From positions 748,412-812,411 of the forward strand of contig NZ_JAPWGX010000002.1 in NCBI RefSeq assembly GCF_027213965.1: 64,000 nt of DNA, read 5' to 3'. A program made the position numbers and the translations under genes. Below the pieces are notes generated by a model. The model ran no database searches and was not told the DNA's origin. It was given only the letters and a program-made list of their open reading frames with translations. Positions 1 through 64,000 of the stretch are shown one piece after another. Within the stretch, counting starts at the first letter, position 1. The number at the start of each line of letters is the position of its first letter. Source of the DNA: Maritalea porphyrae. GTDB taxonomy: Bacteria > Pseudomonadota > Alphaproteobacteria > Rhizobiales > Devosiaceae.

Positions 1-147
1 TGGCACAAAATGCTGGCGATGCTTGAAAGTGGAATGGATGTAACCCCGGTCATTTCCCATCATTTGCCATTTGAAGATTTCGCAAAAGGCTTTGAAGCGG
101 TGGCGGCAGGCAAAGCCAATAAGGTGATTTTGGATATTGCCAGCTAG
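1..147 (+). CDS. tdh: L-threonine 3-dehydrogenase, C-terminal end (partial)
   Basis: Only the last 48 codons are in the window, in frame from base 1 to a TAG stop. The peptide resembles the C-terminus of zinc-dependent L-threonine 3-dehydrogenase (WHKM, SGMDVTPVISH, FEDFAKGFEA, GKANKVILD), which oxidises threonine to 2-amino-3-ketobutyrate in the cytoplasm. Other medium-chain dehydrogenases share this tail pattern, so the substrate assignment is an inference. The catalytic zinc site and the Rossmann fold lie upstream of the window. The next gene begins 24 bases downstream on the same strand and may be cotranscribed. Confidence 0.72.
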   Translation, partial: WHKMLAMLESGMDVTPVISHHLPFEDFAKGFEAVAAGKANKVILDIAS

Positions 148-171
148 GTCCGAACCGCATAGCTTTTCGCT

Positions 172-918
172 ATGAAAAATATTGCGATTGTAACAGGCGG
201 TAGCCGCGGCATTGGTGCAGCGATTGCCAAGTTGTTGGCTAAATCTGGCGTTGATGTTTGCTTGTCCTATCAGAGCGACCTGCAAAGTGCTGGGGCGGTT
301 GTCGAGACGTGCAAAGCTTTAGGTGTTCGCGCCTCAGCTTTTAGAGCGGATGTTGCAAGTGCTGGGGATGTTCATAGTCTCTTTCAATATTGCGATCAGC
401 AACTTGGTGCCGCCAATATCTTGATCAACAATGCTGGCATTGTCGGAGAAGCTGGAAAGCTTGTCGATTTGAAACCTGATGTGCTTCAGCGTGTGTTTGC
501 AGTGAACCTTTATGGCGCGATCTATTGTTGCCAAGAAGCGATCAAACGGATGGCAAAATCGCGCGGTGGAAACGGCGGCTCAATCGTCAATATTTCGTCA
601 ATGGCCGCAAAGTTTGGCAGCCCGAACGAGTATATTCACTATGCCGCTTCAAAAGGCGCGCTGGACAGCATGACCATTGGTTTGGCAAAGGAAGTTGGAC
701 CTGAGGGCATTCGCGTCAACGCCATTCATTCGGGCACAGCCGACACAGATATTCATGAACGTACGGGCAATCCAGATCGCCCAGCGATGGTGGCGAGCAT
801 CAACCCGCTTGGTCGGGTTGCACGGCCTGAAGAAATTGCAGAGGCTACAGTTTGGTTGGCGCTTGACAAGTCCAGTTACACCAATGGCGCAATTATGCCG
901 GTCACGGGCGGTATGTGA
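172..918 (+). CDS. SDR family NAD(P)-dependent oxidoreductase
   Basis: Classical short-chain dehydrogenase of 248 aa, the usual length for the family. Visible motifs are the nucleotide-binding TGGSRGIG (residues 8-15), NNAG (86-89), the catalytic serines in ISS (141-143) and YxxxK (Tyr157, Lys161). The C-terminal half includes VGPEGIRVN, typical of FabG/glucose dehydrogenase-like SDRs, and the chain ends in a GG-M tail. The substrate cannot be read from sequence. It follows the tdh-like gene by 24 bases with no obvious Shine-Dalgarno, and is closed by a strong terminator, so it probably ends that operon. Confidence 0.9.
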   Translation: MKNIAIVTGGSRGIGAAIAKLLAKSGVDVCLSYQSDLQSAGAVVETCKALGVRASAFRADVASAGDVHSLFQYCDQQLGAANILINNAGIVGEAGKLVDLKPDVLQRVFAVNLYGAIYCCQEAIKRMAKSRGGNGGSIVNISSMAAKFGSPNEYIHYAASKGALDSMTIGLAKEVGPEGIRVNAIHSGTADTDIHERTGNPDRPAMVASINPLGRVARPEEIAEATVWLALDKSSYTNGAIMPVTGGM

Positions 919-921
919 TTT

Positions 922-955
922 GTCGGGCGCAAAAGATAGCGCCCGACTTTTTTTT
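922..955 (+). terminator. Rho-independent terminator after the SDR gene
   Basis: A perfect 9-bp stem, GTCGGGCGC and GCGCCCGAC, has an 8-base loop and is followed by eight T residues. It lies just downstream of the SDR stop and before the convergent ribN-like gene. Confidence 0.93.
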
Positions 956-963
956 ACGAAAAA

Positions 964-1881
964 CTAGTTGTTCTGCAATTGGCTTTCTCTATATGCGATG
1001 AACAAAGATGCGGCGATGATCAGCGCTGCACCAAGCCACAGGTTGCCGCCCGGCACCCAACCAAACACATAAAAACCCGCAAGCACATTGAACGGCAATT
1101 TGAGGTGATCAAAGGGCTGCACATAGGCTGCGTCTGCCGTTGCGTAAGCTTTGGTGATGAACCATTGGGCCAATGCCACTAAAATACCCGCGATCACGAT
1201 CCATTGGATGGCGGAGCCTGTTGAGATGGCGATGCCCGTTTCAGTACCCAGAGCCAGGGCGAGGTTGATCGGGGTGAGCAACAACAACAAATAGAGTGTG
1301 ATGGACTGTGGGTTTTCGGTTTTGGTGAGTTCTTTGGTGAATAGGCTGGTGACCGCCCAAAAGAAGGCCGCGCCGATGGGCAGCAAGGTTTTAAGCTCAA
1401 ACGCATCTGACCATGGTTGCAAGATGATCATGCCGCCGGCAAAACCAACTAATGTTGCGAGCCAACGGGCTGGCCCCACTTTTTCGTTCAGCAACAGGGC
1501 TGCACCAATGGTGACGAAGAATGTGGAGGTCATGATTAGAGCAATGGCTTGCCAAATCGGTACGCCCAGCGACAGGCCATAGACCCATAATTGCACGCCA
1601 ATCGTTGCGGCAATCACGCGCAAAACATGTAAGACAAGGTGGTTGGTTTTAAGGCCGGATAGTCCCGCTTTGAGGACAAATGGCACGCTTAAAACGGCTG
1701 CAATGGCATATTGCCAGAACGCTGCAGAGGTTGAAGATGTGCCTTCAACCATTGTGGCCAATTGGGTGAGTGAATTAACAGCGGCGAAGGCAATGCCTGC
1801 ACCAACCATATATAGCCCGGCGATGATCGCTGGACTTTTTAAAGTTAGACCTGTGCTTGAAGCTCTTACGGTCTGATCCAT
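964..1881 (-). CDS. ribN: DMT-superfamily (EamA) transporter, probable riboflavin importer RibN
   Basis: A 305-aa integral membrane protein with about ten hydrophobic segments and the two-EamA-repeat layout of drug/metabolite transporters. By itself this fold says little about substrate. About 110 bases upstream on the same strand is an FMN riboswitch, and alphaproteobacterial RibN riboflavin importers are DMT proteins placed behind exactly such an element, so riboflavin uptake is the best inference. The start ATG at 1881 is preceded by an AGAGG-type ribosome binding site. The gene is convergent with the SDR gene. Excess FMN should switch it off. An unrelated EamA exporter is the alternative if the riboswitch serves something else, but no other gene lies downstream of it. 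Confidence 0.85.
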   Translation of the reverse strand: MDQTVRASSTGLTLKSPAIIAGLYMVGAGIAFAAVNSLTQLATMVEGTSSTSAAFWQYAIAAVLSVPFVLKAGLSGLKTNHLVLHVLRVIAATIGVQLWVYGLSLGVPIWQAIALIMTSTFFVTIGAALLLNEKVGPARWLATLVGFAGGMIILQPWSDAFELKTLLPIGAAFFWAVTSLFTKELTKTENPQSITLYLLLLLTPINLALALGTETGIAISTGSAIQWIVIAGILVALAQWFITKAYATADAAYVQPFDHLKLPFNVLAGFYVFGWVPGGNLWLGAALIIAASLFIAYRESQLQNN

Positions 1882-1989
1882 TTTCGTTCCTCTCGAACAA
1901 ATGAATCAGGGCGCGATTGGGAGTATCTAACGTTGTGCACCCCAAATTGCACGCAAAGGCGCAAGGGTGGCGTCAACATCTTTCAACCC

Positions 1990-2142
1990 CTTCTCTCTCA
2001 TCCGGACTATGACCGTCGGCTCTGGAGTTACACCAGATCTGCTGGACCCTCATTTCTTTTGATAGAGATGAGGCGCTCGCGGGCTTCTTGATTGTTCAAC
2101 CAAGTTACCGCCGGTGGGGAGTTTCGCCCCGCCCTGAGAAGG
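1990..2142 (-). ncRNA. FMN riboswitch (RFN element)
   Basis: Read on the minus strand, the conserved RFN blocks occur in order: CAGGGCGGGGCGAAA with CCCCACCGGCGGTA, a variable stem containing AGCCCGCGAG, CAGCAGATCTGGTG, GAGCCGACGGT, and CATAGTCCGGATGAGAGA. These are the junction sequences of the FMN aptamer. It heads the leader of the RibN-like transporter, whose start is about 110 bases further down. I see no T-rich terminator between aptamer and gene, so control may act on translation initiation. The rest of the 1882-2279 gap holds the leader and the divergent start region of the flavoprotein gene. Confidence 0.95.
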
Positions 2143-2279
2143 TTTCACCATTGAGATATTTCAATGGTGGCGCAGTTTTTAGCATGGGGAAGGGAAATTG
2201 GGCAAGTGTTTTGAAATGGATGCGAATTGACATTTAGTTGAACCCATCGCATGACCAATGCGACCAAAAGGGAAAACCC

Positions 2280-3464
2280 ATGAAAAAGCATGATGTAGTT
2301 GTAATTGGTGGCGGTGCTGCTGGGTTAATGTGCGCCATTGAAGCGGGCAAGCGCGGGCGCGACGTTTTGGTGGTGGACCATGCAAAGAAGCCGTGTGAGA
2401 AAATCCGGATTTCGGGCGGCGGGCGCTGCAATTTCACCAATGTGCACACCAGCTTTAAGCAGTTCTTGAGCGAAAATCCGCGCTTTGCGATTTCGCCGCT
2501 TAAACGCTACAGCCAACATGATTTTATTTCGCGGGTTAAAAAGCAGGGCATCGCGTTTCACGAGAAAACTCTTGGCCAATTGTTTTGCGATGAGAGTTCA
2601 CAGCAAATCATCGATATGCTTTTGGATGACATGCGCGCCGCTGGCGGACGTTTACGGATGCGGGCCGAGGTGAGCCATATCGCCAAAATGGATAATCAAT
2701 TTCACCTCACCATTGATGGTGAGCATATGCGCGCGGATCAGGTGGTAATTGCAACGGGTGGTAAGTCGATCCCTAAGATGGGGGCGACGGGTTTTGGCTA
2801 TGAAGTGGCGAAGCATTTTGGCTTAGACCTTGTTGAAACGCGTCCCGCTTTGGTGCCGCTGACGTTTGATCAGTCCATGCTTGAAACCATGAAGGAACTA
2901 TCGGGCATTTCGGTGGATGATGCGGTGGTGAAACATGGCAAAAAGACCAAGTTTTCTGAAGCCATGTTGTTTACGCATCGCGGGTTGAGCGGCCCATCGA
3001 TCTTGCAGATCTCGTCCTTTTGGCGCGAAGGCGATGAGATTGAAATTGCCATGTTGCCGGAGATGGATGTGTTTTCCTCTTTAAAGCAAGCGCGGCAGGA
3101 AAATGGCAAACAGGAAATCCAAACGTGTTTGGCGCAATGGTTGCCCAAAAAGCTTGTGGCGTTTGTGCTCGCTCAATCTGGCGTGCAGGGGCGTTTGGCG
3201 GATTTGGGTGACAAGAAACTCACACTTGTGGCTGATCAGATCAACGCGTGGCGGATTAAGCCAACAGGGTCTGAAGGATATCGCACCGCTGAGGTGACGC
3301 TCGGGGGTGTTTCAACAGATGAGTTGGACAATAAAACCATGGAAGCTAAAAAAGTGCCCGGACTTTATTTCGTTGGTGAAGTGGTGGATATGACCGGATG
3401 GCTTGGGGGTTATAATTTCCAGTGGGCTTGGTCTTCTGGTTGGGTTGCGGGGAATAGTGTTTAA
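2280..3464 (+). CDS. NAD(P)/FAD-dependent oxidoreductase, HI0933/BaiN family
   Basis: A 394-aa flavoprotein starting with the dinucleotide-binding motif VVVIGGGAAGLMCA (GGGAAG at residues 10-15). It has the family signature RISGGGRCNFTN near residue 50, a second nucleotide-interaction segment VIATGGKSIPKMGATG, and the C-terminal GLYFVGEVVDMTGWLGGYNF block. The family contains predicted aminoacetone oxidases and BaiN-like enzymes; most members have no proven substrate. I chose the ATG at 2280 because it begins directly at the Rossmann strand and follows an AAAGGGAAA sequence; an upstream in-frame start at 2238 would add 14 unconserved residues. It is monocistronic and divergent from the FMN-controlled transporter. 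Confidence 0.9.
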   Translation: MKKHDVVVIGGGAAGLMCAIEAGKRGRDVLVVDHAKKPCEKIRISGGGRCNFTNVHTSFKQFLSENPRFAISPLKRYSQHDFISRVKKQGIAFHEKTLGQLFCDESSQQIIDMLLDDMRAAGGRLRMRAEVSHIAKMDNQFHLTIDGEHMRADQVVIATGGKSIPKMGATGFGYEVAKHFGLDLVETRPALVPLTFDQSMLETMKELSGISVDDAVVKHGKKTKFSEAMLFTHRGLSGPSILQISSFWREGDEIEIAMLPEMDVFSSLKQARQENGKQEIQTCLAQWLPKKLVAFVLAQSGVQGRLADLGDKKLTLVADQINAWRIKPTGSEGYRTAEVTLGGVSTDELDNKTMEAKKVPGLYFVGEVVDMTGWLGGYNFQWAWSSGWVAGNSV

Positions 3465-3547
3465 CATATTCGCGCCGCCGTTGGTCGCGTTGCTCCCGAC
3501 CCCGGCACCCCAGCCATTGGTGCCCAAGGGCTAGCGCCAATCTCTGC

Positions 3548-3616
3548 CCTCATCCTGAGCCTGTCGAAGGATGGAATGCCGTACCCTCGTGGTTCGTCAA
3601 GCTCACCATGAGGGTT
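3548..3616. repeat. Dispersed palindromic (REP-like) intergenic element
   Basis: Two imperfectly complementary arms, CCTCATCCTGAGCCTGTCG near 3549 and TTCGTCAAGCTCACCATGAG near 3591-3613, would fold into a long hairpin. Elements with this CTGAGCCTGTCGAAGGATG / TTCGACAAGCTCACCATGAGG pattern recur in many alphaproteobacterial genomes. It lies in the 173-base space between the convergent flavoprotein gene and dnaE2. Only one copy is seen in this window, so calling it a repeat rests on general recognition. Confidence 0.65.
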
Positions 3617-3637
3617 TTGACGTGCTGTGTGTTTGCG

Positions 3638-6600
3638 CTAATGAAAATCCCTCGACTTCGGGATCACGCGCACGTTGCGCGGATGGCGGGGCGAGGTGTC
3701 GGGTTTGATGCGGGCATCATAATCCACATTGGAAACCACTTCGTCGGCAGGGGTATGCACGTTGCGCATGTGTTGGTCGGATAGGTTTTCGAGCCAATGG
3801 GTGCGGTCCACCAGTTTGCGCACCACCAAGTGCATCACATTATCCTCGGTTTGCACCTGCCCATGCACTTCAGCAAATTTGGCAGTCATCACCACTTTTC
3901 GATATTGCTCGAGCACCTTGCTCCACACGATTAAGTTGGTGACCCCGGTTTCATCCTCAAGCGTGATGAACACCACCCCGTTGGCCGTGCCGGGGCGTTG
4001 GCGCACCAAAATAATCCCCGCCGTGCTGGCCCAGCGGTTGTTGGGTAGTTTTTTGATCTCATCTGCGGTGGTGATCCGGCGTTTTGCAAGGCTTTCACGC
4101 AAGAACGACATGGGGTGGGCTTTTAGGGAAAAGCGCAAAGATTGGTAATCTGCAATCACATGTTCAGACAGGCGCATTTTTGGCAATTGGGTTTGTTGCT
4201 CTTCGCCTTGCTCTGCCTGACTGGCCTGATCGAACAAGGGCAAGGGTTTGGCGCGGGTGAGGGCGCGGGCGTCCCATTTGGCTTGGCGGCGGTCCAGTCC
4301 GATAGAGCGAAAGGCGTCGGCTTCGGCCAATTTTTCCACGTCAAAAATACGCAAGTCGGCGCGTTTATGTAAATCTTGCACCGAGGTGAACTTGCGCTGG
4401 TTGCGGGCAGCAATCAACTGTTCAGCATAGCGTTTGTGCAAGCCATCCACTTGGCGTAATCCGATGCGCAAGGCCCATTTTTTCTTTGGGTAAAGCGCTG
4501 CCCACAGCAGTGATTTTTTATCTATAGCCTGTCCTGGCGGGGGATTGCGCAGAGTTTTTGGGTCTGGCGGCGTAGGCGTATATTCCGTCTGAGGTGCGGG
4601 TTCTAGCGTATAGTCCCATTGGGAGTGGTTGATGTCGACGGGCAAGATTTGAATATTGTGCTCGGCGGCATCGCGGATGATTTGCGCGGGCGCGTAAAAC
4701 CCCATGGGCTGTGAGTTCAATAAAGCGGCGGCGAAAACGTCCGGGTGATAATGTTTAAGCCAGCACGACACATAAACCAGCAATGAAAAGCTGGCCGAGT
4801 GACTTTCGGGGAAACCATATTCAGAAAAGCCCTTGATCTGATTAAAGCAACGTTGGGCAAAATCCTCATCATAACCGCGCACCACCATGCGTTTGACCAT
4901 GCGCTCTTCTAATGTGTGGATGGTGCCCGAGCGCCGAAATGTTGCCATGGCGTGACGCAATTCGTCCAATTCTTTGGGGGTAAATTTGGCGGCGTCCATG
5001 GCGATGCGCATGGCTTGTTCTTGAAACAAAGGCACGCCTAAAGTTTTGCCTAAAATTTGCTCCAGCTCATCTGGTGGGCCGGATTTTGGGTCCGGGGACG
5101 GATATTCCACTGCTTCCAAGCCTTTGCGGCGACGCAAATAGGGGTGCACCATATCCCCTTGGATGGGCCCGGGGCGCACGATGGCGACTTCGATCACCAG
5201 GTCGTAAAAGCGGCGTGGCAAGAGGCGCGGCAACATACTCATCTGCGCGCGGCTTTCGATTTGAAAAACCCCAAGCGTATCGGCGCGACAAATCATGTCG
5301 TAAACGGGCATATCATTATGCTCAATCGAAGCCAAAGTATGGTCGATATTGTAATGGGTACGCAGCATATCAAAGGCTTTGCGGATGCAGGTGAGCATGC
5401 CAAGCGCCAAAATGTCGACCTTTAGAATACCCAAGGTTTCAATGTCGTCCTTGTCCCACTCGATGAAGGTGCGGTCGTCCATTGCCGCATTGCCGATGGG
5501 CACGGTTTCGATGAGGGGACGTTCGGTCAGGACGAACCCGCCCACATGCTGGGAGAGATGGCGGGGGAAGCCGATCAATTCGCGGGTCAATTCAATCACG
5601 CGCAGCAAATAGGGGTCTTCAAAATCTAAACCAGATTGATCGATATGTTTATCTGGGTTCGCGCCCCACGACCCCCAAACAGTTGAAGACATGGCGGAGG
5701 TGACATCTTCGGTCAGCCCCATCACTTTGCCCACTTCGCGTATGGCGGAACGAGAGCGATAAGTGATCACTGTGGCGGTCAGCCCGGCGCGGTGGCGGCC
5801 AAAGCGCTCATAGATATATTGAATGACCTCTTCACGGCGTTCATGTTCAAAATCCACATCGATATCGGGCGGCTCGTTGCGGTTTTCGGTGATGAAGCGC
5901 TCGAACAAAAGGTCAAGTTCGTTGGGATCGACTGAGGTGATGCCAAGGCAATAACACACGGTGGAATTGGCAGCAGAACCACGCCCTTGGCATAAGATCT
6001 CATCGAACCGACCTTTATCGGGTTGTGGGGTGCGGGCATATTTGACGATGTCATAAACGGTGAGAAAATAGGGCGCATATTCTTTATGCGCGATCAGCTT
6101 AAATTCTTTTTGAATGTTGGCTTTGATCTTATCGGGAATGCCATCCGGGTAGCGCCAATTAGCGCCTTCCCAGGTAATCTCTTCTAAATATTCTTGCGCG
6201 GTTTTGCCTTTGGGTACGGTTTCTTCTGGGTACTCATATTTCAATTCTTTGAGGTTGAAGGTGCAGGCGTGGGTGATCTCGAGCGTGGCGCCGAGCGCGT
6301 GTTCAAACCCTTCAAAGAGACGCGCCATTTCTTCGGGGCGTTTGAGGTGACGTTCGGCGTTGGCGGCGAGCAAAAAACCGGCTTTATCGATGGTGGTTTT
6401 TTCGCGAATGCAGGTGATGACGTCTTGCAAAGGGCGGCGGGATTTGTCGTGGTAAAGCACATTGTTGGTGGCCAAAAGCCGGGTGCTCAATTGGGTTGAT
6501 AGGGAATTGAGCATAGCGATATGAGCGCGGTCATTGCCCTGATAAAGTGCACTGGCTGCCAAATAGACAGGCTTGGGCAAGGACTTGGCCATGCGGCCTA

Positions 6601-7006
6601 ATTGTTGAATGTCCGCTGGGGTGATTTCTTCAGGCGGGATGAGGGCAAAAATACTGTCGCGGCAATGGTCGATAACGTCTTGGAGCTGTAAATGGCACTC
6701 GCCTTTTTCGGCGCGCATTTTACCGATGGAAAGCATGGTGCAAAGCCGCCCAAAAGCATCACGGGTTTTGGGGTAAGCGAGTAGGCTATAATTGTCATCA
6801 AGATCGATGCGCAGGCCAATCACCAATTTGAAATCCTCAATATGGCGGGCTTCGCGGTGGGCACGCACAATGCCGGCGAATGAATTGCGGTCGGTAATGG
6901 CGATGGCGGTTAAGGCTTTCATATAGCCGGTGGCCACCAGTTCGCCCGGGTGCGATCCGCCGCGTAGGAATGAATAGTTTGAGGTGGTTTGAAGCTCAGC
7001 GTACAT
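3638..7006 (-). CDS. dnaE2: Error-prone DNA polymerase DnaE2 (ImuC)
   Basis: A C-family polymerase of 1122 aa. It opens with a PHP domain (YAELQTTSNYSFLRGGSHP, ITDRNSFAGIVRAH). The palm carries GRGSAANS (341-348) and the catalytic aspartates of PDIDVDF (380-386), and a C-terminal OB fold follows (ITLEDETGVTNLIVW). The 1122-aa length and close linkage to imuB mark it as DnaE2 rather than the replicative DnaE. It extends primers over lesions during SOS-induced translesion synthesis together with ImuA and ImuB. It begins 12 bases after imuB and is the last gene of the LexA-controlled operon. Confidence 0.97.
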   Translation of the reverse strand: MYAELQTTSNYSFLRGGSHPGELVATGYMKALTAIAITDRNSFAGIVRAHREARHIEDFKLVIGLRIDLDDNYSLLAYPKTRDAFGRLCTMLSIGKMRAEKGECHLQLQDVIDHCRDSIFALIPPEEITPADIQQLGRMAKSLPKPVYLAASALYQGNDRAHIAMLNSLSTQLSTRLLATNNVLYHDKSRRPLQDVITCIREKTTIDKAGFLLAANAERHLKRPEEMARLFEGFEHALGATLEITHACTFNLKELKYEYPEETVPKGKTAQEYLEEITWEGANWRYPDGIPDKIKANIQKEFKLIAHKEYAPYFLTVYDIVKYARTPQPDKGRFDEILCQGRGSAANSTVCYCLGITSVDPNELDLLFERFITENRNEPPDIDVDFEHERREEVIQYIYERFGRHRAGLTATVITYRSRSAIREVGKVMGLTEDVTSAMSSTVWGSWGANPDKHIDQSGLDFEDPYLLRVIELTRELIGFPRHLSQHVGGFVLTERPLIETVPIGNAAMDDRTFIEWDKDDIETLGILKVDILALGMLTCIRKAFDMLRTHYNIDHTLASIEHNDMPVYDMICRADTLGVFQIESRAQMSMLPRLLPRRFYDLVIEVAIVRPGPIQGDMVHPYLRRRKGLEAVEYPSPDPKSGPPDELEQILGKTLGVPLFQEQAMRIAMDAAKFTPKELDELRHAMATFRRSGTIHTLEERMVKRMVVRGYDEDFAQRCFNQIKGFSEYGFPESHSASFSLLVYVSCWLKHYHPDVFAAALLNSQPMGFYAPAQIIRDAAEHNIQILPVDINHSQWDYTLEPAPQTEYTPTPPDPKTLRNPPPGQAIDKKSLLWAALYPKKKWALRIGLRQVDGLHKRYAEQLIAARNQRKFTSVQDLHKRADLRIFDVEKLAEADAFRSIGLDRRQAKWDARALTRAKPLPLFDQASQAEQGEEQQTQLPKMRLSEHVIADYQSLRFSLKAHPMSFLRESLAKRRITTADEIKKLPNNRWASTAGIILVRQRPGTANGVVFITLEDETGVTNLIVWSKVLEQYRKVVMTAKFAEVHGQVQTEDNVMHLVVRKLVDRTHWLENLSDQHMRNVHTPADEVVSNVDYDARIKPDTSPRHPRNVRVIPKSRDFH

Positions 7007-7018
7007 TGCAGTTCTTCT

Positions 7019-8626
7019 TCATGCGAATAGTCCGTGCAGGCGCCACGTGGGGGCGCCTTTTTCCATCGGGTCATCATAATGGCCTTCGCGAAAAACCCAG
7101 TAGCGCAGGCCCTTATGGTCTTCGACTTCAAAATAGTCACGCACCCGCAACCGATCTGCGAGGTCTGCCCACCATTCAGGTAAAATCCGCTCGGGGCCTT
7201 GAGCATAGGTGATATGGCGCAAAACCTTGCGCCATAGAAATTTGATGGGTGGACCTTCGGGGATTTGGGCAATGACCTCTATGGGTTCTGGATGGGCAAA
7301 AAGGGTGGCGGGGCGGCGCAAATTGCTTGGCCAATTTTCCCAAGCTTCAGGTTTTAAGGGGTGCACGGCTTTTTGGGATTGCTCGGGTAAATGGCTTTCA
7401 AAGGGGGCGAGGCGGTAGACCGCTCCGGGGCCCAAACGGTTGGCCACCCGGTCGAGCAATGGGGAGAGGTTTTCATCTTGGCGCGCACTTTCATGGTGCG
7501 CATCAAGCTGGAGCTGCTGGGCAGGCAATTGGTCGATTTTATTGGCGTTAAGCACCAAAGCATCAATGCCAAAACCGGGATCAATAGTGATCAGTTTTTC
7601 GTCAAACAGGCGCTTGATATGGGGTTTGGAGCGGCTGGGTTGAGCGAGCCTAATCGGAAAGCTTTTGATTTTCCCGTCGCCAAAAAAACAATCAAGCCGT
7701 AGGTGCAACACCCCTTGCTGGAGCTTATCCAAAAGCGCAAAAAGCTGGTCGAGCAGTTCATAAAAACTGCGCTCGATATTGGGCAAATCAATGAATGGGT
7801 CAACAGGGGCGGCGGTGAAACGAAAATCGGGTTGATGTTCGGGGGCGGTAAGTGGCTCTTCATATCGACCCACCGCCTGATCGAGCCGTTTTAAAACCGC
7901 TTCGCCCTGATCTGGATCGGGAAAACGGCGGGTGAGCGCGGCGCGGGGCAGATCGAACAATTGCCCGATGGTTTTAAGCCCCAATTGAAAAAGCGCATCT
8001 GCTTGCTCGGGGGTAAGGCGCAGGGCATGAACGGGCAAAAAGGCCAAACCCTGATGCGGGTTATCTGCTGGTAGAATGGTCTTATTGTTCTTTTCATATT
8101 TGGTCAAAGCCCAGGCCGCGCCGATGGTGTCGCCAAGCCCTAAACGGGTTGAATGTCCAAGCTTTTGCAATTGGGTGTGAATTTGATTGAGCATTTGTTT
8201 TTCGCCCCCAAATAGATGGTCACACCCGGTGATATCGAGAAAAATTGTGTCCGGCAGGTGCGGCACCACAATGGGGGAAAACCGCAATAGCCATGCGGTA
8301 CGGCGCATCAGTAATTTTTGATCGGCTTTAGGGTCGTGGTGCAAGGTTTCAAGGTTATGACACACAGCCTTAGCGTCAGCCAAGCGCATGCCGGTGCGCA
8401 CGCCCGCATGGTTGGCGGCGGGGTTTGCAGCAAAGATTTTGATGCCCTTTGGGGTTTGCTCCAATAGGGCGAGCGGTTTTTTTTGTGGTTTTGCTTTTTG
8501 ATTGCCTTTAGCTGGCGAAACCGTGTCCGCCCTTTGGTTGGCGGGGTGTGTTTGACGCCACATGAGGCGCAAATTTTCGATTGGCAGCTGCGGGAACCAT
8601 AAGCAAAGGATACGTCGATGTTTCAT
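7019..8626 (-). CDS. imuB: ImuB, catalytically inactive Y-family polymerase-like adaptor
   Basis: A 535-aa protein with the DinB/UmuC-type fold: N-terminal RRILCLWFPQLPIENLR, then GVRTGMRLADAKAVC, and a palm-like block FLDITGCDHLFGGE. Known ImuB proteins lack the catalytic acidic triad of Y-family polymerases and act as a hub that links DnaE2 to the beta clamp. The start ATG at 8626 has GGAG 8 bases upstream. It overlaps the end of imuA by 119 bases in another frame, an unusually long overlap, which implies translational coupling. The C-terminal part (YFEVEDHKGLRYWVFREGHY) is typical of ImuB. Confidence 0.95.
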   Translation of the reverse strand: MKHRRILCLWFPQLPIENLRLMWRQTHPANQRADTVSPAKGNQKAKPQKKPLALLEQTPKGIKIFAANPAANHAGVRTGMRLADAKAVCHNLETLHHDPKADQKLLMRRTAWLLRFSPIVVPHLPDTIFLDITGCDHLFGGEKQMLNQIHTQLQKLGHSTRLGLGDTIGAAWALTKYEKNNKTILPADNPHQGLAFLPVHALRLTPEQADALFQLGLKTIGQLFDLPRAALTRRFPDPDQGEAVLKRLDQAVGRYEEPLTAPEHQPDFRFTAAPVDPFIDLPNIERSFYELLDQLFALLDKLQQGVLHLRLDCFFGDGKIKSFPIRLAQPSRSKPHIKRLFDEKLITIDPGFGIDALVLNANKIDQLPAQQLQLDAHHESARQDENLSPLLDRVANRLGPGAVYRLAPFESHLPEQSQKAVHPLKPEAWENWPSNLRRPATLFAHPEPIEVIAQIPEGPPIKFLWRKVLRHITYAQGPERILPEWWADLADRLRVRDYFEVEDHKGLRYWVFREGHYDDPMEKGAPTWRLHGLFA

Positions 8627-9413
8627 ATTCTAGGCTCCATGATCCGGTTTGCCCGGTGCGACAGCGCAAAAGGTGGGCGCGTAATTGTCTTGTGCCGGGC
8701 GCGCGTTCATCAAATGGGTTTTTGGCGCTGCCTTGGCTTTCAATTTGCCAGCGGGAAAAGGCGGCGCTTGCGCCCTGACAATGGTGTGGGCGGTGTAAAA
8801 ATAGAGGGGTTGCCCCTTGCTGTGTGGCCAAAGACAAGCGCCGCGTTTGGGTGAAGCTTAAATCTTGAATATGGCCAACCACCGCGGCAAAGCTTTTAGC
8901 GCGGGTTGCTTCTTCTAAAACCCATAAAAGCTCTGTGTCATTTTTGGCGGTGACCATGATGAAGCGGTTTGGGTCAAGATTAAACGCCAACAAGCCGGGG
9001 GCAAAAAGGCATCCCCCATCATGGATTTGGTGGCGGGTGGTGGCCCATAGGATTGGTGCATCAGATGGGGTGTTTTCACTTTGGGCTTTAAGCGCGAGCA
9101 GTAAAAAACCAATGCTGGCCGGATCACCATAGGTTTTGGCGTGTACCTCGTGCAACACGGGTTCGGCCAAAATATCAGAGGTGAGGGGGGGCACCAATTG
9201 GGGTAATTGAGCGGCCACCAAGCCCTGCGCCCTTGCGAGCAAGGGGGGCAGTTGGAGCGGCTTTGGTGGCTTGTCGTCATTGGCCGGGGTTAAGAGTTTT
9301 GGCGACTGCGTGGGTTGCGTAGACTTGACGCCGTGTTTTTGCACGCCAGATTTCTCGATCCGCTGCAAATGCTGGCGTAAATTGATTAGCTCCTTGTGTT
9401 TGTCCTTGTGCAT
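8508..9413 (-). CDS. imuA: ImuA, SOS mutagenesis accessory protein
   Basis: A 301-aa RecA/SulA-like protein at the head of the imuA-imuB-dnaE2 operon. The core shows DPNRFIMVTAKNDTELLWVLEEA and LSFTQTRRLSLATQQ, as in alphaproteobacterial ImuA, and ends with GSWSLEY, after which about 40 extra residues are encoded inside the imuB overlap. ImuA is needed for DnaE2/ImuB-dependent mutagenesis and is thought to interact with RecA. No strong Shine-Dalgarno precedes the ATG at 9413. A perfect LexA box lies 129 bases upstream. The long C-terminal extension could be a real feature or the result of a lost stop codon. Confidence 0.9.
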   Translation of the reverse strand: MHKDKHKELINLRQHLQRIEKSGVQKHGVKSTQPTQSPKLLTPANDDKPPKPLQLPPLLARAQGLVAAQLPQLVPPLTSDILAEPVLHEVHAKTYGDPASIGFLLLALKAQSENTPSDAPILWATTRHQIHDGGCLFAPGLLAFNLDPNRFIMVTAKNDTELLWVLEEATRAKSFAAVVGHIQDLSFTQTRRLSLATQQGATPLFLHRPHHCQGASAAFSRWQIESQGSAKNPFDERAPGTRQLRAHLLRCRTGQTGSWSLEYETSTYPLLMVPAAANRKFAPHVASNTPRQPKGGHGFAS

Positions 9414-9541
9414 AACCGTCTGGCCTTAAAAGGGTGGTTTGGTCTTATTGTCGGATTTTCGAACTGCAAAGCCGGCATTCATTTTTGCTGGTAATGCTCC
9501 ATGTCCTTGTTCCGACTCTATAAATTCCAGACTCCCTAAAT

Positions 9542-9556
9542 GTTCATGTTTTGTTC
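9542..9556 (-). promoter_or_regulatory. LexA-binding SOS box for imuA-imuB-dnaE2
   Basis: The plus strand reads GTTC-ATGTTTT-GTTC, that is GAAC-N7-GAAC on the minus strand, matching the alphaproteobacterial LexA operator exactly. It lies upstream of imuA, whose cassette is a standard LexA regulon member. The remaining bases between 9414 and 9711 hold no other feature I can support. Confidence 0.9.
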
Positions 9557-9711
9557 TAGTTGTCAATTTGAATGTGAACAAATGGATGTAACAGCGCGTT
9601 GCATTTGGGTGAAAGGTTAGACGCGCGCTCTTATACGTAATTCCTTTCTTGACGCTACAAGCCCGAAACGACAAATTGCACTCGATTTTAAGTCATATTT
9701 TTGGAGTTTTT

Positions 9712-10557
9712 ATGCTGAGCATAGAGATCATCAAGCGCAGCTTTTTTGCCACGATCAACAATTTCGACACCATTTACAAAATATCGGCTTTTTGGGTGCC
9801 GCTGATGGTCATCGCAGGCCTACCTTTGATCACAGCTGGATCGACAAACGATGTTTACACGGGCGCGGCCATGCCGTGGATCATGAGCCAAAGTTGGCCG
9901 ATTTGGTTGCCACTTGGTGCGCTGATGATTTTTGTCACAATTGTTGGGGCAGCAATTGTTGCGATAGCATGGCATCGGTTCTTGGTACTCGGGGAAGTGC
10001 CTAAAAAGGTTATCGTTTGGCCAGAAGGATGGCCCGTGCAGCGCTATTTTTGGACGGGTGTGGTCCTCTTCATCGTCCCTATGATTTTGGCTATACTTGT
10101 ATCAACATGGGCCGTCGTTAGCAGTGCTGAAAATGGAGCAATACCAACACAACCGCAAACTGGATTTGACGTCTTTTGGCCAACCTTTGCGGGTAATTTT
10201 GTCATTTATCTCGTGTTTCTATTTTGGGGGCTCAAGCTCCCAGCTATCGCGCTTGAAAAACCGACGCACCATAAGCCATTGTCATCTTTCAAATTCAGAG
10301 ACAGCTTCCATTATACACGTCAGCATTTTGTCCAAATACTCATCCTAGCTCTCGCGTTTTCCTTCATCCTGACTTTGATTAATTCACTACAGGCCGTAAT
10401 TTTTGGAGCAAGTTTAATCACGGACCTTAAAACGGCCTTGGGTGCCATATTGTCCACGTTACTCAGTTATCTCTTGATGTTCTTTACGGTTGGTCTTTTG
10501 TCAGAGTTGTACAAAGCTTTGGTGCAAGAAAAGCAAATGCAAGAGGTGCAGGCCTAG
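9712..10557 (+). CDS. Conserved hypothetical integral membrane protein
   Basis: A protein of 281 aa with about six hydrophobic segments (for example FWVPLMVIAGLPLI, LPLGALMIFVTIVGAAIVAI, ILILALAFSFILTLI and LSYLLMFFTVGLL) and short polar loops. I recognise no functional motif. Similar proteins starting IEIIKRSFFATINN occur in alphaproteobacteria without known role. The start at 9712 is preferred over an upstream in-frame codon at 9649 because it follows TTTGGAG with suitable spacing and begins at the conserved-looking block. Its stop shares four bases with the end of the convergent sigma factor gene. Confidence 0.7.
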   Translation: MLSIEIIKRSFFATINNFDTIYKISAFWVPLMVIAGLPLITAGSTNDVYTGAAMPWIMSQSWPIWLPLGALMIFVTIVGAAIVAIAWHRFLVLGEVPKKVIVWPEGWPVQRYFWTGVVLFIVPMILAILVSTWAVVSSAENGAIPTQPQTGFDVFWPTFAGNFVIYLVFLFWGLKLPAIALEKPTHHKPLSSFKFRDSFHYTRQHFVQILILALAFSFILTLINSLQAVIFGASLITDLKTALGAILSTLLSYLLMFFTVGLLSELYKALVQEKQMQEVQA

Positions 10558-11435
10558 TCAAACACCACATGACCTAGTTTTTCTGGATTGCGGATAATGT
10601 AGAGCTGTTTGATTTGGCCGTCTGTCGTCCAGGCTATCGACCAAGCTTGTACGTCGTTTTTATCTTCGCGGATCAATATTCCAGGGGTGCCGTTAATGGT
10701 GATCAATTTAATATCACTAGGATTGGGACGACCAAATTTTTCACCAAGGCCGAAAAAGAAACGCATGATTTTCTCCCGGCCATAAATAGGCAAAAGCGTG
10801 GCGGATTTGACGCCACCGCCATCGGTGACCAACACTGCATCTTCAGCGATAAAGTCCACAAATTCACTCAACTCGCCTGTTTTAAGGGCGGCCAAAAATG
10901 ACGTCACCAATGGCTCATTCGTTGACATGGGCAAAGCTGCATCCCCTTCGCTGCGCACTTTTTGACGGGCGCGGGAGGCGAGTTTGCGGCAAGAGGCCTC
11001 AGTGCGATCCAGTGTTTTAGCGATTTCGTCAAACCCAAGATCAAACACATCATGTAATAAAAAGGCAGCGCGTTCGGGAGCGGATAATTTTTCCAAGGTC
11101 AACATCAACGCAAAGGAAATATCGTCTGCCTTTTGTATCATCTCATCGGGGCCAGTGGATTGATCTGCGACCAATGGTTCGGGCAGCCATGCGCCCACAT
11201 AGGTTTCCCGCTTATGCTTAGCGGATCTAAGCTGATCCAGCGATAAACGGGTAATAATGGTGGTGAGGAAAGCTTGCGGATTATCGACAGCAGTGCCGTC
11301 CACCTTGCTCCAGCGCACCCAAGTATCTTGCACCATATCTTCCGCATCTGCCACTGAGCCGAGCATGCGGTAGGCAAGGCCAAAAAGCCGTTTGCGTTCA
11401 TTTTCGAACATCTCGTCTTGGTCCAAATCTGACAT
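10554..11435 (-). CDS. ECF41-type RNA polymerase sigma factor with SnoaL-like C-terminal domain
   Basis: A 293-aa sigma factor. Region 2 is in the N-terminal third (FGLAYRMLGSVADAEDMVQD), region 4 follows (LHDVFDLGFDEIAKTLDRTE), and a SnoaL-like extension makes up the C-terminal third. Three ECF41 signatures are visible: WLPEP in the linker, DGGG in the extension, and NPEKL (usually NPDKL) near the end. In studied ECF41 proteins this extension tunes activity in place of an anti-sigma factor. Start ATG at 11435 has a strong GAAGGAGG site; an upstream start at 11456 is less likely. It is divergent from a carboxymuconolactone decarboxylase-like gene, the usual ECF41 target. Confidence 0.93.
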   Translation of the reverse strand: MSDLDQDEMFENERKRLFGLAYRMLGSVADAEDMVQDTWVRWSKVDGTAVDNPQAFLTTIITRLSLDQLRSAKHKRETYVGAWLPEPLVADQSTGPDEMIQKADDISFALMLTLEKLSAPERAAFLLHDVFDLGFDEIAKTLDRTEASCRKLASRARQKVRSEGDAALPMSTNEPLVTSFLAALKTGELSEFVDFIAEDAVLVTDGGGVKSATLLPIYGREKIMRFFFGLGEKFGRPNPSDIKLITINGTPGILIREDKNDVQAWSIAWTTDGQIKQLYIIRNPEKLGHVVFD

Positions 11436-11478
11436 TACGCCCTCCTTCACTAGCAATAAGACGATTGGGCCATAAAAA

Positions 11479-11517
11479 TGTGACCATGCCGGTCACAAAT
11501 CTACGGGCTGCTGCGTC
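11479..11517 (+). promoter_or_regulatory. ECF41-type promoter with palindromic -35 region
   Basis: The plus strand contains GGTCACA (11491-11497), a 16-base spacer and CGTC (11514-11517), close to the described ECF41 consensus TGTCACA-N16-CGTC. It ends 25 bases before the start of the target operon. The -35 element is half of a perfect inverted repeat, TGTGACC-N5-GGTCACA (11479-11497), so the minus strand also reads GGTCACA, followed after 15 bases by CGTC. This suggests a bidirectional arrangement that could also drive the sigma gene. Confidence 0.82.
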
Positions 11518-11542
11518 TAGACTTTAAACGAAGGAGAAAAAG

Positions 11543-11932
11543 ATGGCACGAGCAGTGCAATGGATTTTTGTTGGCTGGTTCCTTTTGCTGGCGGGTTTTA
11601 TGTTTTTTACCCCCATGGTTTGGTATCAAACAACGCCTGGTGTGGTGCAAACCGGACCGTTTAATATGCATTTCATTATGGATATTGGCTTGGTGTTTTT
11701 AATGAGTGGCTTGGCCATGGCATATGGATTGGTGCGGCATGATCAAACCGCCCTAGTGTGCGGTGCTTTGTGGCCGGCTTTACACGCCGCATTTCATATT
11801 TTCATTTGGTTTCAACGCGGCATTCCGCTTGATTTTATTGCCGTCAGTAATCTTTTTGGCATTCAGTTGCCCGCTTGGGGCGCGTTGTTGCTTGCCTGTC
11901 AGTCCCCTAAAAGGAGCTATCGCCATGCTTAA
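11543..11932 (+). CDS. Small integral membrane protein, ECF41 target operon
   Basis: A 129-aa protein with four predicted membrane segments (WIFVGWFLLLAGFMFF, IMDIGLVFLMSGLAMAYGL, LVCGALWPALHAAFHIFIW, LPAWGALLLAC). No catalytic motif is recognised; its shape resembles small DoxX/DUF4267-like membrane proteins, but that is only a resemblance. It has a good AAGGAG site and is the first gene behind the ECF41-type promoter. Its last 8 bases overlap the start of the next gene, so the two proteins are probably made together. Confidence 0.78.
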   Translation: MARAVQWIFVGWFLLLAGFMFFTPMVWYQTTPGVVQTGPFNMHFIMDIGLVFLMSGLAMAYGLVRHDQTALVCGALWPALHAAFHIFIWFQRGIPLDFIAVSNLFGIQLPAWGALLLACQSPKRSYRHA

Positions 11933-12461
11933 AACAGTTTTGCACAAAAGTACCGCCAGCTTTGAAAAGCAATATGATTATGACGCGAGCTATATGCATC
12001 AAATCATCGACAAATCTAAAGGCGGTGGGTGGCGTTTAGGCTTGTTGCCGATCTTAAGTCTTTATAGGGGCCCAAAGGCCGCAAAAGACGTGTGGGCAGG
12101 CGCGGCGCTGGCTTCAACACTTGATGCTGATTGTGGGTCATGTGCGCAATTGATTGTGGATCAAGCGATTGAAATTGGGGTGGATCCCAAGGAGCTTGAA
12201 CAATGTGCAAAAGGCCATGCCGAAACACCAAGCGATTGCGGTTTGGGTTATTTATTTGCGCAAAGCGCAATTGCTGGTGGGGCGAATACGCTTGAGTTGC
12301 GGGCTGAAATTGTCCGGCGGTATGGGGAAGAAGCGGCAGTGGCCGCCAGCTTTGCCGCGGCTTGTGGGCGGATATATCCAGTGCTCAAACGCGCAACGGG
12401 TGATGTTGCGGCCTGCGCAATATTGCGTTTTGGCCCCGAAACTCAAATCGCGGCTCAGTAG
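11925..12461 (+). CDS. Carboxymuconolactone decarboxylase/AhpD-like protein
   Basis: A 178-aa soluble protein. It has a Cys70-Gly-Ser-Cys73 motif in the setting LDADCGSCAQLIVDQAIEIG, typical of the redox-active helix of AhpD/CMD-fold proteins, and a second part rich in alanine helices. ECF41 sigma factors are normally encoded beside such a COE-type gene, so it is the likely regulatory output. Its substrate is unknown; a peroxidase or decarboxylase role is inference. The ATG at 11925 follows AAAGGAG, and the gene overlaps the preceding membrane gene by 8 bases. Longer in-frame upstream codons lie inside that gene and are not used. Confidence 0.85.
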   Translation: MLKTVLHKSTASFEKQYDYDASYMHQIIDKSKGGGWRLGLLPILSLYRGPKAAKDVWAGAALASTLDADCGSCAQLIVDQAIEIGVDPKELEQCAKGHAETPSDCGLGYLFAQSAIAGGANTLELRAEIVRRYGEEAAVAASFAAACGRIYPVLKRATGDVAACAILRFGPETQIAAQ

Positions 12462-12522
12462 TTTAATCCATTGCCCCTCCCTCAAATTTTGCTATTCTCA
12501 AATTACCTTGAGGGGGGAATTT

Positions 12523-13314
12523 ATGAGCGATCAGGGACTAGAGGCCTATCAGCCACCAAAACTGCCAAGCGTAAGAACCATTCATTTTTCAGATGTGCGC
12601 GCAGCATTGCTTGCTGGTTGGCAAGACTTTAAAAAAGCGCCCCTATTGGGGCTGTTTTTTGGCGGGTTTTATGCCGTTGGCGGACTGGCGATTTGGGCCG
12701 GTTTGATGGTTTACAACATGCCTTGGATGATTATTCCGTTGGCCATCGGCTTTCCCCTGGTTGGGCCATTTGTGGCGGTTGGTACTTATGAAGTGAGCCG
12801 CAGGCTGCTCGCCGGTGAGCCTTTGGCTTGGCGTCAGATATTCTTTTTGATTCTCGGACAAAGGGAGCGGCAGCTGGGTTGGATGGCTTTTGTCGTGCTG
12901 TTCATCTTTTGGATATGGGTCTATCAAATTCGGTTGGTGATGGCCTTGTTTTTGGGGTTCAAAACATATTCGTCACTTGGCGAGTTTTTGAGCATCGTCA
13001 CCACAACGCCTGAAGGGCTAGGCTTTCTGGCCGTGGGCACGATAATCGGGGCGTTGATTTCATTTTCGCTATTCGCCGCAACTGTTGTGGCCATGCCTTT
13101 GTTGATGGCGAGGGATATCGATTTTGTTTCTGCGATTATTGTAAGTTTCAACGCCGTACGGATCAACTTTTTGCCCATGCTCGGGTTTGCGCTGGTTGTT
13201 GGTGGCCTCACCCTTGTTGCCATGTTGCCCGCTTTTATGGGGCTTTTGGTGGTGTTGCCTGTGTTGGGGCATGCCACATGGCATCTTTATACAAAGGTTG
13301 TCGTGCACGCGTAG
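12523..13314 (+). CDS. DUF2189 domain-containing membrane protein
   Basis: A 263-aa polytopic protein with about six membrane segments, of the DUF2189 family (VRTIHFSDVRAALLAGWQDFKKAPLLGLFFGG). Members are often predicted to associate with respiratory oxidases, but no function is proven. The ATG at 12523 follows AGGGGGG. Bases 12462-12522 contain a complementary pair, CCCTCAA and TTGAGGG, that could hide this ribosome binding site. Upstream in-frame codons overlap the preceding gene and are rejected. Confidence 0.85.
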   Translation: MSDQGLEAYQPPKLPSVRTIHFSDVRAALLAGWQDFKKAPLLGLFFGGFYAVGGLAIWAGLMVYNMPWMIIPLAIGFPLVGPFVAVGTYEVSRRLLAGEPLAWRQIFFLILGQRERQLGWMAFVVLFIFWIWVYQIRLVMALFLGFKTYSSLGEFLSIVTTTPEGLGFLAVGTIIGALISFSLFAATVVAMPLLMARDIDFVSAIIVSFNAVRINFLPMLGFALVVGGLTLVAMLPAFMGLLVVLPVLGHATWHLYTKVVVHA

Positions 13315-13382
13315 TGGACTGATCTCAGCCCATATCAGCATTTCGAGAAACTGATGAAACCAATTGATTGGGATTGGGGTGG

Positions 13383-13396
13383 TTGACGCACGTCAA
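13383..13396 (+). promoter_or_regulatory. FNR/FixK-type anaerobox
   Basis: TTGACG-CA-CGTCAA fits the TTGA-N6-TCAA consensus of FNR/FixK/FnrN regulators, with perfect 6-bp arms. It lies 109 bases upstream of the CBS-BON gene, a position compatible with activation. Bases 13315-13505 otherwise hold only the leader of that gene. Confidence 0.72.
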
Positions 13397-13505
13397 GGCG
13401 CGCAACCATCCTTTGAGCTATGGGTGGATTGTTGGGGACTGTGGCGCGCGAGTTGGCTCGAAATACTTGGTGCGCGGTTCCTAAGAAACGAAAGGAAACC
13501 AAGCC

Positions 13506-14198
13506 ATGCAAGCTCAAGACATTATGACAGCCAAGGTTATTTCTGTTGCACCATCTTCCACCGTGGAGCAGGTAACTCAGCTAATGATCAAACACCATAT
13601 TAGCGCTCTGCCCGTGGTGGACGAAGCGGGGATCGTTCAAGGCATCGTTTCTGAAGGCGATTTAATGCGGCGAGTGGAAGGCGCAAATGATCGACCAAAA
13701 TCTTGGTGGTTGCGTATGGTTTCAAGCCGAGAGGATACTGCCCAAGATTTTGTTGCGCTGCGCGGGCGACACGTTGAAGACGTTATGACGAAAAAGGTCA
13801 TTTCGGTTGAACCTGATATGCAAGTGGGTGAAGTGGCACGCCTGTTGGCTGAAAAGCACATAAAACGCGTGCCTGTTGTCAAAGATGGCAAATTGCTTGG
13901 TATCGTAAGTCGCGCAAATTTGATGCATGCCTTGGCAGCAACGCCAAAAAGAGAAATCAAAAGAGATGCAACCGATCTTGAGAAGCGCTCGATTATCCTT
14001 GAGGCTTTGTCTGAAGTGCCAGATTTGAACATCAACCACCTCAACGTCATTGTTGAAGGTAACCAAGTTGATGTTTGGGGTGTTGCGTCGTCGCAAGCTG
14101 AAGAAAAAGCGGTCAAAGTTGCCGTGGAAAACATCGCTGGAATAGAAAATGTGACGTACAACTTGGGTCGATTGCCCGGTTATGCTTGGGGGATTTGA
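13506..14198 (+). CDS. CBS-domain pair with C-terminal BON domain
   Basis: A 230-aa cytoplasmic protein. The first CBS domain (residues 1-60: QDIMTAKVISVAPSSTVEQVTQLM, ALPVVDEAGIVQGIVSEGDL) and the second (about 90-150: VEDVMTKKVISVEP, KRVPVVKDGKLLGIVSRANLM) form a Bateman module that binds adenine nucleotides in related proteins. A BON domain (about 155-225: LNINHLNVIVEGNQVDVWG) follows. The protein is probably a sensor or stress protein. The ATG at 13506 is preceded by AGGAAACC. The FNR/FixK-type box upstream suggests induction at low oxygen, which suits related hypoxia-induced CBS proteins. Confidence 0.92.
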   Translation: MQAQDIMTAKVISVAPSSTVEQVTQLMIKHHISALPVVDEAGIVQGIVSEGDLMRRVEGANDRPKSWWLRMVSSREDTAQDFVALRGRHVEDVMTKKVISVEPDMQVGEVARLLAEKHIKRVPVVKDGKLLGIVSRANLMHALAATPKREIKRDATDLEKRSIILEALSEVPDLNINHLNVIVEGNQVDVWGVASSQAEEKAVKVAVENIAGIENVTYNLGRLPGYAWGI

Positions 14199-14421
14199 TC
14201 AATTCATCTCTTAGTAGTTGCAGAGCCGAAAAGCCGTCTGGCTACGGCCTTAAAACACTAAGATGGATTGACTTGCAAGGTTCCTTATCTCGTTGATACT
14301 TATACCGGTTATTGGTTTCTCGGCGTGATTTCTTCTGCCTGATCTTAGCGCAAAGTCTAAGGGGGGGGTGTGATAAGGCGCTTGACAAGTTTTCAAATCG
14401 ATATCAGTTTGTGCGCGTAAC

Positions 14422-14526
14422 CAGGGGGGCTCTGACAAGGAGCTGAGAGGTCGCTGGAATGGGTTTCCATTCAGCGCGACGACCCTTTGAACCTGATCCA
14501 GTTAACGCTGGCGTAGGGACGGTCAT
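14422..14526 (+). ncRNA. TPP riboswitch (THI element)
   Basis: Conserved THI blocks are present in order: GGGGGGCTCTGACAAGGAGCTGAGAGG, an extended variable stem, then GACCCTTTGAACCTGATCC, AGTTAACGCTGGCGTAGGGA. These form the pyrimidine- and pyrophosphate-sensing arms of the TPP aptamer. It heads the thiC-led operon, whose start is about 110 bases downstream. In proteobacteria TPP binding usually blocks the thiC ribosome binding site, and I see no clear T-run terminator here. The rest of 14199-14635 shows no other feature. Confidence 0.96.
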
Positions 14527-14557
14527 CTTGCGTTTTCCTGTCGCCCCAAATGGGTGA

Positions 14558-16453
<1,896 letters not shown>

Positions 16454-16457
16454 GGCC

Positions 16458-17465
16458 ATGCGGGTCACCATTTTGGGGGCCGGCGTTGCTGGCCTCACCG
16501 CCGCCACCGAATTGGTGGCGCGCGGGGTTGATGTTGAGATTGTGGAGCGTGGCGCAGCGCCAGGCGCACAAAGCTGCTCGTGGTACGCGGGGGGCATGTT
16601 GGCCCCTGAATGCGAGGCGGATATGGCTGAGCCCATTGTGGTTGAGCTGGGGCGCGAAGCATTGGCCTGGTGGCAAAAATATGTGCCAGACATTGTGCAA
16701 TGCGGCTCAATTGTTGTCAGCACAGGTCGTGATCGCAACGAATTGAAGCGGTTTGGTGCGCGCACCAAATGCCATCAATGGCTGAAGCAAAAAGAACTGG
16801 CAGCGCTGGAACCTGATCTTGGGGAACGTTTTGCTGAAGCGCTTTTCTTCAAAGATGAAGCGCATATGGACCCGCGCGCGGCCCTGTTGGCACTGACCCA
16901 ACATCTTTGCGAACAAGGGGTGAAATTTCATTATGGGGCAACGCTTGATAATGTGACATCGGGTGGCAAAATCATTGATGCGCGGGGATTGGCGGCACGC
17001 GATTGTTTGCCCCAATTGCGTGGCGTGCGCGGTGAAATGCTGGTGGTGAAATGCGATGATGTTCAGTTAAGCCGCCCGGTGCGGCTCGCTCATCCACGTT
17101 TCCCCGTTTACATCGTGCCGCGTGGCGAAGGCCTTTATATGATTGGCGCGACGCAGATTGAAAGCGAACGGGGTGGCGGGGTCAGCGCCAAATCGATGGT
17201 TGATTTGATCAATGCAGCTTACGCGGTGCACCCCGCTTTTGGGGAGGCAGAAATTGTGGAAACTGGGGCCCAATTGCGCCCCGCGTTCCCAGATAATTTG
17301 CCTCGGGTGAATTGGGTCAATGATCGATTGCACATCAACGGACTTTTTCGACATGGATACTTGTTGAGCCCAGCCTGCGCGCGCATGGCGGCGGATATTC
17401 TTTGTCGTTCAAATCAACCAGCGGAGTTTATGGATGAAGATCATAATCAATGGGCAACCGCTTGA
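16458..17465 (+). CDS. thiO: Glycine oxidase ThiO
   Basis: A 335-aa FAD-dependent amino acid oxidase of the DAO family. It starts MRVTILGAGVAGLTAATEL, with the GxGxxG FAD motif at residues 7-12, and has SCSWYAGGMLAPECE, typical of ThiO, and a C-terminal LRPAFPDNLPRVNW block. ThiO oxidises glycine to the imine used for thiazole formation. The ATG at 16458 starts 4 bases after the thiC stop behind GGGAGCTAGGG. It overlaps thiS by 32 bases. Confidence 0.93.
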   Translation: MRVTILGAGVAGLTAATELVARGVDVEIVERGAAPGAQSCSWYAGGMLAPECEADMAEPIVVELGREALAWWQKYVPDIVQCGSIVVSTGRDRNELKRFGARTKCHQWLKQKELAALEPDLGERFAEALFFKDEAHMDPRAALLALTQHLCEQGVKFHYGATLDNVTSGGKIIDARGLAARDCLPQLRGVRGEMLVVKCDDVQLSRPVRLAHPRFPVYIVPRGEGLYMIGATQIESERGGGVSAKSMVDLINAAYAVHPAFGEAEIVETGAQLRPAFPDNLPRVNWVNDRLHINGLFRHGYLLSPACARMAADILCRSNQPAEFMDEDHNQWATA

Positions 17466-17631
17466 GGTTGAGGCAAAAAGGCTTGATCAGGCGATGACCG
17501 AATTGGGCTTTGCTGAGCAACGGGTCGCCACCGCTTTGAATGGTGAATTTGTTCCCCAAAGGGATTGGCCAAAGACGGCTTTAAGTGCAGGTGATGCGCT
17601 TGAGGTGCTTGCGCCCATGCAGGGGGGGTGA
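17434..17631 (+). CDS. thiS: Sulfur carrier protein ThiS
   Basis: A 65-aa ubiquitin-like protein ending in the Gly-Gly that is adenylated by ThiF and thiocarboxylated. The [14 protein letters not shown] start and [11 protein letters not shown] segment match the family. It starts inside the end of thiO (32-base overlap) and its stop overlaps a possible GTG start of thiG, so translation of thiO, thiS and thiG is likely coupled. Confidence 0.95.
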
Positions 17632-17636
17632 GGCGA

Positions 17637-18407
17637 ATGGTTTCATTTTATGGCACTGAAATTACCTCGCGCTTGTTGTTGGGCACCGCGCTTTATCCTT
17701 CGCCACAGGTTTTGGCAGATGCGGTAAAAGCGTCGGAAACGCAAATTGTAACTGTGTCGTTGCGGCGTGAAGGCGGGCCTGAAGGGGCAGGGCAGAGCTT
17801 TTGGCAATTGATCAAAGGCTTGGGCGTTAAAGTGCTGCCCAATACGGCGGGATGTCACACGGTCAAAGAAGCGGTGACCACAGCAAATATGGCCCGTGAG
17901 GTGTTTGAAACCAACTGGATCAAACTTGAACTGATCGCACAAAACGACAGTCTTTGCCCCGACGTTGTGGCGCTGGTGGAAGCGGCCCGTATTTTGAGCG
18001 ACGAGGGATTTAATGTGTTTCCCTATTGCACCGAAGATTTGTCGGTGGCCGAGCGCTTGCTGCGCGCGGGGTGCGAAGTGCTGATGCCCTGGGGCGCGCC
18101 AATTGGTACCGGATTAGGGCTCAACAACCTTTATGGGCTTGAAGCAATGTGCGCGCATTTTGACGATGTGCCGCTCATTATTGACGCCGGGATCGGCGTT
18201 CCCTCACATGCCGCACGGGCAATGGAAATGGGGTTTGATGCGGTTTTGCTCAACACAGCAGTGGCGAAGGCAGGTGACCCAGTTGTGATGGCACAGGCAT
18301 TTGCCAAGGCATTGGAAGCAGGGCGCATGGGATATGAAGCCGAACCAATGTTGCCCAATCAGATGGCTGCGCCTTCAACACCTGTTTTGGGCAAGGCGGT
18401 GTTTTGA
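17637..18407 (+). CDS. thiG: Thiazole synthase ThiG
   Basis: A 256-aa TIM-barrel enzyme that condenses deoxyxylulose phosphate, the glycine imine and ThiS-thiocarboxylate into the thiazole. Motifs include [35 protein letters not shown], the Schiff-base lysine in NWIKLELI, and [15 protein letters not shown] prefer ATG 17637, which follows GGGGGGTGAGG; a GTG at 17628 overlapping the thiS stop would add three residues. It is followed by thiE with a one-base overlap. Confidence 0.96.
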
Positions 18408-19018
18408 TGGTCAAACTTGATCCGTTTTATTTAATCGTTGATCGGTTCGCTTGGATTGAGCGGCTGGTGCCATTAGGTGTTAAACTGGTGCAATTGCGTA
18501 TCAAGGATCAACCGCCGCACATCGTGCGGGATGAAATTGAGAGAGCGCGTGAATTTTGTGCGGCGCACGATTGTCAGCTGGTGGTGAATGATTATTGGCA
18601 ACTAGCGATCGATCTCAAATGTCATTTTGTGCATCTGGGGCAGGAGGATTTGGCGGATGCAGATGTAAAAGCCATTCGCCGTGCCGGCATAAGGTTAGGG
18701 CTTTCGACCCATGATGATGCAGAGCTTGATGCGGCTTTGTCGCACGATCCCGATTATGTAGCGCTGGGGCCTGTTTACCCCACCATATTGAAGAAAATGC
18801 CTTGGGCACCGCAAGGATTGGCACGATTGCGCGAATGGAAATCCCATATTGAGGACGTGCCATTGGTGGCCATTGGCGGGCTAAATGTAGATCGGATCAA
18901 AGGGGTGTTTGACCATCGAGCTGACAGCGCGGCGGTGGTGACGGATATTACGTTGAATGATGATCCTGAAGAGCGCACCAAACAGTGGTTGGCTACAACG
19001 CGCCGGTATTGTTCATGA
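18407..19018 (+). CDS. thiE: Thiamine-phosphate synthase ThiE
   Basis: A 203-aa TIM-barrel enzyme joining HMP pyrophosphate and thiazole phosphate. Visible motifs are VQLRIKD, the VVNDYWQLAIDL segment, FVHLGQEDL, LGLSTHDDAEL, YVALGPVYPT and VAIGGLN. The TGATG junction with thiG implies coupled translation. Slightly short but complete for the family. Confidence 0.94.
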   Translation: MVKLDPFYLIVDRFAWIERLVPLGVKLVQLRIKDQPPHIVRDEIERAREFCAAHDCQLVVNDYWQLAIDLKCHFVHLGQEDLADADVKAIRRAGIRLGLSTHDDAELDAALSHDPDYVALGPVYPTILKKMPWAPQGLARLREWKSHIEDVPLVAIGGLNVDRIKGVFDHRADSAAVVTDITLNDDPEERTKQWLATTRRYCS

Positions 19019-19974
19019 GCCGCTATCAACGCCAAATGCAGATGGCAGAAATTGGCTCAGTAGGGCAAGAGAAGTTGGGTAATGCGCGCGTTGTAATCGT
19101 TGGAGCCGGGGGGCTTGGGCATCCTATTTTGAGCTATTTGGCGGGCGCCGGCGTTGGTGAACTACATATTGTAGATCCCGACGAGATTGAATTCAGCAAT
19201 TTGCATCGTCAACCCTTGTTCGGCGAGGGCGATATTGGGCAATCAAAGGCCGAAGTCGCCGCGCAAAAAATCAGGAAAAACAATAAAGACATTGAGGTGA
19301 TTGCGCGCCCTGTTCGGCTCGATCCTGCCAACGTGCAACTCATTTGTGAACATGCAGATGTGGTGGTGGATGCGGCGGATAGTTTTGCGGTGACCTATGT
19401 GCTTTCTGATTTTTGTCGTGATCAAAATATTGCATTGATTAGCGCATCGGTGCTGGGATTTGAGGGCTATGTGGGGGGCTTTTGCGGTGGCGTAGCCCCT
19501 AGCATACGCGCAGTGTTTCCACAGTTGCCAATGGCTGCGCAAAGCTGCGCAAGCGCGGGGGTAAGCGGAGCGGCGGTGGGGGTGATGGGTTCACTCCAAG
19601 CGCAATTGGTGATCAATGTCTTGCTGGACCTTAAGCCCAACCCCCTTGGCCAAATGCTTAGATGCGATTTTAAGACATTCCAATTCTCGCGGTTCTCTTT
19701 TCTTCGTGCGCCAGAGCCTTTGGATGGTTTTACGTTCATTTCGCCAACTCAAATCTCACCAAAAGACCGGGTGATTGAGCTGCGCACGAACCAAGAAGCG
19801 CCCTTTCCTGTGGTTCCACACGCAAAGCAAATGGTGGCGGGTGATATTGAAAATTTGGCGATTGAGGATGAACGTATCGTTATTGTTTGCCGTACTGGCT
19901 TAAGGGCATGGAACGCGGGTTTGGCGCTGCAGCAAAAAGGCGGGGACAATATTGTGTTGGTGGCAACAGGATGA
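19015..19974 (+). CDS. thiF: ThiF/MoeB-family adenylyltransferase with C-terminal rhodanese-like segment
   Basis: A 319-aa E1-like enzyme. It has the ATP-binding GAGGLG (30-35), the conserved block DEIEFSNLHRQPLFGEGDIG, and Cys178 in QSCASAGVSGAAVG, which aligns with the E. coli ThiF cysteine that links to ThiS. The usual zinc pairs are missing: the first CxxC position reads SIRA (163-166), and no second pair exists. Residues about 251-319 form a shortened rhodanese-like region with an active-loop Cys292 (CRTGLRAW), which could supply sulfur. It sits inside the thiamine operon, joined by ATGA overlaps to thiE and thiD. Its job is most likely ThiS activation. Confidence 0.9.
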   Translation: MSRYQRQMQMAEIGSVGQEKLGNARVVIVGAGGLGHPILSYLAGAGVGELHIVDPDEIEFSNLHRQPLFGEGDIGQSKAEVAAQKIRKNNKDIEVIARPVRLDPANVQLICEHADVVVDAADSFAVTYVLSDFCRDQNIALISASVLGFEGYVGGFCGGVAPSIRAVFPQLPMAAQSCASAGVSGAAVGVMGSLQAQLVINVLLDLKPNPLGQMLRCDFKTFQFSRFSFLRAPEPLDGFTFISPTQISPKDRVIELRTNQEAPFPVVPHAKQMVAGDIENLAIEDERIVIVCRTGLRAWNAGLALQQKGGDNIVLVATG

Positions 19975-20714
19975 ATGCCCGCGTAGTGATTATTGGGGGT
20001 ACGGACAGTAGTGGCGGGGCAGGCCTATCAAGAGATGCGGCTACATTGGCCTCGCTTGGTGTGCAAGGGCTACCTGTGGTCACAGCGGTTACCGCGCAGA
20101 CCAATAATGCGGTATGCCAAATCGAACATGTCTGCGCCGAACTGGTTAAAGCGCAACTGGAATGTGCTCTGCAATCAGGACAATGCGATGCCATAAAAAT
20201 TGGTATGTTGGGACGCCACGAAACAGTCAGCGCGGTTGCTGAGGTGTTGCGACAACATGCAAAAGTGCCGATTGTGCTTGATCCCATAATTGTGTCCTCT
20301 TCGGGCACGCGTTTGTTGGAGGTTCAGGCCGAAGAGGACTTGAAACACCACCTAATACCCCTCTGCGAAGTGGTGACGCCCAATTTGCTTGAATCGGCCA
20401 TGCTTACGGGTGTGCCCATTGGCGATTGTCACACAACGCTTGAAAAGCAGGCCTTTCATTTTCGCGCCATGGGTGCCGCCAATGTATTAATCAAAGGTGG
20501 TCACAGCAGCGGACGCGAAGCGACTGATTGCTTATTTGATGCATGGGGGGATCATATTGAATTCACCCAAACACGCTTAGACGGCACGATGCGCGGCACG
20601 GGATGCATGCTCGCAAGTGCGATCGCGGGGCAATTGGCACAAGGGGTAAACCTCAAAGTCGCCGCGGGGATCGCTCAGCAAATGGTGGGGCGGGCGATCA
20701 TGCAAATGCAGTAA
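19971..20714 (+). CDS. thiD: Bifunctional HMP/HMP-phosphate kinase ThiD
   Basis: A 247-aa ribokinase-fold enzyme phosphorylating HMP and HMP phosphate. Motifs: VVIIGGTDSSGGAGLSRDA at the N-terminus, VVTAVTAQTNNAV, IKIGMLG, VLDPIIVSSSG, VTPNLLESAMLTG, NVLIKGGHSSG, and the catalytic TMRGTGCMLASAIAG near the C-terminus. The ATG at 19971 overlaps the thiF stop as ATGA; a longer in-frame upstream start at 19887 lies within thiF. Last gene of the TPP-regulated operon. No clear terminator is visible before the convergent permease gene. Confidence 0.95.
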   Translation: MNARVVIIGGTDSSGGAGLSRDAATLASLGVQGLPVVTAVTAQTNNAVCQIEHVCAELVKAQLECALQSGQCDAIKIGMLGRHETVSAVAEVLRQHAKVPIVLDPIIVSSSGTRLLEVQAEEDLKHHLIPLCEVVTPNLLESAMLTGVPIGDCHTTLEKQAFHFRAMGAANVLIKGGHSSGREATDCLFDAWGDHIEFTQTRLDGTMRGTGCMLASAIAGQLAQGVNLKVAAGIAQQMVGRAIMQMQ

Positions 20715-20745
20715 GTACGCGTTTCGGCATAGGTATTGTTTATCC

Positions 20746-21519
20746 TCAGCCCACAAGTCCTTTGCGCAAGAGGTTTAACCCTGCCAGGGTGAGCACAAGC
20801 AGCGTGGCTTGGCGAAATCGCACAGGATTTAGACGATCCAACAATTTGAATCCAAACCACATGCCAAAAAGGGCAAAAGGAACCAAAATGGCCGAAAGAC
20901 CAATAGTACGTGCGTTCAGAATGCCGGATTGTATATGGGCAACCAGCAGGGTAATGGAACCCAATCCATATATTACGCCTTGCACCGTGATTTGCTTTAG
21001 TTTTTCGGTTTTCATCGCTAATAAATAGAGCACTGTTGTAGGACCCCATGTGCCTGCAAGACCACCCAATGCGCCGGAAATGGCTGCAATGAGCCATTCC
21101 GCCCACCATTTATGGCGATCAGCGATGGTCAGTTGCAATCCAACTAGTTGTATGAATGAGAGTATGACAACGGGTACACCAAGAACGTAGTAAAATAGGT
21201 TTCGCGGAATGATTGGAACCAATTGCGCGGTAACGAAAATCATGATGCAAACCACCAGCAAGTAGCGCCAGTGTTCCTTGCTCGCCGCCAGTGCTGGGGC
21301 TATGCCTTGTCGAAAAGTTTGCAATATATTGCTCGCAACAATAGGTAAAATTATAGCGGCAATGGCGAGTTTTGGATCAATGAACGAACTGAGTACTGAT
21401 ACAATAATCAAAGGCATGGCAAAGCCAATCGCGCCTTTGACAACGCCGGCAACAATGGTGATGCCAAGTGCAATAGCTACGGTAATTGGCCCTAGTTCAA
21501 ACAAGATATCAAACGACAT
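20746..21519 (-). CDS. TauE/SafE family sulfite-exporter-like permease
   Basis: A 257-aa membrane protein with about eight hydrophobic segments and the family's N-terminal pattern GITIVAGVVKGAIGFAMPLIIVSVLSSF, plus a matching second half (ISGALGGLAGTWGPTTVLYLLA). Members move sulfite, sulfoacetate or other organic anions; the substrate here is not known. An AAAGGA site lies 13 bases before the ATG, wider than usual. Upstream on the same strand are a terminator and a 24-codon ORF, so expression could depend on readthrough or its own promoter. Confidence 0.88.
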   Translation of the reverse strand: MSFDILFELGPITVAIALGITIVAGVVKGAIGFAMPLIIVSVLSSFIDPKLAIAAIILPIVASNILQTFRQGIAPALAASKEHWRYLLVVCIMIFVTAQLVPIIPRNLFYYVLGVPVVILSFIQLVGLQLTIADRHKWWAEWLIAAISGALGGLAGTWGPTTVLYLLAMKTEKLKQITVQGVIYGLGSITLLVAHIQSGILNARTIGLSAILVPFALFGMWFGFKLLDRLNPVRFRQATLLVLTLAGLNLLRKGLVG

Positions 21520-21646
21520 GATGGGTTAAGTCCTTTGAGCGGGCAAACTGGCTGGAGAAGCAGAAAGTCTTTGAGGCACACAACTTTGAGCACTCATCAT
21601 TGAGGAAGGTAAAGTCTTGATCAAGCTTCAGTAACTTTGAAGTCGC

Positions 21647-21678
21647 AAAAAGGGCCGTGACCTCATCGATCACGACCC
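21647..21678 (-). terminator. Intrinsic terminator between the 24-codon ORF and the TauE/SafE gene
   Basis: On the minus strand GGGTCGTGA and TCACGGCCC form a 9-bp stem with a 9-base loop, followed by five T residues. It lies between the small ORF ending at 21757 and the permease start at 21519, so it either ends a short transcript or attenuates the permease. Confidence 0.85.
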
Positions 21679-21756
21679 AATCTCATTAATTCTATAAAAG
21701 GCAAGGAGCCTCGGGCATACAGATGAGAGCTGTATTGCGCCCTTGAAAAGAGGAAG

Positions 21757-21831
21757 TTAGCGGTGCGTTGGCCCCGCAACATTCACCCCATTTCCAAAGC
21801 CCATACCTTCTTGTGAATAATGATTAGACAT
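21757..21831 (-). CDS. Predicted 24-aa peptide of unknown function
   Basis: Below the size limit of usual gene calling. The ORF begins MSNHYSQEGMGFGNG and ends VAGPTHR. It is preceded by AAGGAGGTGATCCA directly before the ATG, complementary to the full 3' tail of 16S rRNA, with an ideal seven-base gap from AGGAGG to the start. A terminator about 80 bases after its stop suggests a short transcript. It is hydrophilic, glycine- and asparagine-rich, with no signal peptide. It resembles no peptide I know. It may be a small regulatory protein, a modified-peptide precursor, or a leader for the downstream TauE/SafE permease. The remaining bases of the 21520-21946 gap hold this ORF, its terminator and the divergent operator region. 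Confidence 0.62.
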   Translation of the reverse strand: MSNHYSQEGMGFGNGVNVAGPTHR

Positions 21832-21912
21832 TGGATCACCTCCTTCCATTTGTTGATGTTAATGGCAGTGAACTGCGAGATTGCGATAAGGTCAAGTGAA
21901 AATTCTAGTTGA

Positions 21913-21944
21913 TTGTATATAGCAACTATTGTATCTTGCAATTA
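21913..21944. promoter_or_regulatory. Tandem operator-like repeats in the marR promoter region
   Basis: Two adjacent 16-base copies, TTGTATATAGCAACTA and TTGTATCTTGCAATTA, match at 13 of 16 positions, and each holds a TTG...CAA dyad. They end two bases before the MarR ATG and lie about 80 bases upstream of the divergent 24-codon ORF. Their position suggests MarR autorepression and control of both directions. Confidence 0.68.
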
Positions 21945-21946
21945 TT

Positions 21947-22405
21947 ATGATGAAATTTGAAGACATATCCCTGCATTGGGTGAAGCGGTTAGGCTTCTTG
22001 GTTGAGAAAGAGCTTGCAGAGCGGTTTAAGGCGGCTGGGCAAAATGTCGGCTCTGTGGAATGGGCCATATTATTGCTGCTCTGGCGCAAAGACGGCCTTG
22101 CACCTAGTGAGATCGCCGACGCAACTATCCGGGATCGCACAACGATCACGCGGTTTCTGGATGGCATGGAAAAAAAGGGATTGGTGGCGCGCATGCAAGA
22201 CCCATCCGACCGCCGCCGTTTACAGGTTCTGCTGACAGAAAAAGGGCGAGGGTTGCAAGCCAAACTGGTGCCTATCGCTGGCACGTTAATTGAAGCGGCC
22301 CACAGCGGTCTAAGCGAAGAAGAGCAGCGAATTCTTGTGATGTTGCTGAGCAAGATGACGCAGAATTTGCTGACTAAGGAGACAAAGGAGAGTAATGATG
22401 TCTGA
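21947..22405 (+). CDS. MarR family transcriptional regulator
   Basis: A 152-aa winged-helix protein. The DNA-binding core includes SVEWAILLLLWRKDGLAPSE, ATIRDRTTITRFLDGMEKKGLV and the wing DPSDRRRLQVLLTEKG, with dimerisation helices at both ends. Its ligand is unknown. The start is ATG at 21947 or 21950; no Shine-Dalgarno is visible because the tandem operator-like repeats run up to the ATG, so the mRNA may be leaderless. It overlaps the next gene by 11 bases, making an operon with the deiodinase-like protein. Confidence 0.92.
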   Translation: MMKFEDISLHWVKRLGFLVEKELAERFKAAGQNVGSVEWAILLLLWRKDGLAPSEIADATIRDRTTITRFLDGMEKKGLVARMQDPSDRRRLQVLLTEKGRGLQAKLVPIAGTLIEAAHSGLSEEEQRILVMLLSKMTQNLLTKETKESNDV

Positions 22406-23111
22406 TTACAACTATGCCGAATTTTCAACTGGCGACTATAATTTGGATCAGTTCTTTGGGCCAAGGTTGGGCACGAAAGCTCCTGATTTTACACTTGAGA
22501 ATGCAAATGGGCACAAAGTTAACTTACTTGACTTTAAGGGCGATTTTTTGGTGTTAGAAATGGGCTCGATCACATGTCCACGGTTTCAAGGCCGTCGAGA
22601 AACCATGTCTGGCCTGATTGAAAAACACCCGCATGTTGATTTCTCTGTGCTTTATGTTCGCGAAGCCCATCCGGGCAAAAACATCGGTGCACACCAAAAC
22701 ATTGATGACAAAAAGGAGTGCGCAAATCGCTTGGTCAATGATGGAGAAAGACGGCGCGTTTTAGTCGATGATTTTGAAGGCACGGTACATGGTGCCTATG
22801 GTTCTTATCCTAATGCGGTGTTTATCATTAACAAGAATGGCTGCATTGTTTTTCGAGCATATTGGAATAATCCAGACGCGACGGGCCGTGCGCTTTCGCA
22901 GTTGCTTGCAGGAAAACCCGCTAATGTGAAGAGCTATTTTAGACCTGTGCGCCCTGATATTGCGATCAAGACATTGCGAGACGGCGGACAAGGTTCCGTT
23001 GTTGATTTCTTCAAAGGGTTGCCGTTCTTGATTTGGAAAAACTTGATCCGCCGCAACTTCCTTCTGGCCTTTAATCGCGAACCACAAATTCGCCCAGATA
23101 TTAAGTGCTAA
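22395..23111 (+). CDS. Deiodinase-like/redoxin thioredoxin-fold protein
   Basis: A 238-aa protein with a thioredoxin-like core. LGTKAPDFTLENANGHKVNL and LVLEMGSITCPRF resemble the iodothyronine deiodinase family, in which the catalytic selenocysteine position is Cys61 here. VDFSVLYVREAHPG also fits that family's block. No resolving CxxC is present. Bacterial members are not characterised in detail; a thiol peroxidase or dehalogenase-like role is possible. It starts at ATGATG (22395/22398) with GGAGAG before it and overlaps the marR stop. The C-terminal 60 residues are basic and may contact membrane or nucleic acid. Confidence 0.78.
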   Translation: MMSDYNYAEFSTGDYNLDQFFGPRLGTKAPDFTLENANGHKVNLLDFKGDFLVLEMGSITCPRFQGRRETMSGLIEKHPHVDFSVLYVREAHPGKNIGAHQNIDDKKECANRLVNDGERRRVLVDDFEGTVHGAYGSYPNAVFIINKNGCIVFRAYWNNPDATGRALSQLLAGKPANVKSYFRPVRPDIAIKTLRDGGQGSVVDFFKGLPFLIWKNLIRRNFLLAFNREPQIRPDIKC

Positions 23112-23137
23112 TGGCCCATCAAGTTTGAACTAGGGGA

Positions 23138-23740
23138 ATGAGCATGGGCATTTTACATCGAACACTTATCGTTGTTGTTGTCGCAATTGGACTAGTGCCA
23201 AGCGTTGCCATTGCTGGTTCTGTTGATGGGCGTTGGTTTTTACATCCATTCGGGGAAATGCGCGCCTATTTTGGGGACTTTTTGGCGGTTTGTGACGGGG
23301 CTCAGTTTAAACGTTGTCGGGTTGTACAATATGGTTTTGGGCCAGCCGTTGATGGTGATCGTGCTGAAACACAGGATGGTTTTTTTGGTAACTCGCGCTT
23401 GGCGATACAACAAAGACCCGGTGCGAATGATGATTGGGTCTATAACCTAGAGATTTTTTCGACAAAACTGCCCGACGTCCCAAAAGGGCCAATGGTCCTT
23501 TCGATTGACGGGGTGGTGTTTCAACTGAGCGAAAATGACTGGCAGGCCGGAAGTCCCGAGGGCTACAATGTTTCTCAAAGCTTTTCAATTGTCGACCATG
23601 CGCTGGCTGCGCGGCTCATTGAAACGATGAAAGCGGGCAATAGATTGCGTGTGTTGCACGATGGGTGGACAGAAACCCAATTTCAATTGCGAGGAATTTC
23701 TCGCGCCCTTAAAGCCATTGAATTGCGTGCTGCGAACTAA
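23138..23740 (+). CDS. Exported protein, invasion-associated locus B (IalB)-like
   Basis: A 200-aa protein with an N-terminal signal peptide (hydrophobic LIVVVVAIGLVPSVAIAG, predicted cleavage after the AIA). The mature part resembles the IalB/DUF1176-like beta-rich fold, including RLAIQQRPGANDDWVY, LPDVPKGPMVLSIDGVVFQL and a helix AARLIETMKAGNRLRVL. Function unknown; IalB proteins are periplasmic and linked to host interaction or stress in some rhizobia. The ATG may be 23138 or 23144; AGGGG precedes both. It follows the deiodinase-like gene by 26 bases and may share its operon. Confidence 0.68.
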   Translation: MSMGILHRTLIVVVVAIGLVPSVAIAGSVDGRWFLHPFGEMRAYFGDFLAVCDGAQFKRCRVVQYGFGPAVDGDRAETQDGFFGNSRLAIQQRPGANDDWVYNLEIFSTKLPDVPKGPMVLSIDGVVFQLSENDWQAGSPEGYNVSQSFSIVDHALAARLIETMKAGNRLRVLHDGWTETQFQLRGISRALKAIELRAAN

Positions 23741-23760
23741 CTCGTGTTTTTTGTCCTGAT

Positions 23761-24735
23761 TCAGGGTGTAAAGCGACCAAAACAGTTTTCATGCGCTTTG
23801 GCCATTTGGCGCTTCTTGGCATCTGTCAACTCGCCGAAATTGAGTATTGCCTTGATGGTATCAACTTTGCCTTCAAGTTGTTTGGACCGCAAATGCTGAG
23901 CGGAGGCATAGATCGTTTGGTCGCCAAAGGCGACGGTGAAGTCGCGTCCCAAATGCTCAACCATTAGGTAGGCGGCGTAAGTTTCGGCGAAATCCTCTGC
24001 CGCTGTGCATGTTGCATAGTAAGAAATAAAACTTGAATCGCCAAGCATTTCTATCAACGAATGATCGCGTTTTGGCGGCAAAAGCCTGAAGCAATAGTGA
24101 TCGCCTTTTGTTGTGCTGAGAGGCAAGCTTTTTGTCGATGCTGGATCAAGCAAGCAATGAAACGCCGGTTCTGTCAAATCGGCTTCCACCAAATGCCCGA
24201 CTTCGTGGAAGATCATTTTTGCGAGGCTGTAGTTCAACCCGACAACGAATTCGCTTTTTGAACTGAATTCAAGTTCTACCTTACTGGCATCTGTAAGCGT
24301 TTCATATTGATCTGCACCCAAATAACTGGTGATCGCATCGTGTTCATACAATTCATATGGGATTGATATGTTTTGCCAGAGTGCCAAGTTGATGCCGATG
24401 ACTTCGTTGTTGGAAAACGCCCCCATCCACGGTTCGATTCCGTTGATCGGATACGCAACAACAAACGCATCGATAGCACACATTTTGTCCTTTACCTGGT
24501 TGGGTGCATGTTCAAAGACGCTTGCAATTCTGTCCTCAAGAACGTCAAATTTGGACTCCTTTAAACCGCATTCAGCGACGTTGTTTTGATCCAGAAAACA
24601 AAGCTTGTCGCGGAGCAACATACCGCAACTCACTTGGTACGCCGTCGCCCCTTTGCTGAGGTACGAAGGAAATAGCGCGATACAGGTTAGAACCACGACG
24701 GTCAGAAGGCCGAAGAGAAAGTGCTTATGCTTCAT
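23761..24735 (-). CDS. Exported zinc-metalloprotease-like protein (HExxH)
   Basis: A 324-aa protein with an N-terminal membrane anchor or signal (LFGLLTVVVLTCIALF). It carries HEVGH at residues 177-181 in the setting AKMIFHEVGHLVEADL, and a helix with acidic residues Glu247 and Glu251 (AAEDFAETYAAYLM), a gluzincin-like layout. Eight or more cysteines suggest a disulfide-rich periplasmic or surface protein. I know no family name. It is the second gene of a tandem pair, 9 bases after a paralog that has lost these motifs. Proteolytic activity is inferred, not shown. Confidence 0.72.
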   Translation of the reverse strand: MKHKHFLFGLLTVVVLTCIALFPSYLSKGATAYQVSCGMLLRDKLCFLDQNNVAECGLKESKFDVLEDRIASVFEHAPNQVKDKMCAIDAFVVAYPINGIEPWMGAFSNNEVIGINLALWQNISIPYELYEHDAITSYLGADQYETLTDASKVELEFSSKSEFVVGLNYSLAKMIFHEVGHLVEADLTEPAFHCLLDPASTKSLPLSTTKGDHYCFRLLPPKRDHSLIEMLGDSSFISYYATCTAAEDFAETYAAYLMVEHLGRDFTVAFGDQTIYASAQHLRSKQLEGKVDTIKAILNFGELTDAKKRQMAKAHENCFGRFTP

Positions 24736-24744
24736 GGAAAATGT

Positions 24745-25698
24745 CTAGTCTGCTCCAAACGCACCCGCACACGTTTTATGGTCGGCCATGAGTTTTGCGC
24801 GCCCTTCAGGGGTTGAAACATCGTAGCTAAGCAGCGCTTTAACGGTTTTTAGTTTTGGCTGGAATTGTTTTGCATTGAGCAATAGTTCTTGGTCGAGCAA
24901 AAGGTTGTCGTCTAGGTAGACTTTGTAAGCCAGGCCCAGATGCTCGTGCATTAGATAGGCGGAAAAACTCTGCGCAAACTGTTTGGACGAGTCGCAAATA
25001 TCGTATGGCTTTGTGAAGGCATTGAAGGGATCAGTGTCCATGTTCCATGCGCTTGCTCCATGGCTTTGCCGCACAGGGGAAATGCAGTCTGAATTATGTG
25101 TTGTGCGAACGGGTTCGCACCGAGCGTGGTCGCCTGATAGAAGATCCTGTTCGATTTTGAGCGCCATTTCATGGAATAGAACGGTGGCAACATCTAGGCC
25201 TAACTGGCCTTCTTGTTCCTCGGGCTGGGTGTAGCTGAGAAAGAGGTCGCGGCGCTCGTTATATTTAACAAAGGCGTCTTTGAACACATAGCCGGCCTGT
25301 GACCACAACAAACGATCAGCGAACAGGAAATTGCGTTCCTTGAGCATGCTCCACGAGATATCGAGTTGATTGCCGCGTAGCTGAATTTTCCCCGGTAGGT
25401 CGGTCAAATATCGAATGACGTTGATTTGGTCTAGGGAGCAGGTTGCTTGTTGGACGATTTCAGGCGACGCGATAAACACCCGAACAAGCGAGCGTTCAGC
25501 ACGATCAAATTCAGGGTCTGCGGCTTTGCATGATCCGTTGGGATCGAGCTCGTCTTGAAAACAGGTATAATCTTCAATTGGCCTGCCACATTCCCCAGCA
25601 AAGATTTGCTTAGTGACCACATAGTCATAATAGGTTGGCACGGTGACGAGCAGACACGAAAAGAAAAAGGTGCCAAGAAAAAGAGGATAAAACCGCAT
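24745..25698 (-). CDS. Exported paralog of the HExxH protein, probable pseudoprotease
   Basis: A 317-aa protein similar in layout to its downstream neighbour: N-terminal hydrophobic anchor (FLGTFFFSCLLVTV), cysteines at 37, 46, 57, 87 and 194 against 37, 46, 56, 86 and 194 in the paralog, and a shared AYLM-EHLG block. The zinc motif is HEMAL (176-180), so the second histidine is gone, and the downstream acidic residues are Gln240 and Gln243. It therefore probably cannot bind zinc as the paralog does. First gene of the two-gene unit; upstream bases 25699-25797 contain its promoter region and the end of hemY. Confidence 0.7.
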   Translation of the reverse strand: MRFYPLFLGTFFFSCLLVTVPTYYDYVVTKQIFAGECGRPIEDYTCFQDELDPNGSCKAADPEFDRAERSLVRVFIASPEIVQQATCSLDQINVIRYLTDLPGKIQLRGNQLDISWSMLKERNFLFADRLLWSQAGYVFKDAFVKYNERRDLFLSYTQPEEQEGQLGLDVATVLFHEMALKIEQDLLSGDHARCEPVRTTHNSDCISPVRQSHGASAWNMDTDPFNAFTKPYDICDSSKQFAQSFSAYLMHEHLGLAYKVYLDDNLLLDQELLLNAKQFQPKLKTVKALLSYDVSTPEGRAKLMADHKTCAGAFGAD

Positions 25699-25797
25699 AA
25701 AACTACCTAAATAAAATATTGGTGCCGAACATAACCAAGGTTGTCGATTCTGCCAATTTGGTAATTCTAACTAGGCTCGGGTCCGGAGCAGCCGCCC

Positions 25798-27201
25798 TTA
25801 TTCACCACCCTTGGCCACTTGTTGCTCACTTGCGACTTTGTCGGCGCTAGATGCTGGCTGCTCAACGCTTTGTTTTGCGATGGGCTTGGTTGGCGATGTT
25901 TTGGCAGGGGGCGTTTTGGCCATCGCCCGTTGTGGGGCTTTCCACTCAAAGGCGTCCAATTTGCCGGTTAGCGGCGATGTGGCTTCCCATTCGTTTGAGC
26001 TAATGCCATCTGCAATCCAAGTCATATCAGGTGTTGCTGTGATCGCACGGCCCAGCCAAGCCCGGGCCTTGCCTTGGTCGCCGGTTTGACCCTGTTCAAT
26101 TTGGGCCATGAGGGCGCAGATCGATTGGGTTGGGTTTTGATCGATGAATGGTTGCAATGCGGCGCGGGCTAAATCCCATTCGTGAGCTGCAATGGCCATG
26201 GTTGCCAAAACAACTTGAGCTGGCAGATTATTGGTGGTTTCTGCCACAAGGCTTTTGGTGCGTTTAAGGCGTTCAACGGCTGAGGCACCGGGCTGTGCGT
26301 TGGCGTAAAGCAAGGCCACATGGGGATGCGGGTCAGCCCGCCAAACGCGGCGCAATAGGCCAGAAGCTTTGCGCACTTCACCCCGGTTAATGAGAATGCG
26401 GGCGGCGATCAAAGCGGCCGGCACAAATTCAGGGATGCGTTTTAGCGCTTCATTTGCAAGTTGAATGGCTCTGTCGGGATCGGTTTCCTCATTTTGCTTG
26501 GCAATGGCTGTGCGCAAAATGCCGTCCAAACGTTTTATTTTTGCGCGATCAGCACGGCCAGAGGGCATATTGGTTAGATGTTCAAGCGCTGCTTCGAACT
26601 GTTCATTTTTGGCAAAATCATGAAAAACCGCATCGTTTGCCCAATCAAGTTTTGGCGCAAGGCTTATTGCTTTTTGTGCGAATTTAAGCGCCGCGTCTGG
26701 GCGGTCTTGTTGTTTTGCTTGCTCATAAAGGCCCGAAAGAGCGGCAACTGCGGTATCTGGGTTGGCAATCATTTCGCGGTATTGATCGCGTGCATCGCTC
26801 CAATTGCCCAATTTTACACTAGCCTGGGCTTCAAGCAGTTGCGCGGCGCTATTGTTGCCCAGCTTAACCCGTGCTTCACGGGCCAATTGTTTGGCGCGGG
26901 CCGGGTCGCCAGTTTGCAGGGCGATGATCGCATTTGAAAGGGCTTCAACACCGCGATTGTGTTTGCGGTTGGCCGCCGCGCGGGAGAAAAGTGCGGGGAT
27001 GCCAAAAATACGGCGCAAGATTGCCCAAATGAAAATGGTCAAAAGCATCAACAGAATAAGGCCAAAGACCGTCAACCCAAGACCGGGCCGCATTTGATAG
27101 CCAAAAGCTTCAATGGTGACATCGCCGGGCAGGCCAATGATCCAACTTGCCCCAAGGGCGATGAAAAGGGATAGGGCAACAACCAAGAACATACGGATCA
27201 T
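25798..27201 (-). CDS. hemY: HemY-like tetratricopeptide membrane protein
   Basis: A 467-aa protein with two N-terminal membrane segments (residues about 1-20 and 42-65) followed by a HemY_N domain and TPR-like helical repeats (ARDQYREMIANPDTAVAALSGLYEQA, AALKFAQKAISLAPKLDWAND). The C-terminal 60 residues are low complexity, rich in Pro, Lys, Thr and Ala. HemY of this type is linked to late heme synthesis or assembly, not the unrelated protoporphyrinogen oxidase of the same name. It overlaps the preceding mitofilin-like gene by 4 bases (ATGA) and ends the hemC-hemD cluster. Confidence 0.92.
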   Translation of the reverse strand: MIRMFLVVALSLFIALGASWIIGLPGDVTIEAFGYQMRPGLGLTVFGLILLMLLTIFIWAILRRIFGIPALFSRAAANRKHNRGVEALSNAIIALQTGDPARAKQLAREARVKLGNNSAAQLLEAQASVKLGNWSDARDQYREMIANPDTAVAALSGLYEQAKQQDRPDAALKFAQKAISLAPKLDWANDAVFHDFAKNEQFEAALEHLTNMPSGRADRAKIKRLDGILRTAIAKQNEETDPDRAIQLANEALKRIPEFVPAALIAARILINRGEVRKASGLLRRVWRADPHPHVALLYANAQPGASAVERLKRTKSLVAETTNNLPAQVVLATMAIAAHEWDLARAALQPFIDQNPTQSICALMAQIEQGQTGDQGKARAWLGRAITATPDMTWIADGISSNEWEATSPLTGKLDAFEWKAPQRAMAKTPPAKTSPTKPIAKQSVEQPASSADKVASEQQVAKGGE

Positions 27202-28574
27202 TGAGCGGCTCCTTGATGGGTTGTTGCCAGATCAAGGGCCAGTTTTTGGGCTTGATCGAGCTGAGCAATGGCGTCGTTTTTGGCGGCAAGCTTGCTGGCA
27301 AAATCGGCGGACATGTCTTGCCATTCTTGGGGCAAACGCGCATATGCCAGTTGTGCAGCCATAAGGTTGTTGTTGGCCAAGGCGGCTTCGATTTGCGCCA
27401 CGAGGGCTAAGGGATCGTTGCCAGATTGATCAAGTGGCCGCAGGCCAATGGCGGATTTTGCTTGTGCGATAAATCGATCATACCACGTGGCATCGGCGGG
27501 CAGGTCTGCGTCGCTTGCCACAAAAGCTGGAATGGCGGCTGCAAAATCACTATTTAGGGCCGAAGTTGTGGTCACACCAGATTGGGCGCTCTTGCTTAGA
27601 ACGTCTGAGAGGACGAGGTCAGGCAGAATTGCCGCTGCGCTTGTTACATAGTCGGCGTAGGCATCACCCGCATTGAGGGCTTTTTCCCATGCATCAAGTA
27701 ACAGTGGCAGATTGGCTGTGGCGGGCAACTCAACCGGCGCCGGTTCTGCATTTATTTGCTCGGCCAGCCCATTCACTGTTTGCGACAAGTCGGCGAGCTG
27801 TTGGCCTAACCCGGCAACCGCTGCGACATTGGTGGATTGAACTTCCCCAAGACTTGAAATTTGCGCAATAGCGCTCGCCAACTTTTGGTTTTGTTCCAAT
27901 TGCGCTTCAAGGGCTTTTGTATTGTCCGGCGACAGCTCGAGAATTGAGGATTTTAACCCTTCAATCTCACTTTGGATTTGGGCAATTTGTTCAGAATCAA
28001 CCAGTGGCTCAGTCGTTGAGATTTGATTTTGGTCGACGGCCTTAAGCTCTATTTCCAGTGCAGCGACTTTGTCTGAAATTGTGCTGATTTGTGCGTTTAC
28101 GCCAGCAAGTGCGTCGCTGCGTGCAAAGCCATCTAATTGGGCGCTTGTGACAAAACCGCTCAGATCTGTCTGTGGCGCGTTTTCCAAATCGAAAACGCGT
28201 TTTTGCAGGGTTTCCATGGCCGCGTTGAATTGACTGGTTGATATGCTTTTTTGAAAAGGCGCAATGCCATTTAACGCCATAAAACTGGTGGCGCCTGTGC
28301 CAAGACCGGCGCCCAAAAGGGTGGCAATGATCAGTGTGCTAAAAGAGAGAGAGGATTTTGGTTTGTCAGTTTGTTCCGCTGTTGCCGTTTTTTTACTGCC
28401 AGAATTGGTTTGGCCGGGCTTGGCTTGATTCCCAAAGTTGTTAGGCGTTGGTTTGGGGGCAGCGGGTTTTTGTGGAGACGTTGCGGATGCAGCTTTTGCA
28501 TCTTCGGCCTTGGGGGCCGGTTTTGCATCAATAATTGGGGGCTTAACGGGCCCTTTTTTTGTATCGTCTGCCAT
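27198..28574 (-). CDS. Mitofilin-like protein (COG4223) of the heme cluster
   Basis: A 458-aa protein. The N-terminal 70 residues are disordered and Pro/Ala/Lys-rich. One membrane segment follows (LIIATLLGAGLGTGATSFMAL), then a long coiled coil (about 105-260) and a helical mitofilin-like C-terminal domain (LPLLLDAWEKALNAGDAYADYVTSAA). Alphaproteobacterial homologs of Mic60 lie exactly between hemD and hemY and shape inner-membrane contacts or intracytoplasmic membranes in some species. The ATG at 28574 follows GAAGGG; a longer in-frame start at 28598 is less likely. Confidence 0.85.
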   Translation of the reverse strand: MADDTKKGPVKPPIIDAKPAPKAEDAKAASATSPQKPAAPKPTPNNFGNQAKPGQTNSGSKKTATAEQTDKPKSSLSFSTLIIATLLGAGLGTGATSFMALNGIAPFQKSISTSQFNAAMETLQKRVFDLENAPQTDLSGFVTSAQLDGFARSDALAGVNAQISTISDKVAALEIELKAVDQNQISTTEPLVDSEQIAQIQSEIEGLKSSILELSPDNTKALEAQLEQNQKLASAIAQISSLGEVQSTNVAAVAGLGQQLADLSQTVNGLAEQINAEPAPVELPATANLPLLLDAWEKALNAGDAYADYVTSAAAILPDLVLSDVLSKSAQSGVTTTSALNSDFAAAIPAFVASDADLPADATWYDRFIAQAKSAIGLRPLDQSGNDPLALVAQIEAALANNNLMAAQLAYARLPQEWQDMSADFASKLAAKNDAIAQLDQAQKLALDLATTHQGAAQ

Positions 28575-28627
28575 AAATATCATCCCTTCGTGCCGCAAAT
28601 TTGGGAACGGAACTATTTTAAGCTTAG

Positions 28628-29359
28628 TTAGGCTGATTTGCCATCAGACAAAATGTCAATTTGGGTAAAAAGTGCGTTTTCATTGGGATCTTGTGCCACA
28701 TAGCCTGATTGTGCGCCTGCTGTTTGCAATGTGTGCCAAATAGATGGCGACAGGCAGATGAAATTTAACGTTGAAATATCGATATTGTTATCGACACACA
28801 ATTTGGCAAAATGTGAGGCAGCGCGCTGCGAATAAAGAAGGACGGCATCAATGCGGTTTTCTTGTAATCGCTTGATCACTGGGTTGGATAGAGATTTAAC
28901 GGCAATCATTTCATAGACAGGCGTCATTTGCACCATAAACTCAGTGCCAAAAAAGGCCTCTTCAATGTCGGGTTTGCGATCAATCGCACAAGGGTAGAAA
29001 TAGGGGCCGCCGAGTCCCATTTTCTTGATCATCGCAATCAGGTCTTGGGCGTTGCCTTTGGCGTTTATGACGTTGTGAAAGCCGTTGTTTTCTGCCACTT
29101 GCGCGGTGGTGTCGCCTACCGTGAAACAGGGCAGTAGTTGATGGCCAATCTCTAACTCCGCGGACAAAACAGCTTTGACCGCATTGGGTGAGGTGAAGAT
29201 GGTGGCAACCATATTGTGCGGTGAGGGCACGTCAAATGGGAGAATACGTTTGGAAAAAAGCGGCGCGGCCATTGGTTGATGACCCAAATCCATCAAGGAG
29301 GCCACGGTTTTTTGCCCTCCGGGGAAGGGACGCGTAACCAATAGGGTTTTACCGCTCAT
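28628..29359 (-). CDS. hemD: Uroporphyrinogen-III synthase
   Basis: A 243-aa protein with the loosely conserved HemD pattern: TLLVTRPFPGGQKTVASL, ATIFTSPNAVKAVL, CFTVGDTTAQVAENNGF, and late RIDAVLLYSQRAASHFAKL. HemD cyclises and inverts ring D of hydroxymethylbilane. Its ATG overlaps the last base of the hemC stop (TAATG), indicating coupling. Confidence 0.9.
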   Translation of the reverse strand: MSGKTLLVTRPFPGGQKTVASLMDLGHQPMAAPLFSKRILPFDVPSPHNMVATIFTSPNAVKAVLSAELEIGHQLLPCFTVGDTTAQVAENNGFHNVINAKGNAQDLIAMIKKMGLGGPYFYPCAIDRKPDIEEAFFGTEFMVQMTPVYEMIAVKSLSNPVIKRLQENRIDAVLLYSQRAASHFAKLCVDNNIDISTLNFICLSPSIWHTLQTAGAQSGYVAQDPNENALFTQIDILSDGKSA

Positions 29360-30321
29360 TATCGTACCTCAAAGCTTTCAAAGAACTTTTCGCCTGCTTG
29401 CTCACGCAAGATCTGCGCAAGATGCTGACCGATTTCTTCGCAATCCGCAACATGGCCCGTAACCTCGCCTTCAAAGGCGGTGGTGCCATCAAGTGAAAGA
29501 ACTTGCCCGATCACCTTCATGTCGTTGCCATCAATTTCTGTGTAAGCGCCAATTGGGGTGCGGCAAGACCCATCTAAGCCGTGCAGAAAATGACGTTCGG
29601 CTACAAGCGCTGCGGCGGTGCCTGAATGATTAAGCAGCGCGATCAGGTCGCGTGTGCGGGTATCATCTTGGCGCGCTTCTATGCCAATTGCCCCTTGTGC
29701 GGGGGCTGGCATAAAGACATTGGGGTCTATCATTTGCCTCGCGATATGGGTTTGACCCAATCGGCGTAGGCCTGCATAGGCCAAAAGGGTGGCGTCGGCG
29801 ATACCGTCCTCCAGCTTTTTCATCCGGGTTTGCACGTTGCCGCGAAATTCAACAATTTTAAGGTCAGGTCTATGGCGCAGCATTTGCGCGGCCCGGCGCA
29901 AAGAGGATGTGCCAAAAGTCGCGCCTTCAGGTAAATCATCAACCGATTTATATTTGAGCGAAACAAAGGCGTCGCGCACATCTTCGCGTTGTAAGAACGC
30001 AAACATGCCCAATCCATCAGGCAATTGCGTCGCCACATCTTTTGACGAGTGAACGCCAATATCGATGCGGTTTTCAAGCAAGGCCACTTCGATTTCTTTG
30101 GTGAATAAGCCTTTGCCGCCAACTTCTGACAGGGGGCGGTCTTGAATGATGTCACCAGAGGTTTTGATCACTTCAATATGGATGTCTTTTGCGTCCACCC
30201 CGTTGAATTTTGCGAGCTTGGATTGTACGAGTTTTGCTTGGGCGAGCGCGAGCAATGAGCCACGCGTGCCGATGCGCAAAAATGGTTTAGTTGTTTGATT
30301 TGTTTGCAATGGGCTTTCCAC
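29359..30321 (-). CDS. hemC: Hydroxymethylbilane synthase (porphobilinogen deaminase)
   Basis: A 320-aa enzyme assembling four porphobilinogens. It shows RIGTRGSLLALAQAKLVQ, TSGDIIQDRPLSEVGGKGLFTKE, FGTSSLRRAAQ, FRGNVQTRM and the dipyrromethane-cofactor cysteine in GLDGSCRTPIGAY. No ATG fits: I propose GTG at 30321, about 15 residues before the first conserved block, or TTG a few codons later. In-frame codons further upstream fall inside the divergent tsaD gene. First gene of hemC-hemD-mitofilin-hemY; it shares a 52-base intergenic space with tsaD. Confidence 0.94.
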   Translation of the reverse strand: MESPLQTNQTTKPFLRIGTRGSLLALAQAKLVQSKLAKFNGVDAKDIHIEVIKTSGDIIQDRPLSEVGGKGLFTKEIEVALLENRIDIGVHSSKDVATQLPDGLGMFAFLQREDVRDAFVSLKYKSVDDLPEGATFGTSSLRRAAQMLRHRPDLKIVEFRGNVQTRMKKLEDGIADATLLAYAGLRRLGQTHIARQMIDPNVFMPAPAQGAIGIEARQDDTRTRDLIALLNHSGTAAALVAERHFLHGLDGSCRTPIGAYTEIDGNDMKVIGQVLSLDGTTAFEGEVTGHVADCEEIGQHLAQILREQAGEKFFESFEVR

Positions 30322-30373
30322 TTGATGTAGGCAATAGCGAATTGTCACTATAGGGCTTAACCAAAGACGGTCT

Positions 30374-31450
30374 ATGTCGCAAGCACGTACCATCATTCTT
30401 GGCATTGAAACCAGCTGCGATGAAACCGCAGCGGCTATTGTTGCGCGCAATGGGGATGGCACCGGGCACGTTCTGTCCAATATCGTGCGCACCCAGCTAG
30501 ATGAACACAAAGCATTTGGTGGTGTGGTACCTGAAATTGCCGCCCGATCCCATGTGCAATGGTTGGATCATATCGTCGCACAAGCGCTTGACGCGGCTGA
30601 TTTGGGCTATAAAGACATCGATGGGGTGGCCGCCACAGCGGGGCCGGGTTTGATCGGCGGCGTCTTGGTGGGATTAACGACCGCCAAGGCCATTGCCAAA
30701 GCCATTCATAAGCCACTTATTGCAGTTAATCACCTTGAGGGCCATGCGCTGACAGCGCGATTGACGAACAATGTGCCATTTCCGTTTTTGCTTTTGCTGG
30801 TGTCTGGTGGGCATAGCCAATTTGTGTTGGTGCGTGATGTGGGTGATTATGAACGCTGGGGCACAACCATTGATGATGCGCTAGGGGAGGCGTTCGATAA
30901 GGTCGCGAAAATGCTCAACTTGGGGTTTCCGGGCGGGCCAAAGGTTGAAGAATGGGCTAAAAAGGGCGATGCAAAACGGTTTAAATTTCCGCGCCCTTTG
31001 CTCAAGGAAAAGCGTTTAGATTTTTCATTCTCGGGTTTAAAAACTGCGGTTCGTTTGGCTGCAGAAGCGGCTGCGCCCTTATCTGACAAGGATGTGGCAG
31101 ATATTTGCGCTGGTTTTCAATCTGCCGTTGTTGCGGTTTTGCAAAAACGTTGCGGGCAAGCGTTAGAACGATTTGCTGATGAGCTGCCGGGCGAGCCGAT
31201 CCGTTTGGTGGTAGCCGGCGGGGTTGCCGCAAACCAAGAAATTGGCGATGCTCTGCACAAGGTTGCTGGGCAATATGATGCAGAGTTGATTGTGCCGCCC
31301 ATGAATTTATGCACCGATAATGGGGCCATGATTGCTTGGGCGGGGGCTGAGCGGTTGGTGCGTGGTCAAGTGGACAAATCAAATTTTGCTGCGCGCCCGC
31401 GTTGGCCGTTGGATAGTGATGATATGGGGTTGGGTGATGCGCATGGATAA
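30374..31450 (+). CDS. tsaD: tRNA N6-adenosine threonylcarbamoyltransferase TsaD
   Basis: A 358-aa ASKHA-fold enzyme that transfers threonylcarbamoyl to A37 of ANN-decoding tRNAs. It opens [16 protein letters not shown], has the metal-binding [10 protein letters not shown] (HxxxH), [12 protein letters not shown] and [11 protein letters not shown], and a late [12 protein letters not shown] block. Divergent from hemC, a common alphaproteobacterial layout. The gpsA start lies inside its last codons. Confidence 0.97.
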
Positions 31451-32432
31451 TGCAATCTTTGTTGTCGGTGGTGGTGCGTGGGGCGTTGCACTGGCGCACG
31501 CTGCAGCTATTGGTGGATGCACCGTAACACTGTGCGGGCGCGATCAAGAAGTTGCCGATACCATAAACCACACCAGAGCGAACCCACAGTTCCCCACCTT
31601 GGCGAAGGTCGACCAAAAGGTAACAGCACAAGTTGGTTATGCAGGCATTGAACATGCGCAAACCATATTGTTGGTGGTGCCTGCCCAAGCCAGCCGACAG
31701 GTGCTGATGGACATTGGTGTAGAAAAACTAGCCAGCAAAAACATCGTTCTTTGCGCCAAAGGATTAGAGCAAGGCACGCTAAAACGCCAAAGCGAGATTG
31801 TGGCGGAACTTGTGCCAAATGCTGTGCCGTTTTCATTGTCCGGCCCAAGCTTTGCGATTGATGTTGCCCAATCAAAACCTACTGCCGTCACACTGGCAGG
31901 ACCAAGTTTAGAACAGGCCCGTCAAATTGTTGACCTGTTAGCAGGGCCCACCTTTAGGCCCTACTCAAGCGATGATTTGGTTGGTGTTGAATTGGCAGGG
32001 GCGCTTAAAAACATTTATGCGCTGGGCGCTGGTGCGGTTGAAGGCGCGAACCTTGGGTTTTCTGCGCGCTCGTCTTTGATTGCACGTGGCTTTGCTGAAA
32101 TGGGGCGCTTGGTTGAAGCGCTTGGCGGATCAGCGGCAACGTTGAACGGTCTTGCCGGTTTGGGTGACCTCACCATGAGCTGCACCGCCAGAGAATCGCG
32201 CAATTACGAGTTTGGCTATCGCTTGGGCGCTGGCGAAACAGTGCAGCAGATTTTAGATAGCGGTGCCAAACTTGCTGAAGGGGTATTTTCCACCCCCGTG
32301 GGCCTTAAACTCGCCCACCAAAATGGCGTCGATGTGCCCATTATCGGTGCGGTCAACGCATTGCTTGACGGCAAAGTGACAATTGATGTCTTGGTGTCAA
32401 AATTGATGGCACGGCCATTGCGTTCTGAATAG
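31443..32432 (+). CDS. gpsA: Glycerol-3-phosphate dehydrogenase [NAD(P)+]
   Basis: A 329-aa enzyme reducing dihydroxyacetone phosphate for phospholipid synthesis. It starts at the Rossmann motif [15 protein letters not shown] and has [47 protein letters not shown] and [19 protein letters not shown]. The ATG at 31443 overlaps the tsaD stop by 8 bases; an ATG six bases earlier is also possible. Confidence 0.97.
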
Positions 32433-32440
32433 GAGAGAAT

Positions 32441-32737
32441 ATGTATTTTGTGATTTCTGGGCGCGATCGGCCCGATGCATTGGAAAAGCGTAAGGAAACG
32501 CGGGCGGCGCATTTGTCGTATTGGGGTGATCTGGGGGCTGATTTGAAATTGGCTGGGCCTTATTTGGATGAAAATGGCAACCCAACTGGCAGCTTGATCA
32601 TTATTGAAGCACCTACAATTGTTGCAGCGCGCACCTATGCGGAAGCTGATCCATATGTGACCCAAGGGGTATTTGAATCTGTTGGGGTGACCGAATGGAT
32701 GTGGGCGGTGAACGCCCCAGAAAAGGCGGATAGCTAA
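32441..32737 (+). CDS. YciI family protein
   Basis: A 98-aa protein of the YCII fold, with RDRPDALEKRKETRAAHLSYWG and the family's conserved histidine and aspartate pattern (AHL, ADPY). It has a GGAGAG site 5 bases before the ATG. Enzymatic role unknown. It lies between gpsA and the EVE gene in a compact same-strand run; its stop overlaps the next start. Confidence 0.9.
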   Translation: MYFVISGRDRPDALEKRKETRAAHLSYWGDLGADLKLAGPYLDENGNPTGSLIIIEAPTIVAARTYAEADPYVTQGVFESVGVTEWMWAVNAPEKADS

Positions 32738-33153
32738 TGGCCTATTGGTTGTTTAAGAGCGAACCGAACACTTGGGGTTGGGACGATCAGGTTAAAAAAG
32801 GTGCGCCAGAAGAATGGGATGGGGTGCGCAACTATCAGGCGCGCAACAATATGCGCGAAATGAAAGTTGGCGATCTTGGCTTCTTTTATCATTCCATCAA
32901 AGAAAAACGCATCGTTGGTATCGTGCGGGTTGCTGTAGAAGCGCATCCGGACAGTAAAACTGATGATGAGCGATGGGAATGCGTTGATATTGAAGCGGTG
33001 AAACCGTTTGAAACCCCCATTACGCTTGATGACATTAAGGCGCACCCGGAATTGGGCGATATGATTTTGGTCAACAATTCTCGTTTGTCGGTTCAACCTG
33101 TCTCGGCCAAGGAATGGCAGATCATTTGCAAGATGGGTGGCGTCACGCCATAA
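32737..33153 (+). CDS. EVE domain-containing protein
   Basis: A 138-aa PUA-like EVE protein: AYWLFKSEPNTWGWDDQ at the start, WDGVRNYQARNNMREMKVGDLGFFYHS, and SVQPVSAKEWQIIC at the end. EVE domains read modified bases in DNA or RNA. The gene shares one base with the YciI stop and is likely cotranscribed with it. Confidence 0.93.
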   Translation: MAYWLFKSEPNTWGWDDQVKKGAPEEWDGVRNYQARNNMREMKVGDLGFFYHSIKEKRIVGIVRVAVEAHPDSKTDDERWECVDIEAVKPFETPITLDDIKAHPELGDMILVNNSRLSVQPVSAKEWQIICKMGGVTP

Positions 33154-33218
33154 TTGAATGGTGATCGCATGTTTTGCGATCCTTCATTTGCAAATGACAA
33201 GAGGGAGATTTTGGGGAC

Positions 33219-33647
33219 ATGTCGCACTTTGCAGATATTAATTGGCTGGCCGTTGTGCTGGCCGCGGTGGCCAGTATGGCGCTGGGCATGGGGTGGTATT
33301 CAATCCTAGGCAACCAGTGGATGGCGGCCTTGGGTAAAACGCGTGAAGAGTTGATGCCTGAGGGCAAAAACTCATCCATGCCGTTTATCATTGCGGGCAT
33401 TTGCCAATTGGTGATGGCCTATTTTTTACTTTTGCTAACCCGCGCAATTATGGACACAAGCGCTGCCGATATCCAAATCCTGGATGCGGTGGTCGTTGGC
33501 GCACATATGTGGTTTGGCTTTTTGATGACAGGCATGATCTTAAACCATGCCTACCAGGGCCAGAAAAAATCGCTCACCCTCATTGATGGGGGCTATTTGT
33601 TGGGCGTGATGATTGTGCAAGGCGTTGTGATTGGGCTTTTGGCATAA
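33219..33647 (+). CDS. DUF1761 domain-containing membrane protein
   Basis: A 142-aa protein with four membrane segments. The family signature WYSILGNQWMAALGKT follows the first helix. No function is established. GAGGGAG lies upstream of the ATG, though with a wide gap. It ends before a good terminator. Confidence 0.88.
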   Translation: MSHFADINWLAVVLAAVASMALGMGWYSILGNQWMAALGKTREELMPEGKNSSMPFIIAGICQLVMAYFLLLLTRAIMDTSAADIQILDAVVVGAHMWFGFLMTGMILNHAYQGQKKSLTLIDGGYLLGVMIVQGVVIGLLA

Positions 33648-33679
33648 AGCCAAAGCAATTATCGAAACAAAAGAATATG

Positions 33680-33706
33680 CCGCTCCGGTTCGCTGGGGCG
33701 GTTTTT
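33680..33706 (+). terminator. Rho-independent terminator after the DUF1761 gene
   Basis: CCGCTCC and GGGGCGG pair over seven bases with an 8-base loop, followed by TTTTT. It lies between the DUF1761 stop and the convergent DUF1674 gene. Confidence 0.85.
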
Positions 33707-33717
33707 CTTTGTGCCGG

Positions 33718-33912
33718 TCAAAAGTCTGACGCAATGCCTTTGTTTTCCCAGTCGCCATAGCGGGCGGGATCGGGGCCTTTTTTACCGTTGATTTCGCGTG
33801 GTGCGGTTTCAGACACTTTATCAATTTGTGCGCGGCGGGCCTTGGCCTCTTCAAGTGCCTGCTGGGCGATCTTGGGATCGGGGCGCTTGGCGTTTGGGTC
33901 TGTTTTGGCCAT
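33718..33912 (-). CDS. DUF1674 protein, SDHAF4-like succinate dehydrogenase assembly factor
   Basis: A small protein of 64 aa ending GPDPARYGDWENKGIASDF, the signature of DUF1674/SDHAF4, which binds flavinylated SdhA during assembly of complex II in eukaryotes. Bacterial members are thought to do the same. I chose ATG 33912 by homolog length; an upstream in-frame start at 33969 would add 19 residues. The sdh operon begins at the far end of this window, so the two loci are about 30 kb apart. Confidence 0.85.
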   Translation of the reverse strand: MAKTDPNAKRPDPKIAQQALEEAKARRAQIDKVSETAPREINGKKGPDPARYGDWENKGIASDF

Positions 33913-34014
33913 TGTACGGTCGCCTTTGGGTTTGCGATGCTGCCTTAATTTGACCCTTGTCAGGGCCATAGTTGAATACCATCTATATCACTGAGTGTGA
34001 AATAGGAGTTTTGC

Positions 34015-34986
34015 ATGTTCAATGCAATAAGAACAACATTTTTGCTGGCGGTGATGACCGGACTGTTTATGGCGGTTGGGTTTGTTGTTGCGGGTAGCTT
34101 TGGGATGTTTTTTGCGTTGGCGCTGGCGCTTATTACCAATCTGATTGCCTATTGGAACTCAGATAAGATGGTTTTGCGCATGCAGCGGGCGCGTGAACTG
34201 GGCTGGCGTGACAGCCCGGACTTGTTTGAACTGGTTGAGCGCCTTTCTCTGCGCGCAGGTATTCCAATGCCTAAACTCTATCTCATGGACAACAAACAAC
34301 CCAATGCTTTTGCAACAGGTCGAAATCCTGAGAATGCAGCGGTTGCTGTTTCCACCGGGCTTTTGAGCCATTTGGAATATGATGAAATTGGCGCGGTGAT
34401 TGCCCATGAATTGGCGCATATTCGTTCTCGCGATACGCTGACGATGACTGTAACGGCTACCTTTGCAGGGGCCATTTCCATGTTAGCGCAATTCGGTCTG
34501 TTTTTTGGTGCGCGAAACACCAATAGTCCGCTTGGACCCGTTGCTTCGATCGTGATGATTATTGTTGCGCCGATGGCAGCTTTGATGGTGCAAATGGCGG
34601 TTAGCCGCACCCGGGAATATGAGGCGGACAAAGATGGGGCCATGATTTGTGGTGATCCTTTGGCTTTGGCCAGAGCGCTGGGCAAGATATCCAAGTTGGC
34701 GAAGAACTTTGAAAACCCGTTTGCCCGACGCTCACCGGGCATGGCGCATCTGTTTATTATCAACCCTTTAGCTGGGCGTGGGGCGGATAATATGTTCTCC
34801 ACCCATCCAAATGTCGAAAACCGAATTGCAGCTTTGCTTGAATTGTCTAAGCAAATGCAGGTAGAAGAGCGCCAACAAGGCGAAATTGGACGTGTTTTGC
34901 ATTCCCCTCAATCGACACGAGGCGGGTGGCGGACACCAAATAGCCACGTTTCTGATAAAAACCAGCCCAAAGGCCCTTGGGGCTAA
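34015..34986 (+). CDS. htpX: Membrane metalloprotease HtpX
   Basis: A 323-aa M48 protease. Two N-terminal membrane helices are followed by the zinc motif HELAH within IGAVIAHELAHIRSRD, two more membrane segments, and the third ligand region SRTREYEADKDGA. It degrades damaged membrane proteins. The C-terminus ends HPNVENRIAALL plus a polar tail of about 45 residues. The ATG at 34015 has TAGGAG before it. Confidence 0.96.
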   Translation: MFNAIRTTFLLAVMTGLFMAVGFVVAGSFGMFFALALALITNLIAYWNSDKMVLRMQRARELGWRDSPDLFELVERLSLRAGIPMPKLYLMDNKQPNAFATGRNPENAAVAVSTGLLSHLEYDEIGAVIAHELAHIRSRDTLTMTVTATFAGAISMLAQFGLFFGARNTNSPLGPVASIVMIIVAPMAALMVQMAVSRTREYEADKDGAMICGDPLALARALGKISKLAKNFENPFARRSPGMAHLFIINPLAGRGADNMFSTHPNVENRIAALLELSKQMQVEERQQGEIGRVLHSPQSTRGGWRTPNSHVSDKNQPKGPWG

Positions 34987-35004
34987 GCTGTTCTAGGAAA
35001 TTGC

Positions 35005-36309
35005 ATGAGTAGACATTCGCAAGCCACTGGGTTTGATATCCGGCGTTCGGCCGCACAAAGGTTGCAAACTGTTTTGACTGGTGCACCATTTGTGCCCTTT
35101 TCTGTCCGCGAGATCGCTGATCCGCGCGATAGGGCTCTGGCCAATAAGTTGGTGACCGTAAGCTTGCGGCGACATGGGCAATTGAGCCAAATTCTAAATT
35201 CAGTGCTGGAAAAAGGCATGCCGAAACGGGCGGGCCTATTTGAAGCGGCACTGCGCATCGGCATTGCGCAATTGTTGTTTTTGCCCGATATGGGCGAGCA
35301 TTCAGCCATTCATTTGGCGGTTGAAGTGATCAAAAAAGATCGACGCGCAGGTCGGTTTGCGAAATTGGCCAATGCGGCTTTGCGCAATGTGCAGCGTGGG
35401 TTTGCGGTTGAAGATCTTAATCCAAAAGACTTGGTGCCCGCTTGGGTGTTTGCGCGCTGGGAAAAGCATTTTGGTGAAGAGGCCGCGCTTGGGATGATCG
35501 AAGCGCTTTTGGCACCAGTGCCGTTGGATTTGACGGGCAAGCCAACAGAAGATCAAACCGTCTTGTTTGAAAAAATGGGCGCGGTGAAAAATCTCGGGCA
35601 AAGTCATCGTCTTGAAGACCGTGACGTCTCGGTTGAAGACTTGCCAGGTTACGCTGAAGGGCGCTGGTGGGTGCAGGACTTAGCTGCGACCTTGCCTGTG
35701 CATTTGGCCAAGCCGAAATCGGGTCAAAAAGTATTGGATATATGTGCCGCACCGGGCGGTAAAACTGCCCAGCTTGCGGTCACTGGTGCTGAAGTTACCG
35801 CAGTTGATTTGGACGGCAAGCGGCTTGAGCGGGTCAAGGAAAATCTTGACCGACTGGGGCTTAAAGCCAAATTGATTGAGGCGGATGCGACCAATCTTTC
35901 TACAGAACAGCTATATGATTTGGTGGTGTTGGATGCGCCATGTAGTGCAACGGGCACTTATCGTCGCCACCCCGAAGTTTTGTGGCACCGACGTGAAAAA
36001 GACATCAAGCAGCGCGCGCAGTTGCAGGCTGAAATGTTGAAGAATGCCGCTAAATTGGTGGGCGTTGGCGGTCAATTGGTGTTTTGCACATGTTCTTTGG
36101 AACCTGAAGAAGGTGAAGGCCAAATCAAAGCCTTCTTGCACAAACATGGGGACTTCGAAGTGGTGCCCGTTTTGAAAGAAGAGCTGGAAAACTGGGCAGA
36201 ACCGATCCTTGAGGGCGGGTTTTTGCGCGCGCTCCCCAGTATGGCGACACCCCAAAAGGGTTCGGGTATGGACGGCTTCTTTGCGGCAAGGTTGCAACGC
36301 ACAAAATAA
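35005..36309 (+). CDS. rsmB: 16S rRNA m5C methyltransferase RsmB
   Basis: A 434-aa enzyme: NusB-like N-terminal domain (VTVSLRRHGQLSQILNSVLEKG), SAM-binding ICAAPGGKTAQLA, and the two catalytic cysteines in DAPCSATGTYRRHPEVLW and VFCTCSLEPEEGEGQ. It methylates C967 of 16S rRNA. It lies 18 bases after htpX on the same strand, a conserved Hyphomicrobiales neighbourhood with the heparinase-like and purH genes downstream. Confidence 0.95.
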   Translation: MSRHSQATGFDIRRSAAQRLQTVLTGAPFVPFSVREIADPRDRALANKLVTVSLRRHGQLSQILNSVLEKGMPKRAGLFEAALRIGIAQLLFLPDMGEHSAIHLAVEVIKKDRRAGRFAKLANAALRNVQRGFAVEDLNPKDLVPAWVFARWEKHFGEEAALGMIEALLAPVPLDLTGKPTEDQTVLFEKMGAVKNLGQSHRLEDRDVSVEDLPGYAEGRWWVQDLAATLPVHLAKPKSGQKVLDICAAPGGKTAQLAVTGAEVTAVDLDGKRLERVKENLDRLGLKAKLIEADATNLSTEQLYDLVVLDAPCSATGTYRRHPEVLWHRREKDIKQRAQLQAEMLKNAAKLVGVGGQLVFCTCSLEPEEGEGQIKAFLHKHGDFEVVPVLKEELENWAEPILEGGFLRALPSMATPQKGSGMDGFFAARLQRTK

Positions 36310-36391
36310 AAAGTGGTTGCAATGGTTTTCACTAAGTGAGAATCGATTGCGCGCGTGCTATCTTCATCTCAAGACTTAAGGAACGTTATAC

Positions 36392-38038
36392 GTGTCAGGC
36401 GGACCATTTTTGCGTCGTACATTAGGGGCCATTGCAGACGGGCTGATCACCAGCCCGGCATTTCGTTGGGCTTGGGCCGCACCTGAAAAGGGCGACGTGA
36501 AGCACAAGCTTTTGGAAATCCGCCCGGCCGATGCCTATAATGTGGCCGACATGATGATTGGCCAATATTTGTTGGCCCAACGTTTGGTCGATACCGGTGG
36601 CACCACCCCTTTTGCAGTTGATTATGCAAGTGCGCGTTGGTTTGACGAACTGCACAGTTTTACGTGGCTGCGGCATTTCTCTGCGGTGCAAGACGAAGGC
36701 TCAAAAAAGTTCGCGGGCACGCTCGCCATGGATTGGGTTTCGCGTTACGGCCATTTTTCCAAACGAGTTTGGGACAATAAGCTGACCGCTCTGCGGGTGC
36801 TGAATTGGATCAAGCATTTCGATCAATTGTGCTTTGGGATGAACGAGGCAAGGCGCGCGAATGTTTTGCGCAGTCTTGTTGAGCAAGTGCAATGTTTGCG
36901 CGTGCGGATCAATTTTGAAGCTGATCCGGCGCGGCGTTTGTTGATGCGTGTGGCATTGCTTGGGGCCGCAGTTGCATTTCAGTCTTCAAAAGAAGAAATT
37001 GTAAGACTGCTTGATCGCACCATCTTGTCGCTGAGCCGGCAAATCGATGACAAAGGAATGCACCGCAGCCGTAATGGTGAAATGCAATTCTTGTTGTTGT
37101 TGGAAATGATCCCGGTACGCCATGCGGTGACGCCCATTTCTCCTGAAGGGGGCAAAAAGTTTGCCGCTGTGCTTGATAAGATGCATCACAGTTTGGCGCT
37201 GCTGATGCACACCACGGGTGAGCTATCTTTCTTCAACAATGCGCGTGCGGTTCCCCATGAAATGTTGCTGGCGGTGCAATCGCGAGCCAATAACAACCTT
37301 GAGATCGCTGGCGGCGAGGTTAATGCTGGATATGGCGCACTGCTGGGCGCTGAATCAAAATTGATCGTGGATGGCGGCATGGAGCTGGGCGGTGATTTTC
37401 GCGCTGACCTATTTGCTGGTGCGGCAAGCTTTGAATATAGCTTTCGTAATGACTTGATCGTAAGCAATTGTGGGCCGGGTCCGGCTTCTTTGGGGGAAGA
37501 TGCGCAACTGTTTCGGTTGCCCGCGTCTCATTCAACCCTTGAAATTGAGTATCGGGGAGCCTTTCCGTTCAAACCGGAAAAACTTGTTCGGCAGCACATG
37601 GCGGCAAATCGAGGGGTTGTTCCCAAGATTGATCTGGCTGAAAAAAGCGTTGATTTGACCAATAAGGGCTATCAGCGCCTTGCGGGCATTTCTCACGTGC
37701 GGAGTTTGAACGTTTTGGCGCGGGAGGGTGACGCTCTGCTTGGCCAAGATGTGATTTCTTGTGACATGAGCCATAAGCACGCACCAGATGAGTTTTTGCT
37801 GCGGTTCCACCTAGGCCCTGGTGTGCAGGCAAATATGGATGAGAGCGCAAACCAGATAGAGTTGAAATTGCGCTCAGGTGCAACGTGGGCTTTTATTTGG
37901 GAAGGGGCGCAGGCCATGATTGAGCAGAGCGTGCGCTATTCTGCGCATAAGGGGCTTGAACCCATTCAGCAAATTGTGTTGAGCGGCGGCATCAGTGCGC
38001 ATCAGGAAGTTGTTTGGACATTCATGCCACGCTCTTAA
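36392..38038 (+). CDS. Heparinase II/III family protein
   Basis: A 548-aa protein with the alginate-lyase-like alpha toroid in the first half (YASARWFDELHSFTWLRHF, DKLTALRVLNWIKHFDQL) and a heparinase II/III beta domain in the second (DGGMELGGDFRADLFAGAASFEYSF). No signal peptide is visible, unlike secreted lyases, so it may act on an internal or cell-envelope polysaccharide. The start is GTG at 36392 with AAGGAA upstream. It is regularly found between rsmB and purH in Hyphomicrobiales; role unknown. Confidence 0.88.
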   Translation: MSGGPFLRRTLGAIADGLITSPAFRWAWAAPEKGDVKHKLLEIRPADAYNVADMMIGQYLLAQRLVDTGGTTPFAVDYASARWFDELHSFTWLRHFSAVQDEGSKKFAGTLAMDWVSRYGHFSKRVWDNKLTALRVLNWIKHFDQLCFGMNEARRANVLRSLVEQVQCLRVRINFEADPARRLLMRVALLGAAVAFQSSKEEIVRLLDRTILSLSRQIDDKGMHRSRNGEMQFLLLLEMIPVRHAVTPISPEGGKKFAAVLDKMHHSLALLMHTTGELSFFNNARAVPHEMLLAVQSRANNNLEIAGGEVNAGYGALLGAESKLIVDGGMELGGDFRADLFAGAASFEYSFRNDLIVSNCGPGPASLGEDAQLFRLPASHSTLEIEYRGAFPFKPEKLVRQHMAANRGVVPKIDLAEKSVDLTNKGYQRLAGISHVRSLNVLAREGDALLGQDVISCDMSHKHAPDEFLLRFHLGPGVQANMDESANQIELKLRSGATWAFIWEGAQAMIEQSVRYSAHKGLEPIQQIVLSGGISAHQEVVWTFMPRS

Positions 38039-38157
38039 AGGCCATTGTTGAGTGGAAAAAGCACTGTAGAGCGGGTTTCTTTTTGAAAATTATCGTGCTA
38101 GCGAAGCGACTTCAGCGCTGCTAGCGCGAATTGGACCCAACAACAGATGAGTTTGCC

Positions 38158-39732
38158 GTGACCATCAAACGCGCCCTTCTTTCCGTTTCCGACAAAACAG
38201 GCCTTGCCGATTTCGCCCGTCATCTGGTTGCCCATGGGGTTGAGTTGATCTCAACTGGTGGCACCAAAAAGATGCTAGAGGACGAAAAAATTCCCGTCAT
38301 TGATGTGGCTGAGGTCACCGGGTTTCCCGAAATCATGGATGGTCGAGTTAAGACCTTACACCCCAAAATTCATGGTGGTTTGTTGGGGCGTCGCGATAGT
38401 GACAGCCACAAAAGCGCTATGCGCATTCATCAAATCTCAAACATCGATTTGCTGGTTTCAAATCTTTATCCGTTCGTAGCAACAGTTAAGTCTGGAGCCG
38501 ACTATGATACCATTATCGAAAACATCGATATTGGTGGCCCAGCCATGATACGTGCAGCGGCGAAAAACCACGCCGCGGTTACAGTAATTGTTGATCCGGA
38601 TGATTACGATAAAGTGGTTGAAGAATTGGCTCAAAATGGCGAAGTGCCATTGAAAGCGCGCCAGCGTTTCGCGGCTAAAGCCTATGCCCGCACTGCGGCG
38701 TACGATGCTGCTATTTCAACATGGTTTGCTGAAACACTAGAGTTTGACGAAATTCCTTATCGCAGTTTTTCGGGCAAGCTGGATCAGGTTATGCGTTATG
38801 GTGAAAACCCTCATCAATGGGCGGCTTTTTACAAAGATGGTTCCGACCGGGTTGGGGTTGCGACTGCCGAGCAAATTCAAGGCAAGGCGCTTTCTTATAA
38901 CAATATCAACGACACGGACGCCGCTTTTGAGTTGGTCAGTGAATTTGACCCAAGCGAGCAGGCCGCTGTTGCCATCATCAAACATGCGAACCCATCTGGG
39001 GTGGGCCTTGGTGAAAACTTGGTTGAAGCTTACGAGAAGGCTTTGCGTTGCGACAAAGATTCTGCCTTTGGCGGCATTGTTGCGCTAAATCGTGAAATTG
39101 ATGCGGATGTTGCCGAGCAAATCATTAAGGTCTTTACTGAAGTGATTATTGCGCCAAGCGCAACACCACAGGCATTGGCGATTTTTGAAACCAAAAAGAA
39201 CCTACGTTTGCTACTAACCGGTGGTTTGACCGACACTAAGGCTGATGGGCTAACAGTTAAGTCTGTTTCTGGTGGTTTGTTGGTTCAGTCACGTGACAAC
39301 AAAAATGTTGCAGACTGTGAATTGAACGTGGTGACCAAGCGACAGCCAACCGCACAGGAGCTAGCCGATCTTAAAGTTGCAGCGATCGTGGCCAAGCACG
39401 TTAAATCCAACGCGGTGATTTACACCAAAGATGGGGCAACGGTTGGTATTGGCGCGGGACAAATGAAGCGCGTGGATTCGTCCAATATTGCGCACCGCAA
39501 GTCAAAAGATGCGGCTAAAGCCATCAAGCAAAAAGGGGCACTGACCGAGGGTTCTGTTGTAGCATCTGACGCGTTCTTCCCCTTTGCGGATGGGTTGATT
39601 GCGGCAGTTGATGCGGGCGCTACAGCGGTCATTCAGCCGGGTGGTTCAATTCGTGATGATGAAGTGATTGCAGCGGCGGACGAAGCGGGCATTGCGATGA
39701 TCTTCACGGGCATGCGCCATTTCCGCCACTAA
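38158..39732 (+). CDS. purH: Bifunctional AICAR transformylase/IMP cyclohydrolase
   Basis: Last two steps of IMP synthesis. The N-terminal MGS-like cyclohydrolase has [33 protein letters not shown] and [13 protein letters not shown]; the transformylase half has [22 protein letters not shown] and [15 protein letters not shown] prefer GTG 38158 (524 aa), which directly precedes the conserved [13 protein letters not shown]; a TTG at 38131 is possible. Upstream are two copies of GCTAGCG (38097 and 38120) that may form a hairpin in the leader. Confidence 0.96.
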
Positions 39733-39758
39733 TCATCGGATGACGACAATGTTGATTG

Positions 39759-39788
39759 AGCCCGGGTGCCATTGGCCCCGGGCTTTTT
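39759..39788 (+). terminator. Rho-independent terminator after purH
   Basis: AGCCCGGG and CCCGGGCT form an 8-bp stem with a 10-base loop and a run of five T. It lies in the short space before the convergent exported-protein gene. Confidence 0.92.
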
Positions 39789-39791
39789 CGT

Positions 39792-40343
39792 TCACTCACC
39801 CCAATTGATGGGTTCGTTTGCGCAATCGAATGTTTCAGCAAGACTATCCGCTAGGTCGCGGGCAATTTGGTTGGCATCTTTGTATTTTGAGGCATTGATG
39901 CGGGCCACTTGGCAGGTTGCGCCTTGTTCCACCTTTGTCACGATCAAAAACTGTTGTTTGTCGCCCATGCCATCTTCGGTGAAATATCTTAGAATGGTGG
40001 CGATGGGGGTTAGGCCTTTTGTGCGATTAGCCAAGCGCCATTCTAGGGTTTCACCAATAGTGTTGAACGGGGATAGGGTTTGTTCTGCGGCACGTTCATT
40101 GAGTGAATTGAGGCCATAACTGACAAACATGCGCAAATCGCCCTCTGCCACCATCACCGGATATCCACGATAGCCCGGACAGGCAAAAGTGGCGCCAAAA
40201 TCGTCAGCGTGGATGATTGAGCAATCATTATTGAGGTCAATTTTTGTGTAGACGCTGCTGTTTTCCTCAGCAAATGCGCCAGAGCAGAACAACGACAGGA
40301 ACGTCAGTTGAACAAGAAAGGCCCCAATAGTGGATTTGCGCAT
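39792..40343 (-). CDS. Hypothetical exported protein
   Basis: A 183-aa protein with a signal peptide (LVQLTFLSLFCSGAFA, cleavage probably after AFA). The mature protein contains Cys pairs (NNDCSIIHADDFGATFACPGY and late CQVARI, FDCANE) suited to disulfides. It begins with a short RYPVMVAEGDLRMFVSYG-like beta region. I recognise no family. It is divergent from ppa and ends next to the purH terminator. Confidence 0.7.
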   Translation of the reverse strand: MRKSTIGAFLVQLTFLSLFCSGAFAEENSSVYTKIDLNNDCSIIHADDFGATFACPGYRGYPVMVAEGDLRMFVSYGLNSLNERAAEQTLSPFNTIGETLEWRLANRTKGLTPIATILRYFTEDGMGDKQQFLIVTKVEQGATCQVARINASKYKDANQIARDLADSLAETFDCANEPINWGE

Positions 40344-40467
40344 GATCGATTTCCTCCCATTTTGGTCAATTTATCGCATTTGACCCATTATGGCTTGCAA
40401 TCATGGCAGGGGCTAGGCATTAGTTCTGGCAAAATCTCGTTATATGATCATCAAAGGGAGCAGATTG

Positions 40468-41001
40468 ATGGATCTCAATGCAATTGGTGCCGGCAAGAAC
40501 CCACCAGAGGAAATCAATGTTGTGATTGAAGTGCCGGTTGGCGGCGAGCCGATCAAGTACGAATTTGACAAAGACAGCGGTGCGATTTTTGTTGATCGCT
40601 TCTTGCACACACCAATGCGCTACCCTGGCAATTATGGTTTTGTGCCCAACACGCTATGCGGCGACGGCGATCCTTTGGATGTTGTGGTGATGAATACACG
40701 CCCAATTATGCCTGGCGCGGTGATCAAATGTCGCCCAATTGGTGTTTTGATCATGGAAGACGACGGTGGCATGGATGAGAAGCTGTTGGCGCTGCCAATT
40801 TCAAAGCTCACCAAATCCTATGAAAAAATCAAAGATATTTCAGATATGCCTGAAATTGAAGTGGCAAAAGTTGAACATTTCTTTACGCACTATAAAGACC
40901 TTGAGCCAGGTAAATGGGCCAAAATTGAAGGCATTAAGGGCGTTGAAGTGGCCAAGCAGATTATCTTGGACAGCATCGCGTTGCACAATAAGCAAGGTTA
41001 A
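40468..41001 (+). CDS. ppa: Inorganic pyrophosphatase (family I)
   Basis: A 177-aa soluble enzyme hydrolysing pyrophosphate. Catalytic blocks: [23 protein letters not shown], then [10 protein letters not shown] with the metal-binding aspartates, and a late [15 protein letters not shown]. The ATG at 40468 has AAAGGGAG upstream; an in-frame ATG at 40444 lies before that ribosome site and is rejected. The 124-base upstream gap holds the divergent promoters. A terminator follows. Confidence 0.97.
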
Positions 41002-41030
41002 TCGTTTGATACTCTTGAGTTGAATTTGGG

Positions 41031-41058
41031 AAGGGTCGGCTTTACGCCGGCCCTTTTT
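41031..41058 (+). terminator. Rho-independent terminator after ppa
   Basis: AAGGGTCGGC and GCCGGCCCTT form a 10-bp stem with a TTTAC loop and five T. It overlaps the last codons of the convergent MFS gene. Confidence 0.92.
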
Positions 41059-42415
41059 GTTTGACGAAGTAAAGGCCGATTAATCCCAACAACATCAAAA
41101 CCACAATCGGCGAGATGCCGATCTGCTGTGATCCGGACCAACCTGTAGCAAGGGCCACTGCAATGGGGCCGATAAAGGCCGTTGCGCGGCCAGAGAAAGC
41201 GTAAAGACCAAAGGCCTCGGTTACCTCTTCATGGCGCACTTGATGCACCAGCAAGGTGCGCGATGCGGCCTGGATCGAACCGCCAAATGCTCCAATAAGG
41301 GTGCCCGCGAAGTAGAATGTCAAAAGCGGTGCGCCGCTGCTTGCATCAACGGGAATGACGAAGAGAATGTAAGTTTGGGTTGTGGACACAACCAGTAAGC
41401 AAGCGAGCACCAGCACAAGACAAGAGAAGGCCACCACAGGTTTGGGGCCGAATTTCTTGTCCATTTTGCCGCCGATGAATGAGCCAATGGCGCCGGCAAG
41501 CGCGGCAATGATGCCAAAAATGCCGACTTGAGTAACGCTTAGGCCCAGAACACCTGCCGCATAGATGCCGCCAAAGGCGTAAAGCGCGTTCAGCCCGTCG
41601 CGATAGAAGAGTGAGGAAAGTAGAAATGCGAAATAGCTTTTGCGTTCTGGCAAGGTTTTGATTGTTGCAGCAAGCTTGTGCAACCCAAGCGAAATCGCAC
41701 TCTTTCTTGCTTGTCGCTTTTTGACGTCTGGTACAAAAAAGAAAAGGGGGGTGACAAAAATCAAATACCAAATTGCCGTAAATGGACCGGATGCACGGTC
41801 ACCTTCATAGGTGGTGCCATCTAGTCCAAAAAGCGGGTTGAGGCCGATTAGGGTTTTACCCGTTTCTGGGTCACTGGTCGCCATAAATGCCAAGATGAAT
41901 ATTAGCGAGGTTACCCCGCCCACATATCCGAGTGCCCAGCCGTTACCTGATAGTTCGCCAAGCTCTTCGCGGGACACAAGGTCCGGCATCATGGCATTGT
42001 TGAAAATGGCTGCAAACTCAAAGCCAATCATGGCGACCACGAGGCCGATGAGCGCGATAATGACCGCATTTTCGGTTCCTGGTGTGGCGAAATAAAGAGA
42101 GAATGCGCCAGAAATAGCAAGAATCGAAAAGAGGGCGATATAGGGTTTTCTGGGACCCGTTGCGTCAGATATTGCGCCCAAAATTGGGGCCAGCAATGCA
42201 ATGATCAGGCCCCCAATGGCCACGGCCCAACCCCAAGATGTTTGGGCTTGTGCGCCATTTGCGGCAATGTGGTGGGCGAAGTAGGGACCAAAAATGAACG
42301 TTAAGATCACGGTATGAAAAGGCTGTGCGGCCCAGTCAAAGAACATCCAGCTGACCCGCGCTCTTTTTGTCACGGTTGTTGGCTGTTCTGCGTTTGCGGA
42401 AATTAGGTCCGTCAT
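41042..42415 (-). CDS. MFS transporter, UMF1/BtlA-type
   Basis: A 457-aa permease with about 12 hydrophobic helices. The N-terminal RVSWMFFDWAAQPFHTVILTFIFGPYFA is typical of UMF1-type transporters, and RTLLVHQVRHEEVTEAFGLYAFSGRATAF matches their C-terminal half. Its substrate is unknown. Start ATG 42415 has GGGGGAG before it; a longer in-frame start at 42514 runs into the glutamate dehydrogenase terminator and is rejected. Its 3' end overlaps the ppa terminator. Confidence 0.88.
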   Translation of the reverse strand: MTDLISANAEQPTTVTKRARVSWMFFDWAAQPFHTVILTFIFGPYFAHHIAANGAQAQTSWGWAVAIGGLIIALLAPILGAISDATGPRKPYIALFSILAISGAFSLYFATPGTENAVIIALIGLVVAMIGFEFAAIFNNAMMPDLVSREELGELSGNGWALGYVGGVTSLIFILAFMATSDPETGKTLIGLNPLFGLDGTTYEGDRASGPFTAIWYLIFVTPLFFFVPDVKKRQARKSAISLGLHKLAATIKTLPERKSYFAFLLSSLFYRDGLNALYAFGGIYAAGVLGLSVTQVGIFGIIAALAGAIGSFIGGKMDKKFGPKPVVAFSCLVLVLACLLVVSTTQTYILFVIPVDASSGAPLLTFYFAGTLIGAFGGSIQAASRTLLVHQVRHEEVTEAFGLYAFSGRATAFIGPIAVALATGWSGSQQIGISPIVVLMLLGLIGLYFVKQKGPA

Positions 42416-42498
42416 TTGTTTCTCCCCCAAGAAAAGCTCCATCACCATAGGGTGCAATTTTAGAATGGGGAATAGGCTGATTTTGCAACAGACGCATG

Positions 42499-42533
42499 AA
42501 AAAGGCCCCGGCAATTGAATTGTCGGGGCCTTT
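42499..42533 (-). terminator. Rho-independent terminator after the glutamate dehydrogenase gene
   Basis: On the minus strand GGCCCCGACAATT and AATTGCCGGGGCC form a long stem with a very short loop, followed by TTTTT. It isolates the dehydrogenase gene from the downstream MFS gene on the same strand. Confidence 0.94.
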
Positions 42534-42551
42534 GTTTGATGTTTTTTTGAT

Positions 42552-45500
42552 TTAGCCGCGGGCCAAATCTGACAGCAAACCTGCTGCTACTGAAAGCCTT
42601 GAGACGCTCAAGGTACTTTCTGTAATGCCCGCAACCATTTCGCGGCACCGTTCAATGTCGTCGCGGCGTGCTTCATGCCAAGCGGCCAAGCCGGTTTCAA
42701 CATCAGCGCTGTCGAAAGTAAGAACATCTAGAGTAATGTCGCGCTGTGCACGCATTAGGTTTGCAATGGCCCGATCAAGTGCCATGCGATCATAATAGTC
42801 TTTGACCTCAATGGTTTGAATTTGCTCCGTGATATGGCCAAGTTGGAAGGTTTCTAGAACCGCAAAATAGGTTCTCGCCGCATCTTCCACCGAGATGTTC
42901 GCGCGTTCGCTGACCAGCACAACTTCTGTGGCCAAAGTGAGCGCTGAAAGTTGCGCGATGCGTTTGGCCAAACCGTCTGGGGTGCCACCTTCTTCAAAGC
43001 TTTTGGCTTGGTCAGAAACAGAGGCTGCCACAAATGCTGGAAGCACTTCGTCGAACATTGTGCGAATTGTCTCAATGCCTTTTGAATAGGTTTCAACAAC
43101 TGTTGAAATACCGTCGGCAAAATTGACGTTTCGCAAGAACCAAGCGGTTTGTTGCAGCAGAAGTGTGCGCAGCTCATCATAGAGTTCGAGCTGAGTTTCC
43201 CCTTTGATCTTTGTGTCCAAAGCATCAATGGCAAGGTTCATATCGGTCAAGCCAAAGCTGTCGCGGGCGGCAGCGTAAGCAGCGGCCACCTGTGAAGCAT
43301 CGGAACCTGTTGCTGCTGCAACGCGGTGCACAAAGTCAGGGCCGCCCCGGTTGATCATGGCGTTGCACAATACCGTTGCAATCACTTCGCGCCGCAAGCG
43401 GTGGTTCTTGATTGTATCGGGGTGCTCGTCAGCCAATTGATCGGGGAAATAACGAAACAGCTCTTTGCCCAAATATGGATCATCTGGCACTTCGCTTTCT
43501 AGCAATTCGGCATAAAGCGTGTTTTTCGCATAAGCCAAGATTACCGCCAATTCTGGTCGGTAAAGGCCGGCGCCTTGGGCTTCGCGTTCCATCAGGTCAA
43601 CATGTTTAGGCAGATATTCAACCTTGCGGTTCAAATGGCCTGCCGCCTCAAGCGCTTTCATGAAATCAGCATGATAGGGTAAGTCGCTCTGATTTCTGCG
43701 TTCAGCCAATGAAATGGCTAGGGTCTGCAAATAGTTGTTGCGCAAACACAATTGAGCCACTTCATCGGTCATTTCTGCCAAGAAGGTGTTTCGTTGCTCA
43801 TAATTGAGTGTGCCATCGCGCACCAATGTGCCCAATGCGATTTTGATGTTCACTTCCAAATCTGAAGAGTTTACCCCGGCAGAATTGTCGATCGCATCCG
43901 TGTTGATGCGGCCCCCTGCGCGGGCAAATTCGACACGACCCAATTGGGTTATGCCAAGGTTGGCCCCTTCGCCGATGGCTTTTGCGCCCACTTCCGAACC
44001 GGTGATGCGAATGGCGTCGTTTGCACGATCGCCCGCTTCTGCATCGCTTTCTGTGCTGGCCCGAACATAGGTGCCAATGCCACCAAACCATAAAAGGTCC
44101 ACCTTGGAGACTAAAATGGCCCGCATTAATTCATTCGGCGTCATCTCGTCTTTTTCTAGTCCCAGGGCATCAACAGCTTCTTGAGAAAGCTTGATCGATT
44201 TTGATGTGCGCGGATAAATGCCGCCACCGTTTGAAAGGAGCGATTGGTCATAATCTTGCCAACTTGACCGCCCCATCTCAAAGATCCGTTTGCGCTCAGC
44301 CCAGGTGGTTGCTGGGTCTGGATTTGGGTCAATAAAGATGTCGCGGTGGTCAAATGCGGCGATTAGTTTTGTGGCTTTAGACAAAAGCATGCCGTTGCCA
44401 AACACATCCCCAGACATGTCGCCCACGCCAACGGCCGTAAACGGCTGTGTTTGGATGTCGCGGTCAAGTTCGCGGAAATGGCGTTTTACTGCCTCCCAAC
44501 CGCCGCGGGCAGTAATGCCCATCTTTTTGTGGTCATAGCCAACCGACCCACCTGATGCAAATGCGTCAGAAAGCCAGAATTGGCGTTCATCGGATATGGC
44601 ATTGGCTGTGTCGGAGAAGGTTGCTGTACCCTTGTCGGCCGCGACCACTAAATATGCATCATCTCCATCAATACGGGTGACATCTTTAGGGGGAATGATT
44701 TTGTCGCCATCAAGATTGTCAGTGATGTCGAGTAATGAACCGATGAAGATTTTGTAGGCTTCTGTGCCTTCCGCCAAAAACTCTTCGCGGCTTGCGTTGC
44801 TTTTGATTTGTTTGGGCACAAAGCCGCCTTTTGCGCCAACCGGAACAATCACGGCGTTTTTCACCATTTGAGCCTTAACAAGACCCAATACTTCCGTGCG
44901 AAAATCTTCTGGGCGATCCGACCAGCGCAGGCCGCCACGGGCGATCATGCCGCCGCGCAAATGCACACCTTCAACCCGTGGGCTATAGACATGGATTTCA
45001 CGGAATGGACGTGGTTCAGGCAAACCATCAACCTTTGAAGCATCATATTTGATGGCCAAAGCCGGGCGTCGCTTGCCGTTGACACGTTGGAAAAAGTTGG
45101 TACGTAAACTTGAATCCACGAGGTTTACGAACCGGCGTACGATCGTGTCATCGTCTAGCGAGGTAATAGCTTGCAATGCCGCGGAGATGGTTTCGCGCGC
45201 GTTTGCTTCAACGCTTGTGCGATCGCCAACAAAGTCGGGTGCGTGGCGCACGTGGAATAAATCCACGATGGCTTGGGCAACGTCTGGATGTTTGGCCAAC
45301 GTGTCCCACATATAGCGCTGGGAATAGGCTATTTTTGTTTGCTTGAGGTAACGACCAAGCGCTCGGATGATTGAAACATCGTCCCATTCCATTGCGGCGC
45401 GAACAGTGAGCTTGTTGTAGCCGTCGTTTTCCGCATCTTTATACCAAACAGCTTTAATGGCCCTTTCGATCACATTGTCCACTTGGGTCAAATCTTGATC

Positions 45501-47306
45501 TACACCGGGGGCTTTGATCGTCATGTCGTGCAAAATACGTTCATCTGTGTTTTGCGGTATGACGGTGTAGGTGCGCTCGTTGTTGACCTTAAACCCAAAG
45601 TTTTCAAGCATAGGCACCCGCGCGCTCAACGGAATTGCCGTTGCACGGTGGTAGAGCTTAAGCGAATAAGCGCCTTCGCGTCTTGAATGTTTGCTCAAGC
45701 GAACAGCAATTTGCTTTTCGTCTTTGAGCAATTGGAATTGCTCTATGTCTTTTAAAGCTTCCGCGTGGCCATATTTTTCTTGATAGGCATTCGTGAAAGC
45801 GTTCGCATAATCAAGGATTGCGCGCGGATCTTTCGCGGTCGCCAAAAGCCGATCACCGTAGCTATAGGTGAGATCAGTGATATGGGCTTCAAGTTCATCA
45901 CGGCTTGGTCGCGGTGTGACACCCCCGTTTCGGCCAAGAATAAAGTGTACAGAGACCAATTCACCTTCTGGGAAATTCGGGTAATAGGTTGACACCCGCG
46001 CATCATATTGCTCAGCCAGATACTCGCCTACTTGTTCACGAATTGTGGATGTGTAGCGATCTCGGGCCATGAACATGATGATCGACACGAAATTGTCGAA
46101 AGGATCTATGCGCGGTAGCACGCGCACGCGTGGCCGATCAGCAAGGGCAGAAATTGTGGTCGCAAATTCAAACAATAAATCTTCGTCGATCTGAAACAGC
46201 TCTTCGCGCGGATAATTGTCGAGTGCACTCATTAGGGCTTTGCCTGAGTGCGAATTTGGATTGTGACCTGATCTGCGCATCACTTCCATGACTTTGCGGC
46301 GGAGCAAAGGCACTTCTGTATGTGGTGTGGCCAAGGACATTGATGTGAAAAGGCCAATAATGCGCAATTCACCTGCGATTGATCCATCTTCGTTGAACTG
46401 TTTGATGCCGATATAGTCCATATGCACACGGCGGTGCACTACAGACTTAATGTTGGCTTTGGTGACCATTAAGGGGTCAGATTTTGTCAAAAAGTCCGCG
46501 TGTTGGGCGGTCATTTCTACATAGTCTTGGCCGTGGCGGAGAAAGAATAAATTTGGGTCTGAAAGAATCCCAAGCCCGCTATTTGGAATGGGCTCCAAAT
46601 TCGGCTCACCATCAATTTCGCTGAATTTATACTCGCGCATGCCAAGGAACGTGAAATTATGGTCTGCTAACCAGCCAAGAAAATGCATGCTTTCAGAAAG
46701 CACCGCTTCTTCCACTTGTGGCGGGTTATTGCGATAATTGCGCACCACATCGCCCAATTTCTCAAGCATTGGCCGCCAGCCAGCAACGGCGCGGCGCACT
46801 TGAACGAGAACGTTGTTCATTTCGGATTGAACAAGGTCTAGGGCTTTTGGGTCTAGCCCAGGATCAAAATGCACATGCAACAGGCTTTCGGTTGTTGCGC
46901 CATCTTCTAAGGTTTCTAAAACCTCAAGGTCTTTACCCTCGCCTTTAACGGGCAGCACAGGGTGAGCAAAAAGCCTAATGTCCGCACCGGAGGCGCGAAT
47001 GGCGGCCAGTCCCGAATCAACAATAAAGGGCATGTCTTCGTTGAAAACATCAATGGTGTAGGTGTTGGACTTGTTGTTCAACGATGCAATCGTAATCGAA
47101 TGTTCTTTGGACTGCCGCTTGCCTAGATTCTCATAGGACTGTCGCGCAATGGCAAGAAATTCGTCGATATCATAATGACTTAAGTCAGTATCGTCGATTG
47201 AGTTGATTAGGTGGACGAGAAAGTTCGAAAAGCTTTTCTCTGTTGCACGTAGCTCATGTGCTGCTGCAACCAAATGCGCTTTGTTGGAGGTTTTAACCTG
47301 CGCCAT
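42552..47306 (-). CDS. NAD-specific glutamate dehydrogenase, 180-kDa class
   Basis: A very large (1584-aa) enzyme converting glutamate to 2-oxoglutarate and ammonia with NAD. The N-terminal half holds ACT-like regulatory regions; the catalytic block contains KNAVIVPVGAKGGFVPKQ, GLRWSDRPEDFRTEVLGL, the nucleotide-binding TAVGVGDMSGDVFGNGM and GAKAIGEGANLGITQLGR. The C-terminal 350 residues are helical. ATG 47306 follows AAAGGGG, 12 bases before; an ATG at 47333 is less likely. Divergent from leuC across 229 bases. It acts as a catabolic tetra- or hexamer in the cytoplasm. Confidence 0.97.
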   Translation of the reverse strand: MAQVKTSNKAHLVAAAHELRATEKSFSNFLVHLINSIDDTDLSHYDIDEFLAIARQSYENLGKRQSKEHSITIASLNNKSNTYTIDVFNEDMPFIVDSGLAAIRASGADIRLFAHPVLPVKGEGKDLEVLETLEDGATTESLLHVHFDPGLDPKALDLVQSEMNNVLVQVRRAVAGWRPMLEKLGDVVRNYRNNPPQVEEAVLSESMHFLGWLADHNFTFLGMREYKFSEIDGEPNLEPIPNSGLGILSDPNLFFLRHGQDYVEMTAQHADFLTKSDPLMVTKANIKSVVHRRVHMDYIGIKQFNEDGSIAGELRIIGLFTSMSLATPHTEVPLLRRKVMEVMRRSGHNPNSHSGKALMSALDNYPREELFQIDEDLLFEFATTISALADRPRVRVLPRIDPFDNFVSIIMFMARDRYTSTIREQVGEYLAEQYDARVSTYYPNFPEGELVSVHFILGRNGGVTPRPSRDELEAHITDLTYSYGDRLLATAKDPRAILDYANAFTNAYQEKYGHAEALKDIEQFQLLKDEKQIAVRLSKHSRREGAYSLKLYHRATAIPLSARVPMLENFGFKVNNERTYTVIPQNTDERILHDMTIKAPGVDQDLTQVDNVIERAIKAVWYKDAENDGYNKLTVRAAMEWDDVSIIRALGRYLKQTKIAYSQRYMWDTLAKHPDVAQAIVDLFHVRHAPDFVGDRTSVEANARETISAALQAITSLDDDTIVRRFVNLVDSSLRTNFFQRVNGKRRPALAIKYDASKVDGLPEPRPFREIHVYSPRVEGVHLRGGMIARGGLRWSDRPEDFRTEVLGLVKAQMVKNAVIVPVGAKGGFVPKQIKSNASREEFLAEGTEAYKIFIGSLLDITDNLDGDKIIPPKDVTRIDGDDAYLVVAADKGTATFSDTANAISDERQFWLSDAFASGGSVGYDHKKMGITARGGWEAVKRHFRELDRDIQTQPFTAVGVGDMSGDVFGNGMLLSKATKLIAAFDHRDIFIDPNPDPATTWAERKRIFEMGRSSWQDYDQSLLSNGGGIYPRTSKSIKLSQEAVDALGLEKDEMTPNELMRAILVSKVDLLWFGGIGTYVRASTESDAEAGDRANDAIRITGSEVGAKAIGEGANLGITQLGRVEFARAGGRINTDAIDNSAGVNSSDLEVNIKIALGTLVRDGTLNYEQRNTFLAEMTDEVAQLCLRNNYLQTLAISLAERRNQSDLPYHADFMKALEAAGHLNRKVEYLPKHVDLMEREAQGAGLYRPELAVILAYAKNTLYAELLESEVPDDPYLGKELFRYFPDQLADEHPDTIKNHRLRREVIATVLCNAMINRGGPDFVHRVAAATGSDASQVAAAYAAARDSFGLTDMNLAIDALDTKIKGETQLELYDELRTLLLQQTAWFLRNVNFADGISTVVETYSKGIETIRTMFDEVLPAFVAASVSDQAKSFEEGGTPDGLAKRIAQLSALTLATEVVLVSERANISVEDAARTYFAVLETFQLGHITEQIQTIEVKDYYDRMALDRAIANLMRAQRDITLDVLTFDSADVETGLAAWHEARRDDIERCREMVAGITESTLSVSRLSVAAGLLSDLARG

Positions 47307-47457
47307 CGTTGTGACCCCTTTTGGTGATGACATGGGGTGAGCCTATTCCTTGAGTGTAAATAAATGAAGTAGGAAATGAGTGGAATATATTTGCTATGGG
47401 TCAAATTTGTTTTCTTGGTCGTCACGATCAAAGGGAACTGATCTTTGAGCGTTAGCC

Positions 47458-47486
47458 TTGACCCGGTTTCCTTACGGATTTAAAAA
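47458..47486 (+). promoter_or_regulatory. Candidate sigma-70 promoter for leuC
   Basis: TTGACC (47458-47463), a 17-base spacer and TAAAAA (47481-47486) lie about 50 bases before the leuC ATG. The -35 is good, the -10 is weak, so the call is tentative. Confidence 0.45.
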
Positions 47487-47535
47487 CATGGATCGGAATT
47501 CCCTTTAGACCAAATCCTTGCGAGAAAATAGACAG

Positions 47536-48939
47536 ATGACGAGCGCACGCACACTTTACGACAAGATCTGGGATGATCATTTGGTGACCAATAATGAGGA
47601 CGGCACCAGCCATCTTTATATTGACCGCCACCTCGTGCATGAAGTTACAAGTCCGCAGGCTTTTGAAGGGTTGCGGATGGCGGGACGCAAAGTGCGCGCA
47701 CCCTTGCGCACATTGGCTGTGGTTGACCACAATGTGCCAACGACCGATCGCTCAAATGGTATTGATGATCCAGACAGCAAGTTGCAAGTTGAAACCTTGG
47801 CGCAAAATGCCAAAGATTTTGATGTTGAGTATTTTGACGAGCTGGATAAACGCCAAGGCGTTGTGCACATTGTGGGCCCAGAGCAAGGCTTTACGCTGCC
47901 CGGCATGACCATTGTTTGTGGTGACAGCCACACATCAACTCATGGGGCGTTTGGTGCATTGGCGCACGGCATTGGCACCTCTGAAGTTGAGCATGTTTTG
48001 GCCACTCAAACGCTAATTCAGTCCAAAGCGAAAAATATGCGGGTAACCGTCAATGGCAAATTGCCTGATGGTGTAACAGCAAAAGACATCGTTTTGGCGA
48101 TCATTGGCGAAATTGGCACTGCGGGTGGCACCGGCCATGTGATTGAATATGCTGGTGAAGCGATTGAAGCTTTGTCGATGGAAGGCCGGATGACGGTTTG
48201 TAACATGTCGATTGAAGGCGGTGCTCGCGCAGGTTTGATTGCACCAGACCAGAAGACATTTGACTATATTAAAGGCAAGCCGCGCGCACCAAAAGGCGAA
48301 GCGTTTGATATGGCGCGCGCCTATTGGGAAACACTACACACAGATGAAGGCGCGGTTTTTGATAAAGAAATCACGTTGGATGCAGCCAACTTGACCCCGA
48401 TTGTTACGTGGGGCTCTTCACCTGAAGACGTTGTGGCGGTAACTGGCGTGGTGCCAAATCCCGATGAAATTGAGAACGAAAATACCCGCTCATCAAAATG
48501 GCGTGCGCTTGATTATATGGGGCTAAAGCCAGGCACAAAGATCACTGATATTACAATCGATCGCGTGTTTATTGGCTCGTGCACCAACGGGCGGATCGAA
48601 GACTTCCGCGCTGCAGCTGCAGTGTTAAAAGGCAAAAAGATTGCCCCAACCGTGAGCGCTATGATTGTGCCGGGGTCTGGTTTGGTTAAAGAGCAAGCCG
48701 AAGCTGAAGGGCTTGATCAGATCTTCTTGGATGCGGGTTGTGAATGGCGAGAGCCGGGTTGCTCCATGTGTTTGGCGATGAACGCCGACAAGTTGAAGCC
48801 GGAAGAACGCTGTGCTTCAACCTCAAACCGAAATTTTGAGGGTCGACAAGGCTTTAAAGGCCGGACCCATTTGGTTAGCCCAGCCATGGCGGCTGCGGCG
48901 GCAATCGCGGGCCACTTTGTGGATGTGCGCGATCTTTAG
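47536..48939 (+). CDS. leuC: 3-isopropylmalate dehydratase large subunit
   Basis: A 467-aa aconitase-fold subunit for leucine synthesis. The [4Fe-4S] cluster ligands are Cys in [15 protein letters not shown] and in [15 protein letters not shown]. Other blocks: [45 protein letters not shown], and late [18 protein letters not shown]. The ATG at 47536 starts at the conserved block; the TTG or ATG at 47518 would add six residues. Its partner leuD lies 6 kb downstream. Confidence 0.97.
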
Positions 48940-48949
48940 GAGTTAGAAT

Positions 48950-49537
48950 ATGATCAAGGCGAAACTGGTTCTTTCAACAATTTTCGCCTTGGTTTGCTCC
49001 ACGGCCTACGCGGGTTCTTGTGTGCCTGATGGGCTTGATTTGTCCTCTCGTGATTTTTCTCGTCTTCATACAATTGATCAATCGCGGATAAAGGGCTTGG
49101 CCGAGGCCATGTTGGGCGAAAACGCTTCTGATCGCGCCATCGTCAAAGAACTATATAGCATGGGGATCGGTGCTCCCAAAGTGGTCCCAACAGGCAACTA
49201 CAAATGCCGCACTATAAAGTTGGGCGGCATTTCTGCCTTGGTGAGTTACAAGTTTTTTGATTGTCGTATCAGTCAGGCGGGCGATCAATTGCGACTTGAA
49301 AAGCTTTCAGGTTCGCAACGATTTGTCGGCACTCTCCATATGCAAGAAACTGGCGTTGCCTACAAAGGGGCGTCACACTATGGCTATGAAGAACCTAGAG
49401 CCTATGGGGTAGATGGCGAGCACGATCAAGTGGGTTGCTTGTTTGAAGCTTTGGGCAAACCTACCTCGATATTGCTAGAATTGCCTGCCCCGCAGTTTGA
49501 GTCCGTTCACGATGTTATTGAACTTGTGCGTCAGTAA
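48950..49537 (+). CDS. DUF4893 domain-containing exported protein
   Basis: A 195-aa protein with a signal peptide (LVLSTIFALVCSTAYA). The mature part shows the DUF4893 pattern: GNYKCRTIKLGG, LVSYKFFDCRIS, LEKLSGSQRFVGTL, YKGASHYGYEEPRAYG and DQVGCLF. No function is known. It follows leuC by 10 bases with AGGAG before the ATG, so it is likely cotranscribed with leuC despite no evident link to leucine synthesis. Confidence 0.85.
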   Translation: MIKAKLVLSTIFALVCSTAYAGSCVPDGLDLSSRDFSRLHTIDQSRIKGLAEAMLGENASDRAIVKELYSMGIGAPKVVPTGNYKCRTIKLGGISALVSYKFFDCRISQAGDQLRLEKLSGSQRFVGTLHMQETGVAYKGASHYGYEEPRAYGVDGEHDQVGCLFEALGKPTSILLELPAPQFESVHDVIELVRQ

Positions 49538-49648
49538 CAAAGGATATGGTCGGATAACCGTTGGGTGCACTTGACAATTCACACATTTGAATATGAACTC
49601 CTTGGTTAAGCAATGCCGGTTTTGGCGTTGTCTTAAGGGGGCTAGCGG

Positions 49649-50218
49649 ATGGTGCAAATCGGCCGAAGCTGGAGCCTATTTGGGATATGCATTTTCGTTG
49701 TTGCGGCGTTGATTGCACCCTTTTTTACGCATTCCGATTACAACTGGGTGCGACATACAACGGGTGAGCTTGCCGGCCAACAAATGCCGAATGCATGGAT
49801 CATGCGGGTTGGTTTTATCAGCCTTGGCTTTGGCGTTTTTTTTGATGCGTTACAACTGACGGCTAAACATCGTCGTGACTACTATGCTTTTATGGTCTTT
49901 GGCGTTTGCATGATCGGGGCGGGGTCATTTAATCAACGCTCGATCGATACAACCCAATTTTTTGCCGCTCCCCTCGCTCATTGGCACGGTTTTTTCTTTT
50001 TGTTCGCGGCAATAGCGCTGGTTGTTGGGATCAGTTGGCGCGCCTATGTCACCCAAGATAAGTCATGCCGCATAGGGTCGATAGTGGTTGTGGCCTTGTT
50101 GGCAGGTTTAGTGCCTTTCGTTTTTTTAATGCCCCAATTTGCTGGCGCTGCCGAACGTGCTGTTCTGTTTGCCGCGTTGCTGTGGTTGGCCATGTTTTTT
50201 CGGCATCGGGCCACATAG
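49649..50218 (+). CDS. DUF998-like membrane protein
   Basis: A 189-aa protein with six hydrophobic segments and the DUF998 layout (FTHSDYNWVRHTTGELAGQ, SFNQRSIDTTQFFAAPLAHWHGFFF). Conserved polar residues (Asn, Arg, His) inside helices suggest a specific but unknown role. A GGGGG stretch precedes the ATG. It is convergent with the ClpP-like gene. Confidence 0.78.
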   Translation: MVQIGRSWSLFGICIFVVAALIAPFFTHSDYNWVRHTTGELAGQQMPNAWIMRVGFISLGFGVFFDALQLTAKHRRDYYAFMVFGVCMIGAGSFNQRSIDTTQFFAAPLAHWHGFFFLFAAIALVVGISWRAYVTQDKSCRIGSIVVVALLAGLVPFVFLMPQFAGAAERAVLFAALLWLAMFFRHRAT

Positions 50219-50224
50219 TAGCAT

Positions 50225-51001
50225 TTAGCGAATTTTGGTGGCCAATTTGAATTGTTTCATTTCTTGGTTGGTTAAATAATAGAGTTTGTTTGGGGGCGTT
50301 TGCAGCGCGTGGATCCAGATCTTTGGATCAACACCCATTTCATCCAAATGCTGGGTGATCCGTGCTGTCGTCGTTTGGGCGTCGGACATGGCTTGTGGGG
50401 CTGTTGTTTGAGGCGTTGCGCCATAGATTTGATGCAAGCCGATCGTTGCTGTTTTGCCGGCCAGACGTGCTGTTCCCCCGGCGAACAAAATTGGGCAGGA
50501 CGATGCACAATAGCCTCCATCCTCAATGGTGGTCGAAAAACCGAGTTTGCGGATATGGGCTGAAATTTCAAGTGCATCATTAACTGAGCCGCCGGGCGAG
50601 TTTATTTGCACGGTTTTGATGTATTCTTTGGTGCGGTCTAATTCTTCAATTATGCGTGGCGCGGCATTTGGATCAATATAACCTGACAACAGCATAACGC
50701 CGTTTTGCGCCAGTGTGGCGACCATTGGCGCGGAAAGAACCTCAGCCTGTACGGTAACTTGTTCACTTGGATCATAGCGCGGTGCGTTGGGATCAAATTC
50801 TGGGCGCTCAACTGCTGGTAATATTGGTCTTTCAAATTGCAAGGGCTGAGCGGCTGTTTGCTCGTTCAATGACATGAAGTCCAAATAGAGCAAGGTCCCC
50901 GCGCCAGCGAGTAGGGCAAAGAAAATGCCTCTAATGAGATTAGCATCGCTTGGCCAACCAAGGCGTGAGCGTTTTGGCGGTGCCATTTGTGCGTCACTCA
51001 T
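50225..51001 (-). CDS. Membrane-anchored ClpP/crotonase-like protein (COG3904-like)
   Basis: A 258-aa protein with one N-terminal membrane helix (IRGIFFALLAGAGTLLYL) and a ClpP-like domain from about residue 95. It has INSPGGSVNDALEI (SPGG at 135-138), a serine pair inside CASSCP (165-170), and IGLHQIYGA with His190, resembling the Ser-His catalytic residues of ClpP-class proteases. Cysteines flank the serine. Substrate and cleavage activity are unproven. Its ATG overlaps the stop of the upstream membrane protein gene (ATGA), so the two are coexpressed. Confidence 0.8.
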   Translation of the reverse strand: MSDAQMAPPKRSRLGWPSDANLIRGIFFALLAGAGTLLYLDFMSLNEQTAAQPLQFERPILPAVERPEFDPNAPRYDPSEQVTVQAEVLSAPMVATLAQNGVMLLSGYIDPNAAPRIIEELDRTKEYIKTVQINSPGGSVNDALEISAHIRKLGFSTTIEDGGYCASSCPILFAGGTARLAGKTATIGLHQIYGATPQTTAPQAMSDAQTTTARITQHLDEMGVDPKIWIHALQTPPNKLYYLTNQEMKQFKLATKIR

Positions 51002-52320
51002 GTGGGTTTAGCGTCGTGGCGTTTTGCAGTTTCAATCGAGGTGACATTGGGGTCGTCTGTTTTGGTTTGAGGCGTTGGCTCTTTACTTTGCTCTTTTTCC
51101 TGTGGTGCTTGTTTGGCAACTTCTGCCTCGCGGTTTGCGTTCATTTCATTGAACAGGCTAACCGCGCGCATCATTTCAGCGGCTGTAATTTTGTCTGCCG
51201 CATCAAGCGTTCTGGCTTCGCGTCGACTGGCCGAATAAACAACAGCCAAGATTAAGACCAAGACCATCGGGAGCAAATCGATTGAAATGGCCCCGGCCCA
51301 GCTTGGCAAGAAGTCGCGCGCGTAAAGCAATACCGCTTCTGCTGAGGATAAAGGCACAAATCGACGTGGTTGTACTTTTGGCTCGCCTAAGATTTTGTCG
51401 GCGGCGGTTTTAAGGGCGGTGGATTGGGCTTGGACGGCCCCCATGACCGATTGCATCACTTCGTCTTGGCGGGCGACCAGTTCGTCCGATCGGCCATCTG
51501 CCACCGGGGCGATAAAACCAAGTGACAAGTCGTCCGCAGCGCGACTGACAGAAGAAGCAATGGATGTTTCCTGCAAAGAGGCAATCACGCCCGTCAGCGC
51601 TACGGCTTCGGCGGCAAACTTATCGGCACGCGGTTGCACTGCCCCTTCGCCCGAAACAAGGGCGCGCATGTTGGCAAGGTGGGTTGAGCCTTTTTCAAAT
51701 TGCTCCGTCACAGTGCCGCGCGAGGCGGTAATTGTGTTGCCCAATTCGTCCAATTGGGCAGACATTTGGGTCAGCAATTGCACCACAGATCCAGACCCCG
51801 AGGTGCCGGTGAGGGCACCGGAACGACGCTCGTCGTCTGCCAGCCGTGAAAAGCGCACCGAGGCACGTTGTACGTCGGGCAAAAGGCTTTGTGCGGAAAG
51901 CGCATTGCCGTGGGCCGCATCCAAATCCGCAACATAATCTTCAAGGGTCACCGCTAAATGCTGCTCAAGCGCTGCCGACCCTGCAAGGGCTGCGGCGTTG
52001 AGCCAAGAGGACATAGCAACGATCATCAAGCTGCCCAACCCCATAACAGCGATCAATGCGCCGCGCCGCGCGTTGTCGCGCATTAGGGGCAAGAATTTCA
52101 TCATATAGGTCCAAAAGGCATAAATGCCCACGGAAACGGCAACCGAATAGATGATGGCGGCGGCAAAAACCATGTCTGCGGACCCATCAAGCAAACTGCG
52201 CACGCCCAAATAGGTATAGACCCCGCTGGCCAACGCCAAAACGGCCAACGCAAAGCGGGTCATGGTTTCAAGGCTTTTCACCCCTTCGCGCAGACGCGCA
52301 GCATTATTGTTGTCGAGCAT
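50998..52320 (-). CDS. Conserved membrane protein with central coiled region
   Basis: A protein of 440 aa with three membrane segments near the N-terminus (FALAVLALASGVYTYLG, AIIYSVAVSVGIYAFWTYM, ALIAVMGLGSLMIVAMSSW), a helical middle, a fourth segment (SIDLLPMVLVLILAVVYS) and a charged C-terminal tail. No catalytic motif is seen. ATG 52320 is preceded by AAGGGG, with a wide gap. It is translationally coupled to the ClpP-like protein, which may be its partner. Confidence 0.75.
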   Translation of the reverse strand: MLDNNNAARLREGVKSLETMTRFALAVLALASGVYTYLGVRSLLDGSADMVFAAAIIYSVAVSVGIYAFWTYMMKFLPLMRDNARRGALIAVMGLGSLMIVAMSSWLNAAALAGSAALEQHLAVTLEDYVADLDAAHGNALSAQSLLPDVQRASVRFSRLADDERRSGALTGTSGSGSVVQLLTQMSAQLDELGNTITASRGTVTEQFEKGSTHLANMRALVSGEGAVQPRADKFAAEAVALTGVIASLQETSIASSVSRAADDLSLGFIAPVADGRSDELVARQDEVMQSVMGAVQAQSTALKTAADKILGEPKVQPRRFVPLSSAEAVLLYARDFLPSWAGAISIDLLPMVLVLILAVVYSASRREARTLDAADKITAAEMMRAVSLFNEMNANREAEVAKQAPQEKEQSKEPTPQTKTDDPNVTSIETAKRHDAKPT

Positions 52321-52396
52321 GGATCGCAATTCCCCTTAAGGCTGTTGCCAAGCATTAAGAGATTTAATCGCGACAAAAAAAGGGCGAACTTCGCAA

Positions 52397-53050
52397 TTAG
52401 GCGAGCGAAAGCGGTTTTGGGGGCAGTGAAAGCTTAGCGATTGCCTTTTCTAACCGCGCACGTTTTGCTGCGGTCGGCATTTCTTCAAGGCGCGCAAAGA
52501 GCGTGTGCACCAGCTCAACGTTCTCGGTATTGATGAACCTTTTTGCAGCGTTTTCCGCATACATGGGCAGTTGATTTGGGGCCGCCGCGCTCAAGAAATT
52601 AATGAGATGCGGGTGCACCTGATTTTGATGGGCGGAGCTGGCCGCTAGTTCTAACAATATCTCACAGGTGGCGTCTTTGGCGATAACAGATCCGCGCGCT
52701 GAGGCGTCCAAAATTTGGGGCAAGTGCTCAAAGGTTGCGCCATGATCCAATTTGCACGTATTTGCCAATAGGGTCAGGGCGCCCCATAAAATGCGGTTGT
52801 CTTTAGTGCCCAACAGGTCGAACACAAATCCAATTTTGTCCCCAAAGGCCCCAGGACGCAGCGCGGCCAATTCATATAACACTTTGATAGCGTCATGTGC
52901 TTGTGCCTTTTCGCCATTTTTGACAATTGCGAGCAGTTCAAGAACCTCGCTGCTCACCTCCGCCTGTTTGGCGAGCCTTTGAGCCAATTCAACGTTCGGC
53001 TTTTCGTCATGGCGCTTTAGGGCACTTGCAAGATGGTCGGCTAGAGACAT
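52397..53050 (-). CDS. Hypothetical alpha-helical (HEAT/ARM-like) protein
   Basis: A 217-aa all-helical protein with repeated amphipathic helices (AIKVLYELAALRPGAFGDKIGF, GALTLLANTCKLDHGATFEHLPQIL, CEILLELAASSAHQNQVHPHLINFL) in a HEAT-like arrangement. No signal or membrane segment is visible. The function is unknown; such repeats usually bind other proteins. It lies about 75 bases upstream of the membrane-protein/ClpP-like pair on the same strand. Confidence 0.65.
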   Translation of the reverse strand: MSLADHLASALKRHDEKPNVELAQRLAKQAEVSSEVLELLAIVKNGEKAQAHDAIKVLYELAALRPGAFGDKIGFVFDLLGTKDNRILWGALTLLANTCKLDHGATFEHLPQILDASARGSVIAKDATCEILLELAASSAHQNQVHPHLINFLSAAAPNQLPMYAENAAKRFINTENVELVHTLFARLEEMPTAAKRARLEKAIAKLSLPPKPLSLA

Positions 53051-53093
53051 TCAATCGGCTCCGGTGTGCCCACAAGATCAGACTTATGTGCGT

Positions 53094-54116
53094 TTAGGTT
53101 GGTAGAAGTTTGTCTTCCATCGCCTGCGTTAAACCGCATTTGAGATTGATTTCTCTACGTGTTCGATCCCAATTAATCAACGGCAGAAGCGTTTCGGGTA
53201 AGGGGCGACACCTAAGGCCCGCTTTGATTGCTTTTGATGTATCAACTTCGAAGAAATGTTTAAATTGGGGTGAATCTGGGGGCATCATTGGAACGTTAGT
53301 CCATGGCGAAATGTTTGCCGCAACAATCTCGCTATTGGTGACCCAATTGATTTCTGGTTGTGAGCCGGTTTTAGTAGCGATTACTTGCAACAAATCCGCA
53401 AACCGCATGGGCGAGCTGGTGATGTTGAAGTTACCCCCAAACCCATTGGCCGCGCAAAGCAGTGCAAAATCTGCGATGTCATGTACATCAATCATTTGCA
53501 CAAGTCTGTTTTTTGGAGCAGGCGCAATCATTCTTTTTCTGTTGCCATGGGCTTCATCAATTCTGCGCACCCAATAGCCAAGTCTGTCGGTGTAGTCTCC
53601 CGCCCCAACAAGCAAGCCGACCCGCAAATTCGTCGATCGGTCCGCTAGTCGTTTTTCTGCCGCTATTTCACATGATCGTTTGAGTGGCCCATAAGCGCTG
53701 CCATAGGCGGGGGCGCTGCCCTTTTTGTCGGCTGGGATATCTTGAATAGCTGCCAGTTCTTGGTCAGTTGCAGTGGGGCAAGGATGCTCCTCCGTGAGGC
53801 CTTGGGTCTCGTAATTCGCGTAAACTGAGAGTGATGAGATAAAGATGTAGCGTTTGATATCTTCCCCCACAGCGTCGAGCAATCTATCCACAGCGTCAGG
53901 TGAAAAAGCGCAGGTATCAAAAACCCAGTCATACTGTTTGCTTTTGATCTCTGAGAGGTCGCTGTGGCGGTCTGCTTGAACAAAACGGACATTATCTGGG
54001 CAGGTGCGCTGGGTATTACCACGTGAAAGCACATCGACAAAGTGACCGGCCATGGCCAGGCGATCAACAATCGCCCCACCGAGAAAACCTGTGCCCCCAA
54101 CAACCAAACACTGCAC
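53094..54116 (-). CDS. NAD-dependent epimerase/dehydratase family protein
   Basis: A 340-aa extended SDR. It starts QCLVVGGTGFLGGAIVDRLA (GGTGFLGG) and has FDTCAFSPDAVDRLLDAVG and YIFISSLSVYANYE, with the expected YxxxK partly preserved as YGPLK. Sugar nucleotide or isoprenoid-like substrates are typical, but none is indicated. It is separated from the upstream phosphorylase by 65 bases on the same strand. Confidence 0.85.
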   Translation of the reverse strand: MQCLVVGGTGFLGGAIVDRLAMAGHFVDVLSRGNTQRTCPDNVRFVQADRHSDLSEIKSKQYDWVFDTCAFSPDAVDRLLDAVGEDIKRYIFISSLSVYANYETQGLTEEHPCPTATDQELAAIQDIPADKKGSAPAYGSAYGPLKRSCEIAAEKRLADRSTNLRVGLLVGAGDYTDRLGYWVRRIDEAHGNRKRMIAPAPKNRLVQMIDVHDIADFALLCAANGFGGNFNITSSPMRFADLLQVIATKTGSQPEINWVTNSEIVAANISPWTNVPMMPPDSPQFKHFFEVDTSKAIKAGLRCRPLPETLLPLINWDRTRREINLKCGLTQAMEDKLLPT

Positions 54117-54181
54117 AGAATCACTCCTTGTTATTTTGTTGTCAGGCTAGGCGAAGAGAATAGGCGCAACAATTGCGGGAA

Positions 54182-54892
54182 CTATATAGACGCCGCCAAT
54201 TCCAGTGATAATTGTGCCATGTCGGTCAAAGATGTTTGGCGCTGGTCTGCATCGATTTCGTCGCCTGTGATTAGGCAATCTGAAATGGTACAAATGGCCA
54301 AGGCTTTGCAGTTTTTGTGTGCCGCGATGGTGTAAAGGGCCGCCGCTTCCATTTCAACGGCCAAAATGCCGTGTGCGGTGAGGGGTTTATAGGCGTCTAA
54401 CCCTAGGGGTTGATAAAAACTATCGCCTGAAACAATGCCACCGGCGTGCCACGTTATGTTTTTCTCGTCGGCTAAATCTGCGGCTTTGCGCAAAAGGGAG
54501 AAATCTGCGGTTGGTGCAAAGGTGAATTTGCCGAACACTTCTTTGAACATATTGCCTTCGTTTGAAGCGGACATGCCCAAAATTAGGTCGCGGACTTTTG
54601 CTTTTTTGTTGAGACCGCCGCAAGTGCCAATGCGGATGAGGTTTTTCACCCCATATGTATCGATCAATTCATTGACATAGATCGCAAGAGAGGGCTGGCC
54701 CATTCCTGTTGCCTGCACGCTGACCCGTTTGCCATTGAATGTGCCGGTATATCCCAAACAATTGCGGACCGAATTGACTTGTTTTGCGTCTTCTAGAAAC
54801 GTTTCAGCTACCCATTTGGCGCGCAAAGGGTCGCCCGGCAATAGAACAGTTTCAGCATAATCACCGAATTTTGCATTATTGTGCGGCGTCAT
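54182..54892 (-). CDS. deoD: Purine-nucleoside phosphorylase DeoD-type
   Basis: A 236-aa phosphorylase that cleaves purine nucleosides with phosphate. Motifs: ETVLLPGDPLRAKWVAETFL, TGMGQPSLAIYVNELI, RIGTCGGL, and late AVEMEAAALYTIAAH with the base-binding region. The C-terminus shows ICTISDCLITGDEIDADQRQ. The gene has its own upstream space and is divergent from leuD. Confidence 0.94.
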   Translation of the reverse strand: MTPHNNAKFGDYAETVLLPGDPLRAKWVAETFLEDAKQVNSVRNCLGYTGTFNGKRVSVQATGMGQPSLAIYVNELIDTYGVKNLIRIGTCGGLNKKAKVRDLILGMSASNEGNMFKEVFGKFTFAPTADFSLLRKAADLADEKNITWHAGGIVSGDSFYQPLGLDAYKPLTAHGILAVEMEAAALYTIAAHKNCKALAICTISDCLITGDEIDADQRQTSLTDMAQLSLELAASI

Positions 54893-55048
54893 TTTACTCT
54901 CCGGTCAAAGTTTTGATGTCATCTAGCCATTTTTTGAAATCAGTTTCAATGATTTGATTGGCTCAAGGGCCTGAGCGTTGCGTGTGGGGCTTGACGCCTT
55001 AATACAGCTGATGCATTGAAAAGGCTGCATTTACTAGGGAAGTCGCAA

Positions 55049-55657
55049 ATGGATAAGTTCATCTCATTAACAGGCGTTGCTGCGCCATTGCCGTTTATCA
55101 ATATCGATACAGATATGATTATCCCAAAACAGTATCTGAAAACCATCAAGCGCACCGGATTGGGTTCTGCCCTTTTTGCTGAGATGCGCTTTGAAGAAGA
55201 TGGCGTGACAGAAAAGCCAGATTTTGTGCTCAACAAAGATGCCTATCGCAACACATCGATTATTGTTGCGGGCGACAATTTTGGCTGCGGGTCCAGCCGT
55301 GAACATGCGCCATGGGCGCTTAAAGATTTTGGCATACGTTGTGTGATCTCAACCAGTTTTGCCGACATTTTTTACAACAACTGCTTTAAAAACGGCATTT
55401 TGCCGGTGGTTGTTACCGAAGAACAATTGGCCGCACTTATGGATGACGCGGACCGTGGATCAAACGCAACGATTTCCATTGATCTTGAGGCGCAAACAAT
55501 TTCGGGCCCAGATGGGGGCACAATCAGTTTTGATATTGATCCATCGCGCAAGCAAGCCTTGCTGCAAGGTTTGGACGATGTTGGATTGACCATGGAAAAG
55601 GGCGAAGCGATTTCTGGCTTTGAAAGCAAAATGGAAGCTTCGCGTCCCTGGATTTAG
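55049..55657 (+). CDS. leuD: 3-isopropylmalate dehydratase small subunit
   Basis: A 202-aa partner of LeuC. It has [24 protein letters not shown] and [17 protein letters not shown], the family signature, and late [22 protein letters not shown] 55049 follows GGGAAG; a longer in-frame start at 55016 is less likely. Monocistronic with a terminator. Confidence 0.96.
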
Positions 55658-55687
55658 ATCCCTTTAAGCGAAATGATGTTGAGTTCT

Positions 55688-55714
55688 AAGGCGGGGAATG
55701 TCCCCGCCTTTTTT
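55688..55714 (+). terminator. Rho-independent terminator after leuD
   Basis: AAGGCGGGG and CCCCGCCTT form a 9-bp stem with a five-base loop and a T run. Confidence 0.94.
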
Positions 55715-55778
55715 GTTTGCCAGATTTTGGGCGCGCGTTATGCTGAAAAAATACAATTCATAGGCATGGGTTTTTGAT

Positions 55779-56168
55779 ATGGCTGTACAACGCATTTCCA
55801 CAGGATCACCGTTTGAAAAACAGGCGGGTTATTCGCGTGCGATTAAAGACGGGGACTGGGTGCATGTGGCGGGCACCACAGGGTATGATTATAAAACCAT
55901 GACCATGCCTGAAGATGTGGCTGCACAGGCACTAAACTGTTTTAACACCATCGCAGCGGCGCTTGAAGAGGCGGGTTCCTCGTTAAAAGATGTGGTGCGG
56001 GCGCGTTATTACATCACTGATCCTGCGTTCGCAGATGATGTTTTTGAAGTCACGGGTAAGTATTTTGGTGAAGTTCGCCCTGCGGCAACAATGGTGGTCG
56101 CGGGGCTGATCAAACCAGAAATGAAAATTGAAATCGAGGTGACTGCGCGCATCGGTGCTGGCGATTAA
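55779..56168 (+). CDS. RidA family protein
   Basis: A 129-aa trimeric-fold protein: FEKQAGYSRAIKDGDWVHVAGTTG, TIAAALEEAGSSLKDVVRARYYIT, and the substrate-anchoring pattern RPAATMVVAGLIKPEMKIEIEV near the end. RidA proteins deaminate reactive enamines and imines; the RPAAT...E motif fits a Rid subfamily other than archetypal RidA. It lies between leuD and a small membrane protein. Confidence 0.9.
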   Translation: MAVQRISTGSPFEKQAGYSRAIKDGDWVHVAGTTGYDYKTMTMPEDVAAQALNCFNTIAAALEEAGSSLKDVVRARYYITDPAFADDVFEVTGKYFGEVRPAATMVVAGLIKPEMKIEIEVTARIGAGD

Positions 56169-56220
56169 TCTGCTTCTCTCGTGTGGTGAAATGTCCACTT
56201 TTCAGATAATGAATATTAAG

Positions 56221-56234
56221 ATACGCTTGCGTAT
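56221..56234. promoter_or_regulatory. Perfect 6-bp-arm palindrome upstream of the small membrane protein
   Basis: ATACGC-TT-GCGTAT lies just upstream of the GGAG ribosome site of the gene at 56255, inside an AT-rich region with a TTATAT -10-like sequence. Its place suggests a repressor site, but no regulator is identified. Confidence 0.45.
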
Positions 56235-56254
56235 GTTATATTGGAGAAGTGGTG

Positions 56255-56680
56255 ATGCTTTTTGTTTTTGCAGCTTTGGCTGATTTTATCCTCTTTGTCA
56301 TGCATGTGGCGGCCATTGTTATTGGAGAGCCCGCTTATCTGTTCCTGCGGGCAGGTAAGGTGATGGCTGAAGCTGATGCGCGGGGCGAAACTTGGCCCGC
56401 TATTCTTACCGGCGCAATTTCCACCGTGTTTTTGGCATGGGCGATCATTTCTTATTGGGCGGGCACGAACAAACCACTCGCGCGTTGGGCGCGCTATTTG
56501 ATGATTGGCATCGGCATTGTGTTTTTGCTGCGCGGTGGCGTGATTGTTCTACAGCTGGGCGGAATGACCCAATTCTCTGATGGCGAGGCGCCACAAATGC
56601 GTGATTTTATCTTCTCGGGTTCGGCACTCTTTATCGGCTTGCTGCATTTGGCAGCAGTATTTAAAGATAAGCCGCGTTGA
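56255..56680 (+). CDS. Hypothetical small membrane protein
   Basis: A 141-aa protein with about four membrane segments (FVFAALADFILFVMHVAAIVI, ILTGAISTVFLAWAIISYW, YLMIGIGIVFLLRGGVIV, GSALFIGLLHLAAVF). No known motif. I chose ATG 56255 behind GGAG; two GTG codons just before it are also in frame. A palindrome lies in its leader. Confidence 0.72.
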   Translation: MLFVFAALADFILFVMHVAAIVIGEPAYLFLRAGKVMAEADARGETWPAILTGAISTVFLAWAIISYWAGTNKPLARWARYLMIGIGIVFLLRGGVIVLQLGGMTQFSDGEAPQMRDFIFSGSALFIGLLHLAAVFKDKPR

Positions 56681-56794
56681 TTGTTTCGCCCAAACGATGA
56701 TGGTTTTAGACGGTTTTGGCGCACAAAGCCTTGTCAGTCTCGCTTGTTGCGCGTAGCAAAGCCGCAATTGGATTAATTTTTGATAGGCATCATT

Positions 56795-57892
56795 ATGGCA
56801 CAGCAAAATCTTTTATTGTTGCCCGGCGACGGCATCGGCACCGAAATTATGGCGGAAGTTGAAAAGCTAATCGCCCATCTCAACGCAAAAGGTCTTGCAG
56901 ACGTTGCTTTTGATACCGGTCTTGTGGGCGGTTCTGCTTATGATGCGCATGGGGTCGCGATTTCTGAAGAAGACATGCAAAAAGCGTTAAGTGCTGATGC
57001 GGTGATCTTTGGTGCTGTTGGTGGTCCTAAATGGGACAATGTGCCTTACGAGTTGCGCCCAGAAGCGGGGCTTTTGCGCTTGCGTAAGGACCTTGGTCTG
57101 TTCGCAAATCTGCGCCCTGCAATTTGCTATCCGGCTTTGGCTGATGGCTCATCTTTAAAGCGCGAGATTGTTGAAGGTTTGGACATTCTTATCGTTCGCG
57201 AGTTGACCGGTGGCGTTTACTTTGGTGAACCAAAAGAGATCCATGATTTGGGCAATGGCCAAAAACGCGCAATTGATACGCAAGTCTATGAGACTTATGA
57301 AATTGAGCGCATTGCGCGCGTGGCCTTTGATATGGCACGCACACGCGACAATCGGGTTTCATCATCTGAAAAACGCAATGTGATGAAATCGGGCGTTTTG
57401 TGGCACGAAGTGGTGAGCGCCTTGCATGAAAGCGAATATGCTGACGTGCAACTGGATCACATTTTGGCGGACAATTGTGCGATGCAATTGGTGCGTAATC
57501 CAAAGCAATTTGATGTGATTGTGACCGATAATTTGTTCGGCGATATCTTGTCAGATGCGGCGGCCATGTTGACTGGGTCATTGGGCATGTTGCCTTCAGC
57601 CTCCTTGGGAGCGCCGGATGCGGGAACGGGTAAACGCAAAGCCTTGTACGAGCCTGTTCATGGCTCTGCGCCTGATATTGCGGGTCAAGGCATGGCCAAC
57701 CCCATCGCCATGATTGCCAGCTTCGCAATGGCGCTTCGCTACTCCTTCGAAATGGTTGAATTGGCCGACAAGGTTGAAGCTGCCATCGCGGCTGTATTGG
57801 ATGAAGGCTATCGCACCGGCGATATTATGCAAGACGGCTGCAAAAAGGTGTCGACCGCAGAAATGGGCGATGCGATTATCGCCAAACTCTAG
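56795..57892 (+). CDS. leuB: 3-isopropylmalate dehydrogenase
   Basis: A 365-aa NAD-dependent dehydrogenase of leucine synthesis. Motifs: [71 protein letters not shown] and [19 protein letters not shown]. The preferred start is ATG 56795, with a weak ribosome site. A terminator closes it, and its U-tract abuts the next start codon. Confidence 0.97.
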
Positions 57893-57925
57893 CGCTTGCG
57901 CTTTTTACAGTTTCAGTTCTAAATT

Positions 57926-57951
57926 GGGCATCATTTTTGGTGCCCTTTTTT
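57926..57951 (+). terminator. Rho-independent terminator after leuB
   Basis: GGGCATC and GGTGCCC form a 7-bp stem (one G-T pair) with a six-base loop, followed by six T that run directly into the ATG of the DUF2157 gene at 57952. Confidence 0.85.
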
Positions 57952-59004
57952 ATGACGAAAACAATTGACTTTGATCAGCCCCTCACCAATGAGGACATTG
58001 AGCAGTTGTACCGCGACGGCAAGTTGCCGCGGGCCGGAATGCAATTCCTAAAACAGCTGGTGCAGCCGCGCGACTTATGGGGGCAATGGGCCGACAAGCT
58101 AAGTTTGGCCGTCGGTGCAATTTTGGTGCTTGCGGGTATTGTGTTCTTCTTTGCGTTCAATTGGAAAGACATGCCGGGTTGGCAAAAACTTGGCTTAATT
58201 GATTTGGCACTTGTCGGCTGTTTGTTGGTTTCGCTTTGGCGCGGGTTGGATGATGGGGCGGGTCAAACATTGGCGATTGGGGCGAGTATCTTCGTTGGCG
58301 TATTCATGGCGGTGTTTGGTCAGATTTACCAAACCGGAGCCGACGCCTATCAATTGTTCATGATGTGGGCCCTATTGATTTTGCCATGGGTGATCCTGTC
58401 TAAATCCTTGGCGCATTGGACATTGTGGTTGGTTGTTGCGCATACATTTTTGCTTGTTTTTTGGGTGCAAACCGTGGGCGATGGCATCGAAATTGATGTC
58501 CCCTTGGCCCTTTTGGGTTTGCTTGCCTATGGGCTGCAAAGTCACCTTGCATCCAAGCAGCCGGGCAGTTGGCTTGATCACAATTGGTTTTCGTGGATTT
58601 GGCTGTTCTATTCTCTCACCTTGACCGCTTTTTTGATCGGCGCGTGGGTATTCACCATGCGTTACGGATTTTATATTCCAAGCGATCCCTTTAACGGCGA
58701 TCTTCGCACAATTGCTGGGCTGATTGGTTTGGCGCTGCATTGCGCGGGCTATTATTTGGCGTTTAAGCGATTCAAGCTTTTGGTCGGTGCGCAGATTTGG
58801 ACGTTGATCAGTTCGATTTTGGTGTCGACCATTTTCTTGATCTTGTTTGCCGAATGGATATTTGATTGGGGCGATGGCGGTTTGTTGTTTGGTGGCCTGT
58901 TTATGGCTGCGGTTGTGGCCGGCATTTTTTGGGGTGGGATCAAGTTCTTAGACCTGCATCAGTTCGCTCCCGGTCCTGCGCGGGAGGTCAGCAATGTTGA
59001 GTAA
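57952..59004 (+). CDS. DUF2157 domain-containing membrane protein
   Basis: A 350-aa polytopic protein. The N-terminal NEDIEQLYRDGKLPRAGMQFLKQL is the DUF2157 lead-in, followed by about ten membrane helices. It pairs with DUF4401 and GDYXXLXY proteins in many bacteria, all of unknown function. Its ATG sits right on the leuB terminator U-tract with no visible Shine-Dalgarno; in-frame TTG (57937) or GTG (57940) starts lie inside the hairpin. It overlaps the next gene by 11 bases. Confidence 0.88.
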   Translation: MTKTIDFDQPLTNEDIEQLYRDGKLPRAGMQFLKQLVQPRDLWGQWADKLSLAVGAILVLAGIVFFFAFNWKDMPGWQKLGLIDLALVGCLLVSLWRGLDDGAGQTLAIGASIFVGVFMAVFGQIYQTGADAYQLFMMWALLILPWVILSKSLAHWTLWLVVAHTFLLVFWVQTVGDGIEIDVPLALLGLLAYGLQSHLASKQPGSWLDHNWFSWIWLFYSLTLTAFLIGAWVFTMRYGFYIPSDPFNGDLRTIAGLIGLALHCAGYYLAFKRFKLLVGAQIWTLISSILVSTIFLILFAEWIFDWGDGGLLFGGLFMAAVVAGIFWGGIKFLDLHQFAPGPAREVSNVE

Positions 59005-60184
59005 GGAACATGCGATTACGCGCCTAAATGCTTACGGTGTGCCATTTTCTGAGCAAGTTTGGATGAGTGAAAGCAAACGAAAAGATGGCGAGTTTGGCGT
59101 TTTTGCCATTATCATTCGGGTGATCGCAGGGCTGTTCATCTTGGGTATGATGGTGGTGGCGATTGCGGGCCTTATTGCCTTGTTGGGACTAGATAGTCGT
59201 TGGGAACATGTGGCGGGCACAATTGGTGTTTTGGCCACAGGTTTTGCTGCTTGGAAATTTCGTACTTCATATAAAATGCTTGAAAAGCAATATAGCTTTA
59301 AAGGGCTAATGTATTTATCGCTCTTGCTGGTGGGAAAGGCCTGTTTGCTGGCGGCGCTTTTTGGTTGGTTTGACACAGGGCTGTTTCGCTCTGAAAGCGG
59401 TTGGATTGTCGCCCTCGTCTTTTCGCTCATCACGCTTGCATCACTGTTTTTCTACCGGATGTACTTGGAAGCCTTTTTGGCGATATTGGTATCGCTTTTC
59501 CTGCTTGATGTGGCGTTTGGTGCTGAAATGCTGAGAGTCCTGTTGCCGCAGGATTATATGCGAGTTCTTGGGCGCGGCGATGAAGCGCAGATCATGAGAA
59601 TTCGCAGCGCTGGGGTGCTGGTCTCAACCCTGTCCGTTTCATTGCTGATTGGTATGACTGCCGTGCTGATCGCTATTCAAAATCGTCGGTACCTGTCTTC
59701 CGTATATTTTTATGCGGTTGTTTTGTTCTTGGCCTATAAGTTTTTGCCTCTTGATAACCAAGTGTATTGGTCCCTTGGGTCAACAATTGATGTCAAACTA
59801 GGCGTGGATTTGGGCATGGTGGTCGTAGGTTTTTGCGCCGTGTCGACTCTTTACGCGTTCCTCATCGGCGGTTGGCAAAAGCTTAAGTCGCTTGAGCATG
59901 TCATTGTGATTTGTTGTATCATCATTCTAGCCGTTTTGGGTCTGTATGGGGTGTTGTTTGCGGTTGCGCTTATGGCGCTTGGGCATGTGCGGCACGACAG
60001 GGTTTTGTGGGTGATCGGCCTGATCTATTTGCCGATTTATTTGTTCCTTTTTTATTATTCGCTGGATGTGACCTTATTGATCAAGAGCTACATGCTTTTG
60101 GGCTCTGGTATCGCCATATTGGCAGCACGGTTCGTGTTGCTGCGGTTTTTCAATCCGTTGAACGCGGAGGTTGAAAATGCGTAA
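58994..60184 (+). CDS. DUF4401 domain-containing membrane protein
   Basis: A 396-aa protein with about ten membrane segments, of the DUF4401 family (RRKDGEFGVFAIIIRV-like start, late LGHVRHDRVLWVIGLIYLPIYLFLFYYSLD). It overlaps the DUF2157 gene and the following GDYXXLXY gene by a few bases each, so the three are one unit, probably forming a membrane complex. Confidence 0.86.
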   Translation: MLSKEHAITRLNAYGVPFSEQVWMSESKRKDGEFGVFAIIIRVIAGLFILGMMVVAIAGLIALLGLDSRWEHVAGTIGVLATGFAAWKFRTSYKMLEKQYSFKGLMYLSLLLVGKACLLAALFGWFDTGLFRSESGWIVALVFSLITLASLFFYRMYLEAFLAILVSLFLLDVAFGAEMLRVLLPQDYMRVLGRGDEAQIMRIRSAGVLVSTLSVSLLIGMTAVLIAIQNRRYLSSVYFYAVVLFLAYKFLPLDNQVYWSLGSTIDVKLGVDLGMVVVGFCAVSTLYAFLIGGWQKLKSLEHVIVICCIIILAVLGLYGVLFAVALMALGHVRHDRVLWVIGLIYLPIYLFLFYYSLDVTLLIKSYMLLGSGIAILAARFVLLRFFNPLNAEVENA

Positions 60185-60683
60185 CTGGTTGATGCTTGGC
60201 TTTGGGGTGTTGGTCTTGGGATTGCTCAATTTTGGCGTGGTGCAAAAAGAGCGGGTGATTGCCAATGGCGAGCTCGTTTATTTGGAGTTGCGGCCCGTTG
60301 ATCCGCGATCATTGTTGCAGGGTGATTTTATGCGGCTCGGGTTCGAAGTTGAAAATGTGGCGGCTGCTGAAATTGGTGCAAAAGTGCGCAACGGCAATAT
60401 TGTGATCAGTCCGGACCAAAATGGTGTCGCGCAATTTGCGCGATTGGATGATGGTGCCGCGCTGGGCGATGCAGAATATTTGGTGCATTTCAGCAAAACC
60501 TCATCGCGTCCAACCTTGGTCCCCAATAGTTATTTGTTTCAGGAGGGGGAGGGCGAGGCCTTCTCCGAGGCAGAATATGCGGTTTTTGTTTTTGGTGCTG
60601 ACCGGCGTGATTATGTACTACGCGGATTGGCGGACGAAAAGTTTCAACTGATCAATCCACGTGAAACTTTGGGGTTTAAGTAG
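60177..60683 (+). CDS. GDYXXLXY domain-containing protein
   Basis: A 168-aa protein with one N-terminal membrane helix (WLMLGFGVLVLGLLNFGVV) and a periplasmic domain with QGDFMRLGFEV, the GDYXXLXY-type motif (here GDFMRLGF). It ends with a REDYVLRGLADEKFQL-like block. It completes the DUF2157-DUF4401 trio. The ATG is 60177, or 60171 two codons earlier; both lie inside the end of the DUF4401 gene behind GGAGG. Function unknown. Confidence 0.88.
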   Translation: MRNWLMLGFGVLVLGLLNFGVVQKERVIANGELVYLELRPVDPRSLLQGDFMRLGFEVENVAAAEIGAKVRNGNIVISPDQNGVAQFARLDDGAALGDAEYLVHFSKTSSRPTLVPNSYLFQEGEGEAFSEAEYAVFVFGADRRDYVLRGLADEKFQLINPRETLGFK

Positions 60684-60737
60684 GCTAAGAATTGACCGGC
60701 TTTGTGCATCTTTATGTGGGCGCACGGAACGGATAGG

Positions 60738-60770
60738 GGCAAATGCGTTATTGACTCTTAAGCATTTGCC
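60738..60770. promoter_or_regulatory. Inverted repeat in the asd leader region
   Basis: GGCAAATGC and GCATTTGCC are perfect 9-bp arms around a 15-base spacer containing TTGACT. It lies 46 bases before the Thr/Lys/Met-rich ORF. It may be an operator over a -35 element or an RNA hairpin. No T run follows, so it is not a good terminator. Confidence 0.55.
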
Positions 60771-60816
60771 GTTAGAAAAGGCGACAGTTATTTTTTGACC
60801 AAAGTGTGAGCATTTG

Positions 60817-60924
60817 ATGCGCGTGTTTGTTAAAACAGCGATGAAGATGAAGACCATGACCACCACCGGTGGCGTGGCCAAAGCACTTGCAACAACAAAA
60901 AAGACCACCACCAAAACCGTTTAA
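60817..60924 (+). CDS. Candidate Thr/Lys/Met-rich leader peptide upstream of asd
   Basis: A 35-codon ORF, too short for normal gene calling, starting MRVFVKTAMKMKTM and ending KKTTTKTV. Eleven Thr, seven Lys and four Met make up 22 of 35 residues, all end products of the aspartate pathway started by the asd enzyme. Thr and Lys codons are concentrated at the end (ACA ACA AAA AAG ACC ACC ACC AAA ACC), as in attenuation leaders. It stops 102 bases before asd. The ribosome site is weak. I see no T-run terminator, so if it regulates asd it may act on translation. A small basic protein is the alternative. The rest of the 60684-61026 gap holds the inverted repeat and possible hairpins near 60925-61000. 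Confidence 0.5.
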   Translation: MRVFVKTAMKMKTMTTTGGVAKALATTKKTTTKTV

Positions 60925-61026
60925 CCGTCTTCCCTGGGCTTTCCCCCGACAGGGTGGAGGGTCAAAACGACGGCCGCAACGTTCTTAAAATGTTGTGCGG
61001 GGGGTGAAGACAAGGATCAAACGATT

Positions 61027-62064
61027 ATGGGTTACAAAGTAGCGGTTGTCGGCGCCACAGGAAATGTGGGTCGCGAAATGCTTTCAATTTTGGCAGAACG
61101 TGGATTTCCTGCAGACGAAGTGGTTGCGATTGCATCATCTCGTTCGGTTGGGCGCGAAGTTTCATTTGGCGACAAAACGTTGAAGTGCAAAGATTTGCAG
61201 CACTTTGATTTCACGGGCGTTGATTTTGCTTTCATGTCTGCTGGCGGTACCATTTCAGAAAAATGGGCACCTATTATTGGCGCGCAAGGCTGCATCGTTA
61301 TCGATAATTCGTCCGCATGGCGATACCACCAAGACGTTCCTTTGATCGTGCCTGAAGTGAATGCCCATGCGCTTGATACTTACATGGCCCTTAATGATCG
61401 TATGAACATTATCGCCAACCCGAACTGCTCGACAGCGCAGCTTGTTGTGGCACTAAAGCCCTTGCACGATTTTGCGAAAATCAAACGTATTGTGGTTTCG
61501 ACTTATCAGTCTGTTTCTGGTTCAGGCAAAGAAGCTTCTGACGAGTTGTGGAACCAGACCAAAGGCATTTATGTGACCGACATGCCAACGCCGTCCGTTT
61601 ACACAAAACAAATCGCTTTTAACGTGATCCCGCACATCGATGTCTTCATGGAAGATGGGTACACTAAGGAAGAGTGGAAAGTTTTGGCTGAAACCAAAAA
61701 AATGCTCGACCCAAAAATCAAAGTGACATGCACGGCCGTGCGCGTGCCAGTGTTTGTTGGGCACTCTGAAGCCGTCAACATCGAGTTTGAGAACGAGATT
61801 ACAGCCGACGAAGCGCGCAATATACTGCGTGAAGCACCTGGTGTTGCTGTTGTGGATAGTCGTGAAGATGGTGGCTATATCACCCCTGTTGAAGCTGCGG
61901 GTGAAGATGCGACTTACATCAGTCGTATTCGTGAAGACGCAACGGTTGAGAACGGCCTGAACATTTGGGTTGTTTCAGACAATTTGCGCAAAGGCGCAGC
62001 GCTGAACACGATACAAATTGCTGAATGCATTATCGAGCGCGGATTGATGACCAAAGCGGCATAG
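61027..62064 (+). CDS. asd: Aspartate-semialdehyde dehydrogenase
   Basis: A 345-aa enzyme reducing aspartyl phosphate, the branch to Lys, Thr, Met and diaminopimelate. It has GATGNVGREMLSIL (NADP-binding), the catalytic Cys in NPNCSTAQL, SGSGKEASDELW, and late TCTAVRVPVFVGHSEAVN with the substrate-binding His. An AAGGA site lies upstream. The gene follows a Thr/Lys/Met-rich leader ORF and ends in a terminator. Confidence 0.97.
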   Translation: MGYKVAVVGATGNVGREMLSILAERGFPADEVVAIASSRSVGREVSFGDKTLKCKDLQHFDFTGVDFAFMSAGGTISEKWAPIIGAQGCIVIDNSSAWRYHQDVPLIVPEVNAHALDTYMALNDRMNIIANPNCSTAQLVVALKPLHDFAKIKRIVVSTYQSVSGSGKEASDELWNQTKGIYVTDMPTPSVYTKQIAFNVIPHIDVFMEDGYTKEEWKVLAETKKMLDPKIKVTCTAVRVPVFVGHSEAVNIEFENEITADEARNILREAPGVAVVDSREDGGYITPVEAAGEDATYISRIREDATVENGLNIWVVSDNLRKGAALNTIQIAECIIERGLMTKAA

Positions 62065-62089
62065 GGTTCAACCAAGTTACTGGGAATTG

Positions 62090-62116
62090 AAGCCGGGCCT
62101 TGTGCTCGGCTTTTTT
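62090..62116 (+). terminator. Rho-independent terminator after asd
   Basis: AAGCCGgGC and GCtCGGCTT pair with one mismatch around CTTGT, followed by six T. It lies 25 bases after the asd stop. Confidence 0.88.
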
Positions 62117-62159
62117 CTTTGATCAATTGAGCTTAACTTTGGTTCCGTTAGGAAAATCC

Positions 62160-62594
62160 TTGCTCCAATTACGCCTTGCGACTGATGCGGATATTGAAAC
62201 GATTGCAGATATATTTTTGCGCTCGCGCCAAGTTGCTTTGCCGTTTTTGCCCTTTGTGCACACACCAGCAGAAGACCGAGCGCATATGTGTGAAATGTTG
62301 GGCCGGGGCCGCATCACGTTGGCGGTCAAGGATGAGAGGGTGGTTGGTTTTCTGGTGGATCTTGAGGGGTGGATTGCCCATCTATATTTGGATCCTGAGG
62401 TGCGTCGGCAAGGCGTTGGCGCTATGTTGCTGGATGAAGCAAAACAACGCCATGACAGGTTAGAGCTTTGGTGTTTTCAACAAAATTGGGCCGCACGCGC
62501 GTTTTACGAAAAGAACGGCTTTGTCGCTGTAAAAGAAACCGACGGGGAGAATGAAGAAAAACTCCCCGATCGGTTGTATCGTTGGCAAAGCTAG
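62160..62594 (+). CDS. GNAT family N-acetyltransferase
   Basis: A 144-aa acetyltransferase. It has LRLATDADIETIADIFLRSRQ at the start, the acetyl-CoA pyrophosphate loop VRRQGVGAMLLDEA, and LWCFQQNWAARAFYEKNGFVAV, the classical motif A and B. The substrate is unknown. No ATG fits; TTG 62160 follows TTAGGA and starts at the conserved region, whereas the upstream TTG at 62100 lies in the asd terminator. Confidence 0.87.
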   Translation: MLQLRLATDADIETIADIFLRSRQVALPFLPFVHTPAEDRAHMCEMLGRGRITLAVKDERVVGFLVDLEGWIAHLYLDPEVRRQGVGAMLLDEAKQRHDRLELWCFQQNWAARAFYEKNGFVAVKETDGENEEKLPDRLYRWQS

Positions 62595-62601
62595 TGGTTG
62601 T

Positions 62602-63246
62602 TTAGCTGGCTTCAGGGCGCATAAAATCACCCGTTTCGCCGTCCATAACCCATAATTCAGCAGTTGAGATATCAAACCAAGCGCCATGTAGGGACAGGGC
62701 ATCTTGTTCGACCAATTCACCGATATAGGGGAACGACTTAAGGTTGTTGATGGATTGACGCACACCAACACGTTCAAGTGCTGTTTGCCGTTCGCCATCT
62801 GTCATGATGCCCGCGGCTGCCACTTGCTCGGCCACCGGGCCAAGTTGGCTCATCCATTTGCCGATGAAATCACCTTCGTCCAGTTTGGTGTCGCCGCCTG
62901 AAAGTGCTGCGGCAATGCCACCGCACCGGCCGTGGCCCATGACAACGATATTGGAAACGCCCAATCCTTTGACCGCAAATTCAATCGCTGCGGAGGTTGA
63001 GTGATGGCGGCCGTCTGGGGCGTATTCGGGCACCAAGTTTGCCACGTTTCGCACCACAAACAATTCGCCAGGGTGGGCGCTGAAAATCATTTCAGGCGCT
63101 GCACGGCTGTCGCAACATGCGATGATCATTGTTGAAGGGGTTTGACCTTTTGAGGCCAGGTCCCGGATTTTTTCGCGCTCTTCAATAAAGCGGCCATCCA
63201 TGAATTCACGATAACCGTTGAGCAATTTGGTCGGAAATTTGTTCAT
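62602..63246 (-). CDS. Beta-class carbonic anhydrase
   Basis: A 214-aa zinc enzyme. The zinc and catalytic ligands are in IIACCDSRAAPE (Cys, Asp, Arg) and VMGHGRCGGI (His, Cys). Late residues (DALSLHGAWFDISTAELWVMD) complete the family fold. ATG 63246 is chosen; an in-frame ATG at 63273 would add nine residues. It hydrates CO2, supplying bicarbonate for carboxylases. Confidence 0.95.
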   Translation of the reverse strand: MNKFPTKLLNGYREFMDGRFIEEREKIRDLASKGQTPSTMIIACCDSRAAPEMIFSAHPGELFVVRNVANLVPEYAPDGRHHSTSAAIEFAVKGLGVSNIVVMGHGRCGGIAAALSGGDTKLDEGDFIGKWMSQLGPVAEQVAAAGIMTDGERQTALERVGVRQSINNLKSFPYIGELVEQDALSLHGAWFDISTAELWVMDGETGDFMRPEAS

Positions 63247-63374
63247 AGGTTTTCCGAATACAGCTAAATCCAAAATATTTCAATGCATCAAAAGTGGCAT
63301 CTGACCTGCAAAAAACGAATAACTTGCAAAAGTTCTCAATTCGTTGAAAAAGTGAGGAGATTAATGGAGTTTTT

Positions 63375-63581
63375 ATGCAGATCTATCGCTTTATAACCAA
63401 TGATGACGACAGCCAATTTTGCAAACGGGTGAGCAAAGCCCTCAGCGAAGGTTGGGCGCTTTATGGGGAACCAAAATATGTTTTTGATGCTGAAGAAAAC
63501 AAGATGCGATGCGGGCAAGCGGTCACAAAACAAGTGGCTGACCAGCCGTTTGATATGGAAAAAGCCTTGACAGAATACTAG
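63375..63581 (+). CDS. DUF1737 domain-containing protein
   Basis: A 68-aa protein with YRFITNDDDSQFCKRVSKALSEGWALYGEPKYVFD, the DUF1737 pattern. It is soluble, of unknown function. It precedes the sdhC start by about 175 bases. Confidence 0.88.
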   Translation: MQIYRFITNDDDSQFCKRVSKALSEGWALYGEPKYVFDAEENKMRCGQAVTKQVADQPFDMEKALTEY

Positions 63582-63602
63582 AGCCAGATGCAATTGGCGC
63601 AA

Positions 63603-63629
63603 GGTTAACCTTTGTTTACCTATAGGTAA
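63603..63629. promoter_or_regulatory. Palindromic sites upstream of sdhC, possible CtrA-like element
   Basis: GGTTAACC (63603-63610) is followed by the perfect 14-bp palindrome TTACCTATAGGTAA (63616-63629). TTAACC and a TTTACC 10 bases apart resemble the CtrA TTAA-N7-TTAA form with one mismatch. The operator role is tentative. Confidence 0.4.
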
Positions 63630-63755
63630 TGTAGGGTCTCCGACTTAAGAACAAGGCTCGTTTCTTTGACGAATCTGTCAATGACGAGTAGATGTTTCAG
63701 TGTCTTTGCATTTTTGGCAAGGACTTAACGCAAAAGATCAAGAGGCCCTGTCGCA

Positions 63756-64000
63756 ATGGCTGAACCTAATCGACCTCTCTCGCCGCACCTGCAAATCTAT
63801 AAATTCGAGATCACGATGGCCATGTCCATTGTGCACAGAATTACGGGTACAGGGCTTTATTTTGGCACAGCATTGCTCGCGTGGTGGTTCGCCGCCGCAG
63901 CGATTGGCGATGGCGCTTTTGATATGGCGCAGGGCTTTTTCAACCACTGGTTTGGCCGGCTGATCTTGATCGGCTACACATGGGCCTTGTTCCATCACAT
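63756..64000 (+). CDS. sdhC: Succinate dehydrogenase cytochrome b556 subunit, 5' part
   Basis: The first 81 codons of SdhC run off the window end. The protein begins with NRPLSPHLQIYKFEITMAMSI, has the HRITGTGLYFG signature of the quinone and heme-binding helix, and membrane helices thereafter, with a late FHH for heme coordination. The ATG at 63756 is preceded by weak ribosome-site sequence. It is expected to be followed by sdhDAB outside the window, and links to the SDHAF4-like gene at 33.7 kb. Confidence 0.95.
   Translation, partial: MAEPNRPLSPHLQIYKFEITMAMSIVHRITGTGLYFGTALLAWWFAAAAIGDGAFDMAQGFFNHWFGRLILIGYTWALFHH

Follow-up and report, generated by a model that had tools for sequence, protein, structure and literature searches.

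A Widely Conserved Threonine/Lysine Leader ORF upstream of asd in Hyphomicrobiales and Its Likely Role in Ribosome-Mediated Amino-Acid Control

The gene for aspartate-semialdehyde dehydrogenase, asd, of Maritalea porphyrae is preceded by a short open reading frame (ORF) whose final codons are nearly all for threonine or lysine, and comparison of related genomes indicates that this ORF is part of a real, widely conserved leader-peptide element that stands, as far as we looked, solely before asd. The compared sequences suggest that the element likely exerts ribosome-mediated amino-acid control through its Thr and Lys codons; it has a covarying hairpin at the stop codon of the leader and probably a pseudoknot close to the asd start, and no terminator-like site was found in the window. 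Asd is a branch-point enzyme that supplies Thr, Lys, Met, Ile and, via diaminopimelate, the cell wall. How alphaproteobacteria set the level of Asd is hardly described among the literature matches listed, and a mixed run of Thr and Lys codons would let one sensor serve two branches of the pathway.

The Leader ORF and Its Neighborhood

The window analyzed here is a 64,000-nt stretch of M. porphyrae DNA; positions refer to it, and all features that have a strand lie on the + strand. A 35-codon ORF (60817-60924; ATG at 60817, stop codon at 60922-60924), which is also open in relatives, is situated between a GDYXXLXY-domain gene and a gene at 61027-62064 that matches the NCBIfam models NF011456 (E 6.7e-152) and TIGR01296 (E 3.5e-136), both over the cut-off, in agreement with the initial annotation of this gene as asd. 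The Shine-Dalgarno sequence of asd (AAGGA, 61012-61016) can be read directly. As had been counted in the initial annotation, the ORF encodes 11 Thr, 7 Lys, and 4 Met, and its last ten residues, TTKKTTTKTV (60892-60921), are nearly all Thr or Lys; we refer to this conserved codon run as the control tail. Thr plus Lys (T+K) account for nine of the last 12 codons; when the 300 nt upstream of asd were dinucleotide-shuffled 2,000 times, this value was never equaled (maximum 7).

Distribution of the Leader

We collected asd upstream regions from the genomes of 61 relatives, of which 60 had an asd match, and from 80 named loci; 138 regions were left after the duplicates L032 and L043 were dropped. 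In each region the ORF with the highest T+K count in its last 12 codons was chosen, and a count of at least 5 was scored as positive; because the ORF is picked for this very count, shuffles that received the same treatment are the fair control for enrichment in the tail. A Thr/Lys-tailed ORF was found in 117 of the 138 regions, compared with 49 of 2,760 dinucleotide shuffles and none of the 138 reverse complements. The leader is present in 31 of 36 loci from the family of the window (Devosiaceae), in 12 of 24 other families of the order, each represented by one genome, the other 12 being without it, and in 74 of 78 loci of the named set, and it reaches Rhizobium, Agrobacterium, Sinorhizobium, and Roseibium. 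Misses were counted whatever their cause, including contig ends and shifted starts, and one locus with a shortened Thr tail (L087, T+K 4) is among them. The 117 positives are related sequences, many of them from Rhizobium, and comprise 76 distinct 11-codon tails. Short ORFs are common in the window, and one with a skewed composition might arise by chance; however, conservation and the shuffle controls leave that explanation a negligible probability, and it is refuted by the relatives.

In the genus of the window, where the best-matching named asd is that of Maritalea myrionectae (84% protein identity), five other genomes were examined. The initial annotation had held that a broken ORF, or loss of its codon bias, in close relatives would speak against a leader. 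The ORF is unbroken in all five, and the Thr/Lys tail is well kept in four of them (L003-L006, T+K 8-9 of 12), but it is weaker in L007 (6 of 12, with only two Thr; GKKAEKKTTEIR). The region upstream of the M. myrionectae asd (L032) is identical to L007.

Five loci of the family have no leader: L030, L118, L123, and L141 (genomes G022, G027, G013, and G032, respectively), together with L025 (G008). The first four come from a single genus, g9, whose genomes measure 2.0-2.1 Mb and in which the leader seems to have been lost. Beyond these sets, T+K reached at least 5 in four of 29 further loci of the class, which were the best-matching asd loci of 150 further genomes with a match and include two of the same order. 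These four are L173 (same order), L181, L185, and L193, with L181 and L193 being strong at T+K 8 each. The tails of the last two (APTTTKKTKTVA; TTPTTKTKTGITV) are Thr/Lys-rich and lie before asd in class members from outside the order of the window.

The association with asd appears specific. Upstream of the genes for homoserine dehydrogenase (hom, 16 loci) and threonine synthase (thrC, 15 loci) in 15 genomes, where each gene was assumed to begin at the earliest start codon in its open frame, no convincing Thr/Lys leader was found, the best candidate being T+K 5 at one hom locus (L145), which is near chance. An RNA model of the element (R1), which has only three base pairs and was built partly from the sequences searched, gave 33 matches with E <=1e-6 in the 61 genomes, every one of them immediately before asd, and its matches at other places begin at E 3.8e-4. 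Conservation of this kind strongly supports the interpretation of the ORF as a leader peptide.

Residues and Codons of the Control Tail

Across the 117 leaders, Thr makes up 40% (558/1,404) and Lys 23% (320/1,404) of the tail residues, compared with 6% and 2% in the preceding 23 codons. Codon -5 is Thr in 106 of 117 leaders and is spelled ACG in 55, ACC in 45, ACT in 4, and ACA in 2; Thr synonyms exchange at positions -4 to -6 while the residue stays constant, and Lys and Thr interchange. Codons -2 (ACC in 104/117) and -3 (AAA in 95/117) mostly keep a single spelling. The alignment of upstream regions that the initial annotation had called for thus bears out its expectation of conserved Thr and Lys codons with synonymous changes in the Thr codons. 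Its third candidate residue fared otherwise: Met is not enriched in the tail (33 of 1,404 residues vs 141 of 2,679 before the tail), and we rejected Met sensing for this reason.

At positions -11 to -2 of the 76 distinct tails, A-starting codons specify Thr 347 times, Lys 186, Met 23, Ile 14, Ser 3, Asn 2, and Arg 1, and the other codons there include those for Ala (61), Pro (24), Leu (24), Gly (17), CGN Arg (13), Val (12), and TCN Ser (10). A single base change turns Thr or Lys codons into A-starting codons for Asn, Ser, and Arg, yet these are nearly absent, which argues that the residues themselves matter. The excess of Met and Ile over these three may in part reflect C-to-T mutation from Thr codons. 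Judged by the synonymous Thr codons and the Thr/Lys interchange rather than by tree-based rates, selection acts on the residues and not on the DNA alone.

This pattern bears on two other explanations of the ORF. It might belong to a structured mRNA element that is bound by a protein or a small molecule, with its codons being incidental or serving the fold, as has been proposed for the LEU element discussed below. That precedent, the covariation of hairpin P1 and in part of the B:D pairing (see below), and the mostly single spelling of codons -3 and -2 all agree with such an element. The exchange of Thr synonyms, the Lys/Thr swaps, and the near absence of A-starting Asn, Ser, and Arg codons do not, and searches of Rfam gave no match at gathering thresholds in 10 related loci and, at E up to 10, a single match at 60500-61200 of the window (sRNA41, 16.9 bits compared with a gathering score of 45); we regard this explanation as improbable. 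Much less probable still is that the ORF encodes a small protein acting in trans, like peTrpL of Sinorhizobium. Although a tagged product has been detected in Sinorhizobium, according to the account of it in PMC10117765, the leader product has no Pfam match, and to the eye, conservation between families is limited to the C-terminal Thr/Lys run: the N-terminal half varies widely, with some pattern shared there among Rhizobiaceae, many of whose tails end K-T-(K/M/T)-A-K-T-T-T-K-T-V.

Promoter and Inverted Repeat

A predicted promoter with a -35 box TTGACT (60751-60756) and a -10 region TTAGAA (60772-60777) lies upstream of the leader and is based on the consensus of the relatives. In 113 of 117 relatives the leader stop is preceded by a TTGAC box at a distance of 117-223 nt, compared with 12.6% expected after base shuffling, and the T and A at +22/+23 of this box are each found in 79%; a simple scan of the window with the sigma-70 consensus did not list the promoter at 60751. 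From this predicted promoter, the leader ORF would start about 30 nt into the transcript.

The initial annotation had drawn attention to a perfect inverted repeat before the ORF among its candidate RNA features. The repeat (GGCAAATGC / GCATTTGCC; 9+9 nt, 60738-60746 and 60762-60770) is indeed perfect, but it flanks the -35 box and extends to the -10 region. Because it overlies the predicted promoter, it is probably upstream of the transcript and outside the RNA, and we rejected it as an RNA structure; it may instead be an operator. In L003, a similar imperfect repeat can be seen by eye at the same place of the asd promoter.

A Covarying Hairpin at the Leader Stop

The region between the leader stop and asd was analyzed separately in the two main kinds of leader. 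The 117 positives comprised 51 of Devosiaceae type, 51 of Rhizobiaceae type, and 15 that were too divergent and were set aside by hand. Removal of near-identical sequences left 44 and 30, respectively, and after L068 was moved the sets comprised 43 Devosiaceae-type (A1) and 31 Rhizobiaceae-type (A2) sequences. Pairings were assessed by swapping strands between species; representatives in these swap tests were chosen by hand.

The best stem downstream of the leader stop is, in 39 of the 43 Devosiaceae-type sequences, a hairpin, P1, whose first base falls anywhere from the last base of the stop codon to 2 nt beyond it. Its 5' arm, strand A (60925-60936 in the window), lies directly 3' of the leader stop, and its 3' arm is strand C (60950-60963). 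Native A:C pairing beats all 5,000 between-species swaps in the 43 sequences and all 50,000 in a set of 15 with one sequence per genus. In Rhizobiaceae the counterpart of P1 pairs GUCUCUGGCC with GGCCGGGGAC over 10 bp, begins one nucleotide after the stop, and is fully paired in 9 of 12 distinct versions.

Strand C is also the 3' arm of an alternative hairpin, B:C (60937-60947 with 60953-60963; 10 pairs), which is the best local stem of the window and is present in its minimum-energy fold. P1 of the window itself has eight pairs and one mismatch, and B:C is the better stem in four of the 43 sequences (the window, L012, L023, and L112). B:C pairing is not above swaps, with 1,085 of 5,000 swaps in the 43 sequences and p 0.32 in the 15-genus set. 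Because our assessment rests on the relatives, the fact that the best stem of the window is B:C does not change it.

A further pairing named in the initial annotation, CCGCAAC (60974-60980) with GTTGTGCGG (60992-61000), is present and forms a hairpin (60974-61000) in the predicted fold. As the main switch it is not supported, since its sequence and length vary between relatives and the covarying helix is P1. Another hairpin is predicted within the leader ORF (60854-60877; z -5.5 for the window): 25% of the 117 leaders fold better than all 20 of their shuffles, compared with about 5% expected. Locus L005, from the genus of the window, has a hairpin of different sequence at nearly the identical place within its leader ORF.

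A Probable Pseudoknot Close to the Start of asd

The loop of P1 holds strand B (CCCCCG, 60943-60948), which can pair with strand D (CGGGGGG, 60998-61004), a strand that overlaps the CCGCAAC hairpin and is located upstream of the Shine-Dalgarno sequence of asd rather than on it. B:D would form an H-type pseudoknot, and the distance from D to the AUG of asd is 20-34 nt in 39 of the 43 Devosiaceae-type sequences. The helix also occurs with differing letters, pairing CUCUCCUCA with UGAGGAGAG in L120 and CCUCUCCCG with CGGGAGAGG in L012 and L119. None of 5,000 swaps was as good as native B:D pairing in the 43 sequences; among 34 hand-picked representatives, including two of genus g1 and three of g12, p was 5e-5 by energy and 0.0016 by run length, and among the 18 representatives from outside the family it was 0.01 and 0.07, respectively. 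In the 15 one-per-genus sequences the pairing was not significant (p 0.16). Of the conserved competing helices that the initial annotation had asked for, P1 covaries in both sets compared, B:D is significant in the larger set of representatives but not in the smaller one, and B:C is not above swaps.

Strand D could alternatively pair with the leader tail. Taken with the surroundings of D, tail:D pairing beats all swaps in the 43 sequences and is not significant in the 15-genus set (p 0.23). Among control pairings in the 43 sequences, swaps numbered 4,086 of 5,000 for tail:C, 4,905 for C with the asd-proximal region, and 154 for A with the asd-proximal region; given the last of these, a low swap number alone is not specific. 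A swap test on long windows, in which several helices are mixed, gave p 0.014, and one on automatic windows of three sizes gave p 5e-5 to 9e-4. Because the automatic windows sometimes chose strand C for D, we rely on the test with 34 representatives instead. RNAalifold found no consensus on a mixed set and few pairs on other sets, which we attribute to the variable spacing of the pieces.

In Rhizobiaceae, the B region contains GCUCUCU, the complement of an AGAGAGC that lies about 5-8 nt ahead of the AUG, and this pairing appears in the minimum-energy fold of each of the five sequences shown. On the comparative evidence, a B:D pseudoknot next to the asd start is probable. In L018, L034, and L036, it can be seen by eye that a small hairpin (GGGAC-UGGA-GUUCC, GGAAC-CGGA-GUUCC) covers the Shine-Dalgarno sequence just before the AUG and is perhaps a second layer of control.

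Absence of a Terminator and the Level of Control

The intrinsic terminator that precedes the structural gene in transcription attenuators of the trp/thr type is lacking here: no terminator-like site was found at 60500-61200 of the window, compared with a mean of 1.1 in shuffles, and we rejected intrinsic termination for the window on this basis. The initial annotation had preferred translational control over intrinsic termination. Both the missing terminator-like site and the pairings near the ribosome-binding site fit that preference, with the level of control itself being our inference.

The main rival is Rho-dependent control of transcription elongation by the same leader with the same codon sensing, in which the exposed C/U-rich stretch after the stop would load Rho unless a paused ribosome or a fold hides it, and transcripts would end before asd. 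Strands A and B are C/U-rich and directly follow the leader stop, which favors this model, as does the lack of an intrinsic terminator-like site. Against this, the candidate pairings come to within 20-34 nt of the AUG of asd in 39 of the 43 sequences of Devosiaceae type, and to within about 5-8 nt of the AUG in Rhizobiaceae, which is where translation starts. We consider Rho-dependent control the less likely of the two levels.

A Proposed Mechanism of asd Control

The compared sequences directly support the ORF, its conserved control codons, the promoter box, P1, and the absence of a terminator-like site. As in ribosome-mediated attenuators generally, end-product codons are clustered in a short ORF upstream of a biosynthetic gene, and we think it probable that the leader is an attenuator of this class that controls asd by reading charged tRNA-Thr and tRNA-Lys. 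Control of asd by the leader is likely; B:D is supported as a part of the mechanism, but more weakly, and the tail:D closing stem, the action at translation, and the direction of the switch are what we infer from the arrangement.

Leader and asd would be transcribed from one shared promoter, and the leader would be translated up to the Thr/Lys run, which ends at the start of P1. With ample Thr and Lys, the ribosome would reach the stop, cover strand A, block P1, and depart, after which the RNA would close the asd start, through pairing of the tail with D and its surroundings in Devosiaceae and of GCUCUCU with AGAGAGC before the AUG in Rhizobiaceae. When Thr or Lys is scarce, the ribosome would pause in the tail, which keeps the tail from the closing stem and leaves A free; P1 could then form, its loop strand B could capture D as a pseudoknot, and asd would be translated. 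Because the stop codon abuts strand A, a ribosome of usual footprint size would cover A at the stop and leave it free when paused earlier in the tail. Opening of asd by a pause at Thr/Lys codons and its closing by fast passage would be the physiologically expected direction.

Folding with masked ribosome footprints, which allows nested folds and hence no pseudoknot, changed access to the asd start by a mean of at most about 1.2 kcal/mol. Among the Devosiaceae-type sequences (43, a set that here still contained L068 and lacked L028), a ribosome at the stop opened the asd start most, opposite to the proposed direction. In the 30 Rhizobiaceae-type sequences the start was on average 0.5 kcal/mol less open with the ribosome at the stop than with a pause at codon -4, as proposed. 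Also counting against the model are the families and loci without the leader, the tail of L007 with its two Thr, the better B:C stem in the window and three other sequences, the lack of significance of B:D and tail:D in the 15-genus set, and the position of D, which is upstream of the Shine-Dalgarno sequence and not on it.

Relation to Known Systems

The thrL attenuator of the enterobacterial thrABC operon has a Thr-rich leader peptide with Thr and Ile codons and an intrinsic terminator with a U-tract. The asd leader resembles it in placing a Thr-rich leader before a gene of the Thr pathway and differs in the gene (asd), in the codons (Thr and Lys), and in having no terminator-like site. In repY-repZ of plasmid ColIb-P9, a pseudoknot lies just before the ribosome-binding site of the next gene and is governed by translation of a leader ORF; that system controls plasmid replication, involves an antisense RNA, and senses no amino acid. 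Its leader ORF and its pseudoknot would have counterparts in the asd leader, whereas the asd leader is proposed to sense amino acids.

The closest architecture seen is that of the LEU element of actinobacterial leuA, which in the description by Seliverstov et al. (2005; PMC1262725) combines a pseudoknot and an alternative fold with a run of Leu codons able to pair with the Shine-Dalgarno box. The architecture of the asd leader is strikingly similar, and analogous pairings can be seen in it, of which tail:D is not significant in the 15-genus set; phylum, gene, and amino acid differ. The same description reports that mutations of the Leu codons were without effect on regulation and leaves the mechanism open, which by analogy is a warning for the reading of codons in the asd leader; the conservation of the latter at the level of residues nonetheless favors reading by the ribosome. 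We suggest, tentatively and with slightly less than even confidence, that the asd leader is a pseudoknot-based translational attenuator widespread in Hyphomicrobiales, acting on a branch-point enzyme and reading several end products in one codon run (chiefly Thr and Lys, with Met and Ile, which also derive from Asd, as the commonest A-starting substitutes, and with hardly any codons for Asn, AGY Ser, or AGR Arg), and so may be a proteobacterial counterpart of the LEU element that works through the ribosome.

The word asd is absent from the main text of a study of alphaproteobacterial RNA motifs (PMC1273637) and from that of a study of premature terminators (PMC2965389), and among the literature matches listed we recognized no asd attenuator or Thr leader beyond the one that follows. 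The statement in the initial annotation that no leader peptide had been described for asd is not quite right. Hadjeras et al. (2023; PMC10117765) report for Sinorhizobium meliloti an ORF, SEP5, that has six Thr and three Lys codons close to its 3' end and lies within the 5'-UTR of an "aspartate dehydrogenase" gene; they find it translated and call it "possibly a leader peptide" that is "conserved only in Sinorhizobium". Our Sinorhizobium loci L095 and L110 end in KTTAKTTTKTV, likewise with six Thr and three Lys, and on this match of composition and place SEP5 is very probably the same asd leader, so that the idea of a leader was in print for one genus and our finding is in that part anticipated. 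The published passages confine SEP5 to Sinorhizobium and give no RNA structure, whereas the leader described here occurs in much of the order together with P1 and the promoter box; its wide conservation and RNA anatomy thus go beyond that account. The translated homolog in S. meliloti, an organism amenable to laboratory work, offers a direct test of pseudoknot-based amino-acid control.
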